Shown here: one piece after another, positions 1 through 64,000 of the stretch | How positions within the stretch are numbered: position 1 is the stretch's first letter | How the letters are laid out: every line of letters starts with the position of its first letter | Assembly: GCA_004124385.1 (NCBI GenBank) | Contig: SCKN01000006.1 | Span: forward strand, 62,001-126,000 | Source of the DNA: Fidelibacterota bacterium | GTDB lineage: Bacteria; Fidelibacterota; Marinisomatia; Marinisomatales; TCS55 | Length of the DNA: 64,000 nucleotides | Direction of reading: 5' to 3' | Position numbers and translations under genes: made by a program | The notes under the pieces: model-generated | What the model was told of the DNA's origin: nothing | The model's database searches: none | The model's input: the letters and a program-made list of their open reading frames with translations, nothing else

Positions 1-789
1 TTGTTTTCCAAGTTCATCAGGAATTTTAATATAAAAGAATTCCGGGATTAACTTTAAATGTCTTTTGGTTGAAATTATTTTTAATCCTGGAATAATAGGG
101 ACAGTAATCCCAACAGCACGCGCTTGTTCTACAAAGTCAAAATAAGATTTATTTTTATAGAACATTTGGGTGACGATATAATCAGCTCCATTATCCACTT
201 TTTCTTTTAAATACATTAAATCAGTATTCATATCCACAGCTTCAAAATGTTTTTCCGGATAACCGCCGACTCCAACACTAAAATCAGTTGCGCTGGCATC
301 CAGTAATTTATCCAAATATTCACCCTGATTCATTTTTTGGATTTGACAAACTAAATCAGAAGCATATTTATTCGTTGTTTTACCATTTGTGGTCATATTA
401 CGTCTTAAATCATCTCCGCGTACTGCCAAAACATTATGAATCCCAAGGTAGTTTAATTCAATTAGAGCATCTTCGGTTTCTTCACGAGTGAAGCCATTAC
501 AAAGAACATGAGGAACAGTTTCAACATCGAATCGATTTTTTATAGCAGCGCTTAAACCGATGGTACCGGGACGTTTTCTGCGAACATGTTGCTCAATCTG
601 CCCATTTGGTGTATCAATATATTCAACCTCTGCAGAGCGGCTGGTTAAATCAATAAAAGGTGGATTAAACGGCATTAATTTTTCCACCATGCTAAAAATT
701 TTATCAGCACTGCCTCCTCTCAACGGTGGCATAATCTCGTAACTGAAGAGCGGTTTATCTGCATTCTTTAAAAAATCTGTAACTTTCAT
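1..789 (-). CDS. metF: 5,10-methylenetetrahydrofolate reductase (partial, C-terminus off window)
   Basis: Flavoenzyme that reduces methylene-THF to methyl-THF for methionine synthesis. The frame is open from the ATG at 787-789 to the window edge, giving 263 residues of the usual roughly 290-300. The N-terminus contains FSYEIMPP, the family's FxFxxPK-like opening with the catalytic Glu, followed by DLTSRSAE, a HVLCNG segment, NVLAVRGDD (the folate/FAD-binding turn of MetF) and IVTQMFY, which matches the conserved TQ(F/M)F element. Its ATG overlaps the stop of the upstream hydrolase gene by 4 bases (ATGA), so it is the last visible gene of the long minus-strand operon. The missing part is the final one or two helices. 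The identification is firm; I cannot see the true 3' end. Confidence 0.93.
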   Translation of the reverse strand, partial: MKVTDFLKNADKPLFSYEIMPPLRGGSADKIFSMVEKLMPFNPPFIDLTSRSAEVEYIDTPNGQIEQHVRRKRPGTIGLSAAIKNRFDVETVPHVLCNGFTREETEDALIELNYLGIHNVLAVRGDDLRRNMTTNGKTTNKYASDLVCQIQKMNQGEYLDKLLDASATDFSVGVGGYPEKHFEAVDMNTDLMYLKEKVDNGADYIVTQMFYKNKSYFDFVEQARAVGITVPIIPGLKIISTKRHLKLIPEFFYIKIPDELGKQ

Positions 790-1442
790 ATTGTTGAATT
801 TAGCTGTTTTTCTAAAGGAATTAAAAAAGGGTTTTCTATTCTTTCCATTTTCATAGTTGTGTCAGGTCCGTGACCTGAATGCAGTTTGAAATCCGGTGAA
901 ATTGTTTCCATCATCTTCAAAAGTGATTTATTTAAAATTTCCCAATTCCCACCAGGTAAATCTGTTCTGCCGATTGATCCTTTGAAAAGGGTATCTCCCA
1001 CAAATACATGATCTTCAATAATATAAGTTGTTCCTCCAGGTGTATGGCCAGGAGTAAAGAAAAGTGTGAATGTCATATTCCCAAATATAAGCGGCTCTTC
1101 GTCATCTATCCAAAAATCAACTTTAGGTGTTTCTCCAGTTGTCATATTGAAAAATCGACACGTTTCTTCATATGTATCCAGTACCATTGATTCATTTTTA
1201 TGCAAATAAAAAGGTAAATCCCACATTTTCTTTAACGTAGCTACGGCTCCTATATGATCTAAATGTGCATGTGTATTAAGAATGGCAAGTGGTGTACAAT
1301 CATAATTATTAATCATACTTATGATTGCGGGTGCATCATCACCCGGATCAACACAAACGCCTTCATTCGTTATCGTATCCATGATTAAATATGAATTTTC
1401 CTGGAAAGGTCCAGTAATGACAGAATGGACTTGAATACTCAA
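786..1442 (-). CDS. metallo-beta-lactamase fold hydrolase (glyoxalase II-like)
   Basis: A 218-residue single-domain metallo-beta-lactamase-fold protein. The zinc motif is intact: THAHLDH gives H58, H60, D62 and H63, with H133 (PGHTPGG), D150 (FVGDTLF) and H191 (SGHGPDT) as the other ligands. GRTDLPGG is the loop typical of hydroxyacylglutathione hydrolase-like proteins (YcbL/GloB-like). The length is that of the short YcbL type, which lacks the C-terminal substrate-binding helices of true glyoxalase II, so the substrate may be another thioester. It overlaps the GAPDH-like gene upstream and metF downstream by 4 bases each and is probably translationally coupled. The fold is certain; the substrate is not determined. 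Confidence 0.85.
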   Translation of the reverse strand: MSIQVHSVITGPFQENSYLIMDTITNEGVCVDPGDDAPAIISMINNYDCTPLAILNTHAHLDHIGAVATLKKMWDLPFYLHKNESMVLDTYEETCRFFNMTTGETPKVDFWIDDEEPLIFGNMTFTLFFTPGHTPGGTTYIIEDHVFVGDTLFKGSIGRTDLPGGNWEILNKSLLKMMETISPDFKLHSGHGPDTTMKMERIENPFLIPLEKQLNSTI

Positions 1443-2506
1443 ATATAATTATAACAGAGTTCAGCCAAGCATTGAATCTTATCATCAAAAGAATGAGGGT
1501 ATAAAAAACGTTCCGCAGCAGCAATACTGCTTAAAATTGAATTGCCATCTTGTGGCGTAAAACAAAAACCCGTTATTTCATGTTCATTACGAACATTCAA
1601 TGTTTGCTCAACCACAACAGTCTCATTTAATATTCTACCATAGTGTCCATGATCTCTTCCAAATGAAAAAACAGTACTCGTCATATCTTTTTGTGTCATG
1701 GCTACCAATGAATTTGCCTCTAACTTATCTTTAACCTGTTGCAACGTTGTCGGTTCTTTTACTTTTAAGTTGAACCAAATGATATGCATATACTGACTAT
1801 CTGTTTTCATTGCTGATGAAAACAGGTTGAGATCCAAGTTCTTTGTTTTGAATAAGCCCGCAGCATCTTCTGCATGGTGTGAACCGTATTTTTCAGAATG
1901 ATGTATACCCACTTGTGGAGATGGAATAAATCCGCCTGGTTGACTGATATCATTCGCCCGTCTAATACAAACAAATTTTCCTTCTACTAAATTATCTGAT
2001 TCATTTCCATTCAAAGCTAATGTATTGGTGATACAAGAAAGATTATGTGTATTACACGAAACAATTTGAATAAATTGATCGTCTTCTGTTATGACTTCGT
2101 CATTAATTCCTCGAGCATATTTTTTCCCAAAACCATCTTCACTGCCTTGAGCTATAAACCCTTTTACATCGTTTGCAAATTTCTGATAATATTGTTCTTT
2201 ATTTTTATGCCCAATTCCTTTCGGAGTACAATCAATAACAACGGATGATCGCTTAATAGCATCTTCTGTTTCAAACTCTGGATCCATGCCTAAATCCTTA
2301 AAGTCCTGAATGCGATCAGCATTAACAGCTAAACGTGCTCCACGCCGCTGTAAATCAAACACTTTAGATCTATCGCCCATTAATGGTGAATTTTTATGAA
2401 ATGTTACTTCATCAATGCCAAGTTTTAATTTATAATCTGTCAGCAAACCGATGAGCGGTTCACCGATTGTGCCCGTTCCAATAACGTGAACAATTTTACG
2501 TTTCAT
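1439..2506 (-). CDS. type II (archaeal-like) glyceraldehyde-3-phosphate dehydrogenase homologue
   Basis: 355 residues. The N-terminus is a Rossmann dinucleotide-binding motif (GTGTIGEP, residues 10-17). CTPKGIGHKNKEQY (about 93-106) resembles the archaeal GAPDH segment after the NAD fold, and SCNTH (S150, C151) places a catalytic Cys in the archaeal SCNT context rather than the bacterial SCTTN context. A His pair at 210-211 (GSHHAED) matches the archaeal PSHH region that carries the general base. The protein is therefore a relative of the archaeal type II enzyme, which oxidises glyceraldehyde 3-phosphate with NAD(P)+ and phosphate. Residues after the Cys differ from the archaeal TTGLCR, so a related aldehyde or semialdehyde substrate is possible. 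Its neighbours are ccmD upstream and the hydrolase gene downstream (4-base overlap). Confidence 0.7.
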   Translation of the reverse strand: MKRKIVHVIGTGTIGEPLIGLLTDYKLKLGIDEVTFHKNSPLMGDRSKVFDLQRRGARLAVNADRIQDFKDLGMDPEFETEDAIKRSSVVIDCTPKGIGHKNKEQYYQKFANDVKGFIAQGSEDGFGKKYARGINDEVITEDDQFIQIVSCNTHNLSCITNTLALNGNESDNLVEGKFVCIRRANDISQPGGFIPSPQVGIHHSEKYGSHHAEDAAGLFKTKNLDLNLFSSAMKTDSQYMHIIWFNLKVKEPTTLQQVKDKLEANSLVAMTQKDMTSTVFSFGRDHGHYGRILNETVVVEQTLNVRNEHEITGFCFTPQDGNSILSSIAAAERFLYPHSFDDKIQCLAELCYNYI

Positions 2507-2518
2507 GTATGAAATCCT

Positions 2519-2638
2519 TTAACTATTAGATCTGTTTTTAAATTCTTTTTCAATTTTTATCTGAACAACAAACCATATTATCAATGTGATAAATATTATA
2601 CAGTAAGCTGCGATACAGTAACTTAAATAATTATACAT
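2519..2638 (-). CDS. ccmD: small CcmD-like membrane protein
   Basis: A 39-residue reading frame starting at the ATG at 2636-2638 inside the 3' end of ccmC (8-base overlap) and ending at the TAA at 2519-2521. It begins MYNYLSYCIAAYCIIF, continues as one hydrophobic helix (about residues 8-25) and ends in a charged tail (QIKIEKEFKNR). Position right after ccmC, single N-terminal helix, aromatic start and basic C-terminus are the hallmarks of CcmD, the small protein that helps release heme-loaded CcmE from CcmABC. Sequence conservation in CcmD is always weak, so the call rests on position and topology. Confidence 0.72.
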   Translation of the reverse strand: MYNYLSYCIAAYCIIFITLIIWFVVQIKIEKEFKNRSNS

Positions 2639-3305
2639 TATTGGTTATTATTTGATGATGAAAATTCAGAATTCTAACTCGAATTCGCAACATGAGTATG
2701 TTCAAAATTGTAAATGTTATCATTGAAAATAAAAAAGGGTAAAATATACCATCCGGTTGTTGCCCCATCTCTACTTGGGGGTGCAATTGAAATTGTGGTG
2801 CCCAGAATTTTACAGAATAAAAAATGAGTGGGACGTCGATAAAAGCCATAATGCCTAACACAGCTGCATAACGTGCTACCCTTTCCGGATGTCCGCCAAA
2901 TTTTCGCAACATAAAATAGCCAACATATATCAAAAATAATATCAAAGTTGTTGTTAGTCGAGGTTCCCATACCCAAGGTCGTCCCCAAATTGGTGTAGCC
3001 CAAATGGGTCCGGTAATCAACACAAGTACAATAAATAATGTGCCAATTTCTGCAGCTGCAAGTCCGAGTCTATCCCAAAATGGATCTTTTTTTAATAGAA
3101 ATAATATTCCTGCTACCATAACAATGAAATAAGATAAAAAACCCGTCCATGCTATGGGTACATGAATATAAAATATTTTCTGAGCCCAAGTTTGTTCAGG
3201 TACCATTGGAGCAACAAAAAATATTGTATACAAATTTGCCGACATTAATATGATTGTTAATACGAGTAAATTATTTGCTGTACGATCCTGGAATTGAATA
3301 GACAT
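2631..3305 (-). CDS. ccmC: heme exporter / heme-handling protein CcmC
   Basis: 224 residues and about six membrane helices. It carries the tryptophan-rich WWD motif of the heme-handling protein family: WGRPWVWEPRLTTTLILF, where the usual Asp is Glu. This periplasmic loop holds heme while it is attached to CcmE. Conserved flanking His residues are present (FYIHVP near residue 48 and a second His in the later loop LHPQVEMG). The gene overlaps ccmB by one base and ccmD by eight. Together with CcmA, CcmB, CcmD and CcmE it forms the heme-loading complex of cytochrome c maturation System I. Confidence 0.93.
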   Translation of the reverse strand: MSIQFQDRTANNLLVLTIILMSANLYTIFFVAPMVPEQTWAQKIFYIHVPIAWTGFLSYFIVMVAGILFLLKKDPFWDRLGLAAAEIGTLFIVLVLITGPIWATPIWGRPWVWEPRLTTTLILFLIYVGYFMLRKFGGHPERVARYAAVLGIMAFIDVPLIFYSVKFWAPQFQLHPQVEMGQQPDGIFYPFLFSMITFTILNILMLRIRVRILNFHHQIITNNV

Positions 3306-3967
3306 TATTCTTCTGTTATATGGTCAAAAAATATATATCCCGCGAGGCTGAATATTACAACATAGGTTGCCATAATCAGCAACCAAAATTGCCATTGGCT
3401 GAAGGGTAAAACATGATACCAACCGATTGTTGCTTTGACGCAAGCAATAAGCAATGGAGTAATTAACGGAAAAAGTAAAACAGGTAATAATACAGCGCTC
3501 ATTTTTGCACGCATTGCCAATCCAGAAACAATTACACCCACAGCTACAATTCCCAGATTCCCCAATAAGACTATACCAATCCCCGGTAAAATTGTAATGG
3601 GTAATGATAAACCTAAAAATAAAAAAAATGGCATTATTATGAGAAATTCTGTAACCGTAAGAAACATTATTCCACTCACCCATTTAGCTAAATAAAGCGT
3701 ACCCCGATCAATTGGAGCTGCGATTAAGCTTGCAAAAGCATCAAAGTCCTTTTCCTGTCCAAATAACCTATGCAATCCTAGTGAAGAACTCAATATTACC
3801 AAAGTCCAAAATAAACCGGGAGCCATTTCATGGTTAATTTTTGGATCTCCACTTAAGGAAAAAGAAAAAATCAATAATACAGCAACCCCAAATGCCAACA
3901 TTGATAAAACAACTTCCTTATTTCGGAATTCAACAAACAGTTCTTTTTTGAGTAAAATTGTAAACAT
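3305..3967 (-). CDS. ccmB: heme ABC exporter, permease subunit CcmB
   Basis: 220 residues with six predicted membrane helices, the normal CcmB length. The opening LLKKELFVEFRNKEVV and the segment LHRLFGQEKDFDAFASLIAAPIDRGTLYLAKW are characteristic: CcmB proteins have an amphipathic cytoplasmic stretch ending in a GxxYLAK-type element before the second helix. It partners with the CcmA ATPase one base upstream and CcmC downstream; the complex uses ATP to release holo-CcmE rather than to export heme itself. Confidence 0.93.
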   Translation of the reverse strand: MFTILLKKELFVEFRNKEVVLSMLAFGVAVLLIFSFSLSGDPKINHEMAPGLFWTLVILSSSLGLHRLFGQEKDFDAFASLIAAPIDRGTLYLAKWVSGIMFLTVTEFLIIMPFFLFLGLSLPITILPGIGIVLLGNLGIVAVGVIVSGLAMRAKMSAVLLPVLLFPLITPLLIACVKATIGWYHVLPFSQWQFWLLIMATYVVIFSLAGYIFFDHITEE

Positions 3968-3968
3968 G

Positions 3969-4655
3969 CTAATTCAATAATTTCTTCATTTTACTTTTCA
4001 GTTCTGGACTATCAACTTGTTCATCCAAAGCGATTGAGTGCTGGTTTAATATTATTACACGCGATGCAATTTTCAAAATACGTTCTATATCATGGTCAAC
4101 AAAAATGATGCTTCTTTTACCATCTTGCCATGCATCCATTTTTTTTATTACAAATTGTTGACCCCCAAAATCCAATCCATTGAAGGGCTCATCAATTAAA
4201 AGCAATGACCAATCAATTATTTCTAATAAAGCCAGTTTTAAGCGTTGCATCATTCCCTGAGAATACACTTTTACAGGAACGTTCACAGAATTTGATAAAT
4301 CATAATTTTGTAATGTGGAATTAATTTTATTCAAATCAGACTTATATCCATGTAAAGCGCTGAAGTAATATAAATTTTCACTGGCTGTCAAAGATGGATA
4401 CATACCTGGTGCATGGCCACAATAATATATACCCTTTCGATTTGAGGCATCACCATTCAATATATTTTTACCATTAAATTTTATTTGACCTTCTTCCGGA
4501 GTAGAAATTTTTGCCATAATACGTAATAATGTTGATTTTCCTGCACCATTTTTTCCGATTAAAGCGACTGTTTCCCCGGGTGATAGAGAAAATCCAATAT
4601 TCTTTAAAACAGGCTTATAATGAAAAGATTTAGATATATTTGTTACAGAAAGCAA
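3969..4655 (-). CDS. ccmA: heme ABC exporter, ATP-binding subunit CcmA
   Basis: 228-residue ABC ATPase. Walker A is GKNGAGKST (residues 34-42), Walker B is LLLIDEP (151-157), and the signature motif is YSQGMMQR (131-138), with Tyr and Met where LSGGQ is usual; CcmA proteins typically have LSxGQxRR here. The H-loop His lies in IIFVDHDIE. Flanked by ccmB (two-base gap) and the CcmI-like stub (15-base gap). It supplies the ATP hydrolysis that frees heme-loaded CcmE. Confidence 0.9.
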   Translation of the reverse strand: MLSVTNISKSFHYKPVLKNIGFSLSPGETVALIGKNGAGKSTLLRIMAKISTPEEGQIKFNGKNILNGDASNRKGIYYCGHAPGMYPSLTASENLYYFSALHGYKSDLNKINSTLQNYDLSNSVNVPVKVYSQGMMQRLKLALLEIIDWSLLLIDEPFNGLDFGGQQFVIKKMDAWQDGKRSIIFVDHDIERILKIASRVIILNQHSIALDEQVDSPELKSKMKKLLN

Positions 4656-4670
4656 AGAGAGTATTCAATA

Positions 4671-4937
4671 TCAGTTATTTAACAATGTTAATATTTCAGA
4701 AACTTCTTTTTTCAAACCATTTCGCAACTGGTGGTAATCTTCTTCGTTTATATTACCCAATTGATAATCCAGCTCCAATTCTTTAATTTGACGATATAGA
4801 ATCTTTTTATTCTGTTTTAAAATAGCGAAACTGCTTTCTGAATCTTCAATTTTCGGAATGTGAGTAAGAAATAAAGGTTGAACAACAAACATAGCCATTA
4901 TACCAAAAATCAAAAAAGTTGCAATCATTGTTATCAT
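4671..4937 (-). CDS. CcmI N-terminal-like small membrane protein
   Basis: 88 residues when started at the ATG 4935-4937, which overlaps the ccmF stop as ATGA. An in-frame upstream Met would place 23 extra Cys-rich residues over the ccmF 3' end and looks spurious. The protein is one N-terminal membrane helix (about 3-22) followed by an amphipathic charged domain with LKQNKKILYRQIKELELDYQ and a GNINEEDYHQLR element. That layout, down to the L-x-D-x-x-x-G-x-(I/L)-x-x-x-(D/E)-(Y/F) pattern, is the N-terminal part of CcmI/CycH, without the TPR apocytochrome-binding domain. It may help scaffold CcmF. No CcmH or CcmG is found nearby. Confidence 0.68.
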   Translation of the reverse strand: MITMIATFLIFGIMAMFVVQPLFLTHIPKIEDSESSFAILKQNKKILYRQIKELELDYQLGNINEEDYHQLRNGLKKEVSEILTLLNN

Positions 4938-6904
4938 TTCTTTTCCTTTTTTGGTGGCCACAAAGCAACAACAGTTCCCATTACAAAAATAAAACCGCCA
5001 AACCATACCCAGTTAACCAATGGGTTAATCATGATTTTTATATACGCAACTCCATTTTCCAAATCAACACTGTTAAAAATGGAATAAATATCCTGTTTCA
5101 TGGTAGAATAAATGTCAAGTTCACTATGAGGTTGCCTTCGTTCCGGATCTGGATTGCGATGAAAATAAATGCGTTTCTCTGGATGTAGTTTAACAATTTC
5201 TTTACCGTTCTCATCTTCAACAATTATATCTGCAATATAGGCATAATGATTTGGGCGCTCTTCTTCCCTTATTTTATATAATGTAAACGTATAACCACTT
5301 AAAGATTCGCTCTCGCTTGTTTTAATTCCGAATTCCTTTTCTGTGTCAAATGCGTGACCCGTAAAACCGATAAACATAAAAACAATTCCTACATGAACAA
5401 TATAACCACCATAGCGGCTTCGATTTTTTCGCAATAATTGCCAGAATGCAATTAAAGCGTTTTCTTTTTGTACAGTAATTCGGGAGCGGATCCCCTTTGC
5501 AAACTCGGTAACAATTGTTGTTAAAACAAATACGGACAAGCTGAAAGAAATAAGTACATAACCCCTAATATCCATTAAATACAGTACCAATGCCATGACT
5601 AAACCAGCGATAACCGGTAAAGTAAAATTACGTATAAAACTCTGTTTGGATGTTTTTCTCCAAACTAATAATGGTCCAACGCCGGTTAAGAATAGTAACA
5701 CTAATCCAATAGGAATATTTATTTGATTAAAAAATGGAGCCCCCACAGTAATTTTAGTTCCCCGTACTGCTTCAGAAATAACAGGGAAAAGCGTTCCCCA
5801 TAATACAGCAAAACACATGACAATAAAAATCACATTGTTAAACAAGAAACCACTTTCCCGGGATGAAAATGATTCAATTCTTTTGTTAGAACGAAGCAGT
5901 TTCATACGTCGTGACATAAGACCGAAAGAAACCACTAAAATGAAAAAGACAAAACCAAGAAAAATGGGGCCAAGGGATGAAACAGTGAATGAATGAACAG
6001 ATGACATTACGCCACTACGCGTAAGAAAAGTACCAAAAATACAAAGTGTGAAGGTGATAATAATCAAAACCATATTCCACACTTTTAACATGTCCTTTTT
6101 TTCCTGAATCATTATGGAATGGAGCAATGCTGTTCCAGCAAGCCATGGCATAAAAGATGCATTTTCTACGGGATCCCATGCCCAGTAGCCACCCCAACCC
6201 AACTCCTGATAGGCCCACCAACCGCCAAGCATTACACCAATACTTAACATTAGCCATACAAAGAGTAGCCATTGCCTGACTGTACGCATCCAAAGAGCAT
6301 CCATTTCTTTTTGCGCCATAGCAGCGATTGAAAATGCGAATGGGACAGTGAATCCAACATAGCCTAAATACAGCATAGGCGGATGAATGGCCATGGTTGC
6401 ATTTTGCAGCAATGGATTTAGACCTAATCCATTGGATATAACAAAATCTGCTTCAGTGGGCATAAATGGATTTGCAACAAAATTTACAAGAATCAGAAAA
6501 AATAATTGCACTGTCACCAATACAATCATTACCCAAGGCATCAGTTTTAATTGAGATCGTTGGTTTTGCAGAATTGTTACGACTGCATATATAGATAAAA
6601 TAAAAAGCCAAAATAATAATGAACCGGATTGCCCTGCCCATAGAGCAGTAAACTTATAAATCAGCGGTGTTTCTCGACTAGTATAATGGGCAACATAATC
6701 TACATCAAAATTGCTAACAATTAGCAATTGAGTTAGAATAATTGTTGCAAAAAAACTTAATAGAGATACAGCTAAAGCCGCTCTTTGTCCTGATAAGAAT
6801 AGTCTGCCATCGCCAGTACGCAGATAAATCGTATGTAGTATTATAGCAACAATTGCTAAACCCAGAGCAAGGTTAAGGGTTAAACCTCCAAGAACTGCAG
6901 TCAT
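4934..6904 (-). CDS. ccmF: cytochrome c heme lyase subunit CcmF
   Basis: 656 residues with about 14-15 membrane helices, the normal CcmF size. The WWD heme-binding motif is GWGGYWAWDPVENASF (about 236-251), and the conserved His of HPPMLYLG (H174) sits before it; further His residues follow in LLHS and the TM region near SRYGGYIVHVGIVF. CcmF ligates heme delivered by CcmE to the CXXCH thiols of apocytochromes on the periplasmic side. The stop overlaps the CcmI-like start and the ATG overlaps the ccmE stop, so translation is coupled through the whole cluster. Unlike the textbook operon no ccmG or ccmH follows. Confidence 0.95.
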   Translation of the reverse strand: MTAVLGGLTLNLALGLAIVAIILHTIYLRTGDGRLFLSGQRAALAVSLLSFFATIILTQLLIVSNFDVDYVAHYTSRETPLIYKFTALWAGQSGSLLFWLFILSIYAVVTILQNQRSQLKLMPWVMIVLVTVQLFFLILVNFVANPFMPTEADFVISNGLGLNPLLQNATMAIHPPMLYLGYVGFTVPFAFSIAAMAQKEMDALWMRTVRQWLLFVWLMLSIGVMLGGWWAYQELGWGGYWAWDPVENASFMPWLAGTALLHSIMIQEKKDMLKVWNMVLIIITFTLCIFGTFLTRSGVMSSVHSFTVSSLGPIFLGFVFFILVVSFGLMSRRMKLLRSNKRIESFSSRESGFLFNNVIFIVMCFAVLWGTLFPVISEAVRGTKITVGAPFFNQINIPIGLVLLFLTGVGPLLVWRKTSKQSFIRNFTLPVIAGLVMALVLYLMDIRGYVLISFSLSVFVLTTIVTEFAKGIRSRITVQKENALIAFWQLLRKNRSRYGGYIVHVGIVFMFIGFTGHAFDTEKEFGIKTSESESLSGYTFTLYKIREEERPNHYAYIADIIVEDENGKEIVKLHPEKRIYFHRNPDPERRQPHSELDIYSTMKQDIYSIFNSVDLENGVAYIKIMINPLVNWVWFGGFIFVMGTVVALWPPKKEKK

Positions 6905-7335
6905 ATTGATACTTCGTCTAAATTGTAACTTTCAGCATCGCGTAGATCACCTTCAAAACGTGAAGCGCATTTTGTTTGTAATATGTCAGCTTCAAATATT
7001 CCATTTACATATAAACCTTCTACGATGACTTCAGCACCATTTTTGAATAAATCTGGACGGACACCCACAAAATGTATAGGCAAAATAAGTTCACCTTCCT
7101 GCAAGTCAAAGTTGCAGGATAAATAATTATTGTCATCCAATTTGATGGATTTATCAGCTACCAGTCCACCCAATCGAATGCGATCATTTTGGTTATCTTT
7201 AAATAACTGCTCAACTGACAAAAATTTTACAAGTGCTTGTTCATGGTTTGGATTTTCAGTTGCCCACCATATCCAAAGACCTACAACGAAAACAAGACCT
7301 ATTATTGCTATAAAAAACTTATTTTGGGAAACCAT
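6901..7335 (-). CDS. ccmE: heme chaperone CcmE, Cys-type (System I* variant)
   Basis: 144 residues from the ATG at 7333-7335, one base after the mutase stop; an upstream in-frame start would overlap the mutase. A single N-terminal anchor helix (about 7-24) is followed by a small beta-barrel (OB-fold) with VADKSIKLDD and VIVEGLYVNGIFEADILQTK, as in CcmE. At the heme-attachment site classical CcmE has HxxxY; here the sequence is TKCASRFEGD, so C123 replaces the His and F127 the Tyr. A Cys at this site is the mark of the natural variant of sulfate reducers and archaea (CxxxY type, System I*), which also lacks CcmG and CcmH, exactly as in this cluster. Confidence 0.88.
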   Translation of the reverse strand: MVSQNKFFIAIIGLVFVVGLWIWWATENPNHEQALVKFLSVEQLFKDNQNDRIRLGGLVADKSIKLDDNNYLSCNFDLQEGELILPIHFVGVRPDLFKNGAEVIVEGLYVNGIFEADILQTKCASRFEGDLRDAESYNLDEVSI

Positions 7336-7336
7336 A

Positions 7337-8995
7337 TTAAAATACTGCCGCTTCCTGCCATTCGCCAAATTCAGCTTTTAACGAAATAACAATTTCGCCC
7401 ATCGTCGCATACGCTTTTACTGCAACAATAATAGGCTCCATTAAGTTAGTCTTACTTATACATGCTTCCTGAATATTTGAAAGCGCTTGCTGAACAGCAA
7501 CTTCATCTCTTTCAGAACGTATTTTATTGAGTGCTTCCACCTGCGTTTCACCTACATCATCACTAATTTTTAATAAAGGTATTTCAATTTCTTCATTTTC
7601 TTTTACAAATTTATTCACGCCTACGACAATACGTCTTTTTGCATCAACCTTGCGCTGATATTCAGAAGCCGCATAGGCAATTTCTCGTTGAAAATATCCT
7701 TTTTCGATGGCCGGTATGACACCACCCATACCATCAATTTTGTCAAAATAGTCTTCTGCTTCTTTCTCTAATTTATTTGTCAATTCTTCAATAAACCATG
7801 AGCCACCAAGTGGATCTACAACATTGGCAGCACCTGTTTCGAAGGCAATTAATTGTTGGGTCCGTAAAGCAATTTCAGCTGCTTTTTCCGAAGGTAATGC
7901 TAATGTTTCATCCATTGAATTAGTATGCAGTGACTGTGTTCCTCCCAATACAGCCGCCATAGCCTGAAAAGCAGTACGTGCAATATTAATTTCAGGTTGC
8001 TGTGCAGTAAGCGAACATCCAGCTGTTTGTGTATGAAAACGCAATTTCCAAGAACGAGGATTTTTTGCATTATATTTTTCTTTCATGTGGCGTGCCCAAA
8101 TACGACGCGCAGCGCGGTACTTTGCAATTTCTTCAAAAAAGTCTAAATGTGAATTAAAGAAAAATGAAAGACGTGGTGCAAAATCATCCACATCCAATCC
8201 GGCGTTTATTCCATATTCTACATAAGTGAAACCATCAGCAAGTGTAAATGCTAATTCCTGTGCTGCTGTTGATCCGGCTTCTCGAATATGATAACCGCTT
8301 ATTGAAATTGTATTGAATTTGGGTAAATGATTCGCGCAATATGTCATCATATCTGTTATAATGCGCATGGACGGCTCTGGTGGGAAAATCCATTCCTTTT
8401 GAGCAATAAATTCTTTAAGGATATCATTTTGAAGTGTACCTTGAATTTTCTCCAAAGGTACTCCTTTATTTTCTGCCACTGCAATATAAAAAGCCAATAA
8501 AATAATAGCCGGACCATTTATCGTTTGTGAAACAGATATTTCACCCAGATCTATCCCTTCAAATAAGCGTTCCATATCTTTTAAAGACGCAACACTTACA
8601 CCGCACTTCCCCACTTCTCCAGCAGAATAAGGATGATCAGGATCATATCCCATGAGAGTAGGCATGTCATAAGCAACAGAAAGCCCGGTTTGACCGTGAT
8701 TCAATAAATAATGGTATCGCTCATTCGTTTCTTCAGGTGTACCAAAACCTGCAAATTGACGCATTGTCCATAATTTTCCACGATACATATTAGCATGAAT
8801 ACCTCGGGTGTATGGATATTGACCAGGAAAACCCAGCTTATCCAGATAACTATTACTACCCGATTCAGGATAATAAAGGGGGTTGAGGGATACACCACTT
8901 AATGTATCAAAATTATAATCCCTAGCATTGCCTTCTGATGATTCTTGCTGCCATATTTTAACAGCATCGTTGAATATGTTGAGTTGTTTACCCAT
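7337..8995 (-). CDS. adenosylcobalamin-dependent acyl-CoA mutase, large subunit (isobutyryl-CoA mutase-type pocket)
   Basis: 552 residues, the stand-alone substrate-binding TIM barrel of the methylmalonyl-CoA mutase family; the B12-binding small subunit is not in the window. [15 protein letters not shown] and [10 protein letters not shown] are diagnostic of the family. Two pocket residues separate substrates: methylmalonyl-CoA mutase has Tyr (WTIRQY) and Arg (EFMVR), which bind the free carboxylate, whereas isobutyryl-CoA mutase has Phe and Gln. Here they are F81 and Q199 (EFIAQKEW), the isobutyryl type, and the surrounding sequence also follows IcmA. Expected reaction: isobutyryl-CoA to n-butyryl-CoA. 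A one-base gap to ccmE suggests cotranscription; an adenosyltransferase gene lies at 16087. A standard annotation would call this methylmalonyl-CoA mutase. Confidence 0.85.
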
Positions 8996-9027
8996 AATGT
9001 AATTTATTTGAGAACAGAAATTATCGT

Positions 9028-9051
9028 ATTTATCAGTTTCATTTGATAAAT
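9028..9051. other. AT-rich inverted repeat across the cstA stop
   Basis: Perfect 8-base arms ATTTATCA / TGATAAAT separated by 8 bases, overlapping the cstA stop codon. There is no U-tract and the stem is all weak pairs apart from one G-C, so it is at most a weak pause or mRNA-end stabiliser between cstA and the mutase gene. Confidence 0.25.
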
Positions 9052-10769
9052 AATAAATGTTTTTCTTTCAAATTTTTTACTGTTAAAAGCCCTTCAATAA
9101 TCATCCAAATAATTAATACAATTAAGAATATATCCAATGAAAATAAAAATAGGTTAGATCCATAAAATTGACCCGCTTTTAAAAATAATGAAGTTAGTGT
9201 TATAATCATAATAAACAGCATGGGTATGAATAATGGAAGAATAGGTTTTTTACGTTGCCAGAAATAAAGAGTTAATATCATAAGCGTGAGTGCTGCCAAC
9301 ATTTGATTACTGGCTCCAAATATCGGCCATAATGCCCAACCTGTATTCTGTACAACACCAGTAGCCGGATTTTCAACATATGTAAACACCAATAACATTG
9401 CAGGAATTATTGCTGTTAGAGTAGCTACAACTCTGTTTTTTAAAACAGGAATTTTCAATACATTTCCTAATTCTGCCAGAATGAAACGTTGAATACGTGT
9501 TGCCGTATCTAATGTTGTAGCCGCAAAAGAAATAACCAGGACAGCCATCAATGTTTTAGCTAATGCAGGAGAAAAGCCTAACGATTCAATCAATGCTCCT
9601 CCACCTAAAACAAAAGCGGCTGCTTTATTTCCGCTGGCATGAGCCCAAGTGTCATAATATATTGCCCAATTCAAATCAGCGACAGCCCCAACTGCCGGTA
9701 AATTGCAATTGGTTACTAACGAGATTCCCGCGACTGCTGCAATAGTGGATGCTAACGCCAATGTTCCTTCTCCAATCATACTACCATAACCAACCATGCG
9801 AGCATCTGTGAGTTGATCCAATTGTTTCGAAGAGGTTCCTGATGATACGAGTCCATGAAATCCGCTAATTGCTCCGCAAGCAATGGTGACAAATAGCATT
9901 GGAAACAATGAGGGTCCATCACCTGTCACCCGAAGCATGGGCGCATCAACAACCGGTTGAGCAATAAAAATGCCCATAAATAAGAGTCCCAGACCTACAA
10001 TCAACTGATGACTATTGATGAAATCCCGCGGTTGCAAAAGCATCCATACCGGTAAAAGACTCGCAATTCCAGAATATATAAATAATAAAACAACCCACGT
10101 GTTTGTTGATTGTGTTTTGGTTAGACCCATTGTTTCAAAACTGATGGGTGTTTCTGTTCCTACCCAAACAAAATAATAAAGCAATCCTAATGCACATAAA
10201 GATGGCAACAATGCATCTGACCCTTTTTTATAAATAAGCCAACCCACTCCAAGTGCTATAATAATTTCAATATTAATTGGTAGAACAGCGGTGGGAATTG
10301 CCACGAATAAATCTGCAATTGCCATGGAGAAAACAGCCAAAACCAGCCAGACTAACAGAACAATAAAAATTAGAAATAGAACTCGTACTCGATCATTAAT
10401 AATTCGTGATGAAATATCGGCAATACTTTTACCTTTTTCCTTTACACTCATTACCAATGCACCAAAATCGTGTACCGCACCAATAAATACTGTACCCAAT
10501 ACAACCCAGATAATTGCAGGGAGCCAACCCCAGTATGCTGCTACGCAAGGACCAATGATTGGCGCAGCCCCGGCTATAGATGTAAAATGATGACCAAAGA
10601 GAATATGTTTTTTAGTTGGTAAAAAATCGATATTATCTCGATATGTATGTGCAGGAGTCCTGAAATCTTCACCCAGATCATAGATGCGTTTACTTAACCA
10701 AGCGGAATAAAATTTATATCCGAGAAAAAATACTAAAAACCCAAAGAGGGCGAGGGAAACAGAATTCAC
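9039..10769 (-). CDS. cstA: carbon starvation protein A family transporter
   Basis: 576 residues with many membrane helices (about 15-16). The N-terminal half carries the CstA signature: [18 protein letters not shown] followed by [18 protein letters not shown], and [17 protein letters not shown]. The C-terminal half has the second CstA domain with [12 protein letters not shown] and [14 protein letters not shown]. CstA proteins import peptides or pyruvate, often under carbon limitation; which substrate applies here cannot be read from the sequence. It lies four bases after dxs and upstream of the mutase gene in the same orientation, so it is probably part of the large operon. The length is shorter than E. 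coli CstA (about 700) but normal for the FCB forms. Confidence 0.9.
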
Positions 10770-10773
10770 TGAA

Positions 10774-12675
10774 TCAGATTAAAACTGCTTTGTTTTCTAC
10801 GAGAGCTGAGACCGCATTCACTAACCCATCTGTATCCAAACCTAAATCCTGTAATAATTGATTCCTAGATCCATGTTCAATGAAGTTGTCTGGAAATCCC
10901 AACCGTTTTACTGAACCTTTGAATCCTTTATCAGAAAGCCATGCAGCAACGCCATCTCCAAATCCTCCATTGATAACGCCTTCTTCAATCGTTACAACAG
11001 CTTTAAATTTTTCAGGAACTGTTTGCAAATATGATTCATCCATAGGTTTAATGAATTGACAGTCGACTACTTCGCAGGAAATGCCTTTTAAATCCAATTT
11101 TTCCGCAGCTTTAATAGCATCATATACCATTGGTCCCACTGCCATAATAACTGCATCTGAACCGTTTCGTTCAACTCCCCAGTTTCCAATGGGCTGTAAT
11201 TGTGCTTGACCATTTTCATCAAATTCGACTGAACTAGCTTTAGGATAGCGAATAGCGAAGGGGCGATTTGTTACTTCCAAAGCTGTATAAAGCAGATTCC
11301 TAAATTCATTCCCGTTTTTCGGAGATGCAACAATCATATCCTGTATACATCTTAAATATGCTATATCCAAAGAACCGTGATGGGTCGGACCGTCTTCCCC
11401 GGCAATCCCGGCCCTGTCCATACAGAAAATAACGGGTAAATGCTGAATGGCGACGTCGTGGACAATATGGTCATACGCACGCTGTAAAAATGTAGAGTAA
11501 ATTGCACAAATGGGCCGCATTCCCTCTGCCGCCAGACCGGCAGCAAACGTAACACCATGTCCTTCAGCGATACCTACATCGTAATAGCGATCAGGAAATT
11601 CTTTTTCAAATGGTACTAAACCTGTTCCTTCACGCATGGCAGCCGTTATACAAACAACTTCTTTATTGTTCCGGGCTACTTCTCGGGACAAGTGCCCAAA
11701 GACAGTCTGGAAAGTTGGTGGCCCGGATACAACAGGTTGCGGCTGACCATTCGTACTGGGTGTTGGTGCCGCCTTGATACCGTGATACCCAACAGGATCT
11801 TTTTCTGCGACCTCCATTCCTTTACCTTTTTTTGTAATAACATGTAAGAGTATTGGAGTTTTAATATCTTTAATGTTCTCTAATGTATGAACAAGTTCAT
11901 CCACATCATGACCGTCAATGGGCCCGAAATAACGAAATCCCAATTCTTCAAATATTATTCCCGGTACAATAAGATTTTTTAATCCCTCTTCGATTTTTTT
12001 AATAAATGTCCTGGTCAATTTTTTACCTTTTGGCAAACTGCCTGTCAGTTTCCAGATCTCATTCCTGACACGGTTATAAAGAGGGTTTGTAATAAGATGG
12101 GTTAAGTGTGTCCGAATCGCACCCACATTGGGACTAATGGACATTTCATTATCATTCAAAATAACCAGTAATTGTTTACGCAAATGCCCGGCGTTGTTCA
12201 ATCCCTCAAAGGACAGCCCACCCGTCATGGCACCATCGCCAATCACAGCACAGACTCGAAAATCATCACTATGATGATCCCGGGCGGTGGCAACCCCCAA
12301 CGCTGCGGAAATGGATGTTGAAGCATGGCCGGCGCCGAACACATCATACTCACTTTCTGTCCGCTTGAGAAAACCACTCAAGCCTTTGTATTGACGTATC
12401 GTTTTTAACTCTTCAAACCTACCTGTGAGAATTTTATGGGCATAACCCTGATGACCCACATCCCAAATAATTTTATCTTTAGGAGTATTATAAACATGAT
12501 GAAGCGCTACGGTTAATTCAACGACACCTAATGTCGACGCTAGATGTCCGCCTATTTTAGTTACAACATCAATCGTATAGTTTCGTACTTCATCGCATAA
12601 TTGATGTAATTGTTTTGAATCATAATCTCGTATGTCCGCGGGTGATTTTATGTTAGGCAGTAATTCAAGCTGCAT
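10774..12675 (-). CDS. dxs: 1-deoxy-D-xylulose-5-phosphate synthase
   Basis: 633 residues, full length. It condenses pyruvate and glyceraldehyde 3-phosphate with thiamin diphosphate, the first step of the MEP isoprenoid pathway. Visible motifs: HLASTLGVVELTVALH near residue 44, WDVGHQGYAHK near 71, the ThDP/Mg2+ motif GDGAMTGG (146-153) with the paired NDNEMSIS, and the transketolase Pyr domain DRAGIAGEDGPTHHG. The 5' end overlaps pdxT by 11 bases. ispH, another MEP enzyme, is three genes upstream. B6 synthesis here uses PdxS/PdxT, so DXP is not needed for that cofactor, though the genes are interleaved. Confidence 0.97.
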   Translation of the reverse strand: MQLELLPNIKSPADIRDYDSKQLHQLCDEVRNYTIDVVTKIGGHLASTLGVVELTVALHHVYNTPKDKIIWDVGHQGYAHKILTGRFEELKTIRQYKGLSGFLKRTESEYDVFGAGHASTSISAALGVATARDHHSDDFRVCAVIGDGAMTGGLSFEGLNNAGHLRKQLLVILNDNEMSISPNVGAIRTHLTHLITNPLYNRVRNEIWKLTGSLPKGKKLTRTFIKKIEEGLKNLIVPGIIFEELGFRYFGPIDGHDVDELVHTLENIKDIKTPILLHVITKKGKGMEVAEKDPVGYHGIKAAPTPSTNGQPQPVVSGPPTFQTVFGHLSREVARNNKEVVCITAAMREGTGLVPFEKEFPDRYYDVGIAEGHGVTFAAGLAAEGMRPICAIYSTFLQRAYDHIVHDVAIQHLPVIFCMDRAGIAGEDGPTHHGSLDIAYLRCIQDMIVASPKNGNEFRNLLYTALEVTNRPFAIRYPKASSVEFDENGQAQLQPIGNWGVERNGSDAVIMAVGPMVYDAIKAAEKLDLKGISCEVVDCQFIKPMDESYLQTVPEKFKAVVTIEEGVINGGFGDGVAAWLSDKGFKGSVKRLGFPDNFIEHGSRNQLLQDLGLDTDGLVNAVSALVENKAVLI

Positions 12676-13264
12676 AAGATGGTTTTGATTTCCTTTCCGC
12701 TTTATGATTAATAAACGCTTCTTTGTGAAAAATATTTATACCGTTTAATTCCGGGTGAAAAGATAGTGCAATGTGCATACCCTGTTTTATGGCGCAAGGT
12801 TCTTTGTTGTATTCAGCTAGAATTTCAACATCCTTGCCCCATTGTGTAATTTTAGGCGCACGAATAAAGGTAGCCTTTATTTTTTCTGTATGCCCATTAA
12901 TTCTGACAGGTAAATCATCAACAAATGAAAAAACTTGCCTTCCATAGGCATTTCGGTCCACTTCAATATCCATTATTCCCAAAGGGGTAACAAGTCTATG
13001 ATTGGACTTTTTGGACATCATTATCATCCCTGCGCATGTACCTAAAATTGGTTTATTTTTTGCGAATAATTGAATTGATTGAAACAATTTATTTTTCTTC
13101 ATCAAGTGCGTAAGTGTCGTCGATTCACCCCCTGGGATAATCAATCCATCCAATTCAATTAATTCATCAGCATATCGCACAAAAAAAAAGTCTATACCTA
13201 AAGATCTCAATACAGAGCCATGCTTCTCCACATCTCCCTGCAATGATAAAATTCCAATATTCAT
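12665..13264 (-). CDS. pdxT: pyridoxal 5'-phosphate synthase glutaminase subunit PdxT
   Basis: 199 residues, class I glutamine amidotransferase. It starts MNIGILSLQGDVEKH, typical of PdxT, has the oxyanion strand IPGGEST (44-50), the nucleophile C77 in GTCAGM, and the H170/E172 pair in SFHPEL. It delivers ammonia from glutamine to PdxS in the DXP-independent synthesis of PLP from ribose 5-phosphate and glyceraldehyde 3-phosphate. It follows pdxS by 25 bases and overlaps dxs by 11. Confidence 0.97.
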   Translation of the reverse strand: MNIGILSLQGDVEKHGSVLRSLGIDFFFVRYADELIELDGLIIPGGESTTLTHLMKKNKLFQSIQLFAKNKPILGTCAGMIMMSKKSNHRLVTPLGIMDIEVDRNAYGRQVFSFVDDLPVRINGHTEKIKATFIRAPKITQWGKDVEILAEYNKEPCAIKQGMHIALSFHPELNGINIFHKEAFINHKAERKSKPSYAA

Positions 13265-13289
13265 AATTAGACTTTTTTCCAGATCCTAT

Positions 13290-14171
13290 TTACCAACCAC
13301 GTTCTTGTAATCGTTCTTCTTTAGGAATTTTAGCAATATCCAGACCATCCATTGCTTTTTTTAATCCATGGGAAATATTGGCTAATTTTCCAGCATCATT
13401 GTAAAAAGTGACGGCTTCAACAATGGCATTGGCACGCGAAGATGGATCTTCACTCATAAATATTCCAGATCCAACAAAAACTGTTTCTGCGCCCAGTTGC
13501 ATCATTAATGATGCATCAGCAGGTGTGGCTATTCCTCCTGCTGCAAAATTAGGTACAGGGAGTTTTCCAAGCTTGGCAACTTGTTGCACAAGGGTGAAAG
13601 GTGCGCCCAGAATTTTTGCTTGGGCCATGAGTTCTTCTCGACTCAGAATAGTTAATTCCTTTATCTGGCTTGTCACTTTACGCATATGTCGCACAGCCTC
13701 AACAATATTCCCAGAACCAGCTTCACCTTTTGTTCGAATCATGGCTGCACCTTCACCAATTCGACGTAGAGCCTCTCCTAAATCTCTGCACCCACACACA
13801 AAAGGAACTTTAAAGTCATGTTTCCAAACATGATTATGTTCATCGGCAGGTGTCAAGACTTCACTCTCATCAATAAAATCGACTTCCAGCGCTTCTAAAA
13901 TTTGCGCTTCTGCAAAATGTCCAATACGAATTTTTGCCATGACAGGAATAGATACTTCTTTCTGGATATCCCTAATCATTTCAGGGTCGCTCATACGGGA
14001 TATTCCACCTTCTTTCCTGATTAATGCGGGAATGCGTTCCAGTGCCATGACAGCAACTGCTCCAGCATCTTCCGCAATGCGCGCCTGTTCTGGGTTCATT
14101 ACATCCATAATGACTCCGCCTTTTAGCATTTCAGCTAAACCAACTTTTAATTCAAAATTTGATTTACTCAT
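13290..14171 (-). CDS. pdxS: pyridoxal 5'-phosphate synthase lyase subunit PdxS
   Basis: 293 residues, the standard PdxS length, and one of the most conserved bacterial proteins. The barrel carries the Schiff-base lysines K80 ([11 protein letters not shown]) and K148 (MIRTKGEAG), and the [19 protein letters not shown] stretch. It combines ribulose/ribose 5-phosphate, a triose phosphate and ammonia into PLP. The ATG overlaps the ispH stop by 8 bases, placing B6 synthesis in one transcript with MEP enzymes. Confidence 0.98.
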
Positions 14172-15027
14172 AAACCATTTCCCCTTCTAGATTATTACTA
14201 AAACTTTTAATTTTTTCTGTTACATTTTTAATAATATTATCAGGCGTTGACGCACCTGCAGTTATTCCCACGACGTCAGATTCATTAAACCAATCCGAAT
14301 TTAAATCGTCTGCAGATGTGACTTGATAAGAACGATCATTTCTTTCTAATGCTAATTGAGTTAACCGATTAGAATTTGCACTGGTAAATGAACCAATCAC
14401 AACCATCACATCACATTTTTCAGATAAATCTTTTAACTGTTGTTGATTCCTTTTGGTCGGGAAACATATTGTATTTATAAACCGTAAATCAAAGACTTTT
14501 GTCATTAAAATATTGATTATTTCCTGCACATTTTCAATCGTTTGGGTTGATTGACTGACAATTCCAGCTTTTTTCATTTTGCGAAGTTTTTGAGCTTCGT
14601 CCGGTGTTGCAACAATGATTGGATCCTTAATTTGGCTGGCAATCCCCACCACTTCATCATGTCCGTGATCGCCGATAATAATAATTTTGCGACCTTCTTT
14701 TTCGAGTTTAATTACTTCATCATGAATTTCCTTAACCAATGGACATGTCGCATCAATAATGTTCATATTTTGTTTTTGTGCTTTCTCCCAGACTTTAGTT
14801 GAAGTACCATGAGCTCGAAACATTATGGGTTTTCCTTTAGGAACATCTTTTAATTTACCAACGACTTTTGCACCCGCTTCATCCAAATCTTTTACGACAT
14901 TTTCATTGTGAACAATATGTCCTAACATATAAACATCACCATGATCTTCAGCTGTTTCATAAGCCAAATTGACTGCATCACGAACACCAAAACAATAACC
15001 GGCATCTTTAGCAATTAAAATCTTCAT
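14164..15027 (-). CDS. ispH: 4-hydroxy-3-methylbut-2-enyl diphosphate reductase
   Basis: 287 residues. [4Fe-4S] enzyme that performs the last MEP step, reducing HMBPP to IPP and DMAPP. The three cluster cysteines are C12 (AGYCFGV), C95 (DATCPLVK) and C188 ([11 protein letters not shown]). The substrate-binding His residues are in [15 protein letters not shown] and GDHGHDEV, and the acidic [10 protein letters not shown] segment is present. The family normally needs flavodoxin or ferredoxin as donor. It overlaps pdxS by 8 bases and the DHH phosphoesterase gene by 4. Confidence 0.97.
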
Positions 15028-16022
15028 TCAGCTTGTTTTTCCAAGGAAGCTTTTGTTTTTGAAACGACTAGAGGAATAATTGATTCTTTATTTCCTTTAA
15101 TAACTGCCCCTGCTGCAAACTTATGTCCTCCACCTCCAAAATGGATGGCAACATCATTAATCACATATTTTCCTTTAGAACGGAAATTAATTCGACACAC
15201 ATCTCTTCCATTTTCAAAAATCATCACAGCCACTTCCACCCCTTTGATTGAACGGATAAAATCAGTAAATCCATCCACATCTTTTGAGGTAGCATCGGCG
15301 GCATCCAGCATTTTTTGATCAATTGAAAACCAGGCTAATTCGCCGCCGCTCTCAAACGTCACATTGTCAATAACCCTTGCCAATAAACGAATGCTGCTCT
15401 GGGGTTTTGTCTCATAGACACGTTGATAAATCTTGCTTGTTTCAACACCTTTTTTCAAACATTCGATTGCTATTTCATGGCATTTTGCGTTTGTATTTGA
15501 ATGCCTGAAGTTGCCTGTATCGGTCATGACTGCTGTATAAATTCCTTCACATATTTTTTTAGTTAAGGGATTTTGGCGATATTCTTTCAAATAATCATAT
15601 ACCATAACTCCGGTTGCTGCTGCTTGCACATCTACAACATTTAAAGTAAAGGGATGATCTTCAGGATGAGGGTGATGATCTATATTCAATGTTTTAATAT
15701 TATATTTATCAATGGCATTTTTAATATCACGTATGCGATTGAAAGCACCTACATCAAAAATGATTGCTAAGTCGCAGTCTTTCACCCAATCATCATGTTT
15801 ATCTATGCTGTACATTTCTATAATATTATCACTATTTAGAAAATCATATTCATCTGGAAGGTCTGAACAGTTTATAATACGACAATCCTTACCTTCCTCA
15901 CGTAAATGATGGTATATAGCAACTTCAGATCCAAGACCATCACCATCTGGATTTTCGTGCGACGTCAGAATTATTCGATCTGACGCAGCAATCATTGCGT
16001 TTACTTGTTGCCAATCTATCAT
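15024..16022 (-). CDS. nrnA: DHH-family phosphoesterase (NrnA-like oligoribonuclease / pAp phosphatase)
   Basis: 332 residues. The N-terminal DHH domain shows HENPDGDGLGSE (22-33), an Asp in IIFDVGA (D90) and the DHH triad NIDHHPHP (D115, H116, H117); the C-terminal DHHA1 domain ends in GGGGHKFAAG. The length and domain order are those of NrnA, which degrades nano-RNAs to mononucleotides and dephosphorylates 3'-phosphoadenosine 5'-phosphate with Mn2+. It is the first gene of the ispH-pdxS-pdxT-dxs run, overlapping ispH by 4 bases. RecJ-like activity is unlikely at this length. Confidence 0.88.
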   Translation of the reverse strand: MIDWQQVNAMIAASDRIILTSHENPDGDGLGSEVAIYHHLREEGKDCRIINCSDLPDEYDFLNSDNIIEMYSIDKHDDWVKDCDLAIIFDVGAFNRIRDIKNAIDKYNIKTLNIDHHPHPEDHPFTLNVVDVQAAATGVMVYDYLKEYRQNPLTKKICEGIYTAVMTDTGNFRHSNTNAKCHEIAIECLKKGVETSKIYQRVYETKPQSSIRLLARVIDNVTFESGGELAWFSIDQKMLDAADATSKDVDGFTDFIRSIKGVEVAVMIFENGRDVCRINFRSKGKYVINDVAIHFGGGGHKFAAGAVIKGNKESIIPLVVSKTKASLEKQAE

Positions 16023-16065
16023 AAATGTATTTTTATGGAATATAGAATTTAGCTGATTTCAGGCT

Positions 16066-16091
16066 AATAACACACGTAGGAAAGTGTTATT
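16066..16091. other. AT-rich inverted repeat over the adenosyltransferase stop
   Basis: Arms AATAACAC / GTGTTATT (8 bases, perfect) with a 10-base loop, covering the stop codon at 16087-16089 in the 64-base gap before nrnA. No U-tract follows on either strand, so a weak or factor-dependent end, or no role at all, is possible. Confidence 0.25.
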
Positions 16092-16629
16092 TATGCGTCC
16101 ATTGTTTTTCATCAATACCCTCGGCACGCTGAAGTTTCCGGGCCAATACAAAAAACACATCTGATAATCGATTAATATATTGTAACCATACGTCAGGCAG
16201 CGATTCATTTTTGTGAAAACTGACCAATTTCCGCTCTGCATTTCTGGTTGATGTCCTGACTAAATGTAATCTTGCACTAGCCTCACTTCCACCTGGTAAA
16301 ACAAATTCCTTTAGCGGGGGTAATTCACTGTTCCATGCATCAACCTGTTTTTCCAGTGCAGCGATACATGCTTCATCGATAGTTTTTATGTCTACACCTG
16401 GCATGGCGAGGCTTCCGCCGATATTAAAAAGGTTATTTTGGATTTTTTCGAGAAATGTTTTAATACTTTCATCTGCGATGGCCACTTTGGCAAAACCGAC
16501 AAAGGAATTCAATTCATCCAAAGCACCAATACATTCAATACGTGGATCATCTTTAGATACACGGCTGCCGTCACCTAGACCCGTTTCTCCCTTATCACCC
16601 GTTTTTGTCACTACTTTGGATATTCTCAT
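16087..16629 (-). CDS. cob(I)alamin adenosyltransferase, PduO type
   Basis: 180 residues. The N-terminal ATP-binding motif TKTGDKGETGLGDGSRVSK is the PduO/MMAB signature, followed by ECIGALDELNSFVGFA and, later, FVLPGGSEASARLHLVRTSTRNAERK, the conserved helix containing the catalytic RxxxRxxE-like Arg/Glu residues. It adenosylates cob(I)alamin to adenosylcobalamin, the cofactor of the mutase encoded at 7337-8995. The ATG overlaps the stop of the transporter gene as ATGA. It could be called cobO/pduO-like; it is not the unrelated CobA/BtuR family. Confidence 0.95.
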   Translation of the reverse strand: MRISKVVTKTGDKGETGLGDGSRVSKDDPRIECIGALDELNSFVGFAKVAIADESIKTFLEKIQNNLFNIGGSLAMPGVDIKTIDEACIAALEKQVDAWNSELPPLKEFVLPGGSEASARLHLVRTSTRNAERKLVSFHKNESLPDVWLQYINRLSDVFFVLARKLQRAEGIDEKQWTHK

Positions 16630-18059
16630 AAAAAGAAAAGGTACATTACAGCAAAATATAGGGGAAATAATATGGGTAATGCATATTTTAGAAAATACCC
16701 AAAAAAGCTAGGCATTTCGATACCGGATGATTCTGAAATAGACTTTACCATAAAATTAGGTGCATTGCCGATATACGTATTGGCGCCCATAAATACTGCC
16801 CCGGCAGAAATAGCTAATAGAGTATTATGCTTTGCCCCCATTAAAATGGATGGGTCTCCCCCAGCCGTATTAAAAAAGACTAGATACGTTGGAGCATTAT
16901 CCAAGAAACTGGACAGTATTCCCGTTAACCAAAAATACATATAATTCACTGGTTCTCCATTATTAGAGACCGAATCAACCACCGACGCTAATGCCCCATG
17001 AGTTCCTGCTTTTAAAATTGCAATTGCAGGAATGATTGTTACAAAAATACCAGCGAAAAGCTTGGCGACTTCAATTATAGGAAACCATGTATACTCATTG
17101 GCTTCGCGAATGGATTGTGAGGTCATTTTCCAACTGATTAATGTTAAACTTAATAAGAGTAAATCTCGGGCAAGATTTTGTAACTCTACATCTACATGAT
17201 ACACCATGAAACTGATCTGGGGATGCCAAAACCCACTCAATAAAACGGATGCAATTACACCGCACAATAATAATAAATTGAATGATCCTTCCAATCCCAG
17301 TTTATGCATTTCCCCATCATCTTCAATAGAATTCTCCTTTTTGAATAAATAACTATCAATAACAAAATAAATAATAGCAAGACTGATTACCATGAACAAC
17401 ATGGGTTTGAACATTGCAGTTGTCGTCCAGAAAAAACTGACACCTTTTAAAAATCCAAGAAACAACGGCGGATCACCTAATGGGGTTAACGATCCTCCAA
17501 TATTTGCCACTAGAAAAATAAAAAATACTATTGTATGAACTTTGTATTGTCGTTTTTCATTGGCACGAATAAGCGGTCGAATCAATAACATAGCAGCACC
17601 TGTAGTACCCATCCAGCTTGCAAAAAATGTACCAACTAATATAATAGCTAAATTAGTTAGAGGTTTACCAACAAGAGTACCTGTTAACCGTACGCCTCCA
17701 GATATTGTAAACAACGCTAATAGAAGAATTATAAACGGTATATACTCTAATAAAGAAACATGGATTAATTCATATAGAGTAATTGAAAATCCATGGAAAA
17801 TTATAAAAGGAATGATAAAAACAGCAGCGCATAATAATGAAATCTTGCCAAAGTTATGATGCCAAAATGAGGGCGCTATTAAAGGGAAGATTGCAATCGA
17901 GAGTAAAATCCCTACAAAAGGTATTACCCATAATATTGATAAAGCACTACCATCTAAATAAGGAGTTGCAGAGTGTCCTTGCGATGAAGCAAATACAGTC
18001 GACATTAACCCCATAAAAATAATGAGTATCTTAATAATCCGTTTTGTGTGCGTATTCAT
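16626..18059 (-). CDS. NhaD-like Na+/H+ antiporter (ion transporter superfamily)
   Basis: 477 residues from the ATG at 18057-18059; a TTG eight codons earlier lacks any ribosome-binding sequence. The N-terminus looks like a signal or signal-anchor (IIKILIIFMGLMSTVFAS). About 11-12 membrane helices follow, with two family motifs: TGAAMLLIRPLIRANEKR and ANIGGSLTPLGDPPLFLGFLKG, then FLDNAPTYLVFFN and GANTYIGNAPNFMVK. Those inverted half-site motifs (GTTGA, GDPP, DNAPT, GNAPN) are those of NhaD/ArsB/CitMHS transporters; the overall type is the one usually annotated sodium:proton antiporter. Located next to nqrM and the Na+-NQR operon, it fits a sodium cycle. The substrate is inferred, not proven. 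Confidence 0.78.
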   Translation of the reverse strand: MNTHTKRIIKILIIFMGLMSTVFASSQGHSATPYLDGSALSILWVIPFVGILLSIAIFPLIAPSFWHHNFGKISLLCAAVFIIPFIIFHGFSITLYELIHVSLLEYIPFIILLLALFTISGGVRLTGTLVGKPLTNLAIILVGTFFASWMGTTGAAMLLIRPLIRANEKRQYKVHTIVFFIFLVANIGGSLTPLGDPPLFLGFLKGVSFFWTTTAMFKPMLFMVISLAIIYFVIDSYLFKKENSIEDDGEMHKLGLEGSFNLLLLCGVIASVLLSGFWHPQISFMVYHVDVELQNLARDLLLLSLTLISWKMTSQSIREANEYTWFPIIEVAKLFAGIFVTIIPAIAILKAGTHGALASVVDSVSNNGEPVNYMYFWLTGILSSFLDNAPTYLVFFNTAGGDPSILMGAKHNTLLAISAGAVFMGANTYIGNAPNFMVKSISESSGIEMPSFFGYFLKYALPILFPLYFAVMYLFFL

Positions 18060-18204
18060 TCCTAATTCAATATGGTGTTGCAAATAGCAAGCGGGAGTTT
18101 AATATGTATTCTATTATTAATTGAAGTAAAAGACACTGTCTATGCAATTACAATTAATAGCGGATGCAATGGTTCTCCATGAATAAATTTACGTAATTTC
18201 AACT
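18060..18204. promoter_or_regulatory. divergent intergenic region (antiporter / nqrM)
   Basis: A 145-base AT-rich spacer between the minus-strand antiporter gene and the plus-strand nqrM. It must hold both 5' regions. I see no convincing -35/-10 pair, no palindromic operator and no RNA-like structure. Confidence 0.4.
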
Positions 18205-18408
18205 ATGGAAATTATGTTAGGAATAGTTGTTATCGCAGTTGCCCTGTTGGCAATGTCAATCGGTGTCATATTCAATAATAAACCACTAAAAGGATCGTGC
18301 GGTGGACAAGATGGTAAAATTATTATTAACGGGATTGAAATGATATGTCCGGCATGTGGAGGTAAGGCTGACAATTGCGAATCCAACCAACTTACGGAAG
18401 AAAAGTAG
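18205..18408 (+). CDS. nqrM: Na+-NQR maturation protein NqrM
   Basis: 67 residues (or 64 from the second ATG at 18214, which has a GGAA sequence 5 bases ahead). An N-terminal membrane helix (about 5-23) is followed by a Cys-rich tail: GSCGG (C32), CPACGG (C48, C51) and C58. A single helix with a following GSCGG and more Cys residues is the NqrM (DUF539) pattern; NqrM is needed to insert iron into the NqrD/NqrE membrane centre. It is the only plus-strand gene in this stretch and converges on apbE, overlapping its 3' end by 17 bases. In Vibrio nqrM follows apbE in the same direction; here it is inverted. Confidence 0.85.
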   Translation: MEIMLGIVVIAVALLAMSIGVIFNNKPLKGSCGGQDGKIIINGIEMICPACGGKADNCESNQLTEEK

Positions 18409-19441
18409 CTTTCTTAAAACCAGAACTGTACATTTTCTCCAGTTCCATATCTTCACTTCGTTTTACAATCATCGCTTCAACACCCACCAATTTTTCGATT
18501 AAATTTATTCCATCTTCCGCACCCATAACCATTAATGCTGTTGCTAAAGCATCCGCATCCATGCAATTCCCAGCCATAACAGTTGCTGCTGCAATAGTTG
18601 AGGCTGGCTGACCTGTACGTGGATCCATAATATGGCTTATTTTTCCAGATGATGTTGAATAATAATTGCGATAATCACCTGAACTTGCAATTGCGTTATT
18701 TTGCAATGAAACCGTTTCAATTAATCCAGGTTCCGCCCGGTTAGGCGATTCTATACCGATACGCCACACTTTTCCTTTTTTATTCACACCCTTACAAAAC
18801 ACTTCACCTCCGATTTCAACCATATAACTCGTAAAACCATTATTGTCTAAAAGTAAGGATAATGCATCAACTCCATATCCTTTAGCTATAGCGTTCAAAT
18901 CAAGTTGAACATTTGGATTTATTTTTTGAACAGCAGTTAAATGCAATGTTAACTGATCATATCCAGATTGATTCAATGCAGTTTTTACATCTGCATCGGA
19001 TGGAATTGATTGTCCGGCATCAGGACCAAAACCCCAGATTGAAACTAAAGGGAATATTGTTATATCAAATGCTCCCTCGGTCATCTCTGTCCAATATAGT
19101 GCTCTTTCTACTACTCGATATAAATCAGGCGATAACTGAAATGGATCTTTTCCACTATAATGATTAAAGCGGTTAATTTCGCTATTTTCTATGTATGTAG
19201 ACATTTGATTATTAATTTCTGAAAGGACTGAATCAATAAGATACGTTATGTGTTCCACATTGATTTGAAAATCCTGTGTAATAATTTTAATTGTATAGGA
19301 TGTTCCCATTGTTAATCCCTCGATAACCATTTCCTTTGGCTTTTGGGTACAGGCATTGAATCCTATAAAGATAAAAAAGCCCAACATTAGTTGGGCTTTA
19401 ATCAATTTGAATTTGTAAAAATATTTATCCAAAACTGTCAT
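18392..19441 (-). CDS. apbE: FAD:protein FMN transferase ApbE
   Basis: 349 residues. The N-terminal hydrophobic segment ends FNAC (C31), an imperfect lipobox, so it is probably a periplasmic lipoprotein. ApbE motifs: TMGTSYTI, DLNAIAKGYGVDAL, YMVEIGGEVFCKG, and the Mg2+/FAD region MDPRTGQPAS with DADALATALMVMG. It attaches FMN through a phosphodiester bond to Thr in NqrB and NqrC; both targets are encoded directly upstream. The ATG overlaps nqrF by 17 bases. A strong intrinsic terminator lies inside codons 15-24 (19373-19399), so full-length transcripts may be a minority of the nqr message. Confidence 0.95.
   Translation of the reverse strand: MTVLDKYFYKFKLIKAQLMLGFFIFIGFNACTQKPKEMVIEGLTMGTSYTIKIITQDFQINVEHITYLIDSVLSEINNQMSTYIENSEINRFNHYSGKDPFQLSPDLYRVVERALYWTEMTEGAFDITIFPLVSIWGFGPDAGQSIPSDADVKTALNQSGYDQLTLHLTAVQKINPNVQLDLNAIAKGYGVDALSLLLDNNGFTSYMVEIGGEVFCKGVNKKGKVWRIGIESPNRAEPGLIETVSLQNNAIASSGDYRNYYSTSSGKISHIMDPRTGQPASTIAAATVMAGNCMDADALATALMVMGAEDGINLIEKLVGVEAMIVKRSEDMELEKMYSSGFKKATFLP
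19373..19399 (-). terminator. intrinsic terminator inside the apbE 5' coding region
   Basis: On the minus strand a perfect 10-bp stem AAAGCCCAAC / GTTGGGCTTT with loop TAAT is followed by more T (six in a row counting the stem end, then ATCTTT). This is a textbook rho-independent terminator pointing in the direction of nqr transcription. It lies 25-68 bases past the nqrF stop but within apbE codons. On the plus strand there is no U-tract. Confidence 0.75.
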
Positions 19442-20660
19442 AAACTATCATTTCTTCTTCTACACCAAGATCATAAAGCATATTTTCACAAGCTGCAATC
19501 ATCGGCGGCGGTCCACACATATAAAATTCTACTTCAGTAGGATCTTCATGATCTTTCAGATAATTATCATGTAAAACTTGGTGAATAAAACCGGTTGGGC
19601 CCTGCCAGTTATCCTCTGGAAGCGGTTCAGAAAGTGCGACATTATAATTAAAATTCAGGAAACGCTTTTGAATATCTTTGAACTCTTCATCATAAAACAT
19701 TTCACGCAAACTTCTGGCGCCGTACCAAAATGAAACTTTTCTTCCAGTCTTTAACGATTGAAATAAATGAAATAAATGAGATCGCATAGGTGCCATGCCT
19801 GCCCCACCACCAATATAAACCATTTCTCGTTTCGTCTCTTTGATAAAAAATTCACCAAACGGGCCAGAGATTGTTACTTTATCCCCCTTTTTAAGATTGA
19901 ATATATAAGAAGAAGCTAAACCGGGAGGAACGTCATTCCATAATTTTGGAGGAGGAGTTGCGATTCGGACATTTAACATCATGCGATTGCCTTCCGCAGG
20001 ATGATTTGCCATAGAGAATGCTCTAAAAATTGATTCATCATTATTTGCTACTAAATCCCAGATTTTATATTTATCCCAATCAGGACGATATTCATTTTCA
20101 ACATCAAAATTCTTAAATAATAAATTAGTGTATTCAGGTATGTCGATTTGAATGTACCCTCCAGCTTTGAAGTTGAGTGTCTCACCTTTTGGTAAATTTA
20201 AAACCAATTCCTTTATAAATGTTGCCACATTATTATTTGAAACAACTGTGCATTCCCATTTACGAATATTGAAAATCTCTTCAGGGATTTGAAGTATCAA
20301 ATCTTCTTTCACTTTGACTTGACATGCTAAACGCCAATGATTCTTTGCATCAGCTCTGTTAATATAACCCGTTTCGGTTGGTAATATTTCGCCCCCTCCT
20401 TCTAATATTTGGCATTTACACATTGCGCATGTTCCGCCGCCGCCGCAAGCTGAAGGAAGAAATACATTTTTGGTTGCCAATGCTGTCAATAAGGTCGAAC
20501 CGGGTGTAGCAATAATATCATTTTCAGGGTCATCGTTAATATGTAGTGTTACATCCCCTTGGGGTAACAATTTTGCTTGAGCAAAATTTAAAAGGAGTAC
20601 TAGGAGTAATATAACTCCAGTAAAAACGATAATTCCCGAAAGGGTTGTTTCCAACATCAA
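19425..20660 (-). CDS. nqrF: Na+-translocating NADH:quinone reductase subunit F
   Basis: 411 residues. An N-terminal membrane anchor (8-28), then a ferredoxin domain with [2Fe-2S] ligands C72, C78, C81 and C113 ([13 protein letters not shown] and LACQV), then an FAD domain (RAFSMANHP) and an NAD(H)-binding domain ([30 protein letters not shown]). It is the NADH entry point of the complex. Ends overlap nqrE (4 bases) and apbE (17 bases). The C-terminus YDSFG is the normal one. Confidence 0.97.
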
Positions 20661-21268
20661 AGATCAATCCCTGAAAAAGCCATAAAAGCCATGGAAAGCA
20701 AGCCGGTTAAAAGCATGGTAATACCTAAACCACGTAATTTCGGCGGCACATTCGAATAACGTAGACGATGCCTAATCGCAGACATAGAAGCAATTGCGAG
20801 AAACCAACCTAAACCGGATCCAAAACCGAATACCGTTGATTCCATTAAATTGTAATCACGTTCTACAAGGAATAATGATCCGCCAAGTATGGAGCAATTC
20901 ACTGCAATTAATGGCAAGAAAATCCCCAAATTATGATATAGTACAGGTGAAAACTTGTCCATTATCATTTCTACTAGTTGTACAAGAGCAGCAATGACAG
21001 CTATAAAAACTATGAAATTCAAATAGCTTAAATCAACATTGGGTAAACCAAGCCATGTCAGCGCGCCTGCTTTCAGAAAATAATTATGAATAAGCCAATT
21101 TGCTGGAGCAGTAATTGTCAAAACAAAGGTTACAGCCATTCCTAGACCAATAGATGTCTGAACTTTATTCGAAATCGCCAGAAATGAGCACATTCCCAAG
21201 AAATATGCCAACAAGATATTTTCAACGAAAATTGCTTTGGTAATGAGGCTTAAATAATGTTCTAACAT
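20657..21268 (-). CDS. nqrE: Na+-NQR subunit E
   Basis: 203 residues, six membrane helices. C27 ([10 protein letters not shown]) and C125 (AVNCSILGG) sit in the two inverted half-membrane motifs; with the matching Cys of NqrD they hold the intramembrane iron-sulfur centre. The sequence [14 protein letters not shown] is the canonical NqrE start. It is one base from nqrD and overlaps nqrF by 4 bases. Confidence 0.97.
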
Positions 21269-21269
21269 A

Positions 21270-21896
21270 TTATTTTTCCTCTACATCATATACGGTGCGT
21301 TGGATCCAAATGATTAATCCCAAAATAATGAAAGCTCCGGGAGAAAGAACCATTAAACCATTATTAACATAACCTGATTCATAGAATGCAGTTGGAATGA
21401 CTTGAAAACCATACAAGGTTCCACTACCTAATATTTCTCTAAAAACAGAAACAGCTATCAAGATAATACCATAGCCCAAAGCATTTCCAACTCCATCCAA
21501 AAATGCTTGACCCGGCTTATTTTGCATGGCAAATGCTTCAGCTCGACCCATAACAATACAATTCGTAATTATCAGCCCTACAAAAACGGATAATTGTTTA
21601 CTCATATCATACATATATGCTCTGAGTACTTGATCGCATAAAATCACTAAAGAAGCAATCACAGCAAGCTGAATTATAATCCGTACACGAGCCGGAATAA
21701 AATTTCTTATAAGTGATATGAGCGTATTCGACATGCTCAAAACAAATATAACTGCCAACGTCATTATAACTGCAGTATCCACTTTAACCGTTACAGCTAA
21801 TGCAGAACAGATACCAAGTACCTGTAATGTAATTGGATTATTATTCATCAAGGGGTCTTTTAAAACTGTCTGTGATTTTTTACTCAAAAAGGCCAT
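21270..21896 (-). CDS. nqrD: Na+-NQR subunit D
   Basis: 208 residues, six membrane helices. The start is typical ([25 protein letters not shown]). C30 and C113 ([14 protein letters not shown]) are the cluster ligands shared with NqrE. The gene overlaps nqrC by one base. The RnfE homologue is excluded by the complete nqrA-F order. Confidence 0.97.
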
Positions 21897-22618
21897 CAGA
21901 TACTCGCGTTAGTTCGAATACGTTTAAAAAATGGTTCATATTTTTGCAAGTCATTCATTAAAAAATTGTTTAAACCTTTGCTTGTCATTGTGGCACCGGA
22001 TATACCATCCACTTGATGGTATGCGTTTTTAGAAGATTCATCCACTTTCCCTCTTACAACTTGAATACCAACGAAATTACCCTCTTCATCCACGATTCGT
22101 TTACCAATAAAATTTTGTGTGAACCATTCTTTATCAACTTCGCCGCCTAAACCGGGAGTTTCACCATGTTTATAAAATTTAATACCCTTTACTGTCATAC
22201 CGTCTGCTTCCAGAGCAAAATATCCGTAAAGAGTTGACCATAATCCTTTCCCAGAAATAGGAATTGCATACCCTTCAATTTCTTTGCCTTCTCGTTTTTT
22301 GCAATAAACAGGAGCAAGCATTGAATTGCTTTTAGTATCAATATCTTCCACATTCATACCGTCTACTATTTTGCCAGTTTCGTCAATTACAAAACTAACA
22401 ATATTACTATCGAACAGAGTTTGAATTATTTCAGTTGTCCATAGTTCATCTTGACTTTCCTGAAAATCTAAAGAGCGTAATATATTTCGTTTAATATCGA
22501 TAGCAACATTTAATTCCTGTTGTTCTTTCAACGATGTTGCTGCGATCGATAACAAAAAGCCCAAGATAACAGTAACTATCCCAGTGAAGATTAACGTATA
22601 TGAATTACTCTGCTGCAT
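21896..22618 (-). CDS. nqrC: Na+-NQR subunit C (covalent FMN)
   Basis: 240 residues: one N-terminal membrane helix (about 8-27) and a periplasmic FMN-binding domain. The ApbE target is [10 protein letters not shown], with T210 as the residue that receives FMN by phosphodiester bond. GETPGLGGE and [10 protein letters not shown] are conserved NqrC segments. The 5' end overlaps nqrB by 14 bases. Confidence 0.97.
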
Positions 22619-23780
22619 ACCTAGCCATTCTTCGTTTTATTTTACCTTGAACAACATAATAATCAATCAGCGGTGCAAAAGCATTCATCAATAAAATTGC
22701 GAGCATTGTTCCTTCTGGATACGCAGGATTGATCGAGCGTATTATGACAGTAAGTGCTCCAATTAAAATACCATAAATCCATCGACCTTTATCTGTGTGA
22801 GCACCTGTTACTGGTTCAGTTGCCATGAATGCCATTCCAAATAAAAATCCGCCCATAACAAGATGATAATGAGGTGGTAATGTCAACATAGTATTCGAAG
22901 ATAACGGCGCCATGATATTTGTTAGCGTTGCCGTGCCAAGCAGTCCAATTAAAGCACCAGCAATAATTCGCCAATTGGCAATCTTTGTAAACACAAGAAA
23001 TAGGACACCTAAAATAATTAATAATTTATTCGTTTCGCCAATTGAACCGGGGATGTATCCCCAGAACATATTACTCCATGAATAATTGAATTGAGTAATA
23101 TTCATTAAAAGATCAACAGCATTTCCATTTTCAACCGCTGCAGGGACAGCTAGAGCAGTAGCTCCGGAAACACCATCTGCATGCAACCATACTTTATCAC
23201 CGGAAATCTGACTAGGATACGCAAAAAAGATAAAAGCCCTTGCAACTAAGGCAGGGTTGAAAATATTCATGCCCACGCCTCCAAATATTTCTTTACCGAT
23301 AACAATGCCAAACGTTGTAGCAATAGCGACTTGCCACAATGGAATTGTGGGTGGCATAACCAATGGTATTAATGCACATGTGACAAGGAACCCTTCACTA
23401 ATTGGATGTTTTCTCACTACGGCAAAAAGAATTTCCCAAAACCCACCCACAGCAAATGTCATTGCCAGTACAGGTAAAATCACACCCATTCCTATTATGA
23501 AATTTTCCCAAGCGGATTGTACAGTTCCTGAAATTTGTGCAGTTTGAAAGCCGATATTGATTGCTCCAAAGATATAGCATGGCAATAGAGCTACAACAAC
23601 TAATATCATAATACGTTTATTATCTACACTATCACGAATATGGGGGCCACTTTCTGTTTTTTCACTTGTACTGAATAAAATAGTATCCGTTGCTTCATAA
23701 ATTGGAAACAGCTTTTCCAGTGGGCCATCCTTTAAAAATTTAGGTTCCAAATTATCTAATATTTTTCGCAGGAATTTCAT
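22605..23780 (-). CDS. nqrB: Na+-NQR subunit B (covalent FMN, sodium channel subunit)
   Basis: 391 residues with about ten membrane helices. DGVSGATALA contains T208, the FMN acceptor. Conserved elements: GKEIFGGVGMNIFNPALVARAF and MATEPVTGAHTDKGRW. NqrB carries riboflavin and the Na+ path in the Vibrio structure. A one-base gap separates it from nqrA. Confidence 0.97.
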   Translation of the reverse strand: MKFLRKILDNLEPKFLKDGPLEKLFPIYEATDTILFSTSEKTESGPHIRDSVDNKRIMILVVVALLPCYIFGAINIGFQTAQISGTVQSAWENFIIGMGVILPVLAMTFAVGGFWEILFAVVRKHPISEGFLVTCALIPLVMPPTIPLWQVAIATTFGIVIGKEIFGGVGMNIFNPALVARAFIFFAYPSQISGDKVWLHADGVSGATALAVPAAVENGNAVDLLMNITQFNYSWSNMFWGYIPGSIGETNKLLIILGVLFLVFTKIANWRIIAGALIGLLGTATLTNIMAPLSSNTMLTLPPHYHLVMGGFLFGMAFMATEPVTGAHTDKGRWIYGILIGALTVIIRSINPAYPEGTMLAILLMNAFAPLIDYYVVQGKIKRRMARYAAE

Positions 23781-23781
23781 T

Positions 23782-25134
23782 TTATACTTCTGCCTCCAAC
23801 ATATCCAATCCTTGGCGAATTACATTCCCAACATCAATTTTGCTTGGGCAGGAAAATGAACATAAAGCGAAATCTTCTTCATCACACTCAATTAGACCTA
23901 ATTGTTCCATCTCTTCAATATCATTGGCTATAATAGCACGATAAAGTTGATTAGGTAGTATATCCATGGGTAAAACATTTTCCCACGTATTAATTGGAAG
24001 CATAGCTCGTTCTTCTCCATTTTGCAAAGTAGAAAAGGGAAACGTTGATGTTCCAAATTTAAAATAAGTATGGGTCAAACTATAGTGACTTTTACTTGAA
24101 CCAGGATGCAACATTCCAAGAAATGTACGTTTGTCTGAATGTGGAATACTAGCCACTGCACTATTATAATAATGGATAAAATCATCTTTGTCCACGGTAG
24201 ATCCAGTTAATACATCACCAGAAACCATGCGATGAGACACATCATGCAAGCGGTCAGTTACTAATGATTGTATTGAAGCACCCATACGAGATTTCAAGTG
24301 TATAGGATTTTTAACTCCGGGACCACCAATTGCAATAATCAAACTTGGATCAAATATACCTTTAAGGAAAAGACGTCCAATTGTAACCACATGTTGAACG
24401 TTCACTGTCCAAATAACTTTCCTGGGTGTTAATGGGTTAATGTTGTGAATTTGAATTCCAACATTACCAGCCGGATGGGGACCACTGATCAAGTGCGTTT
24501 CAGCATGTTGTAGATCCTTGAAAGTATCAGACGTACAATTCTCATCAACGACAACATTTACTTTTCCTTCTGTCAATTTTGATAATGCTGTAATGCCTGC
24601 TTGGAATGAAGATCGTCTGTTACGTAATGCCACATCTAAGTCCACAGATAAGGGAGCTGAATTGTAACAAGAAATAAAAATTGAATCAGGCAAATCCCTA
24701 GGATTGGCTATTTTATTAAACGGGCGCTGACGAATCAAAGGCCACATGCCAGCATTAAGTAATTGATCTTTTACCTGATCATTTGTCAGATTAGTAATTT
24801 CTTGATGATCATAATAAGCATGTTCAAGAGCTTCTTCATTTTTATCAACTACTATAATTATTTTTTCAATAACTCTCCGTTGTCCATAATGAATTGCGGA
24901 TATTTTTCCACTGCCAAGTGCAGCCCATTTTACATCTGGTATTTTTTTGTCAAAAAATAAAGGAGTTCCTATTTTGACTGTATCGCCTTCATTTACTAGA
25001 AGCTTCGGTTTTATATATCGAAATTCTTCAGGTAGATATGCCACTGATACAGTTTGCCCGGCATTCACTAAATCTAAAGATGGTACACCAGAAATTTGAA
25101 TGTTATGGCCTTTTTTTATAATTATACGTGCCAC
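23782..25134 (-). CDS. nqrA: Na+-NQR subunit A
   Basis: 450 residues, soluble peripheral subunit. The N-terminus IKKGHNIQISGVPS is the normal NqrA opening, followed by VSVAYLPEEFRYIKPKLLVNEGDTVKIGTPLFFDK (lipoyl-like fold, typical of NqrA/RnfC) and the C-terminal CDEEDFALCSFSCPSKIDVGNVIRQGLDML. First nqr gene; it begins 22 bases after nuoN with no sign of a separate terminator, so nuo and nqr are probably one transcript. Confidence 0.96.
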   Translation of the reverse strand: MARIIIKKGHNIQISGVPSLDLVNAGQTVSVAYLPEEFRYIKPKLLVNEGDTVKIGTPLFFDKKIPDVKWAALGSGKISAIHYGQRRVIEKIIIVVDKNEEALEHAYYDHQEITNLTNDQVKDQLLNAGMWPLIRQRPFNKIANPRDLPDSIFISCYNSAPLSVDLDVALRNRRSSFQAGITALSKLTEGKVNVVVDENCTSDTFKDLQHAETHLISGPHPAGNVGIQIHNINPLTPRKVIWTVNVQHVVTIGRLFLKGIFDPSLIIAIGGPGVKNPIHLKSRMGASIQSLVTDRLHDVSHRMVSGDVLTGSTVDKDDFIHYYNSAVASIPHSDKRTFLGMLHPGSSKSHYSLTHTYFKFGTSTFPFSTLQNGEERAMLPINTWENVLPMDILPNQLYRAIIANDIEEMEQLGLIECDEEDFALCSFSCPSKIDVGNVIRQGLDMLEAEV

Positions 25135-25156
25135 ACTAAACCCAAGTGATTAATCA

Positions 25157-26650
25157 TTAAATTACCTGTGTAAATAGAACCAATGATTTAGAGACCCAAT
25201 TAGCAATTGGCACCCAATAGATTCCAAAGATAACAGTCGGAATAGCTAAAGCCATTAGAATGAGCAAGACTGCGAACGGTGGAACAATCACAGATTCACT
25301 GGATTTACCTTCAAAAAACATAACTTTTACTACTCGCATATAATAATATAAAGATATCACACTATTGATGCCTCCAACAATGGCTAACCAATAAAGTTGA
25401 GGACCACTATTTATAACTGCAGCAAAAATGTAAAATTTTCCAATAAAACCGGCAGTCGGTGGTATTCCAGTTAATGAAATCATGAAAATTGTCATTACAA
25501 TTCCAACAATTGGTATTTTCCAGCCTAATCCACTAAAATCATCAAATGTTTCTCCACCGCCTTGGGATTTCACATAAATCACAACAAAAAATGCACCCAG
25601 ATTCATAAACAAATACATGACAAGGTAAATCATGACCGCATATACACCTTGAGATGATAGAGTTGGCAAAGCCATTAGCATATAACCTGCATGTGCTATA
25701 CTTGAATAAGCCAACATCCGTTTAATATTGTTTTGCTGCATCGCTACAAGGTTCCCAAGCGTCATGGTTATCACAGCTAATACAGCCAACAATTGTGGCC
25801 AGGGTAGTTCTGTATACGTTGTGAGTGAAGGATCCATAAAAGAGGCTCCATCACCAAACACTTGATTGAAAAAACGGATAATGAGTGCAAAGCCCGCAGC
25901 TTTAGGTGCTACAGACAAATATGCTGTAATGGATGTAGGCGACCCTTCGTACACATCCGGTGTCCAAAAATGAAATGGTACAGCAGAAATTTTATATCCA
26001 AATCCTGCCAGAATAAATATAGTAGCTAAAGTAAAAGCAAAATCTGCACTACCTTCCAAATTCCACATAGCTTCTTGGATGGCAAAGAATTTTGTTGAGC
26101 CTGCCAGACCAAAAACGATGCTCAACCCAAACAGCATAATCCCAGATGAAAAAGCGCCGTAAATAACATATTTTAATGATGCTTCATTGGAACGTAAATC
26201 ATTTCGTAAATACCCAGCGAGAATAAAGGATGAAATGGATACAATTTCAATTGCAAGGTAAACCATTATCAAGTCAATAGCTGACACCATAAGAAACATG
26301 CCGAAAACCATTATTGCTAATAATGCGTAATATTCTCCGGTACGATAACCATCTAATTCACTTGTACGCTGGGAAATAAAAATGACAAAGACTGTAGCAA
26401 GAATGATTAATGTTTTGAAAAAAGAGGCATAAGGATCAAACGCCAAATTCTCCATAAAGAGAGTTGTAACTATTGTGCTATCTTGTAATCGAATAGCTAA
26501 ATACGTAAGCACCAAACCACCTAAAACCCACAGCGCTGTTTTACCCGATTCTTTCGCAGAATAAAATAAGTCAGCAATGATTGTGACAAGAACTGTAACT
26601 GTCAGAATTAGTTCCGGCCAGTAAAGGCTTAAACTTTGGAGATTATTCAT
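25157..26650 (-). CDS. nuoN: NADH-quinone oxidoreductase subunit N
   Basis: 497 residues, about 14 membrane helices, antiporter-like subunit of complex I. Key charged helix residues are visible: YLAIEIVSISSFIL (Glu in TM5), LKYVIYGAFSSGIMLFG (Lys in TM7), PFHFWTPDVYEGSPTS and NIKRMLAYSSIAHAGYM (Lys). It is the last nuo gene, six bases after nuoM. Confidence 0.96.
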   Translation of the reverse strand: MNNLQSLSLYWPELILTVTVLVTIIADLFYSAKESGKTALWVLGGLVLTYLAIRLQDSTIVTTLFMENLAFDPYASFFKTLIILATVFVIFISQRTSELDGYRTGEYYALLAIMVFGMFLMVSAIDLIMVYLAIEIVSISSFILAGYLRNDLRSNEASLKYVIYGAFSSGIMLFGLSIVFGLAGSTKFFAIQEAMWNLEGSADFAFTLATIFILAGFGYKISAVPFHFWTPDVYEGSPTSITAYLSVAPKAAGFALIIRFFNQVFGDGASFMDPSLTTYTELPWPQLLAVLAVITMTLGNLVAMQQNNIKRMLAYSSIAHAGYMLMALPTLSSQGVYAVMIYLVMYLFMNLGAFFVVIYVKSQGGGETFDDFSGLGWKIPIVGIVMTIFMISLTGIPPTAGFIGKFYIFAAVINSGPQLYWLAIVGGINSVISLYYYMRVVKVMFFEGKSSESVIVPPFAVLLILMALAIPTVIFGIYWVPIANWVSKSLVLFTQVI

Positions 26651-26656
26651 TCGTTA

Positions 26657-28207
26657 TTAAAATGCTCCTGCAATACTACCAAAACCGGCAATTTTATCAA
26701 TTATTACATTCATTGTACTGCTGATTAAATCCAGAAATGGTCGTGGATAAATTCCAAAAAACAGCGTAATGACTAATAAAGGAACAACTGTAAACAACTC
26801 CATTTTATTAATTTCAGGTAATTCTTTATATTTTTCATTTAATTCACCCATAAAGATGCGTTGAAACGCCCATAAAAAATATGCAGCGTTTAGCAGAATT
26901 CCGATGGTGGATGCGATAACAATTGCTTTAAAGACAGGAAAGGCGCCGATGAAACACATGGCTTCACTAATAAAACCTGAAAGACCGGGTAAACCGAGTC
27001 CAGCAAAAAAGGCAACAGCAACAATACCTGAATAAATGGGCATCGATGTTGCCAATCCGCCAAAACCTTCAATATTCCTATGGTGAGCTCGATCATAAAT
27101 AACGCCTACAAGAATAAATAACATTGCAGAAATAGTACCATGGTTAAACATTTGAAAGACAGCTCCTCCTAATCCGGCCTGCGCTGCCAGCAGATTATTT
27201 CCATTCACTTCACCAGCTGCAATCACAGCAGCCATTCCAATGAGTAAATAACCCATATGATTCACACTGGAGTAAGCTACCAGTTTTTTCAAGTCCTTTT
27301 GAGCGAGAGCACACAAGGCACCCCAAATAACATTAATGAGACCCAACAAAGCGAGTGCTCCGGCAAACCACCAAACAGCAACGGGTAACATCGTGTAATT
27401 GATCCGCAATATACCGTATACGCCAAGTTTAAGCAGAATTCCAGCCAATATAACTGAAATAGCCGTAGGTGCTTCTACATGGACCAAAGGTAGCCAAGTA
27501 TGAAATGGGAAAACGGGTATTTTAATAGCAAATCCTATAAACAGCATAACCCAAATAACTTTTACTGCACTCATGCCCCACCACATTACACCATCTAAAG
27601 CGGTCGGAGCTGTTTGCATAAGAAGTATCATGTCAAATGTCATTCCACATGTAAAATACAAAGCCAGAATTGCAATGAGTATTAATACCGATCCAAATAA
27701 TGTATATAGGAAAAACTTTATTGCAGCATATTCACGCTGGGGTCCGCCCCACATGCCAATCAGGAAATACATGGGCAGAAGCATCACTTCCCAAAATATG
27801 AAAAAAAGAAAGAAATCCAGCGATAGAAAAACACCCATAACTCCAGTATCTAAGAGAAGAAAAAGTGCAAAATATCCTTTGTGAGCACGATCAATTTTCC
27901 AGCTGACAAATGTTCCCAAGAAAAATAATAATCCCGTTAAAATAACCATGGGCAGACTTAAACCATCTACACCTAATATATAGGTTATATTAAATGATGG
28001 AATCCATTCTGCTCTTTCCATAAACTGGAATCCGCCATTTGACGCATCAAATCGTGACCATAGTCCAATAGTTGCTAAAAATTGAATTCCAGTTGCAACA
28101 GCTGTAACAATTTTTATCAATAGCACATTCTCTCTAGGAACAAATGCAATTGCAACCATGCCAATTATTGGAATCCAGATAATCCAACTTAGAATGTTAA
28201 TATCCAT
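26657..28207 (-). CDS. nuoM: NADH-quinone oxidoreductase subunit M
   Basis: 516 residues, antiporter-like proton-pumping subunit. FFIFWEVMLLPMYFLIGMWGG contains the TM5 Glu; the following REYAAIKFFLYTLFGS, PFHTWLPLVHVEAPTAISV and DLKKLVAYSSVNHMGYLLIG are the signature helices with their Lys and His. It starts 27 bases after nuoL. Confidence 0.96.
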   Translation of the reverse strand: MDINILSWIIWIPIIGMVAIAFVPRENVLLIKIVTAVATGIQFLATIGLWSRFDASNGGFQFMERAEWIPSFNITYILGVDGLSLPMVILTGLLFFLGTFVSWKIDRAHKGYFALFLLLDTGVMGVFLSLDFFLFFIFWEVMLLPMYFLIGMWGGPQREYAAIKFFLYTLFGSVLILIAILALYFTCGMTFDMILLMQTAPTALDGVMWWGMSAVKVIWVMLFIGFAIKIPVFPFHTWLPLVHVEAPTAISVILAGILLKLGVYGILRINYTMLPVAVWWFAGALALLGLINVIWGALCALAQKDLKKLVAYSSVNHMGYLLIGMAAVIAAGEVNGNNLLAAQAGLGGAVFQMFNHGTISAMLFILVGVIYDRAHHRNIEGFGGLATSMPIYSGIVAVAFFAGLGLPGLSGFISEAMCFIGAFPVFKAIVIASTIGILLNAAYFLWAFQRIFMGELNEKYKELPEINKMELFTVVPLLVITLFFGIYPRPFLDLISSTMNVIIDKIAGFGSIAGAF

Positions 28208-28234
28208 TCCTATTCCTTTAACCTTTCAATTCTT

Positions 28235-30286
28235 TTAAAATGACTGCACCAGAACGATTATGACAACTCCTAAAAGCGCAAAGAGTAAGTAACTTTGCAA
28301 ACGGCCTGTTTGTAAAAACTTCAATATTCCACCGGCCTGGCGGACACTGCGGCCGATACCATCTACGATTGTTTGGTCTAATCCATCGTAATCCAATCGA
28401 CCGGTAAAAAACGATAATACTTTCGTCACTCGGCCAAATCCGTTAATAAAATATTTGTCGTACAAATCCCAATCAATGTATGCCACAAGGCCAGATAGCT
28501 TCAAAAATGGTTGATAGAGAAATCGATTGTAGTTTTCATCGAAAAAATATTTGTTCAATGATAAATTGTACATGGGCTTGAGTTTTTCTGACCATTCATC
28601 AGCAGAAAGTTTTTTCTTATAATAAAATGTCCAAGATAAAAATATACCCAATGCAGCTACAAAAAGTGATAATGCCATGGCCGTATAATGTGCATGGTGA
28701 ACACCTTCCGCAATATAATGTGCGGATGGATTTCCCGGTACTGCAGCATCGGAAGCAATGATGAGTTCCGTAAACCAGCCATGGTCTGAAAAGGGATTAA
28801 AATATGGCAATGTATAAAAAATGAAAATACTCATTGAACTTAAAAGAATTAAAGGGAAAGTCATTTCTTTAGGTGATTCATGAATATCATCAGCGATTTC
28901 AGCTATTTGCGGTTGGCCATGGAATGTCATAAAAATTAAGCGGAACATATAAAATGCCGTGATGGCTGCTGCTCCAAAACCGAAAACAGGTAAAAGAAAA
29001 TGCGTGGGATGATGAGATGCAAATGAAAGAGTACCGGCCAGAATTGCATCTTTTGATAAAAAACCTGAAAAAAGAGGCACACCGGAAATTGCCAAAGTAC
29101 TAATCAGCATGGCCCAGTATGTAACGGGCATCTTATTTTTAAAGCCTCCCATATTTCGCATATCTTGAGGATCAGTTTCATGATCATGTTTTTTATGTAA
29201 CGCATGATGCATGGCATGTATCACAGAACCTGAACCATAAAATAAACATGCCTTAAACATGGCATGTGTCACCAAATGGAAGAAGCCGGCAATATACGCC
29301 CCCGTTCCTACAGACAAAATCATATAACCCAATTGACTGACGGTTGAGTATGCGAGCACTTTTTTTATATCATTTTGAGTGATGGCAATTGTTGCCGCAA
29401 AAAGAGCTGTGAAGCCACCCACATACGCAATGACAAGCAATGCATCGGGAGTAAATAATGGAAATAAGCGAACACATAAATACACTCCGGCAGCAACCAT
29501 CGTAGCTGCATGCATCAAAGCGGAAACGGGTGTAGGGCCTTCCATGGCATCCGGGAGCCAAATATGTAATGGAAATTGAGACGATTTAGCCATGGCACCT
29601 AAAAATAATCCCAGACCAGCAAATGTCAGAACAGTTCCACCCATTTTTCCCGCAGCAATTCCATCAAATATTTCTGAAAATACAAATGTACCTAATGTTG
29701 AAAAAATGAGCATTATTCCAATAAAAAAGCCAATATCCCCTACACGGTTGGTCAAAAATGCTTTTTTTGCTGCATCAGCGGCGGATTCTTTTTCAAACCA
29801 GTGGCCGATCAATAAAAACGAACTCACACCCACCAACTCCCAAAACATATACATGGAGATTAAATTATTCGCCAGAACAATGCCGTTCATGCTGAACGTA
29901 AACAGACCCAAATAAGCAAAATAGCGAGAATAACGAATATCGCCTTCCAAATATTTGATAGAAAAAATGTGGGTCATGGTCGATATGAGCGCTACAACAA
30001 GCAGCATGGTAATCGTAATATTATCTACCAAAAACCCCAATTCGATGTGAAATGCTCCCATGTCCAGCCAAGTGAATGATGCTTCCTGGGCGAATTCCGG
30101 ATCATGCCCTATAAGCATGGATGCAAACATAGCAATGGCCAAAATCAATGTTGTAATTACAGCAGATATGGACACCCAATCGCCTTGGCGAGGTAGTCGT
30201 TTTCCAATAAATATTTGGATAACAAAAGCTGCCAACGGTAAGAATAAAATTAACAGCGAATAATCCATAATCATATTACCGGTCAT
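28235..30286 (-). CDS. nuoL: NADH-quinone oxidoreductase subunit L
   Basis: 683 residues, antiporter-like subunit with the long lateral helix at the C-terminus. Motifs: YMFWELVGVSSFLLIGHW (TM5 Glu), AAKKAFLTNRVGDIGFFIG, PLHIWLPDAMEGPTPVSALMHAATMVAAG and DIKKVLAYSTVSQLGYM. The ATG overlaps the nuoK stop as ATGA. The lateral helix is retained although no NADH module is encoded nearby. Confidence 0.96.
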   Translation of the reverse strand: MTGNMIMDYSLLILFLPLAAFVIQIFIGKRLPRQGDWVSISAVITTLILAIAMFASMLIGHDPEFAQEASFTWLDMGAFHIELGFLVDNITITMLLVVALISTMTHIFSIKYLEGDIRYSRYFAYLGLFTFSMNGIVLANNLISMYMFWELVGVSSFLLIGHWFEKESAADAAKKAFLTNRVGDIGFFIGIMLIFSTLGTFVFSEIFDGIAAGKMGGTVLTFAGLGLFLGAMAKSSQFPLHIWLPDAMEGPTPVSALMHAATMVAAGVYLCVRLFPLFTPDALLVIAYVGGFTALFAATIAITQNDIKKVLAYSTVSQLGYMILSVGTGAYIAGFFHLVTHAMFKACLFYGSGSVIHAMHHALHKKHDHETDPQDMRNMGGFKNKMPVTYWAMLISTLAISGVPLFSGFLSKDAILAGTLSFASHHPTHFLLPVFGFGAAAITAFYMFRLIFMTFHGQPQIAEIADDIHESPKEMTFPLILLSSMSIFIFYTLPYFNPFSDHGWFTELIIASDAAVPGNPSAHYIAEGVHHAHYTAMALSLFVAALGIFLSWTFYYKKKLSADEWSEKLKPMYNLSLNKYFFDENYNRFLYQPFLKLSGLVAYIDWDLYDKYFINGFGRVTKVLSFFTGRLDYDGLDQTIVDGIGRSVRQAGGILKFLQTGRLQSYLLFALLGVVIIVLVQSF

Positions 30287-30588
30287 TGCTGCAACTCCCT
30301 AACATCATCAATGTTGATTGTTCTGAAATTATTATAAATGTTAATAATGATTGCCAAGGCAACAGCCGCTTCAGCCGCAGCCATAATAATGACAAATAAT
30401 GCAAAAATATGACCCACAATATTCATGCCACCATATTTAGCAAACGCAAGGAAATTTAAATTAGCTGCATTTAAAATAAGTTCGATACCCATGAGAACAG
30501 CTACACCATTACGGCGTGTAATCACACCAAATAGTCCCAACGAAAACAGAATTGCAGCAATAAATAAATATGTATTTAAACTATCCAC
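30283..30588 (-). CDS. nuoK: NADH-quinone oxidoreductase subunit K
   Basis: 101 residues, three membrane helices, standard length. GVAVLMGIELILNAANLNFLAF carries the conserved membrane Glu, and AAAEAAVALAI the second one. It overlaps nuoJ by one base and nuoL by four. Confidence 0.96.
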   Translation of the reverse strand: MDSLNTYLFIAAILFSLGLFGVITRRNGVAVLMGIELILNAANLNFLAFAKYGGMNIVGHIFALFVIIMAAAEAAVALAIIINIYNNFRTINIDDVRELQQ

Positions 30589-31076
30589 TATTCACCACTC
30601 CGTGACAACATAGCAGCACCAATTAATGCCGCTAATAATAATAGAGATGCAACTTCGAAGGGAAGCAAATACTCCATCATGAGTAATGTACCGATTGTAG
30701 CGGTCGTTTGAGCCGGCTCGACAAATTCTGTTTGATACCAAGGTGTATTTAGTATCATAATTCCCAGTACAATAATGATCCCTAACACAGCTACTCCACC
30801 CATACCTTTTTGTACGCTTGTATGAGAAATATTCACCGATGTAATGCGATTGGTTAACATGATTCCAAAAATGATTAGGACAAGAATTCCACCTACATAT
30901 ATCACTACTTGGGCTCCGGCTAAAAAGTCAGCCCATAAGAACACATATAACGAAGCGACGCCAAAAAGAGTAAACAATAGGGCGATTGCAGAATAAACTA
31001 GTTTTTCATTTAATACAACAATTAATGCTGACCCCAATGTCAGTATAACAACAAACCAAAATGCCACATCTATCAT
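30588..31076 (-). CDS. nuoJ: NADH-quinone oxidoreductase subunit J
   Basis: 162 residues with five membrane helices. The conserved YVFLWADFLAGAQVVIYVGGILVLIIFGIML region (NuoJ TM3, site of the pi-bulge) is intact. It lies seven bases after nuoI. Confidence 0.95.
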   Translation of the reverse strand: MIDVAFWFVVILTLGSALIVVLNEKLVYSAIALLFTLFGVASLYVFLWADFLAGAQVVIYVGGILVLIIFGIMLTNRITSVNISHTSVQKGMGGVAVLGIIIVLGIMILNTPWYQTEFVEPAQTTATIGTLLMMEYLLPFEVASLLLLAALIGAAMLSRSGE

Positions 31077-31083
31077 TAAGCGT

Positions 31084-31659
31084 TTACTTTATCTTTTTGG
31101 ATACATATTTTGATATTTTCTCGTCATCTACATCTTTGGCAAATTTGTAAATAAGGTCATTGCGATCATATTGAGAAAATTCGTAATCAATAGGATGCTT
31201 ATGGGAATTGGGTCCACCGGTCATATAAATACATTCTTCCGGGCAGGGATACACACAGAGATTACAATAACAGCATTCACTCATATCGATATCAAAGCGG
31301 GAAACGATTAAGGCTTTTTTTGTACCGTTAGACGTAATACCAGTATGACCGATATCAGGCAAATCTTCGCCTTTTGTTTCTGCTTTAGTTGTAACAATTT
31401 TAATACATTGAACGGGGCAGACACGTTCACATTTCAAACATCCAATACAATCGTCAATATCTACATGAAGCCTAGAACGAATAACGTTGTAACTATCTAA
31501 ATCAAAACCAATATCTCGCTCCGGTCGCGGCCAGCGCTCTTCAGGATATTGCAGTGTTACATTACCCTTGCGGATATTTATCATATGTCGCCACGTGATA
31601 CTCATCCCTTTCAATATGCTTGAAATTGCTACAAATATATTGTTAAAATATTTATACAT
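31084..31659 (-). CDS. nuoI: NADH-quinone oxidoreductase subunit I
   Basis: 191 residues. Two [4Fe-4S] motifs: CIGCLKCERVCP and CCYCNLCVYPCP, the N6a/N6b clusters that pass electrons towards NuoB. RGNVTLQYPEERWP is the standard NuoI lead-in to the membrane arm contact. The region between the motifs has a polar insertion (TKAETKGEDLPDIGHTGITS). It lies four bases after nuoH. Confidence 0.96.
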   Translation of the reverse strand: MYKYFNNIFVAISSILKGMSITWRHMINIRKGNVTLQYPEERWPRPERDIGFDLDSYNVIRSRLHVDIDDCIGCLKCERVCPVQCIKIVTTKAETKGEDLPDIGHTGITSNGTKKALIVSRFDIDMSECCYCNLCVYPCPEECIYMTGGPNSHKHPIDYEFSQYDRNDLIYKFAKDVDDEKISKYVSKKIK

Positions 31660-31663
31660 ATTT

Positions 31664-32740
31664 TTACCCTACAAGTAAGCTCCAAATTCCTACACCAAAA
31701 ATATTGACTAACGAAAACGGTAAAAACACTTTCCAACAAATACTCATCAATTGATCAACTCGTAAACGCGGGAGAGTCCAGCGAAACCAAATCATAAGAA
31801 ATATTAGACTCAATGACTTGAGCATAAACCAAAATACTCCCCATCCTGAACTATTCATAAATCCTGATATTGGGCTGTTCCATCCGCCGAGAAATGCTGT
31901 GACAGCAATTGCACTTATAACAAACATTTCAGCATATTCACTTAAAAAGAAGAATGCATAACGCATACCGGAATATTCTGTAAATGCACCAGCGACTAAT
32001 TCAGATTCAGCTTCAGGAATATCAAATGGAGTTCTGTTACATTCTGCAACACCACTTATAAAAAAGATGAAGAATGCAATAAAACTGAAGGGGTTATTGA
32101 AAATGATCCAATTCGGCAACACTCCCCATATTGTCCCACTCTGAAATTCAATAATACCCTGCATGCTAAGCGTTCCAGTGAGCATAACAATAGAAATGAT
32201 GGATAAACCAGCGGGAATTTCATAACTGATAATTTGAGCAGCAGAACGCATTCCTCCATATAAGGACCATTTATTATTGGAACTCCACCCTGCCAAAATA
32301 ATTCCAATCACACTTAATGAACCAACAGCTAATATATAGAAAATTCCGATATTCATATCGGCAATGATTATGTTTTGACCAAAAGGTAATGCAGCAAATG
32401 AAATAAACGCACCAACAAAAACAATAAACGGTGCCATTACAAATAATTTTTTGTCTGCTAAATCCGGAATAATATCTTCTTTTAAAATTAACTTAAGTGC
32501 ATCTGCCACGGGCTGCAGAATTCCGAATTTCCATGCATGAAGCCCTACTCCCTGTCCCATAGGCCCAACCTTATCCTGCATAAATGATGAAATTTTTAAT
32601 TCTGCGTAAATGGCTACAAGAGCATATACAGCAATAAAAAGGAAAACGGGCAATGCGCAGATGATAACTGCAGTTACGAACGTCAATACCGGCCATTCAG
32701 TGCCAAAAGGAAACCAATTGATTAAATTATCAACTGTCAT
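31664..32740 (-). CDS. nuoH: NADH-quinone oxidoreductase subunit H
   Basis: 358 residues, eight membrane helices. Conserved quinone-chamber elements are present: KVGPMGQGVGLHAWKFGILQPVADALKLILKED, GWSSNNKWSLYGGMRSAAQIISYEIP and NRTPFDIPEAESELVAGAFTEYSGMRYAFFFLSEYAEM (Glu-rich E-channel). The ATG overlaps nuoD by four bases. Confidence 0.97.
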   Translation of the reverse strand: MTVDNLINWFPFGTEWPVLTFVTAVIICALPVFLFIAVYALVAIYAELKISSFMQDKVGPMGQGVGLHAWKFGILQPVADALKLILKEDIIPDLADKKLFVMAPFIVFVGAFISFAALPFGQNIIIADMNIGIFYILAVGSLSVIGIILAGWSSNNKWSLYGGMRSAAQIISYEIPAGLSIISIVMLTGTLSMQGIIEFQSGTIWGVLPNWIIFNNPFSFIAFFIFFISGVAECNRTPFDIPEAESELVAGAFTEYSGMRYAFFFLSEYAEMFVISAIAVTAFLGGWNSPISGFMNSSGWGVFWFMLKSLSLIFLMIWFRWTLPRLRVDQLMSICWKVFLPFSLVNIFGVGIWSLLVG

Positions 32741-33855
32741 CGATCAATCTCTCCCAATACAATATCCAAACTTCCCAAGATAGCGATCACATCAGACATC
32801 ATCCAACCTTGAGAAATTTCACCTAATACACTCAACGCCGTAAATGCAGGAGAACGCATTTTTAAGCGATACGGAATTGGCGAACCATCACTAACGATAT
32901 AATAGGCTAAATCACCCCGTGGTGATTCTGTCCGTTTATAAATAGACCCTTTTGGAGGACGAATTTTTTTGGGTAAAGCCTGGTGAACATCTCCGGCTGG
33001 TAGACCCTTCAATGCTTGGCGGATAATCTTTGCGCTTTCTTTCATTTCCACCATCCGAACATAATACCTATCCCAACAATCGCCTACCGTACCCATTTCC
33101 CCTGCTCCAATGGGGATGTCATAATCGAATTTATCGTAGATGGAGTACGGATCATCTTTGCGGATATCCCACTTTACACCTGATCCCCGCAGGTTGGGTC
33201 CGGTAACACCAAAACTAATCGCTACTTCCGGCGGCAAAACCCCAATATCTGCTGTTCGCTCAATAAAAATTTTATTATACGTAAGCAATTCATTGTATTC
33301 TTCAATCTTTGGCTCAAAATAATCCAAAAATGAAAATACGGATTCAACAAAATCTCGAGGTAAATCATGTGATAGTCCACCAACCCAAATATAATTGTAT
33401 AATAGCCGCGCACCACACAATGTTTCAAACAAGTCTAGAATCCGTTCACGATCGCGAAACATATATAAGAAAGGTGTGAATGCGCCTACATCTAAACCAT
33501 ACGTACCCAAGGCCAGTAAATGGCTGGCGATACGGTTGAGCTCTGCTACAATGATACGAATGTATTCAACACGCTCCGGAACCTTAATTTCCATCAACGC
33601 TTCGATTGTAACTGCATAACCAAAATTATTATTCATAGAAGCGATGTAATCACACCGATCCGTATACGGAATGACTTGATCATAGGTCACATTTTCACAA
33701 TGTTTTTCAAAACAGCGGTGTAAATAACCAATGATCGGTTCAACTTCAGAAATAATCTCTCCGTCCGTCTTTACTTTCAGGCGCAAAACTCCATGAGTAC
33801 TGGGATGCTGCGGCCCGATGTTCAGGGTCATTAAATCTCCGTGAATTACTCCCAT
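32737..33855 (-). CDS. nuoD: NADH-quinone oxidoreductase subunit D
   Basis: 372 residues. NIGPQHPSTHGVLRL carries the His of the quinone site, GYLHRCFEKHCEN follows, and the C-terminal SDGSPIPYRLKMRSP and GSLDIVLGEIDR complete the NuoD family signature. It is a separate gene, not fused to nuoC. It overlaps nuoC by ten bases. Confidence 0.97.
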   Translation of the reverse strand: MGVIHGDLMTLNIGPQHPSTHGVLRLKVKTDGEIISEVEPIIGYLHRCFEKHCENVTYDQVIPYTDRCDYIASMNNNFGYAVTIEALMEIKVPERVEYIRIIVAELNRIASHLLALGTYGLDVGAFTPFLYMFRDRERILDLFETLCGARLLYNYIWVGGLSHDLPRDFVESVFSFLDYFEPKIEEYNELLTYNKIFIERTADIGVLPPEVAISFGVTGPNLRGSGVKWDIRKDDPYSIYDKFDYDIPIGAGEMGTVGDCWDRYYVRMVEMKESAKIIRQALKGLPAGDVHQALPKKIRPPKGSIYKRTESPRGDLAYYIVSDGSPIPYRLKMRSPAFTALSVLGEISQGWMMSDVIAILGSLDIVLGEIDR

Positions 33856-34547
33856 CCGTCCTTTACCTTTGGTACAACAATACCGTGATATGTTTCTTGT
33901 ACTTCATAATCTTTTCGCAACGGCCACCCTTCCCAATCTTCCGGGCATAAAATCCGGGTCATATTGCTGTGGCCTTCAAATACTATACCGTACATGTCAT
34001 ACGTTTCCCGTTCGAACCAATCGCCAATACGCCATACCTTTTCTACCGAAGGCACTTTAGGATCATTCCGATCTGTTTTAATGCGGATTTCAATAGCATG
34101 ATTATGAGTCATGGAGTGTAAGTTATAACGAACTTCTAAATCTTCATTTTCGCCAAAATCATAACCTGTAACGCATTGGAGTGAATCAAATAGGAAATCA
34201 GGATTATCTCGTAAATATTGAGCAATCTCAAACCAGTTTTTTCCTTTCATTTGGATATGGGAATTCTCTTCATCACTCTCAATAGTATTGGGGAATTTTT
34301 TCGCAATGACTGCAGATACTTTTTCAGTTAATGAAAGTTCAGCGGGTAATGCTTCTACTGCTTTTGACTCTTCAGGCTTGGGTGCATCTTCAGCAATAGC
34401 AGCTTTAGCCAATCGTTTGGCTTTTACAAGCGCTGCTTTCGCCTTGGAACGAGTGACACGATCTTCAATATTATTAATCACATCCATATCGCCTTGGAGT
34501 GCTTTTTCAACAGCGTCAGAAATTAATTTATCTAGGTCTTCACTCAT
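33846..34547 (-). CDS. nuoC: NADH-quinone oxidoreductase subunit C, with N-terminal extension
   Basis: 233 residues. The NuoC 30-kDa domain spans about 80-233, with [55 protein letters not shown] as the signature. The first 75 or so residues are an unusual acidic-then-basic, Ala/Lys-rich helical segment ([22 protein letters not shown]) not needed for the fold. It overlaps nuoB by four bases. An internal later start is possible but no Met fits well before the conserved domain. Confidence 0.95.
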
Positions 34548-35035
34548 GCAGTCTTTTTCGTCAGAGGTCGTTCAGCCTGAATTTTTTCCTGGAGTTTTAA
34601 GAGCCCTTCGATTAAAGCTTCTGGTCGTGGAGGACAACCAGGGATATACACATCAACTGGCACAACCAAGTCCACTCCTTTTAATACATGATAGCCATGC
34701 TGCCAATAAGGTCCGCCACTTGTGGCGCAGCTACCCATGGCAATCACATATTTTGGATCGGCCATTTGTTCATATAATTTTTTGACGCGTAAAGACATTT
34801 TCATTGTCACTGTTCCGGCTACAATCATCACATCTGCTTGACGTGGTGAAGAACGAGGAATCATACCGATACGCATTAAGTCATAACGGCTCGCAGCGGT
34901 TGCCATCATTTCGATAGCGCAACATGCCAGCCCGAATTGGAAAAACCATGGGGATGTGGAACGTGCCCAACCCAATAATTTATCCATGGATGCTACAACG
35001 ACATTATCTTGGAATTTATGTTCAAGGAGTCCCAA
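34544..35035 (-). CDS. nuoB: NADH-quinone oxidoreductase subunit B
   Basis: 163 residues when started at the TTG 35033-35035, giving [10 protein letters not shown] after the initiator, the usual NuoB start. AAGGAAGG lies 8 bases ahead. The in-frame ATG at 35086 would add 17 residues inside nuoA and has no ribosome-binding sequence. Cluster N2 ligands: [17 protein letters not shown] and PGCPPRPE. It overlaps nuoA by 14 bases. N2 is the last iron-sulfur centre before quinone. Confidence 0.93.
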
Positions 35036-35456
35036 CTGTTTTACCTTCCTTTTCAGTGATCGCTTTTCGATAACGGCCATGGGCATATTTCACACGATAC
35101 TTCACCCAATCTAAATCTCCCTTTTTCCAGACATAAGCAAGCCCCACTATTAAGATTAAAAGAAAAATAGACATTTCTACGAATGCGAGCAGACCTAGAT
35201 CCTTGAAGACGACAGCCCATGGAAACAGAAAAACAACTTCTACATCAAAAATAAGAAATATAAGAGCGATTACATAAAAGCGAATATTGAACTGAACCCA
35301 AGCCGAGCCTTCTGACTCTTCACCACATTCATATGTAGACAATTTGTCTGGCGTATCATTTTTGGGTGCTACTAGCCGCTGTATAAGCAGAGGCACATAG
35401 ACCAAAACTATGCCGATCAAGATAAATAGAAATATGGTTCCGAAGTCGCGATACAT
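35022..35456 (-). CDS. nuoA: NADH-quinone oxidoreductase subunit A
   Basis: 144 residues, three membrane helices. [40 protein letters not shown] is the NuoA signature, with the Cys of the flexible loop and the conserved Glu/Asp. It is the first gene of the 17-gene nuo-nqr run. A promoter-like sequence lies 32-59 bases ahead. Confidence 0.96.
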
Positions 35457-35487
35457 TTATAATAACTCGTTAATTCCGAGCGCGAAA

Positions 35488-35515
35488 TTTATAGATTTGA
35501 ATACTCATCTTGCAA
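35488..35515 (-). promoter_or_regulatory. candidate nuo operon promoter
   Basis: Minus-strand TTGCAA (35510-35515), 16-base spacer, TATAAA (35488-35493), in the 90-base spacer between nuoA and the divergent proline dehydrogenase gene. Predicted start about 25 bases ahead of the nuoA ATG. The downstream TAAATTTC also resembles the Bacteroidota TAnnTTTG element. Predicted only. Confidence 0.4.
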
Positions 35516-35564
35516 GGCTAATCCCTTTAGAAATGCACTATTTTTTATGATTGATGAGGCAGCG

Positions 35565-36491
35565 ATGCTTCTGCTAAATTCAACGTCGATGAATCTGTTG
35601 AATTCAACCCTCGCCGTAATTCTTTCTCTTTTCCCGCACTGGATGATTAAACCATTTGCAAAACCGTATGTTGCCGGTGAATCAATCGCCGAGGTAATTA
35701 CTCATGTGCACGCATTAAATGTACTTGGCTTCTCTGCAACGATTGATATTTTAGGAGAACATGTAAAGACAACGACTGAAGCAACTGCCATTACGAAATC
35801 CTATCTTGATATAATGTCAGCCATATTTCAAAATGGACTGAATTCCAATATATCTATAAAACCAACGCATATCGGATTAGATATCAACTATGACACTGCA
35901 AGAGATAATCTTTTCACCCTTTTATCAAAAGCGAATGAAATACAAAGTTTTGTGCGTATAGATATGGAAGATTCACCTTATACAGATGCAGCCATAAAGC
36001 TCTATCTGGAAGCATGCATGAAATACACTAACGTTGGACTTGTAATTCAGTCTTATTTACATCGATCAAGTGATGACATCAGCAGACTGAAAGGTGAAAA
36101 ATTTAATGTGCGTATTTGTAAAGGTATTTATAAAGAGGCTGAATCAATCGCATTTCAATCTAAAGCAAAAATAAATGAGAACTATATAAAATTAGTCCAA
36201 TCCATTTTAAGCAATGGCGGATATGTGGCGATTGCAACCCATGATCTTAATCTTATAAATGAATTAGAGGATTGGATTATCAAAAATGAAATAGCACCAG
36301 ATCGTTTTGAATTTCAAGTGTTATTCGGAGTACCTATGAGTGGACGTTTGCAAGCGTTATTGGCCAAAGGATATAGCGTCCGCCAATATGTGCCTTTTGG
36401 TGAAGAATGGCATGATTATTCCATCCGTCGATTAAAAGAAAACCCCAAAATAATTTCGTATGTTTTAAAGAACATGTTTAAAAAGAATTAA
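35565..36491 (+). CDS. proline dehydrogenase (monofunctional)
   Basis: 308 residues from the ATG at 35565, which has GAGG five bases ahead; an ATG at 35547 without such a sequence would give 314. FAD-dependent beta/alpha barrel that oxidises L-proline to pyrroline-5-carboxylate. Visible elements: FSATIDILGEHV, SIKPTHIGLDI, FVRIDMEDS, NVRICKGIYKE (Lys/Arg of the flavin site), AIATHD, FEFQVLFGV and the substrate carboxylate motif YVPFGEEWHDYSIRRLKENP with the RR pair. The second enzyme, P5C dehydrogenase, is not in the window. It is transcribed away from nuoA and is followed after 23 bases by the CoA-binding protein. Confidence 0.92.
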   Translation: MLLLNSTSMNLLNSTLAVILSLFPHWMIKPFAKPYVAGESIAEVITHVHALNVLGFSATIDILGEHVKTTTEATAITKSYLDIMSAIFQNGLNSNISIKPTHIGLDINYDTARDNLFTLLSKANEIQSFVRIDMEDSPYTDAAIKLYLEACMKYTNVGLVIQSYLHRSSDDISRLKGEKFNVRICKGIYKEAESIAFQSKAKINENYIKLVQSILSNGGYVAIATHDLNLINELEDWIIKNEIAPDRFEFQVLFGVPMSGRLQALLAKGYSVRQYVPFGEEWHDYSIRRLKENPKIISYVLKNMFKKN

Positions 36492-36514
36492 GAGAAAAAA
36501 CATAGATTAGAATA

Positions 36515-36913
36515 ATGAATGAAATAGAAACAATTAAAAAGATCTACAAAATGAAAACCATTGCTGTGGTGGGCATGTCACCCAAACCAGATCGCCCTAG
36601 TCATTATGTGGCTCTTTATTTACGGGAACAAGGCTATGAAATCATTCCTGTCAATCCCGGGCAGTCGGAAATAGCCGGCGAAACATGTTACCCCTCTTTA
36701 AAGGACATTCCGAAACCGGTGGATGTAGTAGATGTTTTCCGCCGGTCAGAACATGTCTTCCCCATTGCGGAAGCAGCTATTGAAATCGGAGCAAAAGCAC
36801 TCTGGCTGCAGGATCATGTCATTAATGAAGAAGCGGCTCAATTGGCAGAACACGCCGGATTGTTGGTGGTGATGAATGACTGTATGCTGCGGCGGCATAG
36901 GCAGATGCTATGA
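36515..36913 (+). CDS. CoA-binding domain protein (YccU-like)
   Basis: 132 residues, a single Rossmann-like CoA-binding domain. AVVGMSPKPDRPSHYVALYL, VNPGQSEIAGETCYPSL, VDVVDVFRRSEHV and ALWLQDHVINEEAA are the standard stretches of the stand-alone family. It resembles the N-terminal domain of acyl-CoA synthetase (ADP-forming) and succinyl-CoA synthetase alpha but lacks the catalytic His domain. Function unknown; ligand binding is inferred from the family. It converges on nadK. Confidence 0.9.
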   Translation: MNEIETIKKIYKMKTIAVVGMSPKPDRPSHYVALYLREQGYEIIPVNPGQSEIAGETCYPSLKDIPKPVDVVDVFRRSEHVFPIAEAAIEIGAKALWLQDHVINEEAAQLAEHAGLLVVMNDCMLRRHRQML

Positions 36914-36944
36914 ATGATAAATTGAAGTAAAAGCGGCGGGCGGA

Positions 36945-36986
36945 CATTACTAATTACCAATCAACCGGCCACCACTCACCAGTCAT
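36945..36986. repeat. degenerate heptanucleotide tandem repeat
   Basis: Six consecutive 7-base units: CATTACT, AATTACC, AATCAAC, CGGCCAC, CACTCAC, CAGTCAT. They fill the gap between the convergent CoA-binding and nadK genes and run two bases into the nadK stop. Units differ, but the C/A-rich 7-base rhythm is clear. No hairpin or U-tract was seen, so it does not look like an ordinary terminator. Confidence 0.45.
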
Positions 36987-37873
36987 TCTCCCCTTTTCCC
37001 CCAACCCATTTTCTTGCTTAATACGTCAAAATAATTTGTATCTGAAAAAATAATCATCTGTGTTTTGTAACTGGCTTTGCGGATAGTGACTTTGGCGTGC
37101 AATTCTAATGATTCCTGGACTTGTCCATCTACGGCCAATCCTAAACCGCCGGATTGATTATCAGGGAATGTAATTTCAATTGTTTTATCATCAGGCATAA
37201 CGATGGGACGCAATGTTAACGTATGTGGACAGATGGGTGTCACAATCATTGCATCAAGGCTGGGCATAACAATGGGGCCACCTGCGGAAAGTGAATACGC
37301 CGTGGATCCCGTGGGCGTTGACACAATAATGCCGTCTGCTTTATAATGAGCCACATGATTCCCGTTGGCAGTTAACACACAATTTATCAAACGATAGGAA
37401 GAGCCACGATCGATAGTAATATCATTAAGAGCATTAAATAGTTGAGAGGCCTCTCCATTTTGCACTGTGCATTCCAAAACCATCCGTTCCAAAATTTCAT
37501 AATCACCCGAAGCCACTCTATCCAGTTTTTCAAACATATCATCAGTGGTTACTTCAGCCAAAAATCCCAACTCACCCAAGTGAATACCCAAAATGGGTGT
37601 TTCCCTACCCCCGACTGCTCGCGCCAAAGCCAAAAGTGTTCCATCGCCACCAAGTGACAGAATAAAATCCAGTTGCTTAAAATCGTCAGCAGACTCAATT
37701 ATACTGTAATCAAACTCCAGATTATCAACTGCTTTGGCCATAATGCGCGTTGTTAAAAATAAGTTTAATTCACGTTTTTCTGCCCATTGAGCAATTCTGG
37801 GAAGCACGTCCCAGAAAGCAGGCTTTTCTGTATTACCCCAGATACCAATTTTTTTTGGCTGACTGGACGGCAC
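36983..37873 (-). CDS. nadK: NAD kinase
   Basis: 296 residues from the GTG at 37871-37873, one base after the xseB stop and 8 bases after AAGGA; a TTG six codons earlier would overlap xseB and lacks a binding site. Phosphorylates NAD to NADP using ATP or polyphosphate. Diagnostic motifs: LGGDGTLL (the GGDG nucleotide motif), ILGIHLGELGFLAEV, YKADGIIVSTPTGSTAYSLSAGGPI and the C-terminal VDGQ. Last gene of the mltD-to-nadK run. Confidence 0.96.
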   Translation of the reverse strand: MPSSQPKKIGIWGNTEKPAFWDVLPRIAQWAEKRELNLFLTTRIMAKAVDNLEFDYSIIESADDFKQLDFILSLGGDGTLLALARAVGGRETPILGIHLGELGFLAEVTTDDMFEKLDRVASGDYEILERMVLECTVQNGEASQLFNALNDITIDRGSSYRLINCVLTANGNHVAHYKADGIIVSTPTGSTAYSLSAGGPIVMPSLDAMIVTPICPHTLTLRPIVMPDDKTIEITFPDNQSGGLGLAVDGQVQESLELHAKVTIRKASYKTQMIIFSDTNYFDVLSKKMGWGKRGE

Positions 37874-37874
37874 C

Positions 37875-38078
37875 CTATGAATCCTTACCAAGCTTATCCA
37901 TCAATTCACTTACCTTTTGTTCGGCGCCTGTTAACTGATCTCGTAATTGTTCAGACAGTTTGACACCTTCTTCAAACAATGTTAAACTTTTTTCCAACTG
38001 GAGGTCTTCAGATTCCATTTCCTGGACAATTTCCTCTAGTCTTTGGAATAATTCTTCGAATGATTTTTCTTTAGTCAT
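37875..38078 (-). CDS. xseB: exodeoxyribonuclease VII small subunit
   Basis: 67 residues, the usual length. SFEELFQRLEEIVQEMESEDLQLEKSLTLFEEGVKL is the XseB signature, two helices that bind the large subunit. It follows xseA after 14 bases. The complex degrades single-stranded DNA to acid-soluble oligonucleotides without metal. Confidence 0.96.
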   Translation of the reverse strand: MTKEKSFEELFQRLEEIVQEMESEDLQLEKSLTLFEEGVKLSEQLRDQLTGAEQKVSELMDKLGKDS

Positions 38079-38092
38079 AATTTAATTTACAC

Positions 38093-39307
38093 TTACTTTT
38101 TATTCGTTTTAGTATTCTTTTCTTTACGAGCTGCCAAGATTCCTTTGGCCAGCTGGAGATTAAACATTTCACCCATTTTTAATTCATCAGGGCTGTGAAT
38201 TATTTGGCCAGATTCAGTTGTGGCTATAGCGTATCCTCTGTCTAAAATACTTTTTGGATTTAATACGGACAATTCTGCTTGTAGTTTTTCCAACTGCCCA
38301 AATCGTAATTGCAGTTTCATCAAAATTGATTGTTTCATCATAACAGATAAATGGGTGTTAAGATTTTTCATGCCTTTTATCAACGTGTCGGGACGATGAA
38401 GAGAAAACCGATCTTGAATATGATCCATGTTCTGCCAATAATATTCCAGTTTATGTTCTAATAATATTGCTATTTTTTCATCTATCGCAATTAAAGCCTG
38501 CGTCAATTCTTCTATGCTCGGTGCAGCCAATTCAGCCGCAGCTGATGGCGTAGGCGCTCGAAGATCAGCGACTAAATCTGCAATCGTTATATCCGTCTCA
38601 TGACCCACAGCAGAAATGGTAGGTGTTTGGCAATTAAATATAGCATAGGCGACTTTTTCTTCATTAAACGGCCAGAGGTCTTCCAGCGATCCTCCTCCAC
38701 GACCAATAATGATTAAATCGAGTTCGCCACTAGTATCCATTTCCTGAATAGCATTCACAATATCTGCTGCTGCTGTGTCACCTTGGACGAGTGTTGGTCG
38801 TAATATCAAGTTTACGTAGGGCGCACGACGACCTAAAACATTAATCATATCCTGAACTGCAGCGCCGGTTTTTGATGTAATTAAACCAATCGTTTGGGGT
38901 ATTTTGGGTAATTGTTTTTTGAATTCATCCGAAAATAACCCAGCGGCTGACAATTCTTTTTTTAATGCTTCAAAAGCGAGAAATAATGTTCCCAAACCAG
39001 CCGGCTCTAAACGTGTTGCTACTAATTGATATTGACCTCGGGGAGCATATACAGAAATCCTGCCGTTGAGCAATATCTTCATTCCGTTTTCCGGCTTAAA
39101 ATGCAAGTACTGATTATTACCTTTAAACATTACACATCGAATTTCGGCTTCATTATCTTTTAAAGTGAAATACATATGTCCGGAAGAATGATGTATAAAA
39201 TTTGAGATTTCTCCTTCTACCCAAAGTTGGGAAAACGATCCTTCCAGAATTTCTTTTACTTGACGGGTTAATTCGCCAACGGATAAAAAATTTTTATTTG
39301 ATATCAT
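38093..39307 (-). CDS. xseA: exodeoxyribonuclease VII large subunit
   Basis: 404 residues. An N-terminal OB-fold (LWVEGEISNFIHHSSGHMYFTLKD) binds DNA. The catalytic core has TSKTGAAVQDMINVLGRR, LIIIGRGGGSLEDLWPFNEE and SAVGHETDITIADLVADLRAPTPSAAAEL, the invariant XseA stretch. A coiled-coil region and the short C-terminal YAI segment follow. It overlaps the nuclease gene upstream by four bases. Confidence 0.97.
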   Translation of the reverse strand: MISNKNFLSVGELTRQVKEILEGSFSQLWVEGEISNFIHHSSGHMYFTLKDNEAEIRCVMFKGNNQYLHFKPENGMKILLNGRISVYAPRGQYQLVATRLEPAGLGTLFLAFEALKKELSAAGLFSDEFKKQLPKIPQTIGLITSKTGAAVQDMINVLGRRAPYVNLILRPTLVQGDTAAADIVNAIQEMDTSGELDLIIIGRGGGSLEDLWPFNEEKVAYAIFNCQTPTISAVGHETDITIADLVADLRAPTPSAAAELAAPSIEELTQALIAIDEKIAILLEHKLEYYWQNMDHIQDRFSLHRPDTLIKGMKNLNTHLSVMMKQSILMKLQLRFGQLEKLQAELSVLNPKSILDRGYAIATTESGQIIHSPDELKMGEMFNLQLAKGILAARKEKNTKTNKK

Positions 39308-40167
39308 TTCGGTGGTTCAGGTGCGCCAGCTGCCAGCCAGCAGGAATACCAATACGAAGCGACCAATACAGTTGCCCTGCCTAATCGGTCATGGACAACA
39401 TCTTCCGTTTCAGCATATAGTATTTTTAGATATCGATCTTCAAATGCGAGCACGTTATATGATTGAAGCTGTTTTGCTTGTTCATGAGTTAAGTGCCTTC
39501 GGGCAATAGAATCTGCATCTAATAAACGAGGATATACACTAAAGGAATCTCTCGTAATATTTAATGCTGTTTCGATATAGTTATCAATTTTATATATTTT
39601 CCCAACGGGATCGATTTCAAGAATGAGTTCATCTACCATCCGTGATTCCCACCGAAAATGAACACCATCGTTTCCTGTTAATTGACCGTTATAATTCGCG
39701 CAGGTGTGGAGCGGCATGTGCAAATCAGCGACGTAATGTCCCATATGTCCCATATAATAAAGTGCTTCATCCCAGCGATTATATTTAAACATTTTTACAA
39801 GAATATTTGCAGTCTCATCTATTGACCAGGGAGCCATACCCCATTTTTTAATATCATCTTCACCAAATCTCTTCACCAGTTCTTCGTAACTGATATTTAA
39901 TTCTTCAAAGGGAAATGAAGTATAGAAATCAGCATCGATAAAATGCCGATGAAATTCATCACGGTGAATATCTTTAATAAAATCTGCTACAGGAGCAAAG
40001 AGTGCCAATTCATCAGCATGAGAGGCTGTATACATTCCAAGATCGCCCTCAATAATTTGAGCAGCCTTGTAATTTATTCGTCTATGAACATCATACCCCC
40101 AGCCCCAAATAAAACTAGATAGAACTAGGGGGAGTATCCAACAAAATACTCTTATTGTATAGCCCAT
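39304..40167 (-). CDS. S1/P1 nuclease / zinc phospholipase C superfamily protein
   Basis: 287 residues with an N-terminal signal peptide (about 1-20). If the signal is cut before W23 the mature protein starts WGYDVH, reproducing the W1...H6 zinc spacing of S1/P1 nucleases. Further zinc ligands are in HMGHYVADLHMPLHT (HxxxD..H) and GNDGVHFRWESRMVD. These motifs define the trinuclear zinc fold shared by S1/P1 nuclease and phospholipase C. It is thus probably a secreted or periplasmic nuclease or phosphodiesterase. Clustering with xseA/xseB fits nucleic-acid turnover but does not prove it. The C-terminus (AAGAPEPPK) is the typical end of this bacterial family. Confidence 0.75.
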   Translation of the reverse strand: MGYTIRVFCWILPLVLSSFIWGWGYDVHRRINYKAAQIIEGDLGMYTASHADELALFAPVADFIKDIHRDEFHRHFIDADFYTSFPFEELNISYEELVKRFGEDDIKKWGMAPWSIDETANILVKMFKYNRWDEALYYMGHMGHYVADLHMPLHTCANYNGQLTGNDGVHFRWESRMVDELILEIDPVGKIYKIDNYIETALNITRDSFSVYPRLLDADSIARRHLTHEQAKQLQSYNVLAFEDRYLKILYAETEDVVHDRLGRATVLVASYWYSCWLAAGAPEPPK

Positions 40168-40182
40168 AAATTAATTTATGAT

Positions 40183-40278
40183 TTATATTTTCTTTTTCTT
40201 ATGTCTATTAGCACGCAGACGTTTCTTACGCTTATGCGTATTCATCTTGCGCTTCTTACGTTTTTTTCCGCAGGGCAT
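40183..40278 (-). CDS. AURKAIP1/COX24-domain small basic protein
   Basis: 31 residues, ATG 40276-40278 to TAA 40183-40185. It begins MPCGKKRKKRKMNTHKRKKR and ends RANRHKKKKI: over half Lys/Arg/His. The KMxTHKRKKRLRxNRHKKK pattern is the COX24/mS38-type domain found as a stand-alone peptide in Bacteroidota and relatives, thought to be a ribosome-associated protein like mycobacterial bS22. It sits 9 bases after HU. Too short for most gene finders. Confidence 0.8.
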   Translation of the reverse strand: MPCGKKRKKRKMNTHKRKKRLRANRHKKKKI

Positions 40279-40287
40279 ATGTTACTT

Positions 40288-40578
40288 TCAATTATTGGTT
40301 AAAATATCATTGACGCGTTCCCGCATATGTTTGGCGGGTTTGAATGAGGGTGCATTTCTTTCTGGTAAATAAATGGGTGCACCCGTTCCGGGATTCCGTG
40401 CTTTTTTCGGTTTGCGATGTTTTACAACAAATGTACCGAAACCACGTAATTCCACGCGTTCATTTTTTGCAAGGGATTCAATAATGGCTGTCATAACACC
40501 GTTCATAACGGCTTCTGTTTCCACTTTTGTTAATCCTGTTGCGAGTGAGACTTCATTAATTATATCCTGTTTAGTCAT
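40288..40578 (-). CDS. HU/IHF-family DNA-binding protein
   Basis: 96 residues from the ATG at 40576-40578 (MTKQDIIN), with AGAAG just ahead; upstream in-frame Mets at 40587 and 40623 would run towards or into mltD. The family signature is complete: TKQDIINEVSLATGLTK, ELRGFGTFVVKHRKPKKARNPGTGAPI, then RNAPSFKPAKHMRERVN. The beta-arm has Pro in the NPGTG turn. It bends and packages DNA as a dimer. It could be HU or an IHF-like subunit; the sequence does not decide. Confidence 0.92.
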   Translation of the reverse strand: MTKQDIINEVSLATGLTKVETEAVMNGVMTAIIESLAKNERVELRGFGTFVVKHRKPKKARNPGTGAPIYLPERNAPSFKPAKHMRERVNDILTNN

Positions 40579-40604
40579 GGTTCTTCTCATAGACAAGGTT
40601 AAGG

Positions 40605-42236
40605 TTATCCTTGTTTTACCCATAAAACAAGTTTTTGTCCGGGGTATATATACTGTCCATAGGAAATATTATTCCAGCGCCTTATCTTTACAGCGCGGGT
40701 ACCATAATCTTCGGCAATATGGCCTAATGTATCCCCTCTTCTGACTGTGTATACGACTTTAATATGTCCAGCCGGTCCATCATGAGAAGCATAGGCCCCC
40801 CTAATAGGAATGGTTAATTTTTGCCCTATTTTAATCTTGTGTCTATTACGAATTTTATTAACCGAAGCAAGATCATGGATAGACACTTTATATTTTTTGG
40901 AAATCGTTGATAAACTTTCCCCCCTTCGGACTTTATGAACAACATATTGTGGAGCAAAACGTTGATCAATCGGGAGGGCATTAAAATTTGCAGAAAACTG
41001 ATCCTTACTTCCCTTTGGAATCCGTAATGTATAGGTACCATTTTGAGGAGTGGCCGATTGGCGTAATTCTGGATTATAATATTTTAGTGTTTTTAAACTG
41101 ATACCTGCAGCGCGTGCTATTACTGAAAGGTCTGCACTTTTTTCCAATTCAACTTTATCAAATTCAAAAGGGGATTTTTTTTTGCTAGAATTAGAGGAAA
41201 ATCCATATTCATCCGGATTTCGGGAAATGATAGCCGCTGACAAATAATAGGGTATATAATTGCGAGTTTCTTTGGGAAGTGAATGAAGCTGCCAAAAATC
41301 GGATGTCTGGTGCAATCGCATGGCTCTGTGAATACGTCCTGAACCAGAATTATAAGCAGCTAGTGCCAGGTACCAATGGTCAAATTCAGCAAATAAATCT
41401 TTTAAATAAGCAGCAGCAGCATAAGTGGATTTGATAGGATCCCGACGTTCATCCACATACCAGTCACGCTTTAAGCCATACATTTTACCTGTGGAGTAAA
41501 CGAATTGCCACATACCTGACGCGCTTGCTTTTGAAAATGCTTTGGGATTTAAACCAGATTCAATCATTGCCAAGTTGATTAATTCTTCAGGTAATTCCTG
41601 TTCATCCAATATTTTATTTATCAAACCTCCATATTCTGGCAGACGGTCCAACCAAATTTGAAATTGCTTTCGTCCTTTGGTTTGAAAATAATGAATAAAC
41701 TGGTCAACCGTTTTGTTCCGGACAAGTGGTATATGTCCATCACGATCATCTACAATAATAAATTTACTAATTCCCATTTCCATTTCAACGGGAACTGTTG
41801 CATCTTTTATCATTTGCCGTGCATAAGCAGCTGAAATAGGCGCATCTGATAATTCCAGAGTATGGAGACGCTTTGTATATATTTCATCCAATGAAGCAAT
41901 GAAACGATCGAATTCTTCCTGGTCTGCATCCGTTTTTTCTCCCAGTTGATCTGCCTCTCCTAGTAAATCATAAATTCGATCCAGATAATAAATGACTTCT
42001 AATGTATCTTTGTGAACATCAGCAATCATTGCTTCTGTCAAAAACACTTTAACATCAAAAAGTAACTGCGGTAAACGATTGACAGACCCATTGCCATTTG
42101 AATAATTGGCATGTTCAGTAACATTAATACTATTACTATCCAATTCTTCAGAATTAGACATTGGCATTTCTTGGGCAATCAGCAAGATTGTCAAAAAGTT
42201 CAATGCGATACAAATTCGTGTAAATTCTTTTATCAT
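40605..42236 (-). CDS. mltD: lytic transglycosylase MltD-like with two LysM domains
   Basis: 543 residues. Signal peptide (about 1-21), a helical region (60-180), an SLT domain with catalytic E226 (AMIESGLNPKAFSKASASGMWQF), TYAAAAYLKDLF and LALAAYNSGSGRIHRAM. Two LysM domains lie at about 434-478 (VHKVRRGESLSTISKKYKVS) and 493-538 (VYTVRRGDTLGHIAEDYG), which bind peptidoglycan. It cleaves the glycan strand with formation of anhydro-MurNAc. Head of the mltD-HU-COX24-nuclease-xseA-xseB-nadK run, with a good promoter candidate ahead. Confidence 0.93.
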   Translation of the reverse strand: MIKEFTRICIALNFLTILLIAQEMPMSNSEELDSNSINVTEHANYSNGNGSVNRLPQLLFDVKVFLTEAMIADVHKDTLEVIYYLDRIYDLLGEADQLGEKTDADQEEFDRFIASLDEIYTKRLHTLELSDAPISAAYARQMIKDATVPVEMEMGISKFIIVDDRDGHIPLVRNKTVDQFIHYFQTKGRKQFQIWLDRLPEYGGLINKILDEQELPEELINLAMIESGLNPKAFSKASASGMWQFVYSTGKMYGLKRDWYVDERRDPIKSTYAAAAYLKDLFAEFDHWYLALAAYNSGSGRIHRAMRLHQTSDFWQLHSLPKETRNYIPYYLSAAIISRNPDEYGFSSNSSKKKSPFEFDKVELEKSADLSVIARAAGISLKTLKYYNPELRQSATPQNGTYTLRIPKGSKDQFSANFNALPIDQRFAPQYVVHKVRRGESLSTISKKYKVSIHDLASVNKIRNRHKIKIGQKLTIPIRGAYASHDGPAGHIKVVYTVRRGDTLGHIAEDYGTRAVKIRRWNNISYGQYIYPGQKLVLWVKQG

Positions 42237-42266
42237 AAGGTTTTAGAGCAAAATTTGGAAGGCAAA

Positions 42267-42294
42267 ATTAGACGATAACACAGGGGCCAGTCAA
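42267..42294 (-). promoter_or_regulatory. candidate mltD promoter
   Basis: Minus-strand TTGACT (42289-42294), 16-base spacer, TCTAAT (42267-42272), each one mismatch from the sigma-70 consensus. The -10 continues as TAATTTTG, an exact match to the Bacteroidota TAnnTTTG element. Predicted start lies about 24 bases ahead of the mltD ATG, in the 173-base gap after DUF2851. The rest of that gap shows nothing I can name. Confidence 0.5.
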
Positions 42295-42409
42295 GTGCTT
42301 TACTTTATAAATTTTGAATAATATTTATGCAATTGGGGTTCAATTCAAACAGGCTTTTCATCTTTCACATCAATTTTAAATAGAAGTTCCCCATTGAAAA
42401 CAATATGAA

Positions 42410-43534
42410 TCAATTTTTGAGATGTTTCAGATTTAAATCTTTTATTGGACATACTTTACAAAAACGAGGATTACAAAATTCTTTTTCCACTTGCAATAAT
42501 CCTTGGACTACTACAACTGAACACAATTCCTTCCTTGAAAAATATTTTCCGAAAATTTTTGCTTGCTTACCATAAGGGTTCTGTAGTTTTAATTCATTCC
42601 AAGCATGTTTCCATTTTTTATATTTTTTATGATTATTGTCTTCTATTGCCTGTGCAGCAAAACAAGGATAAAAGTAATTAATACAACACTCAATTAAAAT
42701 ACTCTTACCTCCGCTGGTACAAACATCCATTAAGCGTTTAATGAAAACAGTATGATTTGTAAAGTTCTTTTCTTCAATAACGCTCATAAAAGATATTAAT
42801 TCAGCCAAAAGTGTTAATCGATTTTCAGGCCATTGAGCTGGACGAATCCCGCAATGTTCCCATTCTATATTTTGAGCATTTCTTTTTATATACTCTAATT
42901 GATTGGAAGTGGATAAAGAAATCAATGCTCGTGTGTCAATTGTATGTATTAAGAATAAAAAACCAACTTCATTTCCACCAGAACCGAGGGGTTTTGCTAA
43001 TTGTTCAACAGCATTTTCTTTTCTGCATAAATTTACTTTTTCACGCCAGCGCCTAGAACTCATTATTTTTAAAGAAGCAATACTATTTTTTGAAATGTTT
43101 TTCACATTTAAACTGCAACCCCATTGCTTAACATAAGGTAAAATTAAAGTATGTATTACAGGTGAATAATTTTGTGATGCTTTTCTAATTAGATGTAAAA
43201 TGACATTTTTATAATTTAAATCTTGGTCATGTCCATGAGCATACCAATCCCGTTCATAGATATGGCATTCAATATCTCCTTTCACAAATTTCCCTTCCAT
43301 AAATAATTGAGCACCTTTTATATCTGGACCTTTATTGAGATTATGATACCCATGATTAATGATGATCAAATGAGAACCAGTATTTGTTTGCAGCATTTTA
43401 CCAATCGGCATTGAAAACCACTGGTTGATTAAATCAATCTCTTGACCTAACTGCGGTTCATAAATCGCTTGGGTTGGAAAAACGTTATTGTCGGGAATTA
43501 TATATTGGTTGAATTTGGATCTCGAGCGGCCCAT
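42410..43534 (-). CDS. DUF2851 family protein
   Basis: 374 residues, function unknown. It matches the DUF2851 family by GYHNLNKGPDIKGAQLFMEGKFVKGDIECHIYERDWYAHGHDQDLNYKNVILHLI: the GPDF/I..A, G.IE.H.....W..H.HD.D..Y.NVILH pattern with its acidic and His residues. The fold resembles restriction-endonuclease-like proteins in published family descriptions, which I cannot test here. The C-terminus has four Cys (CNPRFCKVCPIKDL), compatible with a metal or iron-sulfur site. The ATG overlaps the plsC 3' end by 37 bases. Confidence 0.72.
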   Translation of the reverse strand: MGRSRSKFNQYIIPDNNVFPTQAIYEPQLGQEIDLINQWFSMPIGKMLQTNTGSHLIIINHGYHNLNKGPDIKGAQLFMEGKFVKGDIECHIYERDWYAHGHDQDLNYKNVILHLIRKASQNYSPVIHTLILPYVKQWGCSLNVKNISKNSIASLKIMSSRRWREKVNLCRKENAVEQLAKPLGSGGNEVGFLFLIHTIDTRALISLSTSNQLEYIKRNAQNIEWEHCGIRPAQWPENRLTLLAELISFMSVIEEKNFTNHTVFIKRLMDVCTSGGKSILIECCINYFYPCFAAQAIEDNNHKKYKKWKHAWNELKLQNPYGKQAKIFGKYFSRKELCSVVVVQGLLQVEKEFCNPRFCKVCPIKDLNLKHLKN

Positions 43535-44271
43535 GTTGACTTTAAATTTACAACTTTATTACGAAGAAGTTCAGTAACTCTATTGCGTTCTTCTAACGAA
43601 TATTTCGATGTATCTATTGGGTGACCAATTTCCAAGTGGATGGGTTTAGGTGTAATGCTAAAAGACCCTTTTTTTACAACATCAAATGTATCACATATAG
43701 CCATAGGGACCAGTGGCAGGCCTGTTTGAATAGATAGTATAGCTCCACCCTTTTTAAAGGGTTTCATGTTGCCATCCAAACTTCGGGTACCTTCAGGAAA
43801 TATCATAATAGATCGGGGATATTTTTGTAAAGATTTCTTTGCCAATTCCATGGAAGCAAGTGCTGCATTATGGTTTTTTCGCTCCACAAATATATGTCTG
43901 CCTAAAATCATCGCCCAACCAAGGAATGGAATTTTTTTCAATTCTTTTTTTGCCAAAAAAACTAAACTGTATGGTAAAGCTGCAAATACCAGAAATATAT
44001 CGAAAGCGGATTCGTGATTTGCAATAAAAACATATTGCTGATCAGGATTTAAATGCTCTAGGCCATTTATCGAATAGGTTATTCCACTAATGTATAATAA
44101 TATTCTAGACCATCGTTTTGCAACCCAAGCAATAGGACGTCCACTCCAATCAAATAATGATAAAACAATACCTATGGAGGCCCATATCAACGTCCATATA
44201 ATTATATTAAATAAGACCCAAATGAATCGAATCAGCCGATGACCTCTATGTCCATATACGGTTGCAAACAT
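43498..44271 (-). CDS. plsC: 1-acyl-sn-glycerol-3-phosphate acyltransferase
   Basis: 257 residues. Membrane segment near the N-terminus (about 15-40), then the acyltransferase motifs NHESAFD (HX4D), VERKNHNAALASM and FPEGTRS, followed by LPLVPMAI. It acylates lysophosphatidate in phospholipid synthesis. The assigned ATG overlaps serS by 40 bases with no ribosome-binding sequence; a later non-ATG start near LIRFIW is possible. Confidence 0.93.
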   Translation of the reverse strand: MFATVYGHRGHRLIRFIWVLFNIIIWTLIWASIGIVLSLFDWSGRPIAWVAKRWSRILLYISGITYSINGLEHLNPDQQYVFIANHESAFDIFLVFAALPYSLVFLAKKELKKIPFLGWAMILGRHIFVERKNHNAALASMELAKKSLQKYPRSIMIFPEGTRSLDGNMKPFKKGGAILSIQTGLPLVPMAICDTFDVVKKGSFSITPKPIHLEIGHPIDTSKYSLEERNRVTELLRNKVVNLKSTWAARDPNSTNI

Positions 44272-45500
44272 TTGGGAACAATGACTTTGCCATCAGGAGT
44301 TTGATAGGTTTCAAGCAAAGCAATCATCAATCGAGGTGTAGCAACACCAGAACCATTTAGTGTGTGGACATAATCCGTCTTATTATCCTTTGATCGCCGA
44401 TAACGAATATTTCCCCGGCGTGCTTGAAAGTCTTCAAAATTGCTACAGGATGACACTTCTAACCATTGATTTTCAGCTGGAGACCACACTTCCAAATCAT
44501 AACATTTAGCGGCAGAAAAACTCAAGTCTCCAGTACAAAGCTCTAACACTCTGTAATGCAACCCAAATGATTGTAGAATGGCTTCAGCATTGGCCAATAA
44601 ATTTTCTAGTTCATCATAGGATGTTTCAGGTTTAACAAATTTGACCATTTCTACTTTATTAAATTGATGAACGCGTAATAAACCTCTATTCTCCTTACCA
44701 TACGATCCAGCCTCACGACGAAAACATGCTGAATAAGCTGAATAATTGATGGGCATTTTATCTTCATCCAGAATTTCATCTGCATGAATATTTGTAACGG
44801 GAACTTCTGCAGTCGGAATCAAATACAGTTGATCTTTTTCTGTATGATACATGTCTTCTGCAAATTTGGGTAACTGACCGCATGTATAAAGTGCAGCTGC
44901 TTTCGCCAAAAATGGCGGAAACACTTCCGTATAACCATGTTCCCTAACATGAAAATCCAGCATAAAATTAATTAAAGCTCTTTCCAGTTTTGCTCCTAAT
45001 CCCATATATAACGGGAAAGCTGAACCCGCTATTTTCGCAGAACGTTCAAAATCCAATAAATTGAGTATCAATCCTAATTCAAGGTGATCCTTTAATTCAT
45101 AATCAAATTCAGGTTTCTCACCCCAAACCTTAACAATTTTATTATCTTTCTCATCTTTACCTTTAGGCACAGATTCATGGGGGATGTTTGGTATGACTTC
45201 CAAAGCAGACTGAATTTGAGTTTTATAGGAGCCCGCTTTATCTTCTAACTTATCAATCTTTTCGCCCATTTCACGCATAGATAATATGGCATGATTGGCA
45301 TCACCGCCAGAGCGTTTTACATTTGCAATTTCTTCTGACACACGATTGCGTTCGGCTCTTAAATCATTCACTTCTGTCAGAATTTCCCGATGCTGTGCAT
45401 CAATATCCAATAATGATTTAATATTTACGTGCTCACCTTTTGCTGCAACAGCAAGTTGGATTGCATCTGGGTTATTACGAATGCGGGATATGGATAACAT
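44232..45500 (-). CDS. serS: seryl-tRNA synthetase
   Basis: 422 residues, full length. N-terminal tRNA-binding coiled coil (27-105), then the class II catalytic domain with motif 2 (CFRREAGSYGKENRGLLRVHQFNKVE) and motif 3 (NGSGVATPRLMIALLE), and the TAEVPVTN segment. First gene of the serS-plsC-DUF2851 run. Confidence 0.97.
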   Translation of the reverse strand: MLSISRIRNNPDAIQLAVAAKGEHVNIKSLLDIDAQHREILTEVNDLRAERNRVSEEIANVKRSGGDANHAILSMREMGEKIDKLEDKAGSYKTQIQSALEVIPNIPHESVPKGKDEKDNKIVKVWGEKPEFDYELKDHLELGLILNLLDFERSAKIAGSAFPLYMGLGAKLERALINFMLDFHVREHGYTEVFPPFLAKAAALYTCGQLPKFAEDMYHTEKDQLYLIPTAEVPVTNIHADEILDEDKMPINYSAYSACFRREAGSYGKENRGLLRVHQFNKVEMVKFVKPETSYDELENLLANAEAILQSFGLHYRVLELCTGDLSFSAAKCYDLEVWSPAENQWLEVSSCSNFEDFQARRGNIRYRRSKDNKTDYVHTLNGSGVATPRLMIALLETYQTPDGKVIVPKCLQPYMDIEVIG

Positions 45501-45529
45501 TTAAATACGTTTAATTATTGAACCTAAAA

Positions 45530-45556
45530 ATTAGATCGTATATGGAGGATTTACAA
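45530..45556 (-). promoter_or_regulatory. candidate serS promoter
   Basis: Minus-strand TTGTAA (45551-45556), 15-base spacer, TCTAAT (45530-45535), continuing TAATTTTT. The -10 block TCTAATTTT is identical to that ahead of mltD, and the predicted start is about 22 bases from the ATG. Spacer is short. Confidence 0.3.
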
Positions 45557-45563
45557 CGGTATA

Positions 45564-46979
45564 CTAACGACCTTTTCCAGAAAGCATAACCCAAACGGTA
45601 CTTAACAAAATTTTGAAATCCAATGAAAAGCTCAAGTTCTCAATATAATAAAAGTCATATTTTAATTTTTGACGGACATCTTTTATGTCCTGATCGTATG
45701 GGTGTTTTATTTGCGCCCAGCCTGTAATCCCTGGACGAATTTTATGACGACGATAATAGAACGGAAATTCCTTCACCAATTTTTCAACAAAATAGGGTCG
45801 TTCCGGTCGCGGACCAATCAAGCTCATTCCGCCATTGATGACCATGAGCAATTGGGGTAATTCATCCAAGCGAAATCGCCGAAGTATCCGACCCATGCGA
45901 GTAATCCGAGGATCAGATTCTTTTGCCCAAACGGGTCCCGTTATTTCTTCAGCATTTGCTACCATTGTTCTAAATTTATAAATAAAAAAAAGTTCGTGGT
46001 TTTTACCCACGCGCTCCTGTTTATAAAAAACGGGGCCTTTGCTATCGAATTTTATAATTGCTGTTATAATAAGCCACAACGGCGATGATATAATTAACAT
46101 GGGTATTGCTAAACATATATCCATGAATCGTTTTATGATCGTGTTATAAACAGTATTAAGATTGGGATTGACTGAAATCAATGGCATTCCATAAATCTGT
46201 TCGGTTCTGGCCAACCCACTTATTACTTCATGGAGATCAGGTACTATTTTAATCGATACTGGAGAACCATTTGCTCTGGTAATTATTCGTGTAACGTGTG
46301 TGTGTTCCAATTTAACAGGAGCAATAATCACTTCTGATATTTGATTATCCAAAATGATATTTTTCAATTCCATCTCATGACCCATTACATGGAAATCTCC
46401 CTGATCTTCAAATGGTGGATCGTCATCCGATTGAACAAAACCCAATAAATCAAAACCCTGATGATTATTTATTTCTATATCATTAGCCACTTGAAAACCA
46501 CGATTGTTTATACCCACAATAATCGTTTTTCTTAAACCAAACCCTTTCGTTAAAAGATATTTTTGAAATGTTCTATATATCCATCTTGAAAGAATGAGTC
46601 CAAAAGACAATGCTAACCAATAGCGCAATATTTCCTGGGCAGATAACATCCATACGCCGGGTGTGAGAGCGTCTACTAATACTGCGATTAATGCGATCAG
46701 GAATGTTGTGCGGACAATTTGTTGAATTTCGTAAAACCGGGAGACTGTAGGCGCACTTCTGTATAAATTCATTGGTAGAAAAATCAAACCTAAACAAGTT
46801 TGTAATGCTGCATAAATTAAAAATAAATCAAGCAATGATAAATCGGAGTGGAGTGCGAAAATAGGGACAAGGACCCACATAAATGCAAATGCAGAATAAA
46901 CAGCATCAGAGAAATATATTCCCCAAGCTACTATCCATCGTGGATATCGAATACGTAAGTGTTGGAATGTTTCCAGCAT
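45564..46979 (-). CDS. polyprenyl-phosphate hexose-1-phosphate transferase (WcaJ-like)
   Basis: 471 residues. Four or five N-terminal membrane helices, a Rossmann CoA-binding-3 domain (TIIVGINNRGFQVANDIE near 158), another helix, and the C-terminal sugar transferase domain with KRFMDICLAIPMLI, GPVFYKQERVGKNHELFFIYKFRTM, FRLDELPQLLMV and LIGPRPERP. It links the first sugar phosphate to undecaprenyl phosphate and so initiates repeat-unit synthesis. Usual partner of Wzx/Wzy systems. Transcribed on its own, divergent from the Wzi-like gene. Confidence 0.93.
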   Translation of the reverse strand: MLETFQHLRIRYPRWIVAWGIYFSDAVYSAFAFMWVLVPIFALHSDLSLLDLFLIYAALQTCLGLIFLPMNLYRSAPTVSRFYEIQQIVRTTFLIALIAVLVDALTPGVWMLSAQEILRYWLALSFGLILSRWIYRTFQKYLLTKGFGLRKTIIVGINNRGFQVANDIEINNHQGFDLLGFVQSDDDPPFEDQGDFHVMGHEMELKNIILDNQISEVIIAPVKLEHTHVTRIITRANGSPVSIKIVPDLHEVISGLARTEQIYGMPLISVNPNLNTVYNTIIKRFMDICLAIPMLIISSPLWLIITAIIKFDSKGPVFYKQERVGKNHELFFIYKFRTMVANAEEITGPVWAKESDPRITRMGRILRRFRLDELPQLLMVINGGMSLIGPRPERPYFVEKLVKEFPFYYRRHKIRPGITGWAQIKHPYDQDIKDVRQKLKYDFYYIENLSFSLDFKILLSTVWVMLSGKGR

Positions 46980-47119
46980 GATTGAAATATTACCTAAATA
47001 TAGTAATCAATTAAATGTGCTGGATCACACCAGAACTATTGGGATCGCGGTACAGTTATACATGTTGATTTCCTTTTGTTGTTCAACTAACTGTTAGCGA
47101 TTTGAGGCGATAGTACTCC

Positions 47120-47149
47120 TTGAAGTTGCTAGAACATAAGGTTTATATA
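47120..47149 (+). promoter_or_regulatory. candidate promoter for the Wzi-like gene
   Basis: Plus-strand TTGAAG (47120-47125), 18-base spacer, TATATA (47144-47149) in the 238-base divergent region 46980-47217. No JUMPstart or ops element was seen. The rest of the region is AT-rich without clear structure. Confidence 0.25.
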
Positions 47150-47217
47150 TGTAAAATGTCAAGTAGTTGCCATAATTAATAGTAACCTATCTTTTAAAAA
47201 GTGTAGACTTATTATAG

Positions 47218-48831
47218 ATGCTTAAACAATATAAACGGATATATATTCGAATTGCTTCATACGTCTTAATTTTAGACGTGTTAACGGGTCAGAACATACC
47301 TGTCCCAATGAATCATCCAATAAATGATTTTATTTTACGCCTTTATACTCAAAATATAATACACGAAATTCATCCGGGAATGCGTCCGTTCTCAGTCAAC
47401 CAGATTAACCAAGTGCTTGATGAAGTATTCTCTACAGATCAACAGTTATCCACACGTGAAAAATCATTGGTGTTGCGCTTTAAAAAAGAGTTTGCAGTGA
47501 ATGAAATTAAACAAGGTCTCAAAGGACCTTGGCAATCAAAACATATTTCTACTGCTGTCCATACTATTTTTAAACCTTTTGATACGAATGATACTGAAAC
47601 AAGATTTTTATCATATCATGATGATGATTTATTAATGTGGACGGATTGGGAAGAATTTTTTGCCATAGATTTTCAAGACACTTTATCCAGATCATTTTTT
47701 ACTGACCGAGTTACCATTTCTGGAAAATTTGATAATAACCTTTCGTTTTACAGTCGCTATACACTTTATAGAGTGAGTCAAACAGAAAACTTTCCTCTCC
47801 CCGATGAATACAAACAAGGATATGTGCTGGAAGAGGATAATACAGATTGGCTTGTTTGGGATGTCAGTGAAGCTTCAATACGTTTCGACAACTCAATTAT
47901 AAATGCTGAAATCAGTAAAATACCTATTTATTGGGGATTCAGTAAAAAACATTCACCTATTTTATCTACACATGTCCAATCATTTTCATTTATACGGTTT
48001 TCAAAAGAGTATAAAAGAATTCGAGCACAAAGCTTTCTAGGATCTTTAGTCCCTTATGGAGACAATCGTAAAGGCATAATTGAGGAGAAGCATATTGCCG
48101 CTCATCGATTTGAATTTGATCTTACACCATCATTAACTGTTTCATTTAATGAAATGGTCATTTATGCCAGACAAAATATTGAATTGGGCTACCTGTTGCC
48201 CGTTAACTTATTGTGGTCCGAAGAACATGGGCTGGGCAATCGCGATAATGTACTTATGTCATTTGACGCGCAATGGAGTGTAAAACCAGGGTTATCTCTC
48301 TATGGAACATTTTTTTGGGATGAATTATCCTGGTTTAAACTTTTCAGTCCATGGTGGGGAAATAAATTCATTTTTCAATCCGGATTCCATTGGGTGCCAT
48401 TTTCTAACCCACAACTACCTGATTTTAGAGTAGAATTCACAGCAAGCCGACCATGGGTATATACACATCAAGATTCTCTGTTAAATTATACATCGGCAGC
48501 ACATGGACTAGGGTTCCCCATAGGACCAAATGCTCAAATGTTTTATTTGGAAATGAATATGTGGCCGACTTTTAAAACATTCCTTTCATTAAATGTATCA
48601 TATTTGAAAAAAGGAACGGGGATGGGTTCTGATCCAAATGATAATTATAGTTTAAGAAATGAAGAGCTAGACGATAAAACACCCATGTTAATGGGTAAAA
48701 TAAATGAACGTCTTGATGTTGGTTTAAACATCGAATTCAGGATGACAGAACTTTTATATATTAAAGCAGATATATCCTATAATGATGAAACATTACTATC
48801 CGGACAATGGGGATTATTGATGAATTTTTAA
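47218..48831 (+). CDS. Wzi-like capsule-associated outer-membrane beta-barrel
   Basis: 537 residues with an N-terminal signal sequence (about 1-25). The N-terminal VPMNHPINDFILRLYTQNIIHEIHPGMRPFSVNQINQVL is the helical lead typical of Wzi-family proteins (a two-repeat search for rank and place of the plug), and the rest is strand-rich with alternating aromatic residues (FYSRYTLYRVS, GLSLYGTFFWDELSWFKLF) ending in an aromatic GLLMNF, as expected for an outer-membrane barrel. Wzi anchors capsule on the cell surface. Sequence identity to E. coli Wzi is low, so this is a family-level call. Its stop shares the palindromic TTAA with the convergent GT2 gene. Confidence 0.68.
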   Translation: MLKQYKRIYIRIASYVLILDVLTGQNIPVPMNHPINDFILRLYTQNIIHEIHPGMRPFSVNQINQVLDEVFSTDQQLSTREKSLVLRFKKEFAVNEIKQGLKGPWQSKHISTAVHTIFKPFDTNDTETRFLSYHDDDLLMWTDWEEFFAIDFQDTLSRSFFTDRVTISGKFDNNLSFYSRYTLYRVSQTENFPLPDEYKQGYVLEEDNTDWLVWDVSEASIRFDNSIINAEISKIPIYWGFSKKHSPILSTHVQSFSFIRFSKEYKRIRAQSFLGSLVPYGDNRKGIIEEKHIAAHRFEFDLTPSLTVSFNEMVIYARQNIELGYLLPVNLLWSEEHGLGNRDNVLMSFDAQWSVKPGLSLYGTFFWDELSWFKLFSPWWGNKFIFQSGFHWVPFSNPQLPDFRVEFTASRPWVYTHQDSLLNYTSAAHGLGFPIGPNAQMFYLEMNMWPTFKTFLSLNVSYLKKGTGMGSDPNDNYSLRNEELDDKTPMLMGKINERLDVGLNIEFRMTELLYIKADISYNDETLLSGQWGLLMNF

Positions 48832-49901
48832 CGAATAACATTCCACGTTGTTTGTTTTTTTCCAAGTACCCAATCAACTATTGCCATTGCAGATGCAATA
48901 TTTACTTTTATTATATACCTAATTCCTGAATGAATTAAACCCAATGAATAAAATCCAACTTGAAGAAATATTAATATTCTAAAGAAGGAATTATCTTTAG
49001 ATAAAAACAAAGAAGTAATGAAACATGTTAAAAATAAAAAAGGTAAAAACCATCGTATAAGTTTGTGAGAAAAATAAGGAATAAATATCGACCTTTTATG
49101 GAATGGATTTATTAATGGTAAGATATATTTCATTGAACCAAGGCTTCTTAATATAATACGTCTTTTTCGGCTTAAAACCTCATCTGGAGCATCTTCTAAA
49201 GCTATTGCTTCAGGCTCATAAATTACATCTAAACCATTGCCATAAATTAAAATAGGTTCCAAATGGTCACTGATAGAATCAATTGGTAATGAAATATATG
49301 CATTTCTTCTTACTGCATAGATACTCCCATTTGCCCCAAGCAAACAACCATGTTTACTTTCTGCCTCTTTAATCGCAACTTCATAACGCCAATAAGCATT
49401 TTCCTCTGATTGCTTATGATGATATTGGAGCTCTCCACATACTACGCCAACCTTTTTATCAGCAAAATTTCTAGATAATTTAATTAGGGCATCATTTTTA
49501 TAAATATTATTTGCATCGCTAAAAACCAATATTTCATTACGGGCTTTTTTAACAGCTTCATTTTGAGCGTGTGTTTTTCCACCCCTACTTAAAGATAGAA
49601 CTTCAACAAATTCAAATGTTTTTGCAATTTCAATAGTCTTATCAGCTGAACCATCATCTGCTAAAATAACTTGTAATTTTTCCAATGGATACTCAAGGTT
49701 AAAAGTATTTTCTAATTTTTCACGTATTCTTTTTTCTTCATTGTATGCACAAATAACCAATGATATGCTTGGTAAATAATCTTCATCTTTTTCATAATGA
49801 ATTTGTTGAAATAATTTTAAAATAAAATAATAAATGATAGAAGTGTATATAATTAGTATTCCACTAATCCAAAACAATGTTTGAAATACTAACATTTTCA
49901 T
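48828..49901 (-). CDS. glycosyltransferase family 2, membrane-anchored
   Basis: 357 residues. An N-terminal helix, then a GT-A domain: SLVICAYNEEKRIREKL, ILADDGSADKT (acidic donor motif), LSRGGKTHAQN, VFSDANNIY (DxN-type metal motif) and GANGSIYAVRR. Two or three C-terminal membrane helices follow. It extends or initiates a polysaccharide side unit; acceptor and sugar are unknown. It is the last gene of the polysaccharide transcript and overlaps the GT4 gene by four bases. Confidence 0.9.
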   Translation of the reverse strand: MKMLVFQTLFWISGILIIYTSIIYYFILKLFQQIHYEKDEDYLPSISLVICAYNEEKRIREKLENTFNLEYPLEKLQVILADDGSADKTIEIAKTFEFVEVLSLSRGGKTHAQNEAVKKARNEILVFSDANNIYKNDALIKLSRNFADKKVGVVCGELQYHHKQSEENAYWRYEVAIKEAESKHGCLLGANGSIYAVRRNAYISLPIDSISDHLEPILIYGNGLDVIYEPEAIALEDAPDEVLSRKRRIILRSLGSMKYILPLINPFHKRSIFIPYFSHKLIRWFLPFLFLTCFITSLFLSKDNSFFRILIFLQVGFYSLGLIHSGIRYIIKVNIASAMAIVDWVLGKKQTTWNVIR

Positions 49902-51004
49902 AAAGAATTTATTAAATCTATAAGTTTATTTTCTTGAGTAGACCAATTATATTTTTCTTTTAATGCTGATTTTCCATTAGAACACATTTTATTATATAAC
50001 ATTTGGTCATTCAACAATATTAGAATTTCATTACAGGCTTCATTGATTGATAAGGGTTCAACTGTAATTCCAGTTTTACATTCTTTAACTAATTCTTTAT
50101 ATAAAGGAAAATTAGAACATATAAATGGAATCCCTCCTTGCATATAATCGAAAAGTTTAGTTGGGTATGAGTACATATAATTTTTTATAGGCATTAACAG
50201 ACTTAACCCGATTTTTGATTGGGAAACTATTTTCATAGCATCTGGATAATTTAGATAACCAAACACATCCACATTATTTTCTAATCCATATAATTTTATT
50301 TTATTACTTATTATTTTTTGAAAAGTATGAGGAATCTTTCCAACAATAGCTAACTTTATCTTATTATTATTTTCTTTTAAAACTCTTATGATTTCGATGA
50401 TTGAAACTCCACCTCTATCTTCTGTTACATCTCCTAAATACACTAAATCATATAATTTGTCACTACTAGTAGGCCAATCTTTTACAATTGGATAATTTAA
50501 AATGGTTGTCGCATTATTTTTAATAATGCTTTTATATGAATTTTCTGCCAATAAAAAATGGCTAAATACTTTAGTTCCTATCCATTGTAAAACTGTATAA
50601 ACAACAATAGAAATTCTCTTTGAGAATATATTTAACCATTTCTTCTGTTTTATAGATTCAACAGTGTTTTCGTGTATATCATAAATGACTTTTTTATTCG
50701 TCGTAATTGCAGTTTTAATTCCAATCCAAATTAATTCAGGATCATGAAAAATAAATATATCCGCATTTGAATTTTTTAATCTATTCCATAATTCATGTCT
50801 AATATTTTTACGATCATACTCTTTCTTCCATTGAGATAGCCCTACTATTATTACACCATGAAGAGATTTGTTTTCGAAGTCTGCCGGTGCATGTAATTCA
50901 ACGTCATAATGTTTTGATAATGACACAGCTTCTTTATAAAATATTCTATTATCATTCCACCTGTGGACACTTGATCCTATGAATATTGATCGTCTATCTG
51001 CCAT
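49898..51004 (-). CDS. glycosyltransferase family 4
   Basis: 368 residues, GT-B fold. N-terminal Rossmann part with VIYDIHENTVESI, and the C-terminal donor domain with VYLGDVTEDRGGVSIIEI, NNVDVFGYLNYPDAMKIVSQSKIGLSLLMP and YPTKLFDYMQGGIPFICSN followed by ITVEP. It adds a sugar from a nucleotide donor in repeat-unit assembly; the specificity cannot be told. It overlaps the flippase gene by 11 bases. The DNA here is visibly richer in A/T than the flanks. Confidence 0.88.
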   Translation of the reverse strand: MADRRSIFIGSSVHRWNDNRIFYKEAVSLSKHYDVELHAPADFENKSLHGVIIVGLSQWKKEYDRKNIRHELWNRLKNSNADIFIFHDPELIWIGIKTAITTNKKVIYDIHENTVESIKQKKWLNIFSKRISIVVYTVLQWIGTKVFSHFLLAENSYKSIIKNNATTILNYPIVKDWPTSSDKLYDLVYLGDVTEDRGGVSIIEIIRVLKENNNKIKLAIVGKIPHTFQKIISNKIKLYGLENNVDVFGYLNYPDAMKIVSQSKIGLSLLMPIKNYMYSYPTKLFDYMQGGIPFICSNFPLYKELVKECKTGITVEPLSINEACNEILILLNDQMLYNKMCSNGKSALKEKYNWSTQENKLIDLINSL

Positions 51005-52430
51005 ATAATTCTGATTTTATTTCAGCTATCCAGCCAGTATTTACTTTCTTGAAAATTGTTGTCATTACTAGAATAATTATCAAATTAAATACAATGAATT
51101 GTGACACTAATGAAATTTCCAAAATAGACACAATATTATTAATTGCAACAAGACCTAAAATACTAATAATAATATCTCGAAATAATTTTGGTTTTAAAAA
51201 CCAATGATTGTAAAGTTTTTGTATGTAATAAGCACTTACACCTCCTGCTATTATATGGCTAATTAGGAAGCTAAATAAAGCGGTGGTTAGTAATTCAAAC
51301 TCAAATATTTTCCCAATAATAATTAAAACAATCATTGAAATCGCAGCTACTCCATATATTACAGAATTATATCCTTTTTCTGATATTGCATCGATTGGAC
51401 TTCGACTTAAACCAGAGAATGCATAAAATGGTAGTGCTAAAATTGCAAAACGTAAAATGGATACCCCAGAATTGCTAACATCACCTAACCACAATTTTAA
51501 AATTAATGGTGCATATATATAACAATATGTTGTTGCAATCACACTTAAAATAATACCACCTTTAAAAAATAAATCAAGAACTTTAGAAATATTTTCTCTC
51601 TCTCCTTTGGCAATCTTATTTGCAATGCGGGGAAGTAATACCATACCAATAGGATTTATAAATATTAAAGTGAGCCGTACTAAACTTAAACTTGAATTAA
51701 AATAAGCAATACTTTCAAAATTTTGGGATGATGCTATATAAATGGGAATACCTGCTAATAAAATAAATTGAGATAAAAAACTTGGTACTCGTTTAATCCC
51801 ATATTTTAATATTTTTTGTAAGATATTATAATTGATCGCTTTTAGACTTATTCCCTTGTTACGCATGAGAAATCCAAATACCATTAGAATTAAAACACTC
51901 GAACCAATCCAAAATAAACTATCGTATAAATTGTCAATATTTGTAAAAAATATAATTGGAATTAAAGCAGTTCCCAGAAGTTGAAAAATATTAGCTCCAA
52001 TCATATTCATATACCCTCGATATAAAGCATAGGTAATGAATTGAGAACTAACACCTAATGAAAAAATAATGTAGACCCAAAAATAGTTAGTATAAAAACC
52101 AGAAACATTATACCACAAGATTAAGAACACAAATAAAATTGTAAGTGGAATCGTAAAAATTATATACAAAATAAATGAATTATCACCATATGCCTTTTCA
52201 AAGTTTCTACTTAAATAATTTGGTAAACCTACATTCATACCAATTAAAAGGATTCCAACAAATGCTGATAATGTTCTTTTAACTAATAAAAATTCTCCAA
52301 GTACTTCTAACCCATGCATTCTGGCAATTATCCCATTTAGAATAAATACACCACCAATAACAACAAGGCCATTTAAAGCTGTCACAAGTAAATCAGATTT
52401 GAAAGAAAGTATTTGTGTAAATATTTTCAA
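50994..52430 (-). CDS. Wzx-type polysaccharide flippase
   Basis: 478 residues, about 12-14 membrane helices, MOP/MATE superfamily. NGIIARMHGLEVLGEFLLVKRTLSAF, ILKYGIKRVPSFLSQFI and FINPIGMVLLPRIANKIAKG are typical of Wzx/RfbX proteins. It moves the undecaprenyl-linked repeat unit to the periplasm. Four-base overlap with the Wzy-like gene. Confidence 0.87.
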   Translation of the reverse strand: MKIFTQILSFKSDLLVTALNGLVVIGGVFILNGIIARMHGLEVLGEFLLVKRTLSAFVGILLIGMNVGLPNYLSRNFEKAYGDNSFILYIIFTIPLTILFVFLILWYNVSGFYTNYFWVYIIFSLGVSSQFITYALYRGYMNMIGANIFQLLGTALIPIIFFTNIDNLYDSLFWIGSSVLILMVFGFLMRNKGISLKAINYNILQKILKYGIKRVPSFLSQFILLAGIPIYIASSQNFESIAYFNSSLSLVRLTLIFINPIGMVLLPRIANKIAKGERENISKVLDLFFKGGIILSVIATTYCYIYAPLILKLWLGDVSNSGVSILRFAILALPFYAFSGLSRSPIDAISEKGYNSVIYGVAAISMIVLIIIGKIFEFELLTTALFSFLISHIIAGGVSAYYIQKLYNHWFLKPKLFRDIIISILGLVAINNIVSILEISLVSQFIVFNLIIILVMTTIFKKVNTGWIAEIKSELYGR

Positions 52431-53821
52431 TTTAATACAATATTTTTCTGCACAGTTTTCAAATGCTTTACATAGTCAACGTGTGTTGATGCAATTGAAA
52501 TACTTATACACATCCATAAAACTCGATTATCATTTATATCACCGGAAAATTGAGCTGATATAAACATCACAATTGTTACTGCTACCCAAACTGCACTATG
52601 TTCTGAAAGTTTACCATTAATTATTCCAATTCTAATTTTATTAAACGATGCAATAAGAAATCCACTAAAAACAATAAAGCCCGTTAACCCGTATTCTACT
52701 AATATTTCAAAAAATACATTATGAGGATACCAGCGCCAGTCACGCCAAATAAATAAGGAACTAAATCCGCCGGCTCCTTTGCCCATTATTATATTCCAGA
52801 AAGATGAAGACCAACTTACAATTGACATCTGCCAATAACCTAAACGAGTAGCAACAGTGTTAACTTGTTTTACTCCTTCAGGAGTCATAAGAACGGCTCC
52901 TTTTGTAATATCAAAAAACCGTTTGGTTATTATTTCTGGCAAAATAAATAACATAGAGATTGATATAAATATTGCAAATAAACTATAAATATAAATTCTA
53001 TTTTTTTGTTGTTTTTCAAATATAAATGCATAAATCAAAACACCTAAAAAAATGCTTACTAATGGTCCTCTTGATCCAGTTGCAATTATTCCAAGTAAAA
53101 GCATCAGTAGCATAAACATTACTGATTTATTGTTATGAATTGATCTTTTTATTAAAAAAACTATCATTATTGTTGCACCGATTGCTAAATATCTACTAAC
53201 CTGAATTGGATTCGCTCCAGGTATAGAGAATCGATTATAATAACCTAGTAGGAATGCAAATTTTCCTGAAATTGCAAAATAAATAAATTGACTAATTATC
53301 CCAATCAAAATAATAAAAATCGAATACTTAAAATACTTTAGTATTTTTTCAGAATCTGAAGTTGATTTGATAATTATTAAAGGTGTCAAAAACATAGAAA
53401 ACCCAATAAAAGCAAAACGTATAACTTTACTCGTTCCATAAATTGGAGATGGTGTATAAAACAATGAAAAAGCAGTCACAAATATTAATAATATAAATAG
53501 AAATAATGGTTGTTTATGTTCATTTACAAATCTCCAATTTCCTTCAAAAAGTAATTTTATTAATCCAAGCCATAGTATTAGCGTTATAACAATTGTAGTG
53601 TCTAAAATTGAAAAGATTGGAAAGTATTGAATAAGTACACCTTTGATTACAGCTGTAAAGCTTAAAAGCATAAGTGTAAATCCAACGTGATTTATTAACA
53701 TCCACAAGATTACAAATCCAAGTGGTATAAAAAAGATCACAAATGGATGAGTTTTTATACCAACAATGATACAAACTAACTCACTTAATATTAAAAAAGA
53801 AAGTGAGATATAATTATACAC
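52427..53821 (-). CDS. O-antigen polymerase / ligase family (Wzy-like)
   Basis: 464 residues with about 11-12 membrane helices. The large periplasmic loop contains GKGAGGFSSLFIWRDWRWYPHNVFFEILVEYG, the Wzy_C/WaaL signature (HN...E..EYG). LLLGIIATGSRGPLVSIFLG is the other conserved stretch, with Arg. In this locus, beside Wzx and Wzz, a polymerase role is likelier than ligase; sequence alone does not separate them. Confidence 0.85.
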   Translation of the reverse strand: MYNYISLSFLILSELVCIIVGIKTHPFVIFFIPLGFVILWMLINHVGFTLMLLSFTAVIKGVLIQYFPIFSILDTTIVITLILWLGLIKLLFEGNWRFVNEHKQPLFLFILLIFVTAFSLFYTPSPIYGTSKVIRFAFIGFSMFLTPLIIIKSTSDSEKILKYFKYSIFIILIGIISQFIYFAISGKFAFLLGYYNRFSIPGANPIQVSRYLAIGATIMIVFLIKRSIHNNKSVMFMLLMLLLGIIATGSRGPLVSIFLGVLIYAFIFEKQQKNRIYIYSLFAIFISISMLFILPEIITKRFFDITKGAVLMTPEGVKQVNTVATRLGYWQMSIVSWSSSFWNIIMGKGAGGFSSLFIWRDWRWYPHNVFFEILVEYGLTGFIVFSGFLIASFNKIRIGIINGKLSEHSAVWVAVTIVMFISAQFSGDINDNRVLWMCISISIASTHVDYVKHLKTVQKNIVLN

Positions 53822-55503
53822 TATAAATTCTTTAATTGTTTTCTAAATTCAGATGAATAATGCTCTGAAAAGATATATATTATTGAAACTACAAGACCCA
53901 TTATTATTGATGCTATCACTATCAAAGATCTTATTGGCTTTGATTTATTAATTGGTACTTTTGGTGCATCAATTATTTGTAATGTGGGAATATTTTTAGT
54001 TTCTTCTAAACGAGCTGTTTCATATTGTGGTAATAGTAGTTCTAGGAGTGTATTTTGGATTGTTAATGCTCTTATCAATCTTGCATTTTCCATTCCTAAT
54101 TCAGGGAAATTATCAAAATTTATCATCGTGGGCAGGTATTCTAATTCATTATTTATCATCGTGGGCAGGTATTCTAATTCATTATTTATCATCGTGGGCA
54201 GGTATTCTAATTCATTTATTATCATCGTGGGCAGGTATTCTAATTCATTTATTAAATTCTTACCCTCTATTTTCTCTAAACCCAAAATGATATCCAGCAA
54301 CTGTTTATCCAAACTCGAAGTAATTAGATCTAATTGTTTTTCTTGTTCATTTAACATTACTTCATACCTCTTAATAGCAGGATTATTTGGATTCAATGTA
54401 GCTTTGGAAACATTTAACTGAATCTCAGTTTGAGCCTTAAGAGAATACAATTCAGTGTAGGCTATCATTTCCTGATTATAAAGTTGGCCATAGGCTTGCA
54501 TTTCTTGAATTTGCCTCCTTTCCTGCATTTCCTTTTCCTGCAGTTGCCTCCTTTCCTGCATTTCCTTTTCATGCAGTTGCCTCCTTTCCTGCATTTCAGC
54601 TTGTCGTGCAAACAGCTCCTTTTCCTGCAGTTGCCACTGCGTTTCCTGGATGTAGATTTGGCCATAGGCTTCATATTGTGCGCTTATTTGAGATACAATA
54701 TCTACTATACCCGTTTCTTCCTGGAAATCTTTAAGGTTTACTTCAGCTGTAGCTAAATCGAATCTTGCTTGATTTAATCTTCGTTCTAAAAATTCCCTGT
54801 TATATCGACCTTTATCCATACTTAGTCGTTGGTTGATATTATCCAGTTGAATTAGTAATTCTTCAACCATCTTTTTAGCTATAAGGGGATCCTTATCAAT
54901 AACTGATATTTTCATTGTACCTTCTTCAGTTACTTCAATTTCCATTTTTTCTTCAAAAGCTACCATTGCATATTCAATATCTTTTTCATCATATCGATTA
55001 ATTAAATCGAATTTTTTAACCATATGACTTTTAACAGATCTACTGTTTAAAATGGCAATAAACTTATTTATATCTTCACTTAAACTTGATAATCCAAAAT
55101 CTGCTACAGGTATTGGAGATAATGATGAAAGTAAACTGAACCTCCCTGTGTCAGAAGATAATATAATTGCCTGTGAAGTATACCATTTAGGTAAAAGTAG
55201 CGCAATAATGATAGAAACAACAGTTACAAATCCAATATTTTTGAGTATGAATTTTCTTTTTGTCCATAAAAGAAGTAAATTTTTCTGCATATTATTATCT
55301 GAAAAATCATCAATTTCGTTTATAACTCCTTGATTGTTAATTAACCCATATCTTTTCAAGTCACCTATTCGATTACGTAAAGTTTTTTCAGTCATTCCGT
55401 GTTCATCAGCTATTTGTTTCCTAGCATTAGGATCTATTAGAATTTCAGGATTTTCTTTGATTAAGTTTAATATTTTCTGCTCATGTGTGGATAATTTGAT
55501 CAT
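53821..55503 (-). CDS. Wzz-like chain-length regulator with N-terminal winged helix and 11-residue repeats
   Basis: 560 residues. Residues 1-65 look like a winged helix-turn-helix (LSTHEQKILNLIKENPE, then ARKQIADEHGMTEKTLRNRI and DLKRYGLI), followed by NLLLLWTKRKFILKNIG and TM1 (about 87-106). The periplasmic part has the Wzz fold elements and a long coiled coil, with MQERRQLxEKE repeated at 304-334 and (I/N)NELEYLPTMI four times at 418-461. PKVPINKSKPIRS and TM2 (about 524-545) end the protein. No BY-kinase domain. Wzz sets polymer length. The first gap-free overlap (one base) is with the Wza-like gene. An HTH on the cytoplasmic end of Wzz is unusual. Confidence 0.85.
   Translation of the reverse strand: MIKLSTHEQKILNLIKENPEILIDPNARKQIADEHGMTEKTLRNRIGDLKRYGLINNQGVINEIDDFSDNNMQKNLLLLWTKRKFILKNIGFVTVVSIIIALLLPKWYTSQAIILSSDTGRFSLLSSLSPIPVADFGLSSLSEDINKFIAILNSRSVKSHMVKKFDLINRYDEKDIEYAMVAFEEKMEIEVTEEGTMKISVIDKDPLIAKKMVEELLIQLDNINQRLSMDKGRYNREFLERRLNQARFDLATAEVNLKDFQEETGIVDIVSQISAQYEAYGQIYIQETQWQLQEKELFARQAEMQERRQLHEKEMQERRQLQEKEMQERRQIQEMQAYGQLYNQEMIAYTELYSLKAQTEIQLNVSKATLNPNNPAIKRYEVMLNEQEKQLDLITSSLDKQLLDIILGLEKIEGKNLINELEYLPTMIINELEYLPTMINNELEYLPTMINNELEYLPTMINFDNFPELGMENARLIRALTIQNTLLELLLPQYETARLEETKNIPTLQIIDAPKVPINKSKPIRSLIVIASIIMGLVVSIIYIFSEHYSSEFRKQLKNL
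54121..54252. repeat. 33-bp tandem repeat array A (4 units) in the Wzz-like gene
   Basis: Four head-to-tail 33-base units beginning TATCATCGTGGGCAGGTATT at 54121, 54154, 54187 and 54220; they differ only in the last few bases. On the minus strand each codes for an 11-residue (I/N)NELEYLPTMI unit (residues 418-461). The near-identity at the DNA level suggests recent expansion, and any copy change keeps the reading frame. Confidence 0.95.
54502..54594. repeat. 33-bp tandem repeat array B (about 3 units) in the Wzz-like gene
   Basis: Units of 33 bases built on TTGCCTCCTTTCCTGCATTT, starting at 54511, 54544 and (shorter) 54577, with a partial unit before. They encode MQERRQLxEKE (residues 304-334). 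Different sequence from array A but the same 33-base period, about 250 bases away. Confidence 0.9.
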
Positions 55504-56525
55504 TAGTTTATAGTCGCTTGATATGCTAAAATTAAAGTTGCTATTGAAGTTACTGCTTGAATAAACCCTGTATTTCCAAATAATATGCTTGAGTATGATT
55601 CTGGAACTTCGATGATATCACCGGGTTCAACAAATTCATTATTAGCAAATCTTATTATTTCTCCATTTGATCTAATTATTTTAGATCTATAATTTGAACC
55701 AATATCTAAAATTCCTCCGCTCATGGCAATATAGTCTTTGACTTTATAACCTGGTAAAAATTTTAATATTTTAGGGCCGCGAATAAATCCAGTAATAATT
55801 ATTCGATTATTATTATACTCTATAAAACTTTTCAGATTATCTTTTTCTAGTTCTTTAAATGGTACATAAATAATGTCTCTCTCTATCAATTGAGGATTAT
55901 TATTTAAATCACCATTTATTAAAAATTTCTTAAGATATATTTCTTTTGTTTCTCCATTTCGTTTTAAGAATATTTTATTGTTATCTGCATATTTTTGTAT
56001 TCCTCCGGCGCCATTCAAAGCATCGTACAATCTACTTACTGGTGTAACTTTCACAAATTTTGGATTATTCACTGCACCATGGACTAATACTTTAAATTGT
56101 CTTAATCTAATTAATGTAACCGTAATTATAGCTTCTTTATAAATTTTATCTTTGTAATCATTTAATTCTCTTTCAATATCTGCCAGTGTTTTTCCAACAA
56201 CATTTATTGGTCCAAGTTTAGGAATAAATAAAGTTCCAGTGGGATCGATTAAAACAAAATTATCTATATTTTCAATTGACCATTCCTTAGAAATAGATTC
56301 TTCATACAATCCACCAGTTATATTAATACGCAACCTATCACCAGGTCCTAAAATATATTTCTCTGGGTCTAATGTTTGTTCTAAAGGAATAGGAACACTT
56401 CCATATTCACGGTATAATATTGGTGTATTAGATTCTTCTATTTGTGGTAATTCTAGTGATTGAGAATTCTGTGCAATCATCAAGCTAGAAATTGTTAGAA
56501 GAAACGATATTTTTTTAATTGACAT
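55503..56525 (-). CDS. polysaccharide export protein, Wza-like (SLBB domains)
   Basis: 340 residues. Signal peptide (about 1-22, ending AQNSQS); no lipobox Cys. The PES/Wza domain is YILGPGDRLRINITGGLYEES and VLIDPTGTLFIPKLGPINVVGKTLADIERELN, followed by SLBB domains (VLVHGAVNNPKFVKVTPVSRLYDALNGAGG and ITGFIRGPKILKFLPGYKVKDYIAMSGG) and a C-terminal hydrophobic helix (about 315-335), which in Wza forms the outer-membrane barrel. It is the export channel paired with the Wzz-like protein. Confidence 0.9.
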   Translation of the reverse strand: MSIKKISFLLTISSLMIAQNSQSLELPQIEESNTPILYREYGSVPIPLEQTLDPEKYILGPGDRLRINITGGLYEESISKEWSIENIDNFVLIDPTGTLFIPKLGPINVVGKTLADIERELNDYKDKIYKEAIITVTLIRLRQFKVLVHGAVNNPKFVKVTPVSRLYDALNGAGGIQKYADNNKIFLKRNGETKEIYLKKFLINGDLNNNPQLIERDIIYVPFKELEKDNLKSFIEYNNNRIIITGFIRGPKILKFLPGYKVKDYIAMSGGILDIGSNYRSKIIRSNGEIIRFANNEFVEPGDIIEVPESYSSILFGNTGFIQAVTSIATLILAYQATIN

Positions 56526-56531
56526 AAGGCT

Positions 56532-57593
56532 TTATACTACTCCTAATCGTTCTTGTTGATATGTATTGTTTTGGATATCCTGCCACCACACTTGATTCTC
56601 TATATACCAGTCAATTGTTTTTCTGATTCCGCTATGGAAAGTTTCATTGGGTGACCAGTTTAATTCATTTTTTAATTTAGAAGAATCAATGGCATACCGA
56701 AAATCGTGCCCCGGCCGATCAGAAACAAATGTAATTAAGTCTAAATACGATTTTCCATTTTTTGAAGGTGCATCATTATCCAGAATGGTGCAAATCGTCT
56801 TTACAATTTCGATATTTTGAATCTCATTATTTCCTCCAACATTATACGTTTCTCCAATTTTTCCTTTTTCAATTATCGTATATATAGCTTCACAATGATC
56901 ATCCACATACAGCCAATCTCGTACATTTTCTCCCGTTCCGTATACAGGAAGAGATTCTTCAGCTAGACAATTGAGTATCATGAGAGGTATTAATTTTTCT
57001 GGAAATTGATAGGGTCCGTAATTGTTTGAGCAATTAGAAATAATTATCGGAAGTCCATAAGTTCGCTCCCATGCTCGCACTAGATGATCCGAAGCAGCTT
57101 TTGATGCAGAATATGGAGAACTTGGATCATAAGGTGTTTCTTCCGTGAAAAAACCATCTTCACCTAAACTGCCGAATACTTCATCAGTTGATACATGATG
57201 AAATCTAAACGTTTTTTGCTTATCATTTTCTAAAGATTGATAATAGCGTAAAGATTCTTGAAGTAATGTATACGTCCCAGAAATATTTGTTTTAATAAAT
57301 TCGCCTGGACCATCGATTGATCTATCCACATGGCTTTCTGCAGCAAAATTAACAATAATATCTGGATGATGCAGTTGTATTAATTCTCGTACATGCTCTT
57401 GATCACAAATATCACCTTGATTAAAGACATAACGGTCATCATGCTCGAACTTTAATAAATTCTGTGGATTTCCAGCATAAGTCAGTTTATCCAAATTAAC
57501 CACTTGATTATTTTCACTCTTGCTTAGCAGAAATCTGATAAAGTTTGAGCCGATAAAACCGCTACCGCCTGTTACTAAATAAATCTTTCCCAT
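56532..57593 (-). CDS. rfbB: dTDP-glucose 4,6-dehydratase
   Basis: 353 residues. NAD-binding [15 protein letters not shown], then [15 protein letters not shown], the [10 protein letters not shown] catalytic segment, [11 protein letters not shown] (YxxxK) and [15 protein letters not shown]. It makes dTDP-4-keto-6-deoxyglucose, precursor of dTDP-rhamnose and related sugars. One-base overlap with rfbC. rfbA and rfbD are not in the window. Confidence 0.97.
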
Positions 57594-58153
57594 TATACAG
57601 CCTCAAACACAGGTAATAAAGATTCCTCTTGGTCTGACAATATCGGGAAAGATATATCGCGATTAGAAAGGACCGGTTCTTTTATCGGCCATACATCCTT
57701 TAAGCTGGAATCACTCCATGAAATTCCATATTCATCTTCAGGAAAATATTTTTCTGTACATTTATATTCAAAAATAGCTTCATCACTTAACACGCAAAAT
57801 CCATGAGCAAAACCAGGTGGTATATAAACAGCTTGATGGTCTAAATCATTTAATATTTTTGAAAATGCTTTACCAAAGGTAGGTGAGCCTACTCGAATAT
57901 CTAAAGCTACATCCATAATTTCACCCTTAACACAGCTGACTAATTTCCCCTGACCATGATTTAGCTGATAGTGCAATCCTCGCAAAACTCCTTTTGTTGA
58001 CTTTGATTGATTATCTTGCTTGAAATCTAAATTTAAACCCGCATTTATAAAGTGTTCAACGCGATAACTTTCAAAGAAATAACCTCGATCGTCTTTGTAA
58101 ACCGTAGGATTCATAATAAATAATCCTGGAAATTCAGTGGCGGTTAAGTTCAT
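57593..58153 (-). CDS. rfbC: dTDP-4-dehydrorhamnose 3,5-epimerase
   Basis: 186 residues, cupin fold. [21 protein letters not shown] (catalytic His), [22 protein letters not shown] and [27 protein letters not shown] are the RmlC signatures. Acts after RfbB. Overlaps the dehydrogenase gene by four bases. Confidence 0.96.
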
Positions 58154-59463
58154 CGTTTTTTTCTTCCCACATTGTCATACTTAAATCCCATTGTTTCTAA
58201 ATCGTCCATTCGTAATATATTTCTACAGTCTAAAAGAACAGGCGACTTTAACAGACCTTTTAATTTCAAAAGATCTAATCCCCGGAATTCATTCCATTCA
58301 GTCATGATAACTACACCATCGGCATCTTTTACTGCTTCTTCCCAAGAATCGAAGGTTTTCAAGTCATTAAATCGTTTTTTCATATTTTCATTTGCAGCCG
58401 GATCAAATGCTCTAATTAAAGCTCCATTTTTATTTAGGGTATTAATTATTTCAATTGCCGGGGATTCTCGAATATCGTCAGTTTGGGCTTTGAAGGCTAA
58501 ACCTAATATAGCAATAGTTTTATTTTTAATATCTCCATCAAAAAGATTTAAAAGTTTTTGAGCCATTCTTTCTTTTTGTAATTGATTAGCGACAACAGCT
58601 CCACTCACTACATTTAAATCTATTCCCATCTCTTTCGCCATAGAGATCAAAGCTTTGGTATCTTTAGGAAAACATGAGCCACCGTAGCCAGGTCCTGGAT
58701 GGAGAAATTTTGGGCTAATTCTACCATCAATACCCATTGCTTTTGAAACAACATGTACATCAGCACCGATTTCGTCACACATATTCGCTATTTCATTAAT
58801 ATAACTGATTTTTACAGATAAAAATGCATTGCTGGCATATTTTATTAATTCTGCTGTTTCAACAGTTGTTTCGATAATAGGTGTTTCATTTATATACAAA
58901 GGTCTATAAACATTTTTCATTGTTTTAAACGCTCTTGAACCTGAAGCTCCAATTATCACCCTATCAGGCCAGAGGAAATCTTTGACAGCAGATCCTTCCC
59001 TTAAAAATTCTGGATTTGAAACATAATCAAATTCATTAATATTTTTAGAAACATCTTTTATTATGTTAGTAATTTTTTCACCTGTGCCAATTGGGACTGT
59101 ACTTTTCGTACAAACAACTTTATATCCATTTAAGTTCTCACCAATCGCCCGGGCAACTTCATATACTGCTGTAAGATCTGAAGCTCCATTTTCGCCTTCT
59201 GGAGTACCGACTGCGATGAATATTACGTCTGCGTTACGAATAGCTTCATCGACATTCGCAGTAAAGGATAATCGGTTAAAATTTACATTTCTGTTTACTA
59301 ATTCATGTAGCCCGGGTTCATATATAGGAATTTCTCCCTTATTAAGCTGTTCTATTTTGGTTTTATCTATGTCTGCGCATACTACATTATGACCGTAATC
59401 CGAAATTCCGGCGCCACTAACTAAACCTACATAACCTGTTCCTATTACTGCTATATTCTGCAT
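58150..59463 (-). CDS. UDP-glucose 6-dehydrogenase
   Basis: 437 residues. N-terminal NAD domain GTGYVGLVSGAGISDYGHNVV, then AVGTPEGENGASDL, KSTVPIGTG and NPEFLREGSAVKDF; catalytic C264 in GPGYGGSCFPKDT; C-terminal UDP-binding domain with GLAFKAQTDDIRESPA. It oxidises UDP-glucose to UDP-glucuronate. Could equally be called ugd or tuaD. Head of the polysaccharide run; GAGAG lies shortly before its ATG. Confidence 0.95.
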   Translation of the reverse strand: MQNIAVIGTGYVGLVSGAGISDYGHNVVCADIDKTKIEQLNKGEIPIYEPGLHELVNRNVNFNRLSFTANVDEAIRNADVIFIAVGTPEGENGASDLTAVYEVARAIGENLNGYKVVCTKSTVPIGTGEKITNIIKDVSKNINEFDYVSNPEFLREGSAVKDFLWPDRVIIGASGSRAFKTMKNVYRPLYINETPIIETTVETAELIKYASNAFLSVKISYINEIANMCDEIGADVHVVSKAMGIDGRISPKFLHPGPGYGGSCFPKDTKALISMAKEMGIDLNVVSGAVVANQLQKERMAQKLLNLFDGDIKNKTIAILGLAFKAQTDDIRESPAIEIINTLNKNGALIRAFDPAANENMKKRFNDLKTFDSWEEAVKDADGVVIMTEWNEFRGLDLLKLKGLLKSPVLLDCRNILRMDDLETMGFKYDNVGRKKR

Positions 59464-59523
59464 ATTCTCTCTTTATTGTACTACAAAACTACATATTTAT
59501 CGACGTAAACAAAATAATAAAAA

Positions 59524-61623
59524 TTAGCTTAAACCAATACGTCTCCTTATATACCACTCAATTGATATAAGCAAAATTAATAACGATAGACTATATATGT
59601 TTTCATTTAATCTAGCATTCTTTACAATTATCTCCTGTTTAAGTTCCGGTTTAATATTTTTAATTAAATCTGCCCGGGATTCCCATTGTAAATATCTACC
59701 ATTTGTTTGTGATGAAATAAACTCTAAAATTTTATTATTCACAGAAACTTGATTAAGTTCAATTTGACTTTCATCAATAATAAGTGAACCTTGTTGTGTG
59801 TAATTATCTGATTCATTTTCTAAATTTATTTCAAACGTGTACGAACCTGGTTTTCCAGCAAGAAACCTGGTTTCCCATTGATCATTTACTGGATTATAAT
59901 TTAATTCGTAAGTATTTGTTTGATTTTTATCATCAGATAAAAGAATTGAACCTGTAATGGATGTAATATTATTTGATTTATTATTAAAATGTGAACCTGT
60001 TATATATATTTCTTCTCCTTGTTGAAAAATACCTTTATTCACCCTAAAATAAAGTTCATTTTCACCACTAGTCCTCATAAACCATGAAAATAAATTATGT
60101 AATAATGATACGCTGATATCTTCATAATCTGTTTCTGTCATCTTATAATAAAGTGTATAAAAATCTGATGAAGTCCATATCCCTGACCTTAAACCATCCA
60201 CTTCTCCTGCAACTAACAAGGCAGTAGTAGAATTTTCAAAAAATGCAAGATTTGATATATTTTCATCAGTCTCAATAAATATTTTAGGAAACAGTGGAGG
60301 AAAAACATTATTATTCAAATTTGAATCAAATTCAAAACTTATAAATTCTGTTATAATATTATTATCGCCTGTCCAATACCACTGTTTTCTTTTATTATCC
60401 TCAACAATATTCTTGGAAGTCTTTACATGAAAAAATGGAAATATAGATTCCACTGAATTTTTATCAGTATTTGGACCTGCAACGAGAAATAACGAAGATT
60501 TTTGTGAAACTAATTTTTTAGCCAGAATTTTTTGCCATTTATTTGAAATAGGAGTTATAGGAAAATTATCAAAAATTATCAATTCATAAGATGTAGACCA
60601 AAATTCATTGATTGATGGAATAAACTTATCACCTTTTTGTATATAGTGGTCATATTCAACTCGAGGAATACTTTTAATTACCTTTTTTAAAGGAATTGTA
60701 TTAAAATTTGGTGATCCAGTAATTAAAGCAATTTTATACCTATCTTTTAGGACCGTTATGTGAAATTTCTGACTGTTATTTTTGATATTTATCTCATCAG
60801 CTAGCACTGATGTTTTCACAGAATAGTTATTTTTACCCAAAGTTTGAGGAGTTATTCTAAATTTTGCATTATTTAAAGAACCTCCTCCTTGCAATTGTAT
60901 ATATTTTGAACCTAAAAGCTTTTTACCTCTATACAGTAAAACATTCACTCTGTCATTTACCCTGCCATACGATGCAATTGTCACGCTGATATCCATTTCT
61001 TCACCTTTAATAACAACTGTAGGAGCTGAAATTGTTTGAATAGCAATATCCACCATTGGAATCGTATCACCAACACCAATTGTAAAGATTGGGATTGAGA
61101 GTTTGCTTAATTGACTTTGTTCACTTTCACCTTTTGTAATCTGACCATCAGAAATGATAATTGCCCCTACAAGTTCAGATTCTGCTGCTTTTATATGATC
61201 AATGACCTTACTTAAATCAGTTGCTTCACCATCTAACTTAAATGACTGCTCATCAGCATTGTATACTTTAAAATCAAAATAATAATTCTGCGTTTCTTTA
61301 TCGTTATTTAATGCAGAATCAAAATAAATATTTACATTATTTATATATGAATTAGGTGAAAGTGATTGATGATAACCCATACTCACCGACCTGTCTGCGT
61401 AGATATTCCACCTCTGCGGAAATTCATAATGATCCTTCCAAGAAAACTTTGGTTGTAATAACATAAATAACAAAACAATGAAAACGAACACTCTAATTAT
61501 AATTAGACCCATTAATTTGCGTTCATCCATTATGGCTGTTATAATCCAGAAAAGTATGAAGATTGTAACTAATGATAATGACCAAAACCAGCCATCAGCT
61601 TGCTGAAGAAACTGTAATGACAC
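59524..61623 (-). CDS. VWA-domain membrane protein with gatase-like segment
   Basis: 699 residues from a GTG at 61621-61623, three bases after the tsaD stop. Two N-terminal membrane helices (about 13-31, 38-60) are followed by a von Willebrand A-like domain with a MIDAS-type DRSVS (DxSxS) and an SDGQITKG element, then Ig-like beta domains (VVIKGEEMDISVTIASYGRV), an ITGSPNFNTIPL / IFDNFP segment resembling a glutamine amidotransferase-like fold, a further beta-rich region, and one C-terminal helix (about 678-694). This is the architecture of large Bacteroidota-type BatA/VWA membrane proteins of unknown function. A surface or periplasmic scaffold role is likely. Confidence 0.7.
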   Translation of the reverse strand: MSLQFLQQADGWFWSLSLVTIFILFWIITAIMDERKLMGLIIIRVFVFIVLLFMLLQPKFSWKDHYEFPQRWNIYADRSVSMGYHQSLSPNSYINNVNIYFDSALNNDKETQNYYFDFKVYNADEQSFKLDGEATDLSKVIDHIKAAESELVGAIIISDGQITKGESEQSQLSKLSIPIFTIGVGDTIPMVDIAIQTISAPTVVIKGEEMDISVTIASYGRVNDRVNVLLYRGKKLLGSKYIQLQGGGSLNNAKFRITPQTLGKNNYSVKTSVLADEINIKNNSQKFHITVLKDRYKIALITGSPNFNTIPLKKVIKSIPRVEYDHYIQKGDKFIPSINEFWSTSYELIIFDNFPITPISNKWQKILAKKLVSQKSSLFLVAGPNTDKNSVESIFPFFHVKTSKNIVEDNKRKQWYWTGDNNIITEFISFEFDSNLNNNVFPPLFPKIFIETDENISNLAFFENSTTALLVAGEVDGLRSGIWTSSDFYTLYYKMTETDYEDISVSLLHNLFSWFMRTSGENELYFRVNKGIFQQGEEIYITGSHFNNKSNNITSITGSILLSDDKNQTNTYELNYNPVNDQWETRFLAGKPGSYTFEINLENESDNYTQQGSLIIDESQIELNQVSVNNKILEFISSQTNGRYLQWESRADLIKNIKPELKQEIIVKNARLNENIYSLSLLILLISIEWYIRRRIGLS

Positions 61624-61626
61624 GAT

Positions 61627-62616
61627 TTATGCCAGTTTCAAATTGGGATCTATGTCAAATTCCATAGCAGAAGAAACGCCATTACGTAAATAAAGTTCAC
61701 CTAGAAATGCTACCATTGCAGCATTATCAGTACATAAAGACAAGTCTGGAAATAAAACTCTTGTTGTAGACAATTTACTTTCAACAGCTATACGTAACGC
61801 TATGTTAGCAGCCACACCTCCTGCTATCACACATGAATTGACATTTGCTTCTATCACAGCTTGATGAAGTTTAATAACTAAAACATCAATGATTGCCTGT
61901 TGATAGCTCGCAGCAATGTCTTCAAGTAAAATATCCTTTTTATTTTTTTTTGAATCCATAAAATAAAGCAAGGCTGTTTTCAAACCACTGAAACTAAATT
62001 CGAGGTTATCATTTTTAATAAAGGCCCTAGGAAAATCTACAGCTTGAGGATTTCCATTCATTCCTAATTTTTCAATCTCTGGCCCTCCTGGATATCGTAA
62101 TCCCAGTATTCGAGCTCCTTTGTCAAATGCTTCACCAGCTGCATCATCTCTACTCGTACCCATCAACGTATAATTATTCATTTCTTTCACCAGCCATAAT
62201 TGAGTATGACCGCCCGATACAAGTAAACAAACAAATGGGAATTTAAGATTCGGATCTGCCAGGAAATTTGCAAAGATATGTGCTTCTAAATGATTAATCC
62301 CTATGATTGGTTTTTTTAAACCATGAGCCAAACCTTTCGCAAAGCATACACCTGCTAATAATGCTCCTGCTAGACCTGGTCCTCTTGTTACAGCTATTCC
62401 TTCAATTTCCTTTTTGTCAATCGATGCTTCTTCAAGCGCTTGCTGAACAATTGTATTCAGAAGAAGTTCATGCTCTCGGGATGCTAGTTCAGGTACAACA
62501 CCACCAAATTTGGAATGTATAATTTGCGAACTAACTATCGTTGAAAGAATTTTAGAGTTAGAACAGATTGACGCTGCTGTTTCGTCACAAGACGTCTCAA
62601 CACCCAGAACAATCAA
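61627..62616 (-). CDS. tsaD: tRNA N6-adenosine threonylcarbamoyltransferase TsaD
   Basis: 329 residues from the TTG at 62614-62616 (MIVLGVETSCDETA), with AAGGA six to seven bases ahead and a TTGA overlap with the stop of the upstream gene. The in-frame ATG 18 codons earlier would overlap that gene and lacks a binding site. ASKHA fold with the iron site H109 and H113 (NHLEAHIFANF), VSGGHTQLWLV, GEAFDKGARILG and CTDNAAMVA. It adds the threonylcarbamoyl group to A37 of ANN-decoding tRNAs. Confidence 0.96.
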   Translation of the reverse strand: MIVLGVETSCDETAASICSNSKILSTIVSSQIIHSKFGGVVPELASREHELLLNTIVQQALEEASIDKKEIEGIAVTRGPGLAGALLAGVCFAKGLAHGLKKPIIGINHLEAHIFANFLADPNLKFPFVCLLVSGGHTQLWLVKEMNNYTLMGTSRDDAAGEAFDKGARILGLRYPGGPEIEKLGMNGNPQAVDFPRAFIKNDNLEFSFSGLKTALLYFMDSKKNKKDILLEDIAASYQQAIIDVLVIKLHQAVIEANVNSCVIAGGVAANIALRIAVESKLSTTRVLFPDLSLCTDNAAMVAFLGELYLRNGVSSAMEFDIDPNLKLA

Positions 62617-63599
62617 TTTATATCCTTTGTTACAACCAACTCTAAATTTCGTGGTGAAAGATCTTGCCATTCAAGAATATCTACCGGAATTTTTACAGTC
62701 GGTTCATAATAATTTTTACCGGAAATCCATTGTTTAGCAAAATCAATAGTTACAATAATATCATCTGACTCAATATCTGCTATACGATCTACTCCGCCAA
62801 TCACAGTTAATGCAACAGTTGTTGGATTTACAAATAATCGCAAATTAGGTAAAACATTGACTACCTTAACAGGTATCTCACTGATAATACGTTCACTTAT
62901 AGATTGAATATCCTGATGCATTAAAATTGTAGTTTGTGAATATTCTACGAGAGAGCGAGTTTGCATATCAATTTTAAGACTGACATTTAGATCAAATTCT
63001 TGAAGCATAAATGTATCTTTAATTATAGAAATATATGTCATGTTTTCTATGACTTCTCGGGGTCCAGCTGCTGTGATGGAGTCTGGGAATAAATTAATTT
63101 TTCCTACCATTGTATACCCAGGAGCAGTTTTAATTCTTACTTGAGCAATTAAGGGTAATTTTTTTACCATATATTCATCCAAACTAATATGAATTGAGTC
63201 TGGATAAACTACTTCTATGTATTCGAGATCGTATGAAGGAGGAAAAACAACTTTTTGAGGATAGCGCTCATAATATTCATTTAAATAAAAATCGTACTCC
63301 TCTGAAATTCGATCAAGATCTATTACCAATTTAAAATCAGTAATGAAGTTTTTGAGCAATAGTGTTTTAAAAAGGACACGGCCGGGTCCTTTTAAGCGGA
63401 CTTGTGCATATTCAGGAACTTCTTTTTTATGAGCCTTTTGAGCACTCAAATTTCGCGCTTCTATAGGCATATCAATTACCATTGTGTATTCGTTTTCACT
63501 GACAACGAATACCCATAAAAGCAATGCCAAACCAACTGCACCCAATCTCATCCCCAATGATTGCCAATTGAGATAGTTTTGCAGTTGGCTCTTATTCAT
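62613..63599 (-). CDS. YbbR-domain (CdaR-like) membrane-anchored protein
   Basis: 328 residues: a short N-terminal segment, one membrane helix (about 16-36, LGAVGLALLLWVFVVSENEY) and several YbbR-like beta repeats of about 80-90 residues (MVIDMPIEARNLS, VRLKGPGRVLFKT, LIAQVRIKTAPGYTMVGKINLFPDSITAAGPREVIENMTYI). The pattern LxLWVFVxSE..... followed by PxEARNLS matches YbbR proteins; some regulate the CdaA diadenylate cyclase, but no cdaA or glmM is in view, so that role is untested. It lies 28 bases after rpsA. Confidence 0.72.
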   Translation of the reverse strand: MNKSQLQNYLNWQSLGMRLGAVGLALLLWVFVVSENEYTMVIDMPIEARNLSAQKAHKKEVPEYAQVRLKGPGRVLFKTLLLKNFITDFKLVIDLDRISEEYDFYLNEYYERYPQKVVFPPSYDLEYIEVVYPDSIHISLDEYMVKKLPLIAQVRIKTAPGYTMVGKINLFPDSITAAGPREVIENMTYISIIKDTFMLQEFDLNVSLKIDMQTRSLVEYSQTTILMHQDIQSISERIISEIPVKVVNVLPNLRLFVNPTTVALTVIGGVDRIADIESDDIIVTIDFAKQWISGKNYYEPTVKIPVDILEWQDLSPRNLELVVTKDIN

Positions 63600-63627
63600 T
63601 ATATCATCGTAGTTTTAGGAGATATCC

Positions 63628-64000
63628 TTATTCTACAGCTTCAGTCGATTCTTCAGAAATTTCTTTTTGAAGCATTTCAGGCATTTCTATTTTTTCTGAA
63701 GCTGGAGTGTCCTGTTCTTTTAAAAAATCTTTTATAGAATCGTTAGATTCTTTTACGTTATTTTTAGAATATTCTTCCGAAAATAGAATGATTTTTTTAT
63801 CGTCAGGCTTGACTTCCTTAACATTTCCTGAAACGGAATCTCCCGTATTCAGCTGTGAAACTACTTCTTTCCGTTCTTTCTTTGATTTTTTCCCGAAAGG
63901 AATAATTCCTTCAACATCCATTTCTAAATCCAAAATAATACCTTTTTCTAAAACACGAATAATCGTTCCACTCACTTCTTTGCCCGTTTCGTAATGCTTA
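63628..64000 (-). CDS. rpsA: 30S ribosomal protein S1 (partial, C-terminal end)
   Basis: Only the last 123 residues are in the window; the frame runs open to the edge. One S1 RNA-binding repeat is seen: ETGKEVSGTIIRVLEKGIILDLEMDVEGIIPFGK, then a truncated end and an acidic tail. GTIIRVLEKGIILDL is typical of the last S1 repeats of rpsA. The upstream part of the gene, with the other repeats, lies outside. Confidence 0.85.
   Translation of the reverse strand, partial: KHYETGKEVSGTIIRVLEKGIILDLEMDVEGIIPFGKKSKKERKEVVSQLNTGDSVSGNVKEVKPDDKKIILFSEEYSKNNVKESNDSIKDFLKEQDTPASEKIEMPEMLQKEISEESTEAVE

Follow-up and report, generated by a model that had tools for sequence, protein, structure and literature searches.

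The stretch of DNA analysed here (the window, 64,000 nucleotides) encodes a polysaccharide co-polymerase (PCP) of the Wzz type that begins with a winged helix-turn-helix (wHTH) domain. We read this protein, with a probability of about 0.5, as a membrane-tethered one-component regulator in which the co-polymerase serves as the input module; DNA binding, target and signal are parts of this reading that we infer. An initial annotation of the window had proposed such a fusion and a link between capsule assembly and transcription. The gene and the parts of its product are as follows.

53821-55503, minus strand: wHTH-Wzz, polysaccharide co-polymerase with N-terminal winged HTH, 560 aa, ATG start
55324-55503, minus strand: winged helix-turn-helix domain, residues 1-60 (HTH_24, AF2, Foldseek, order-wide conservation)
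55348-55389, minus strand: recognition helix, residues 39-52, EKTLRNRIGDLKRY (AF2 and alignment of 49 homologues)
55192-55257, minus strand: TM1, residues 83-104, a hydrophobic helix in the AF2 model
55012-55272, minus strand: Wzz domain (PF02706), residues 78-164 (Pfam)
53869-54081, minus strand: GNVR domain and TM2, residues 475-545 (Pfam, AF2 model)
54118-54249, minus strand: 33-bp tandem repeat coding NELEYLPTMIN, 4 copies, a species-specific expansion in a low-confidence loop

A Pfam scan of the 560-aa open reading frame (ORF) recovered both co-polymerase domains above their cut-offs (Wzz, 28.5 bits against 25.5; GNVR, 31 bits against 27.7), and this ORF holds the single Wzz domain of the whole 2.1-Mb genome. 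TM1 and TM2 (AF2 helices 83-103 and 525-559) flank a periplasmic helical body, and synteny and the Poly_export (OPX/Wza) and Wzy_C neighbours place the co-polymerase beside its partners. The protein is a kinase-less Wzz/GNVR polysaccharide co-polymerase and is predicted from its sequence to set the length of the capsule polymer. A second tandem 33-bp repeat (2.6 copies) lies at 54511-54597, and the two repeats enlarge a loop and a coiled coil relative to the Wzz of close relatives, possibly a form of length variation.

The surrounding polysaccharide locus also contains a probable flippase and two glycosyltransferases, in addition to the genes below.

55503-56525, minus strand: wza (Poly_export, SLBB), its stop overlapping the wzz ORF
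52427-53821: wzy
47218-48831, plus strand: Wzi-like protein, below the Pfam cut-off
45564-46979, minus strand: UndPT (undecaprenyl-phosphate sugar transferase), adjoining serS and plsC

In nearly all homologous loci wza is the direct upstream partner of wzz. The locus is syntenic and its chromosomal place is fixed across families (ybbR-tsaD-ugd...wza-wzz...UndPT-serS-plsC), while the wzy, wzx and glycosyltransferase genes vary between them.

Structure prediction indicates that residues 1-60 are a true winged HTH. In an AF2 model of residues 1-99, built from a 48-row alignment, helices at 6-17, 19-22, 25-34 and 39-52 are followed by a two-stranded wing at 55-60, with pLDDT of 92-95 across residues 11-50. 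The full-length model keeps the same wHTH and continues into a short low-confidence linker, TM1, the periplasmic co-polymerase fold and TM2. HTH_24 matches residues 1-67 alone at 23.4 bits, above the Pfam cut-off of 21.9, and scores 16.4 bits, below that cut-off, in a full-length scan. The best Foldseek match in the PDB is the Lrp/AsnC regulator PH0061 (2dbb, probability 0.99), and the remaining best matches are mostly DNA-binding regulators (AsnC, LexA, DosR, MepR and similar); the E-values, at 0.06 or worse, are weak and not significant by themselves, as expected for a domain of only 55 residues. The structural check proposed in the initial annotation thus came out in its favour, and the domain boundaries and motifs that it gave were right. 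The topology likewise bears out the claim that the wHTH is cytoplasmic, preceding TM1 in a Wzz co-polymerase. The protein falls outside the ToxR/CadC family: the Pfam scan of the 560-aa protein contained no match at E≤10 to Trans_reg_C (PF00486), the OmpR/PhoB-type wHTH. Transmembrane transcription regulators are widespread and are generally defined by a DNA-binding domain plus a TM (PMC10269533), and the structural part of this definition, a domain of a DNA-binding class joined to one or more TMs in the same protein, is present here.

The fusion recurs in related genomes. With E<1e-20 as the limit, a profile of the wHTH matched 60 of 245 genomes of the phylum; 59 of these belong to the order of the window's genome, and nearly all have a single copy, nearly always within frames of 340-510 aa. 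Such a distribution rules out a chance fusion, and an artefact is countered by dozens of independent assemblies that carry HTH-Wzz with intact ORFs. To avoid selecting for the HTH motif, we fetched 91 Wzz proteins through the Wzz family alone, covering most but not all of the order's matches. The wHTH is found on 51 of these (Candidatus Neomarinimicrobiota genomes of the order), a CI-type HTH on 13 and an XRE HTH on one (L013; HTH_3 at 38.7 bits); the rest are HTH-less PCPs, cut fragments, tyrosine-kinase-type PCPs and one apparent non-PCP frame.

The wHTH is the best-conserved segment of the protein, TM1 and the linker being divergent. Among 49 non-redundant full-length homologues, with identities to the window protein down to 25%, the invariant positions include E8, P19, R28, A32, E39, K40, T41, R43, N44 and R45, and of the 14 columns that are invariant over the full length, 10 fall within the wHTH. 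The top residue of a column has a mean frequency of 0.85 in the recognition helix, compared with 0.48 in the Wzz part and 0.28 in the linker. As some of these homologues were gathered through the motif EKT[LM]RNR, the conservation of the helix leans on the unbiased sample, in which EKTLRNR occurs in 50 of the 51 wHTH-Wzz proteins and EKTMRNR in the remaining one. The recognition helix, with its invariant basic and polar residues (K40, T41, R43, N44, R45), is conserved order-wide. In one locus the wHTH is kept as a 77-aa ORF after wza (L108:10004-10237, plus strand) and the Wzz body with wzx lies inverted behind it (L108:10700-11335, minus strand), which points either to a misassembly or to an inversion that separated domain from body.

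The wHTH also goes with different co-polymerase bodies. On a quick tree of the PCP parts, in which some branches are long, the wHTH proteins form at least two well-supported, separated groups, and well-supported branches force at least three changes of the wHTH label; the CI-type label needs at least two changes, and the XRE protein is placed elsewhere. The presence of the wHTH on separated PCP clades suggests that its job is tied to the locus and not to one PCP body. The CI-type HTH, in turn, also caps HTH-PAS-like proteins of about 240 aa (230-260 aa), in which PAS_3 scores slightly below its cut-off. A protein of this kind is encoded in the window's own genome (L228, contig C6, 66000-76000), and many members of the order have one, usually a single copy per genome.

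Outside the phylum, three marine 'Euryarchaeota' metagenome-assembled genomes (MAGs) encode the same wHTH at 55-59% identity, followed by a single C-terminal TM.

L102, 5723-6076: stand-alone archaeal wHTH-TM, marine group MAG
L109: stand-alone archaeal wHTH-TM, marine group MAG
L110, 5752-6096: stand-alone archaeal wHTH-TM, marine group MAG

No Wzz was found in these three MAGs, and the neighbourhood is not one of polysaccharide genes, with meaB and a dolichol-kinase-like membrane gene adjoining. Archaea seldom have this stand-alone form, a strong match being seen in one of 99 family members, and it probably reflects transfer between the domains of life. Its persistence without Wzz argues for a membrane-tethered module that is independent of Wzz.

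A search for the DNA target gave a family-specific candidate. No DNA site common to all wHTH carriers was found; the loci checked by eye and alignment contained no repeated or locus-wide binding motif, and no shared motif was seen by eye in the tsaD-vwa699 and vwa699-ugd gaps. Family f13 has wza-wzz and serS in divergent orientation, and 17 of 17 spacers compared there contain the palindrome GCCCGGGC, in most cases some 10 bp upstream of a Bacteroidota-like promoter pair (TTTG, 20 bp, TAnnTTT).

L084-L111, for example L092:8047-8406: f13 serS/wza spacers with GCCCGGGC

The palindromic flanks vary in sequence (for example TCTGTGCCCGGGCACAGA in L090). At the wza promoter the palindrome is confined to f13; the promoters of the window's family yielded no copy, and the one in the window, at 59147, lies inside ugd. 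Judged from sequence, GCCCGGGC is the best operator candidate, for this family only.

The spacer at 46980-47217, which the initial annotation had put forward as a possible wHTH target, does contain a conserved element, but its covariation identifies it as RNA. Alignment of the spacer in 12 loci revealed a conserved block, AAGGAGTACTATCGCCTCAAATCGCTAACAG, the core of which has a single match in the 2.1-Mb genome.

47008-47121, minus strand: structured leader RNA, 5' of the UndPT gene (45564-46979), recognized by covariation, no Rfam match

The leader pattern occurs in 26 of 245 genomes of the phylum, 25 of them from the window's order, and lies 5' of UndPT or wza in every case; a reversed-pattern control had no matches in the 26 genomes. 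In an alignment fitted to the stem model, and so leaning towards it, 90% of cells in an 11-bp stem are paired over 30 distinct sequences, against 28-39% when the stem is slid out of register; nine of the 11 pairs changed on both sides, and none of 500 shuffles scored as high. When all families were aligned naively with MAFFT, the 3' arms fell out of register, so that no consensus leader fold emerged. The covariation led us to reject the conserved block as a wHTH operator, since an element that acts as RNA lends no support to wHTH binding there. A typical intrinsic terminator, CCGAATGTGATCCAGCGCATTCGGTTTTTT, closes the leader ahead of UndPT in families f10 and f14. The element at 47008-47121, which had no Rfam match at E≤1, may serve the locus as an attenuator-like leader; it is kept in several Neomarinimicrobiota families and is apparently undescribed so far. 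Its interior (47062-47024, minus strand) holds a possible Shine-Dalgarno sequence and a 12-codon ORF (MYNCTAIPIVLV) that may encode a leader peptide, and similar short ORFs occur in some near relatives.

The regulator reading is favoured by the invariant basic and polar helix, the cytoplasmic position, the linkage to one locus, the exchange of bodies and the repeated recruitment of unrelated HTHs; the occurrence of HTHs on other PCPs, and of one kind on PAS proteins, makes a membrane-tethered one-component regulator the best reading. Wzz forms rings, which offers a simple switch. Wzz subunits would ring up with Wzy and Wza during polymerization and export of repeat units, ring assembly would gather the wHTH domains beneath the membrane, and the clustered domains would bind a site within the polysaccharide locus with higher (or lower) avidity, such that transcription would track polymerase assembly or substrate flux. 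In this scheme we infer DNA binding, its target, the oligomerization switch and the direction of regulation. More tentatively, and slightly short of an even chance, the polymerization machine itself may be the sensor, the HTHs of the Wzz ring reporting assembly or flux to DNA, in an arrangement that arose several times within one phylum from three unrelated HTH classes (wHTH, CI-type and XRE). Counted against the regulator reading are the HTH-less PCPs of the same order, the lack of a DNA site common to all carriers, and the fact that invariant polar residues also fit a protein interface. The regulatory claim of the initial annotation therefore stands in part, upheld by the wHTH, the tethering and the conservation across exchanged PCP bodies but not by the operator search.

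The main rival dispenses with DNA binding. RodZ is a membrane-anchored protein whose HTH binds a protein, docking MreB, and with this precedent the HTH of wHTH-Wzz would tie the co-polymerase to a cytoplasmic partner such as the cytoskeleton, the initiating sugar transferase, a glycosyltransferase or RNA polymerase. A single-copy gene at a fixed locus with an invariant polar helix would fit one conserved partner equally well. A common partner would not, however, predict that the PCPs of the order acquired at least three unrelated HTH classes, that the CI-type class also caps PAS proteins or that a stand-alone form persists in archaea without Wzz, and HTH_25 and the RodZ domain set are absent from the Pfam matches of the 560-aa protein, Wzz and GNVR being found instead. 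We consider docking unlikely, at roughly one chance in four by our own weighing.

Less probable again is that the wHTH binds DNA mainly to keep the polysaccharide locus near the membrane, in a transertion-like manner and with no switching; the membrane anchoring and a single-copy gene that holds its place in one locus agree with such a tether, which is at odds with the failure to find a repeated or locus-wide motif in the loci checked by eye and alignment. That the wHTH works with the leader RNA of its locus, through RNA binding or antitermination and not promoter DNA, is quite improbable. In the UndPT or wza operon the structured leader, with its terminator in some families, does stand ahead of the first gene, and 22 of the 25 leader-motif genomes of the order also carry the wHTH; this co-occurrence is not independent because both belong to the same locus, many wHTH genomes have no match to the leader pattern, and to our knowledge wHTH domains rarely bind structured RNA. 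A relic without function, in whose favour only the absence of a known target can be cited, is scarcely credible and already refuted by conservation, as the wHTH is conserved above every other segment of a protein whose identities fall to 25-30%.

The matching of long polysaccharide operons in their expression to the envelope machinery is usually put down to separate two-component systems, RfaH-type factors or kinases. If the regulator reading is true, a co-polymerase that itself bears a DNA-binding domain would connect the machinery to transcription by the shortest possible route, and would provide a handle on gene control in uncultured Marinimicrobia (SAR406). At 60 residues the domain is small and looks soluble, and it can be tested in vitro with no need to culture the organism. 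Among the matches from an open-access library, no paper dealt with HTH-Wzz fusions.

Among known systems, wHTH-Wzz resembles other Wzz/PCP co-polymerases in its Wzz and GNVR domains, two TMs, periplasmic helical body and adjoining wza and wzy, and differs in its cytoplasmic part, where a winged HTH within about 80 residues replaces the typical short tail, and in its extra repeat-expanded loop. With ToxR, CadC and TcpP it shares the order of N-terminal cytoplasmic wHTH, TM and periplasmic part, whereas its wHTH is HTH_24/Lrp-like and not OmpR-type, its periplasmic part is a component of an export machine and a second TM is present. RodZ likewise combines an N-terminal HTH, a TM, a periplasmic region and an envelope function, but with another HTH class and another periplasmic domain. 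Residues 1-60 find their best fold and profile matches in the Lrp/AsnC winged HTH (PH0061, 2dbb) and HTH_24, yet wHTH-Wzz has no RAM effector domain and is fused to a membrane co-polymerase. The leader at 47008-47121 recalls the JUMPstart/ops leaders of RfaH in lying conserved ahead of polysaccharide genes; unlike them, it takes the form of a covarying RNA stem, which some families follow with a terminator, and no sign of RfaH-type recruitment was seen.

Follow-up and report, generated by a model that had tools for sequence, protein, structure and literature searches.

The window analysed here, a stretch of 64,000 nucleotides from an uncultured marine Fidelibacterota bacterium (contig SCKN01000006.1), carries on its minus strand the gene for a kinase-less, Wzz/Wzc-like polysaccharide co-polymerase of 560 amino acids (53821-55503), as assigned from the open reading frame, Pfam and structural comparison with Foldseek and VIA. 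The Wzz family PF02706 matches residues 78-164 (28.5 bits against a cut-off of 25.5) and the GNVR family PF13807 matches residues 475-545 (31 bits against 27.7), and the layout is that of the PCP superfamily, with the Wzz domain placed after TM1 and the GNVR/proline-rich segment before TM2. P514 and P523, which lie ahead of the last helix, are invariant within the close group. Pfam finds no tyrosine kinase in this protein, which stops after its last predicted helix at residue 560, and the kinase with a tyrosine-rich tail that characterizes PCP-2a (Wzc) proteins is missing. The Wza partner alongside, which also characterizes them, is present: the upstream neighbour, overlapping the co-polymerase gene by one base, encodes a Wza-like outer-membrane polysaccharide export protein (55503-56525, minus strand) with Poly_export and SLBB domains in Pfam. 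The next gene downstream encodes a Wzy/O-antigen ligase-type membrane protein (PF04932; 52427-53821, minus strand), and genes resembling those for sugar-nucleotide enzymes appear to lie further upstream of the Wza-like gene.

The co-polymerase begins with a winged-helix-like domain (codons 1-57; 55333-55503, minus strand), which precedes the first predicted membrane helix and is modelled by AlphaFold2 with a pLDDT of about 87-97; its match to HTH_24 is weak and below the cut-off (16.4 against 21.9 bits). The motif EKT(L/M)RNR of this domain is found in 36 of the compared sequences, the window protein included. The fusion may have produced a membrane-bound regulator, or the domain may be an interaction module of an unusual kind.

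The periplasmic part of the protein is predicted to form a long helical hairpin. In the AlphaFold2 monomer model, built with 67 sequences and reaching a mean pLDDT of 83, the ascending helix spans codons 269-369 (54397-54699, minus strand) as two helices, 269-306 and 314-369. The hairpin tip (codons 370-374; 54382-54396, minus strand) sits beside a conserved tip proline, residue 375, on which the arms were also anchored for measurement, and is followed by a descending helix (codons 375-421; 54241-54381, minus strand). The last long helix (codons 463-502; 53998-54117, minus strand) leads back to the membrane-proximal base. No helix is predicted at residues 422-462, and pLDDT falls to about 40-46 at residues 411-459.

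A search of solved structures with the protein sequence alone gave no match at E 0.1. The models, on the other hand, place the protein in the PCP fold: Foldseek matches the window protein to Wzc in the Wza-Wzc complex at E 1e-9, and VIA matches the model of a relative to KpsE, Wzc and WzzE with Z of 18, 16 and 13.6, unrelated rows scoring about 10. First of all, E. coli Wzc (in Wza-Wzc, PDB 9R64 and 9R68; PMC12881504) shares the membrane-proximal base fold and an alpha-helical periplasmic arm, and the window gene likewise adjoins a Wza-like gene. Unlike Wzc, the window protein lacks a tyrosine kinase domain and has the N-terminal winged-helix-like domain, and its arm, which contains tandem repeats, far exceeds in length the arms of its own relatives. 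Second, KpsE (PDB 8TSH and related) is also kinase-less and, with a Z of about 18, is the best structural match to the relative's model (rmsd 4-5.6 Å over 182-251 residues); it serves capsule export by an ABC transporter, whereas the window gene neighbours a Wzy/ligase-type protein. The structural matches to KpsE and Wzc were left out of the assignment of an export pathway. Third, the Wzz regulators (WzzB, WzzE and FepE) resemble the window protein in the Wzz Pfam match above cut-off and in fold (Z about 10-14); unlike the window system, they have no outer-membrane exporter partner, and their periplasmic helices are arranged differently from those of Wzc (PMC8285477).

Two tandem arrays lie within this hairpin. 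Array A (54121-54252, minus strand) consists of four 33-bp units, starting at gene positions 1252, 1285, 1318 and 1351 (window 54252 down to 54121), and is reported by TRF at 54118-54249 with period 33, 4.0 copies, 97% matches and a score of 250. The first-pass annotation had described a near-identical 33-bp tandem in a Wzz-like periplasmic domain; its span proves exact, and the Wzz and GNVR matches confirm the setting. Units 1 and 2 open with ATAAAT and units 3 and 4 with AATAAT, the remaining 31 bases being identical, and the translation, (I/N)NELEYLPTMI four times over, reads INELEYLPTMI twice and then NNELEYLPTMI twice. With two of 33 bases differing, the units are as nearly identical as those of a contingency repeat locus. 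Among 500 dinucleotide-preserving shuffles of the gene, the highest TRF score was 72. A 360-kb sample of the remaining host genome contains no further 33-bp array, and we ruled out that array A was copied from elsewhere, the genome having no second copy of it. The same 360 kb holds other tandem repeats, with periods of 102, 69 and 156 bp; those at L147:4060-4785 (102-bp period) and L142:317-1236 (156/311-bp period) are long arrays, probably in repeat proteins.

Array B (54511-54597, minus strand) lies in the same gene, a 33-bp repeat of 2.6 copies encoding EMQERRQ(L/I)(Q/H)EK units (TRF score 167, 98% matches). It is contained in an insert of 47 residues (codons 288-334; 54502-54642, minus strand), rich in Q, E, R and K, which is defined by codon alignment against the two relatives described below (G001 and G005) and extends the ascending helix in the AlphaFold2 model. 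The length of this insert is no multiple of 11.

The two arrays differ in their predicted structure. Array A had been interpreted as a hendecad coiled coil, and this part of the first-pass annotation we reject, because each unit contains a proline and AlphaFold2 predicts no helix at 422-462 (pLDDT about 43). The model instead points to a flexible linker that joins the descending helix to the last long one. An 11-residue helical logic fits the ascending arm, which holds array B and whose lengths among homologues include 46, 57 and 68, and does not fit array A. A straight helix of 101 residues is not assured even so, because these are monomer models in which pLDDT in the array B region is 54-79 and the helix breaks at 307-313.

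The closest relative, Candidatus Neomarinimicrobiota isolate SAT138 (PAWC01; here G001), has two contigs with the co-polymerase gene, both of which carry one array A unit (NELEHLPTMI) and lack the 47-residue insert at codons 288-334. A second relative, UBA6531 (G005), carries array A as one diverged unit and likewise lacks the insert. When 130 genomes of the order were searched with the DNA of the array region, substantial matches came only from the window's own genome (G000), G001 and G005, the others being short, and the four-unit form was found in one genome only; no relatives were found among viral contigs. The copy number of array A is thus not fixed: between species it is one or four units, and these relatives without four units (one in G001) leave standing the earlier idea of a variable count as against four diverged units in every relative. 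The predicted preservation of the reading frame also holds, as the 33-bp units are in frame and the relatives differ without a frame break. Because G005 also lacks both expansions, expansion in the window's lineage seems more parsimonious than an exact loss of both arrays in G001. Neither the Wza-like gene, across its aligned part, nor the Wzy/ligase-type gene shows any indel against G001 and G005. Co-expansion of the Wza-like partner is ruled out by this absence, and among the neighbours compared the large length change occurs only in the co-polymerase gene. In the G001 hairpin model, helices are placed at 266-285, 290-319 and 325-362, followed by a loop to 379 that holds a four-residue helix and by a helix at 380-419. 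The ascending stretch thus counts 54 residues in the G001 model and 101 in that of the window, about 81 Å and 150 Å, respectively, if straight.

The hairpin also has a sequence history of its own. The sequences of G001 and of the other relatives are metagenome assemblies. The window and G001 are collinear across 20 kb at 74-77% nucleotide identity, whereas codons 268-505 (53989-54702, minus strand), which coincide with the AlphaFold2 helices at 269-502, are 96.6% identical. At conserved residues, 6 of 143 codons differ inside the hairpin, compared with 80 of 186 and 22 of 38 outside it (Fisher p 2e-17 for the hairpin against the 5' part). The density of differences shifts sharply at codon 267 and again at codons 502-506, and no 150-bp window exceeds 90% identity outside the hairpin in the collinear region. 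A hairpin about 97% identical within surroundings about 75% identical argues that it was exchanged between species. Outside the hairpin, G001 is nearer G005 (81% and 84%) than the window (76% and 70%); inside it, G001 and the window are equally distant from G005. On the simplest reading of these identities, G001 would have acquired its hairpin from the window's lineage. It is the identity contrast, not topology, that carries this case (AU test for the window's genome with G001 in the flanks, p 0.03). The separate history of the hairpin from the rest of the gene appears best explained by recombination between species. Both expansions are absent from the G001 copy; the two hairpins, about 3% different in the rest of their sequence, are therefore set apart by additions of 33 and 47 residues.

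Hairpins at odds with their flanks occur in further relatives. G006 and G013 are 66%, 88% and 55% identical in the 5' part, hairpin and 3' part, respectively, with borders near codons 261 and 505-512; here too the case rests on the identity contrast and not on topology (AU test, p 0.12). In a crossed set of four lineages, G043 goes with L053 (84/86) and G089 with L054/L055 (83-85/91) in the flanks. In the hairpin the partners change: G043 goes with G089 (72%, each having an ascending arm of 68), and L053 goes with L054/L055 (71-73%; ascending arm 57), hairpin identity within the flank pairs being only 66% and 58-59%. G043 and L053 form a clade in the flanks (100/99) that is rejected in the hairpin (AU test, p 2e-5), and the grouping of G043 with G089 is in turn rejected in the flanks (AU test, p 1e-51). 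The remaining incongruence cases have weaker topological support than that of G043, L053 and G089. Either exchange or old trans-species polymorphism would make the hairpin a separable length allele. One further copy, L056 (CAJWQR010000047.1), is titled uncultured Legionellales and groups with Neomarinimicrobiota genes; its contig is probably mis-binned.

The length of the ascending arm takes few values in the wider family. Of 107 homologues, 36 have no proline in the tip column and were excluded. In the other 71, which belong to Neomarinimicrobiota, Zixibacteria, Ignavibacteria, Eisenbacteria and others, we measured the ascending arm from F260 to the tip proline and the descending arm from the tip to P467. 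An ascending arm of 46 residues is found in 55 of the 71; the others have 53 (n=2), 57 (n=10), 68 (n=3) or 115 (n=1, the window protein), giving increments over 46 of +7, +11, +22 and +69. The first three correspond to heptad and hendecad steps, and +69 is compatible with, though no proof of, five hendecads plus two heptads. The two arms are correlated in length (rho 0.72, among related sequences and uncorrected for phylogeny), and the descending arm varies continuously, from 20 to 55, in unexpanded proteins. In G006/G013 (L012, L013), tandem duplications of 21 bp, one heptad, are visible in the hairpin region at the DNA level, and both arms are lengthened, by 7 and 8 residues relative to G002 (46/35). 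These duplications sit in the hairpin common to two otherwise diverged genes.

We favour, as the probable account, a length-variable hairpin cassette in which arrays A and B are parts of one structural change, altering the reach of the arm toward the exporter, and which is spread by exchange. Array B would add 47 residues to the ascending helix, about 70 Å at 1.5 Å per residue, and array A would act as a compensating strap that gives slack for the return, rather than as the ruler itself. We call it so on the arithmetic of the return path: both models share the end of the descending helix, and beyond it 50 residues of the window protein must cover about 95 Å; without the 33 added residues 17 would be left, spanning at most about 60 Å, on the assumption of a straight helix. 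The helical arms of E. coli Wzc reach out and dock on Wza to form a trans-envelope channel (PMC12881504), and removing the arm helices abolishes capsule production (PMC8285477). By extension from the Wza-Wzc structure, a longer arm would set the reach of the inner-membrane ring toward the outer-membrane exporter, and the altered reach may in turn change polymerization. As the Wza-like gene lies next door and is unchanged in length, the exporter is most likely what the arm reaches for, and by analogy an effect on reach to the exporter seems no less likely than one on polymer length. Slippage or unequal recombination within the repeats would generate new arm lengths, and the variants would spread between species through homologous exchange of the hairpin.

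The first-pass annotation had proposed something different, namely a contingency-type minisatellite that steps surface polymer length through a longer co-polymerase. The in-frame, nearly identical 33-bp units, a count that differs from that of the nearest relative and a protein in the chain-length co-polymerase fold all agree with this, and a coiled-coil molecular ruler of O-antigen length does exist in WbdD of E. coli O9a (PMC5082667), a helical rod whose length matters functionally for the assembly of the polysaccharide. WbdD, however, is an analogue only: it carries a kinase/methyltransferase on a parallel trimeric coil, has no homology to the window protein, and no natural repeat variation is shown for it. 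Membership in the WbdD type of ruler was rejected, as the window protein has no kinase or methyltransferase domains. We consider the contingency proposal unlikely, with array A predicted to be a linker and no coil, and with a structure closer to the exporter-partnered KpsE and Wzc than to Wzz.

Neutral slippage, by which array A would be a chance expansion in a tolerant linker and array B a separate accident, with function unchanged, also strikes us as improbable. It would suit a four-unit form limited to one genome and an array in a predicted disordered segment that varies in sequence and length among relatives. Against it, the two expansions share one gene and lie on either side of its hairpin tip, in copies with only about 3% difference elsewhere; G006/G013 likewise have both arms lengthened; and other homologues, across several phyla, keep an ascending arm of 46. 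Finally, it is very unlikely that the repeat count or the common hairpin comes from a chimeric or collapsed metagenome assembly, since, although at least the relatives are fragmented metagenome assemblies and short tandem arrays can be miscounted, a single ordinary short read can contain the 132-bp array, a collapsed assembly would give too low a count and not too high a one, two G001 contigs a 9-bp indel apart both have this hairpin between diverged flanks, and incongruent hairpins recur in unrelated assemblies. Those two contigs (C21 and C57; L032 and L033) also differ by a few bases, and the duplicated region is either a strain mixture or an unmerged overlap.

Known systems offer only partial parallels to the exchanged, length-variable hairpin that we favour. 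In the open-access literature, we found no paper joining Wzz, chain length, tandem repeat and coiled coil, and nothing relevant on mosaic wzz or on repeats in co-polymerases. CagY of H. pylori (PMC2581425) likewise has in-frame repeats inside a protein of an envelope machine; the window's repeat domain differs in being seemingly exchanged between species as a cassette and in having its arrays on opposite arms of a hairpin. A broader reading, which we put forward only tentatively, is that arm length is a discrete, recombining trait, in which hairpin alleles differing by heptad or hendecad steps arise from paired tandem duplications in both arms, are traded among marine bacterial species and tune the trans-envelope exporter as a swappable module.

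Related proteins thus provide a natural series of hairpins, with ascending arms of 46, 53, 57, 68 and 115 residues, which includes a pair 97% identical besides length, with neighbouring pathway genes of constant length. The series bears on how co-polymerases determine polymer length and on how their arm is coupled to the exporter: it offers a ready way to ask whether polymer length, docking on the exporter or neither is under the control of arm length. It also suggests domain-sized recombination as a means of altering envelope geometry.
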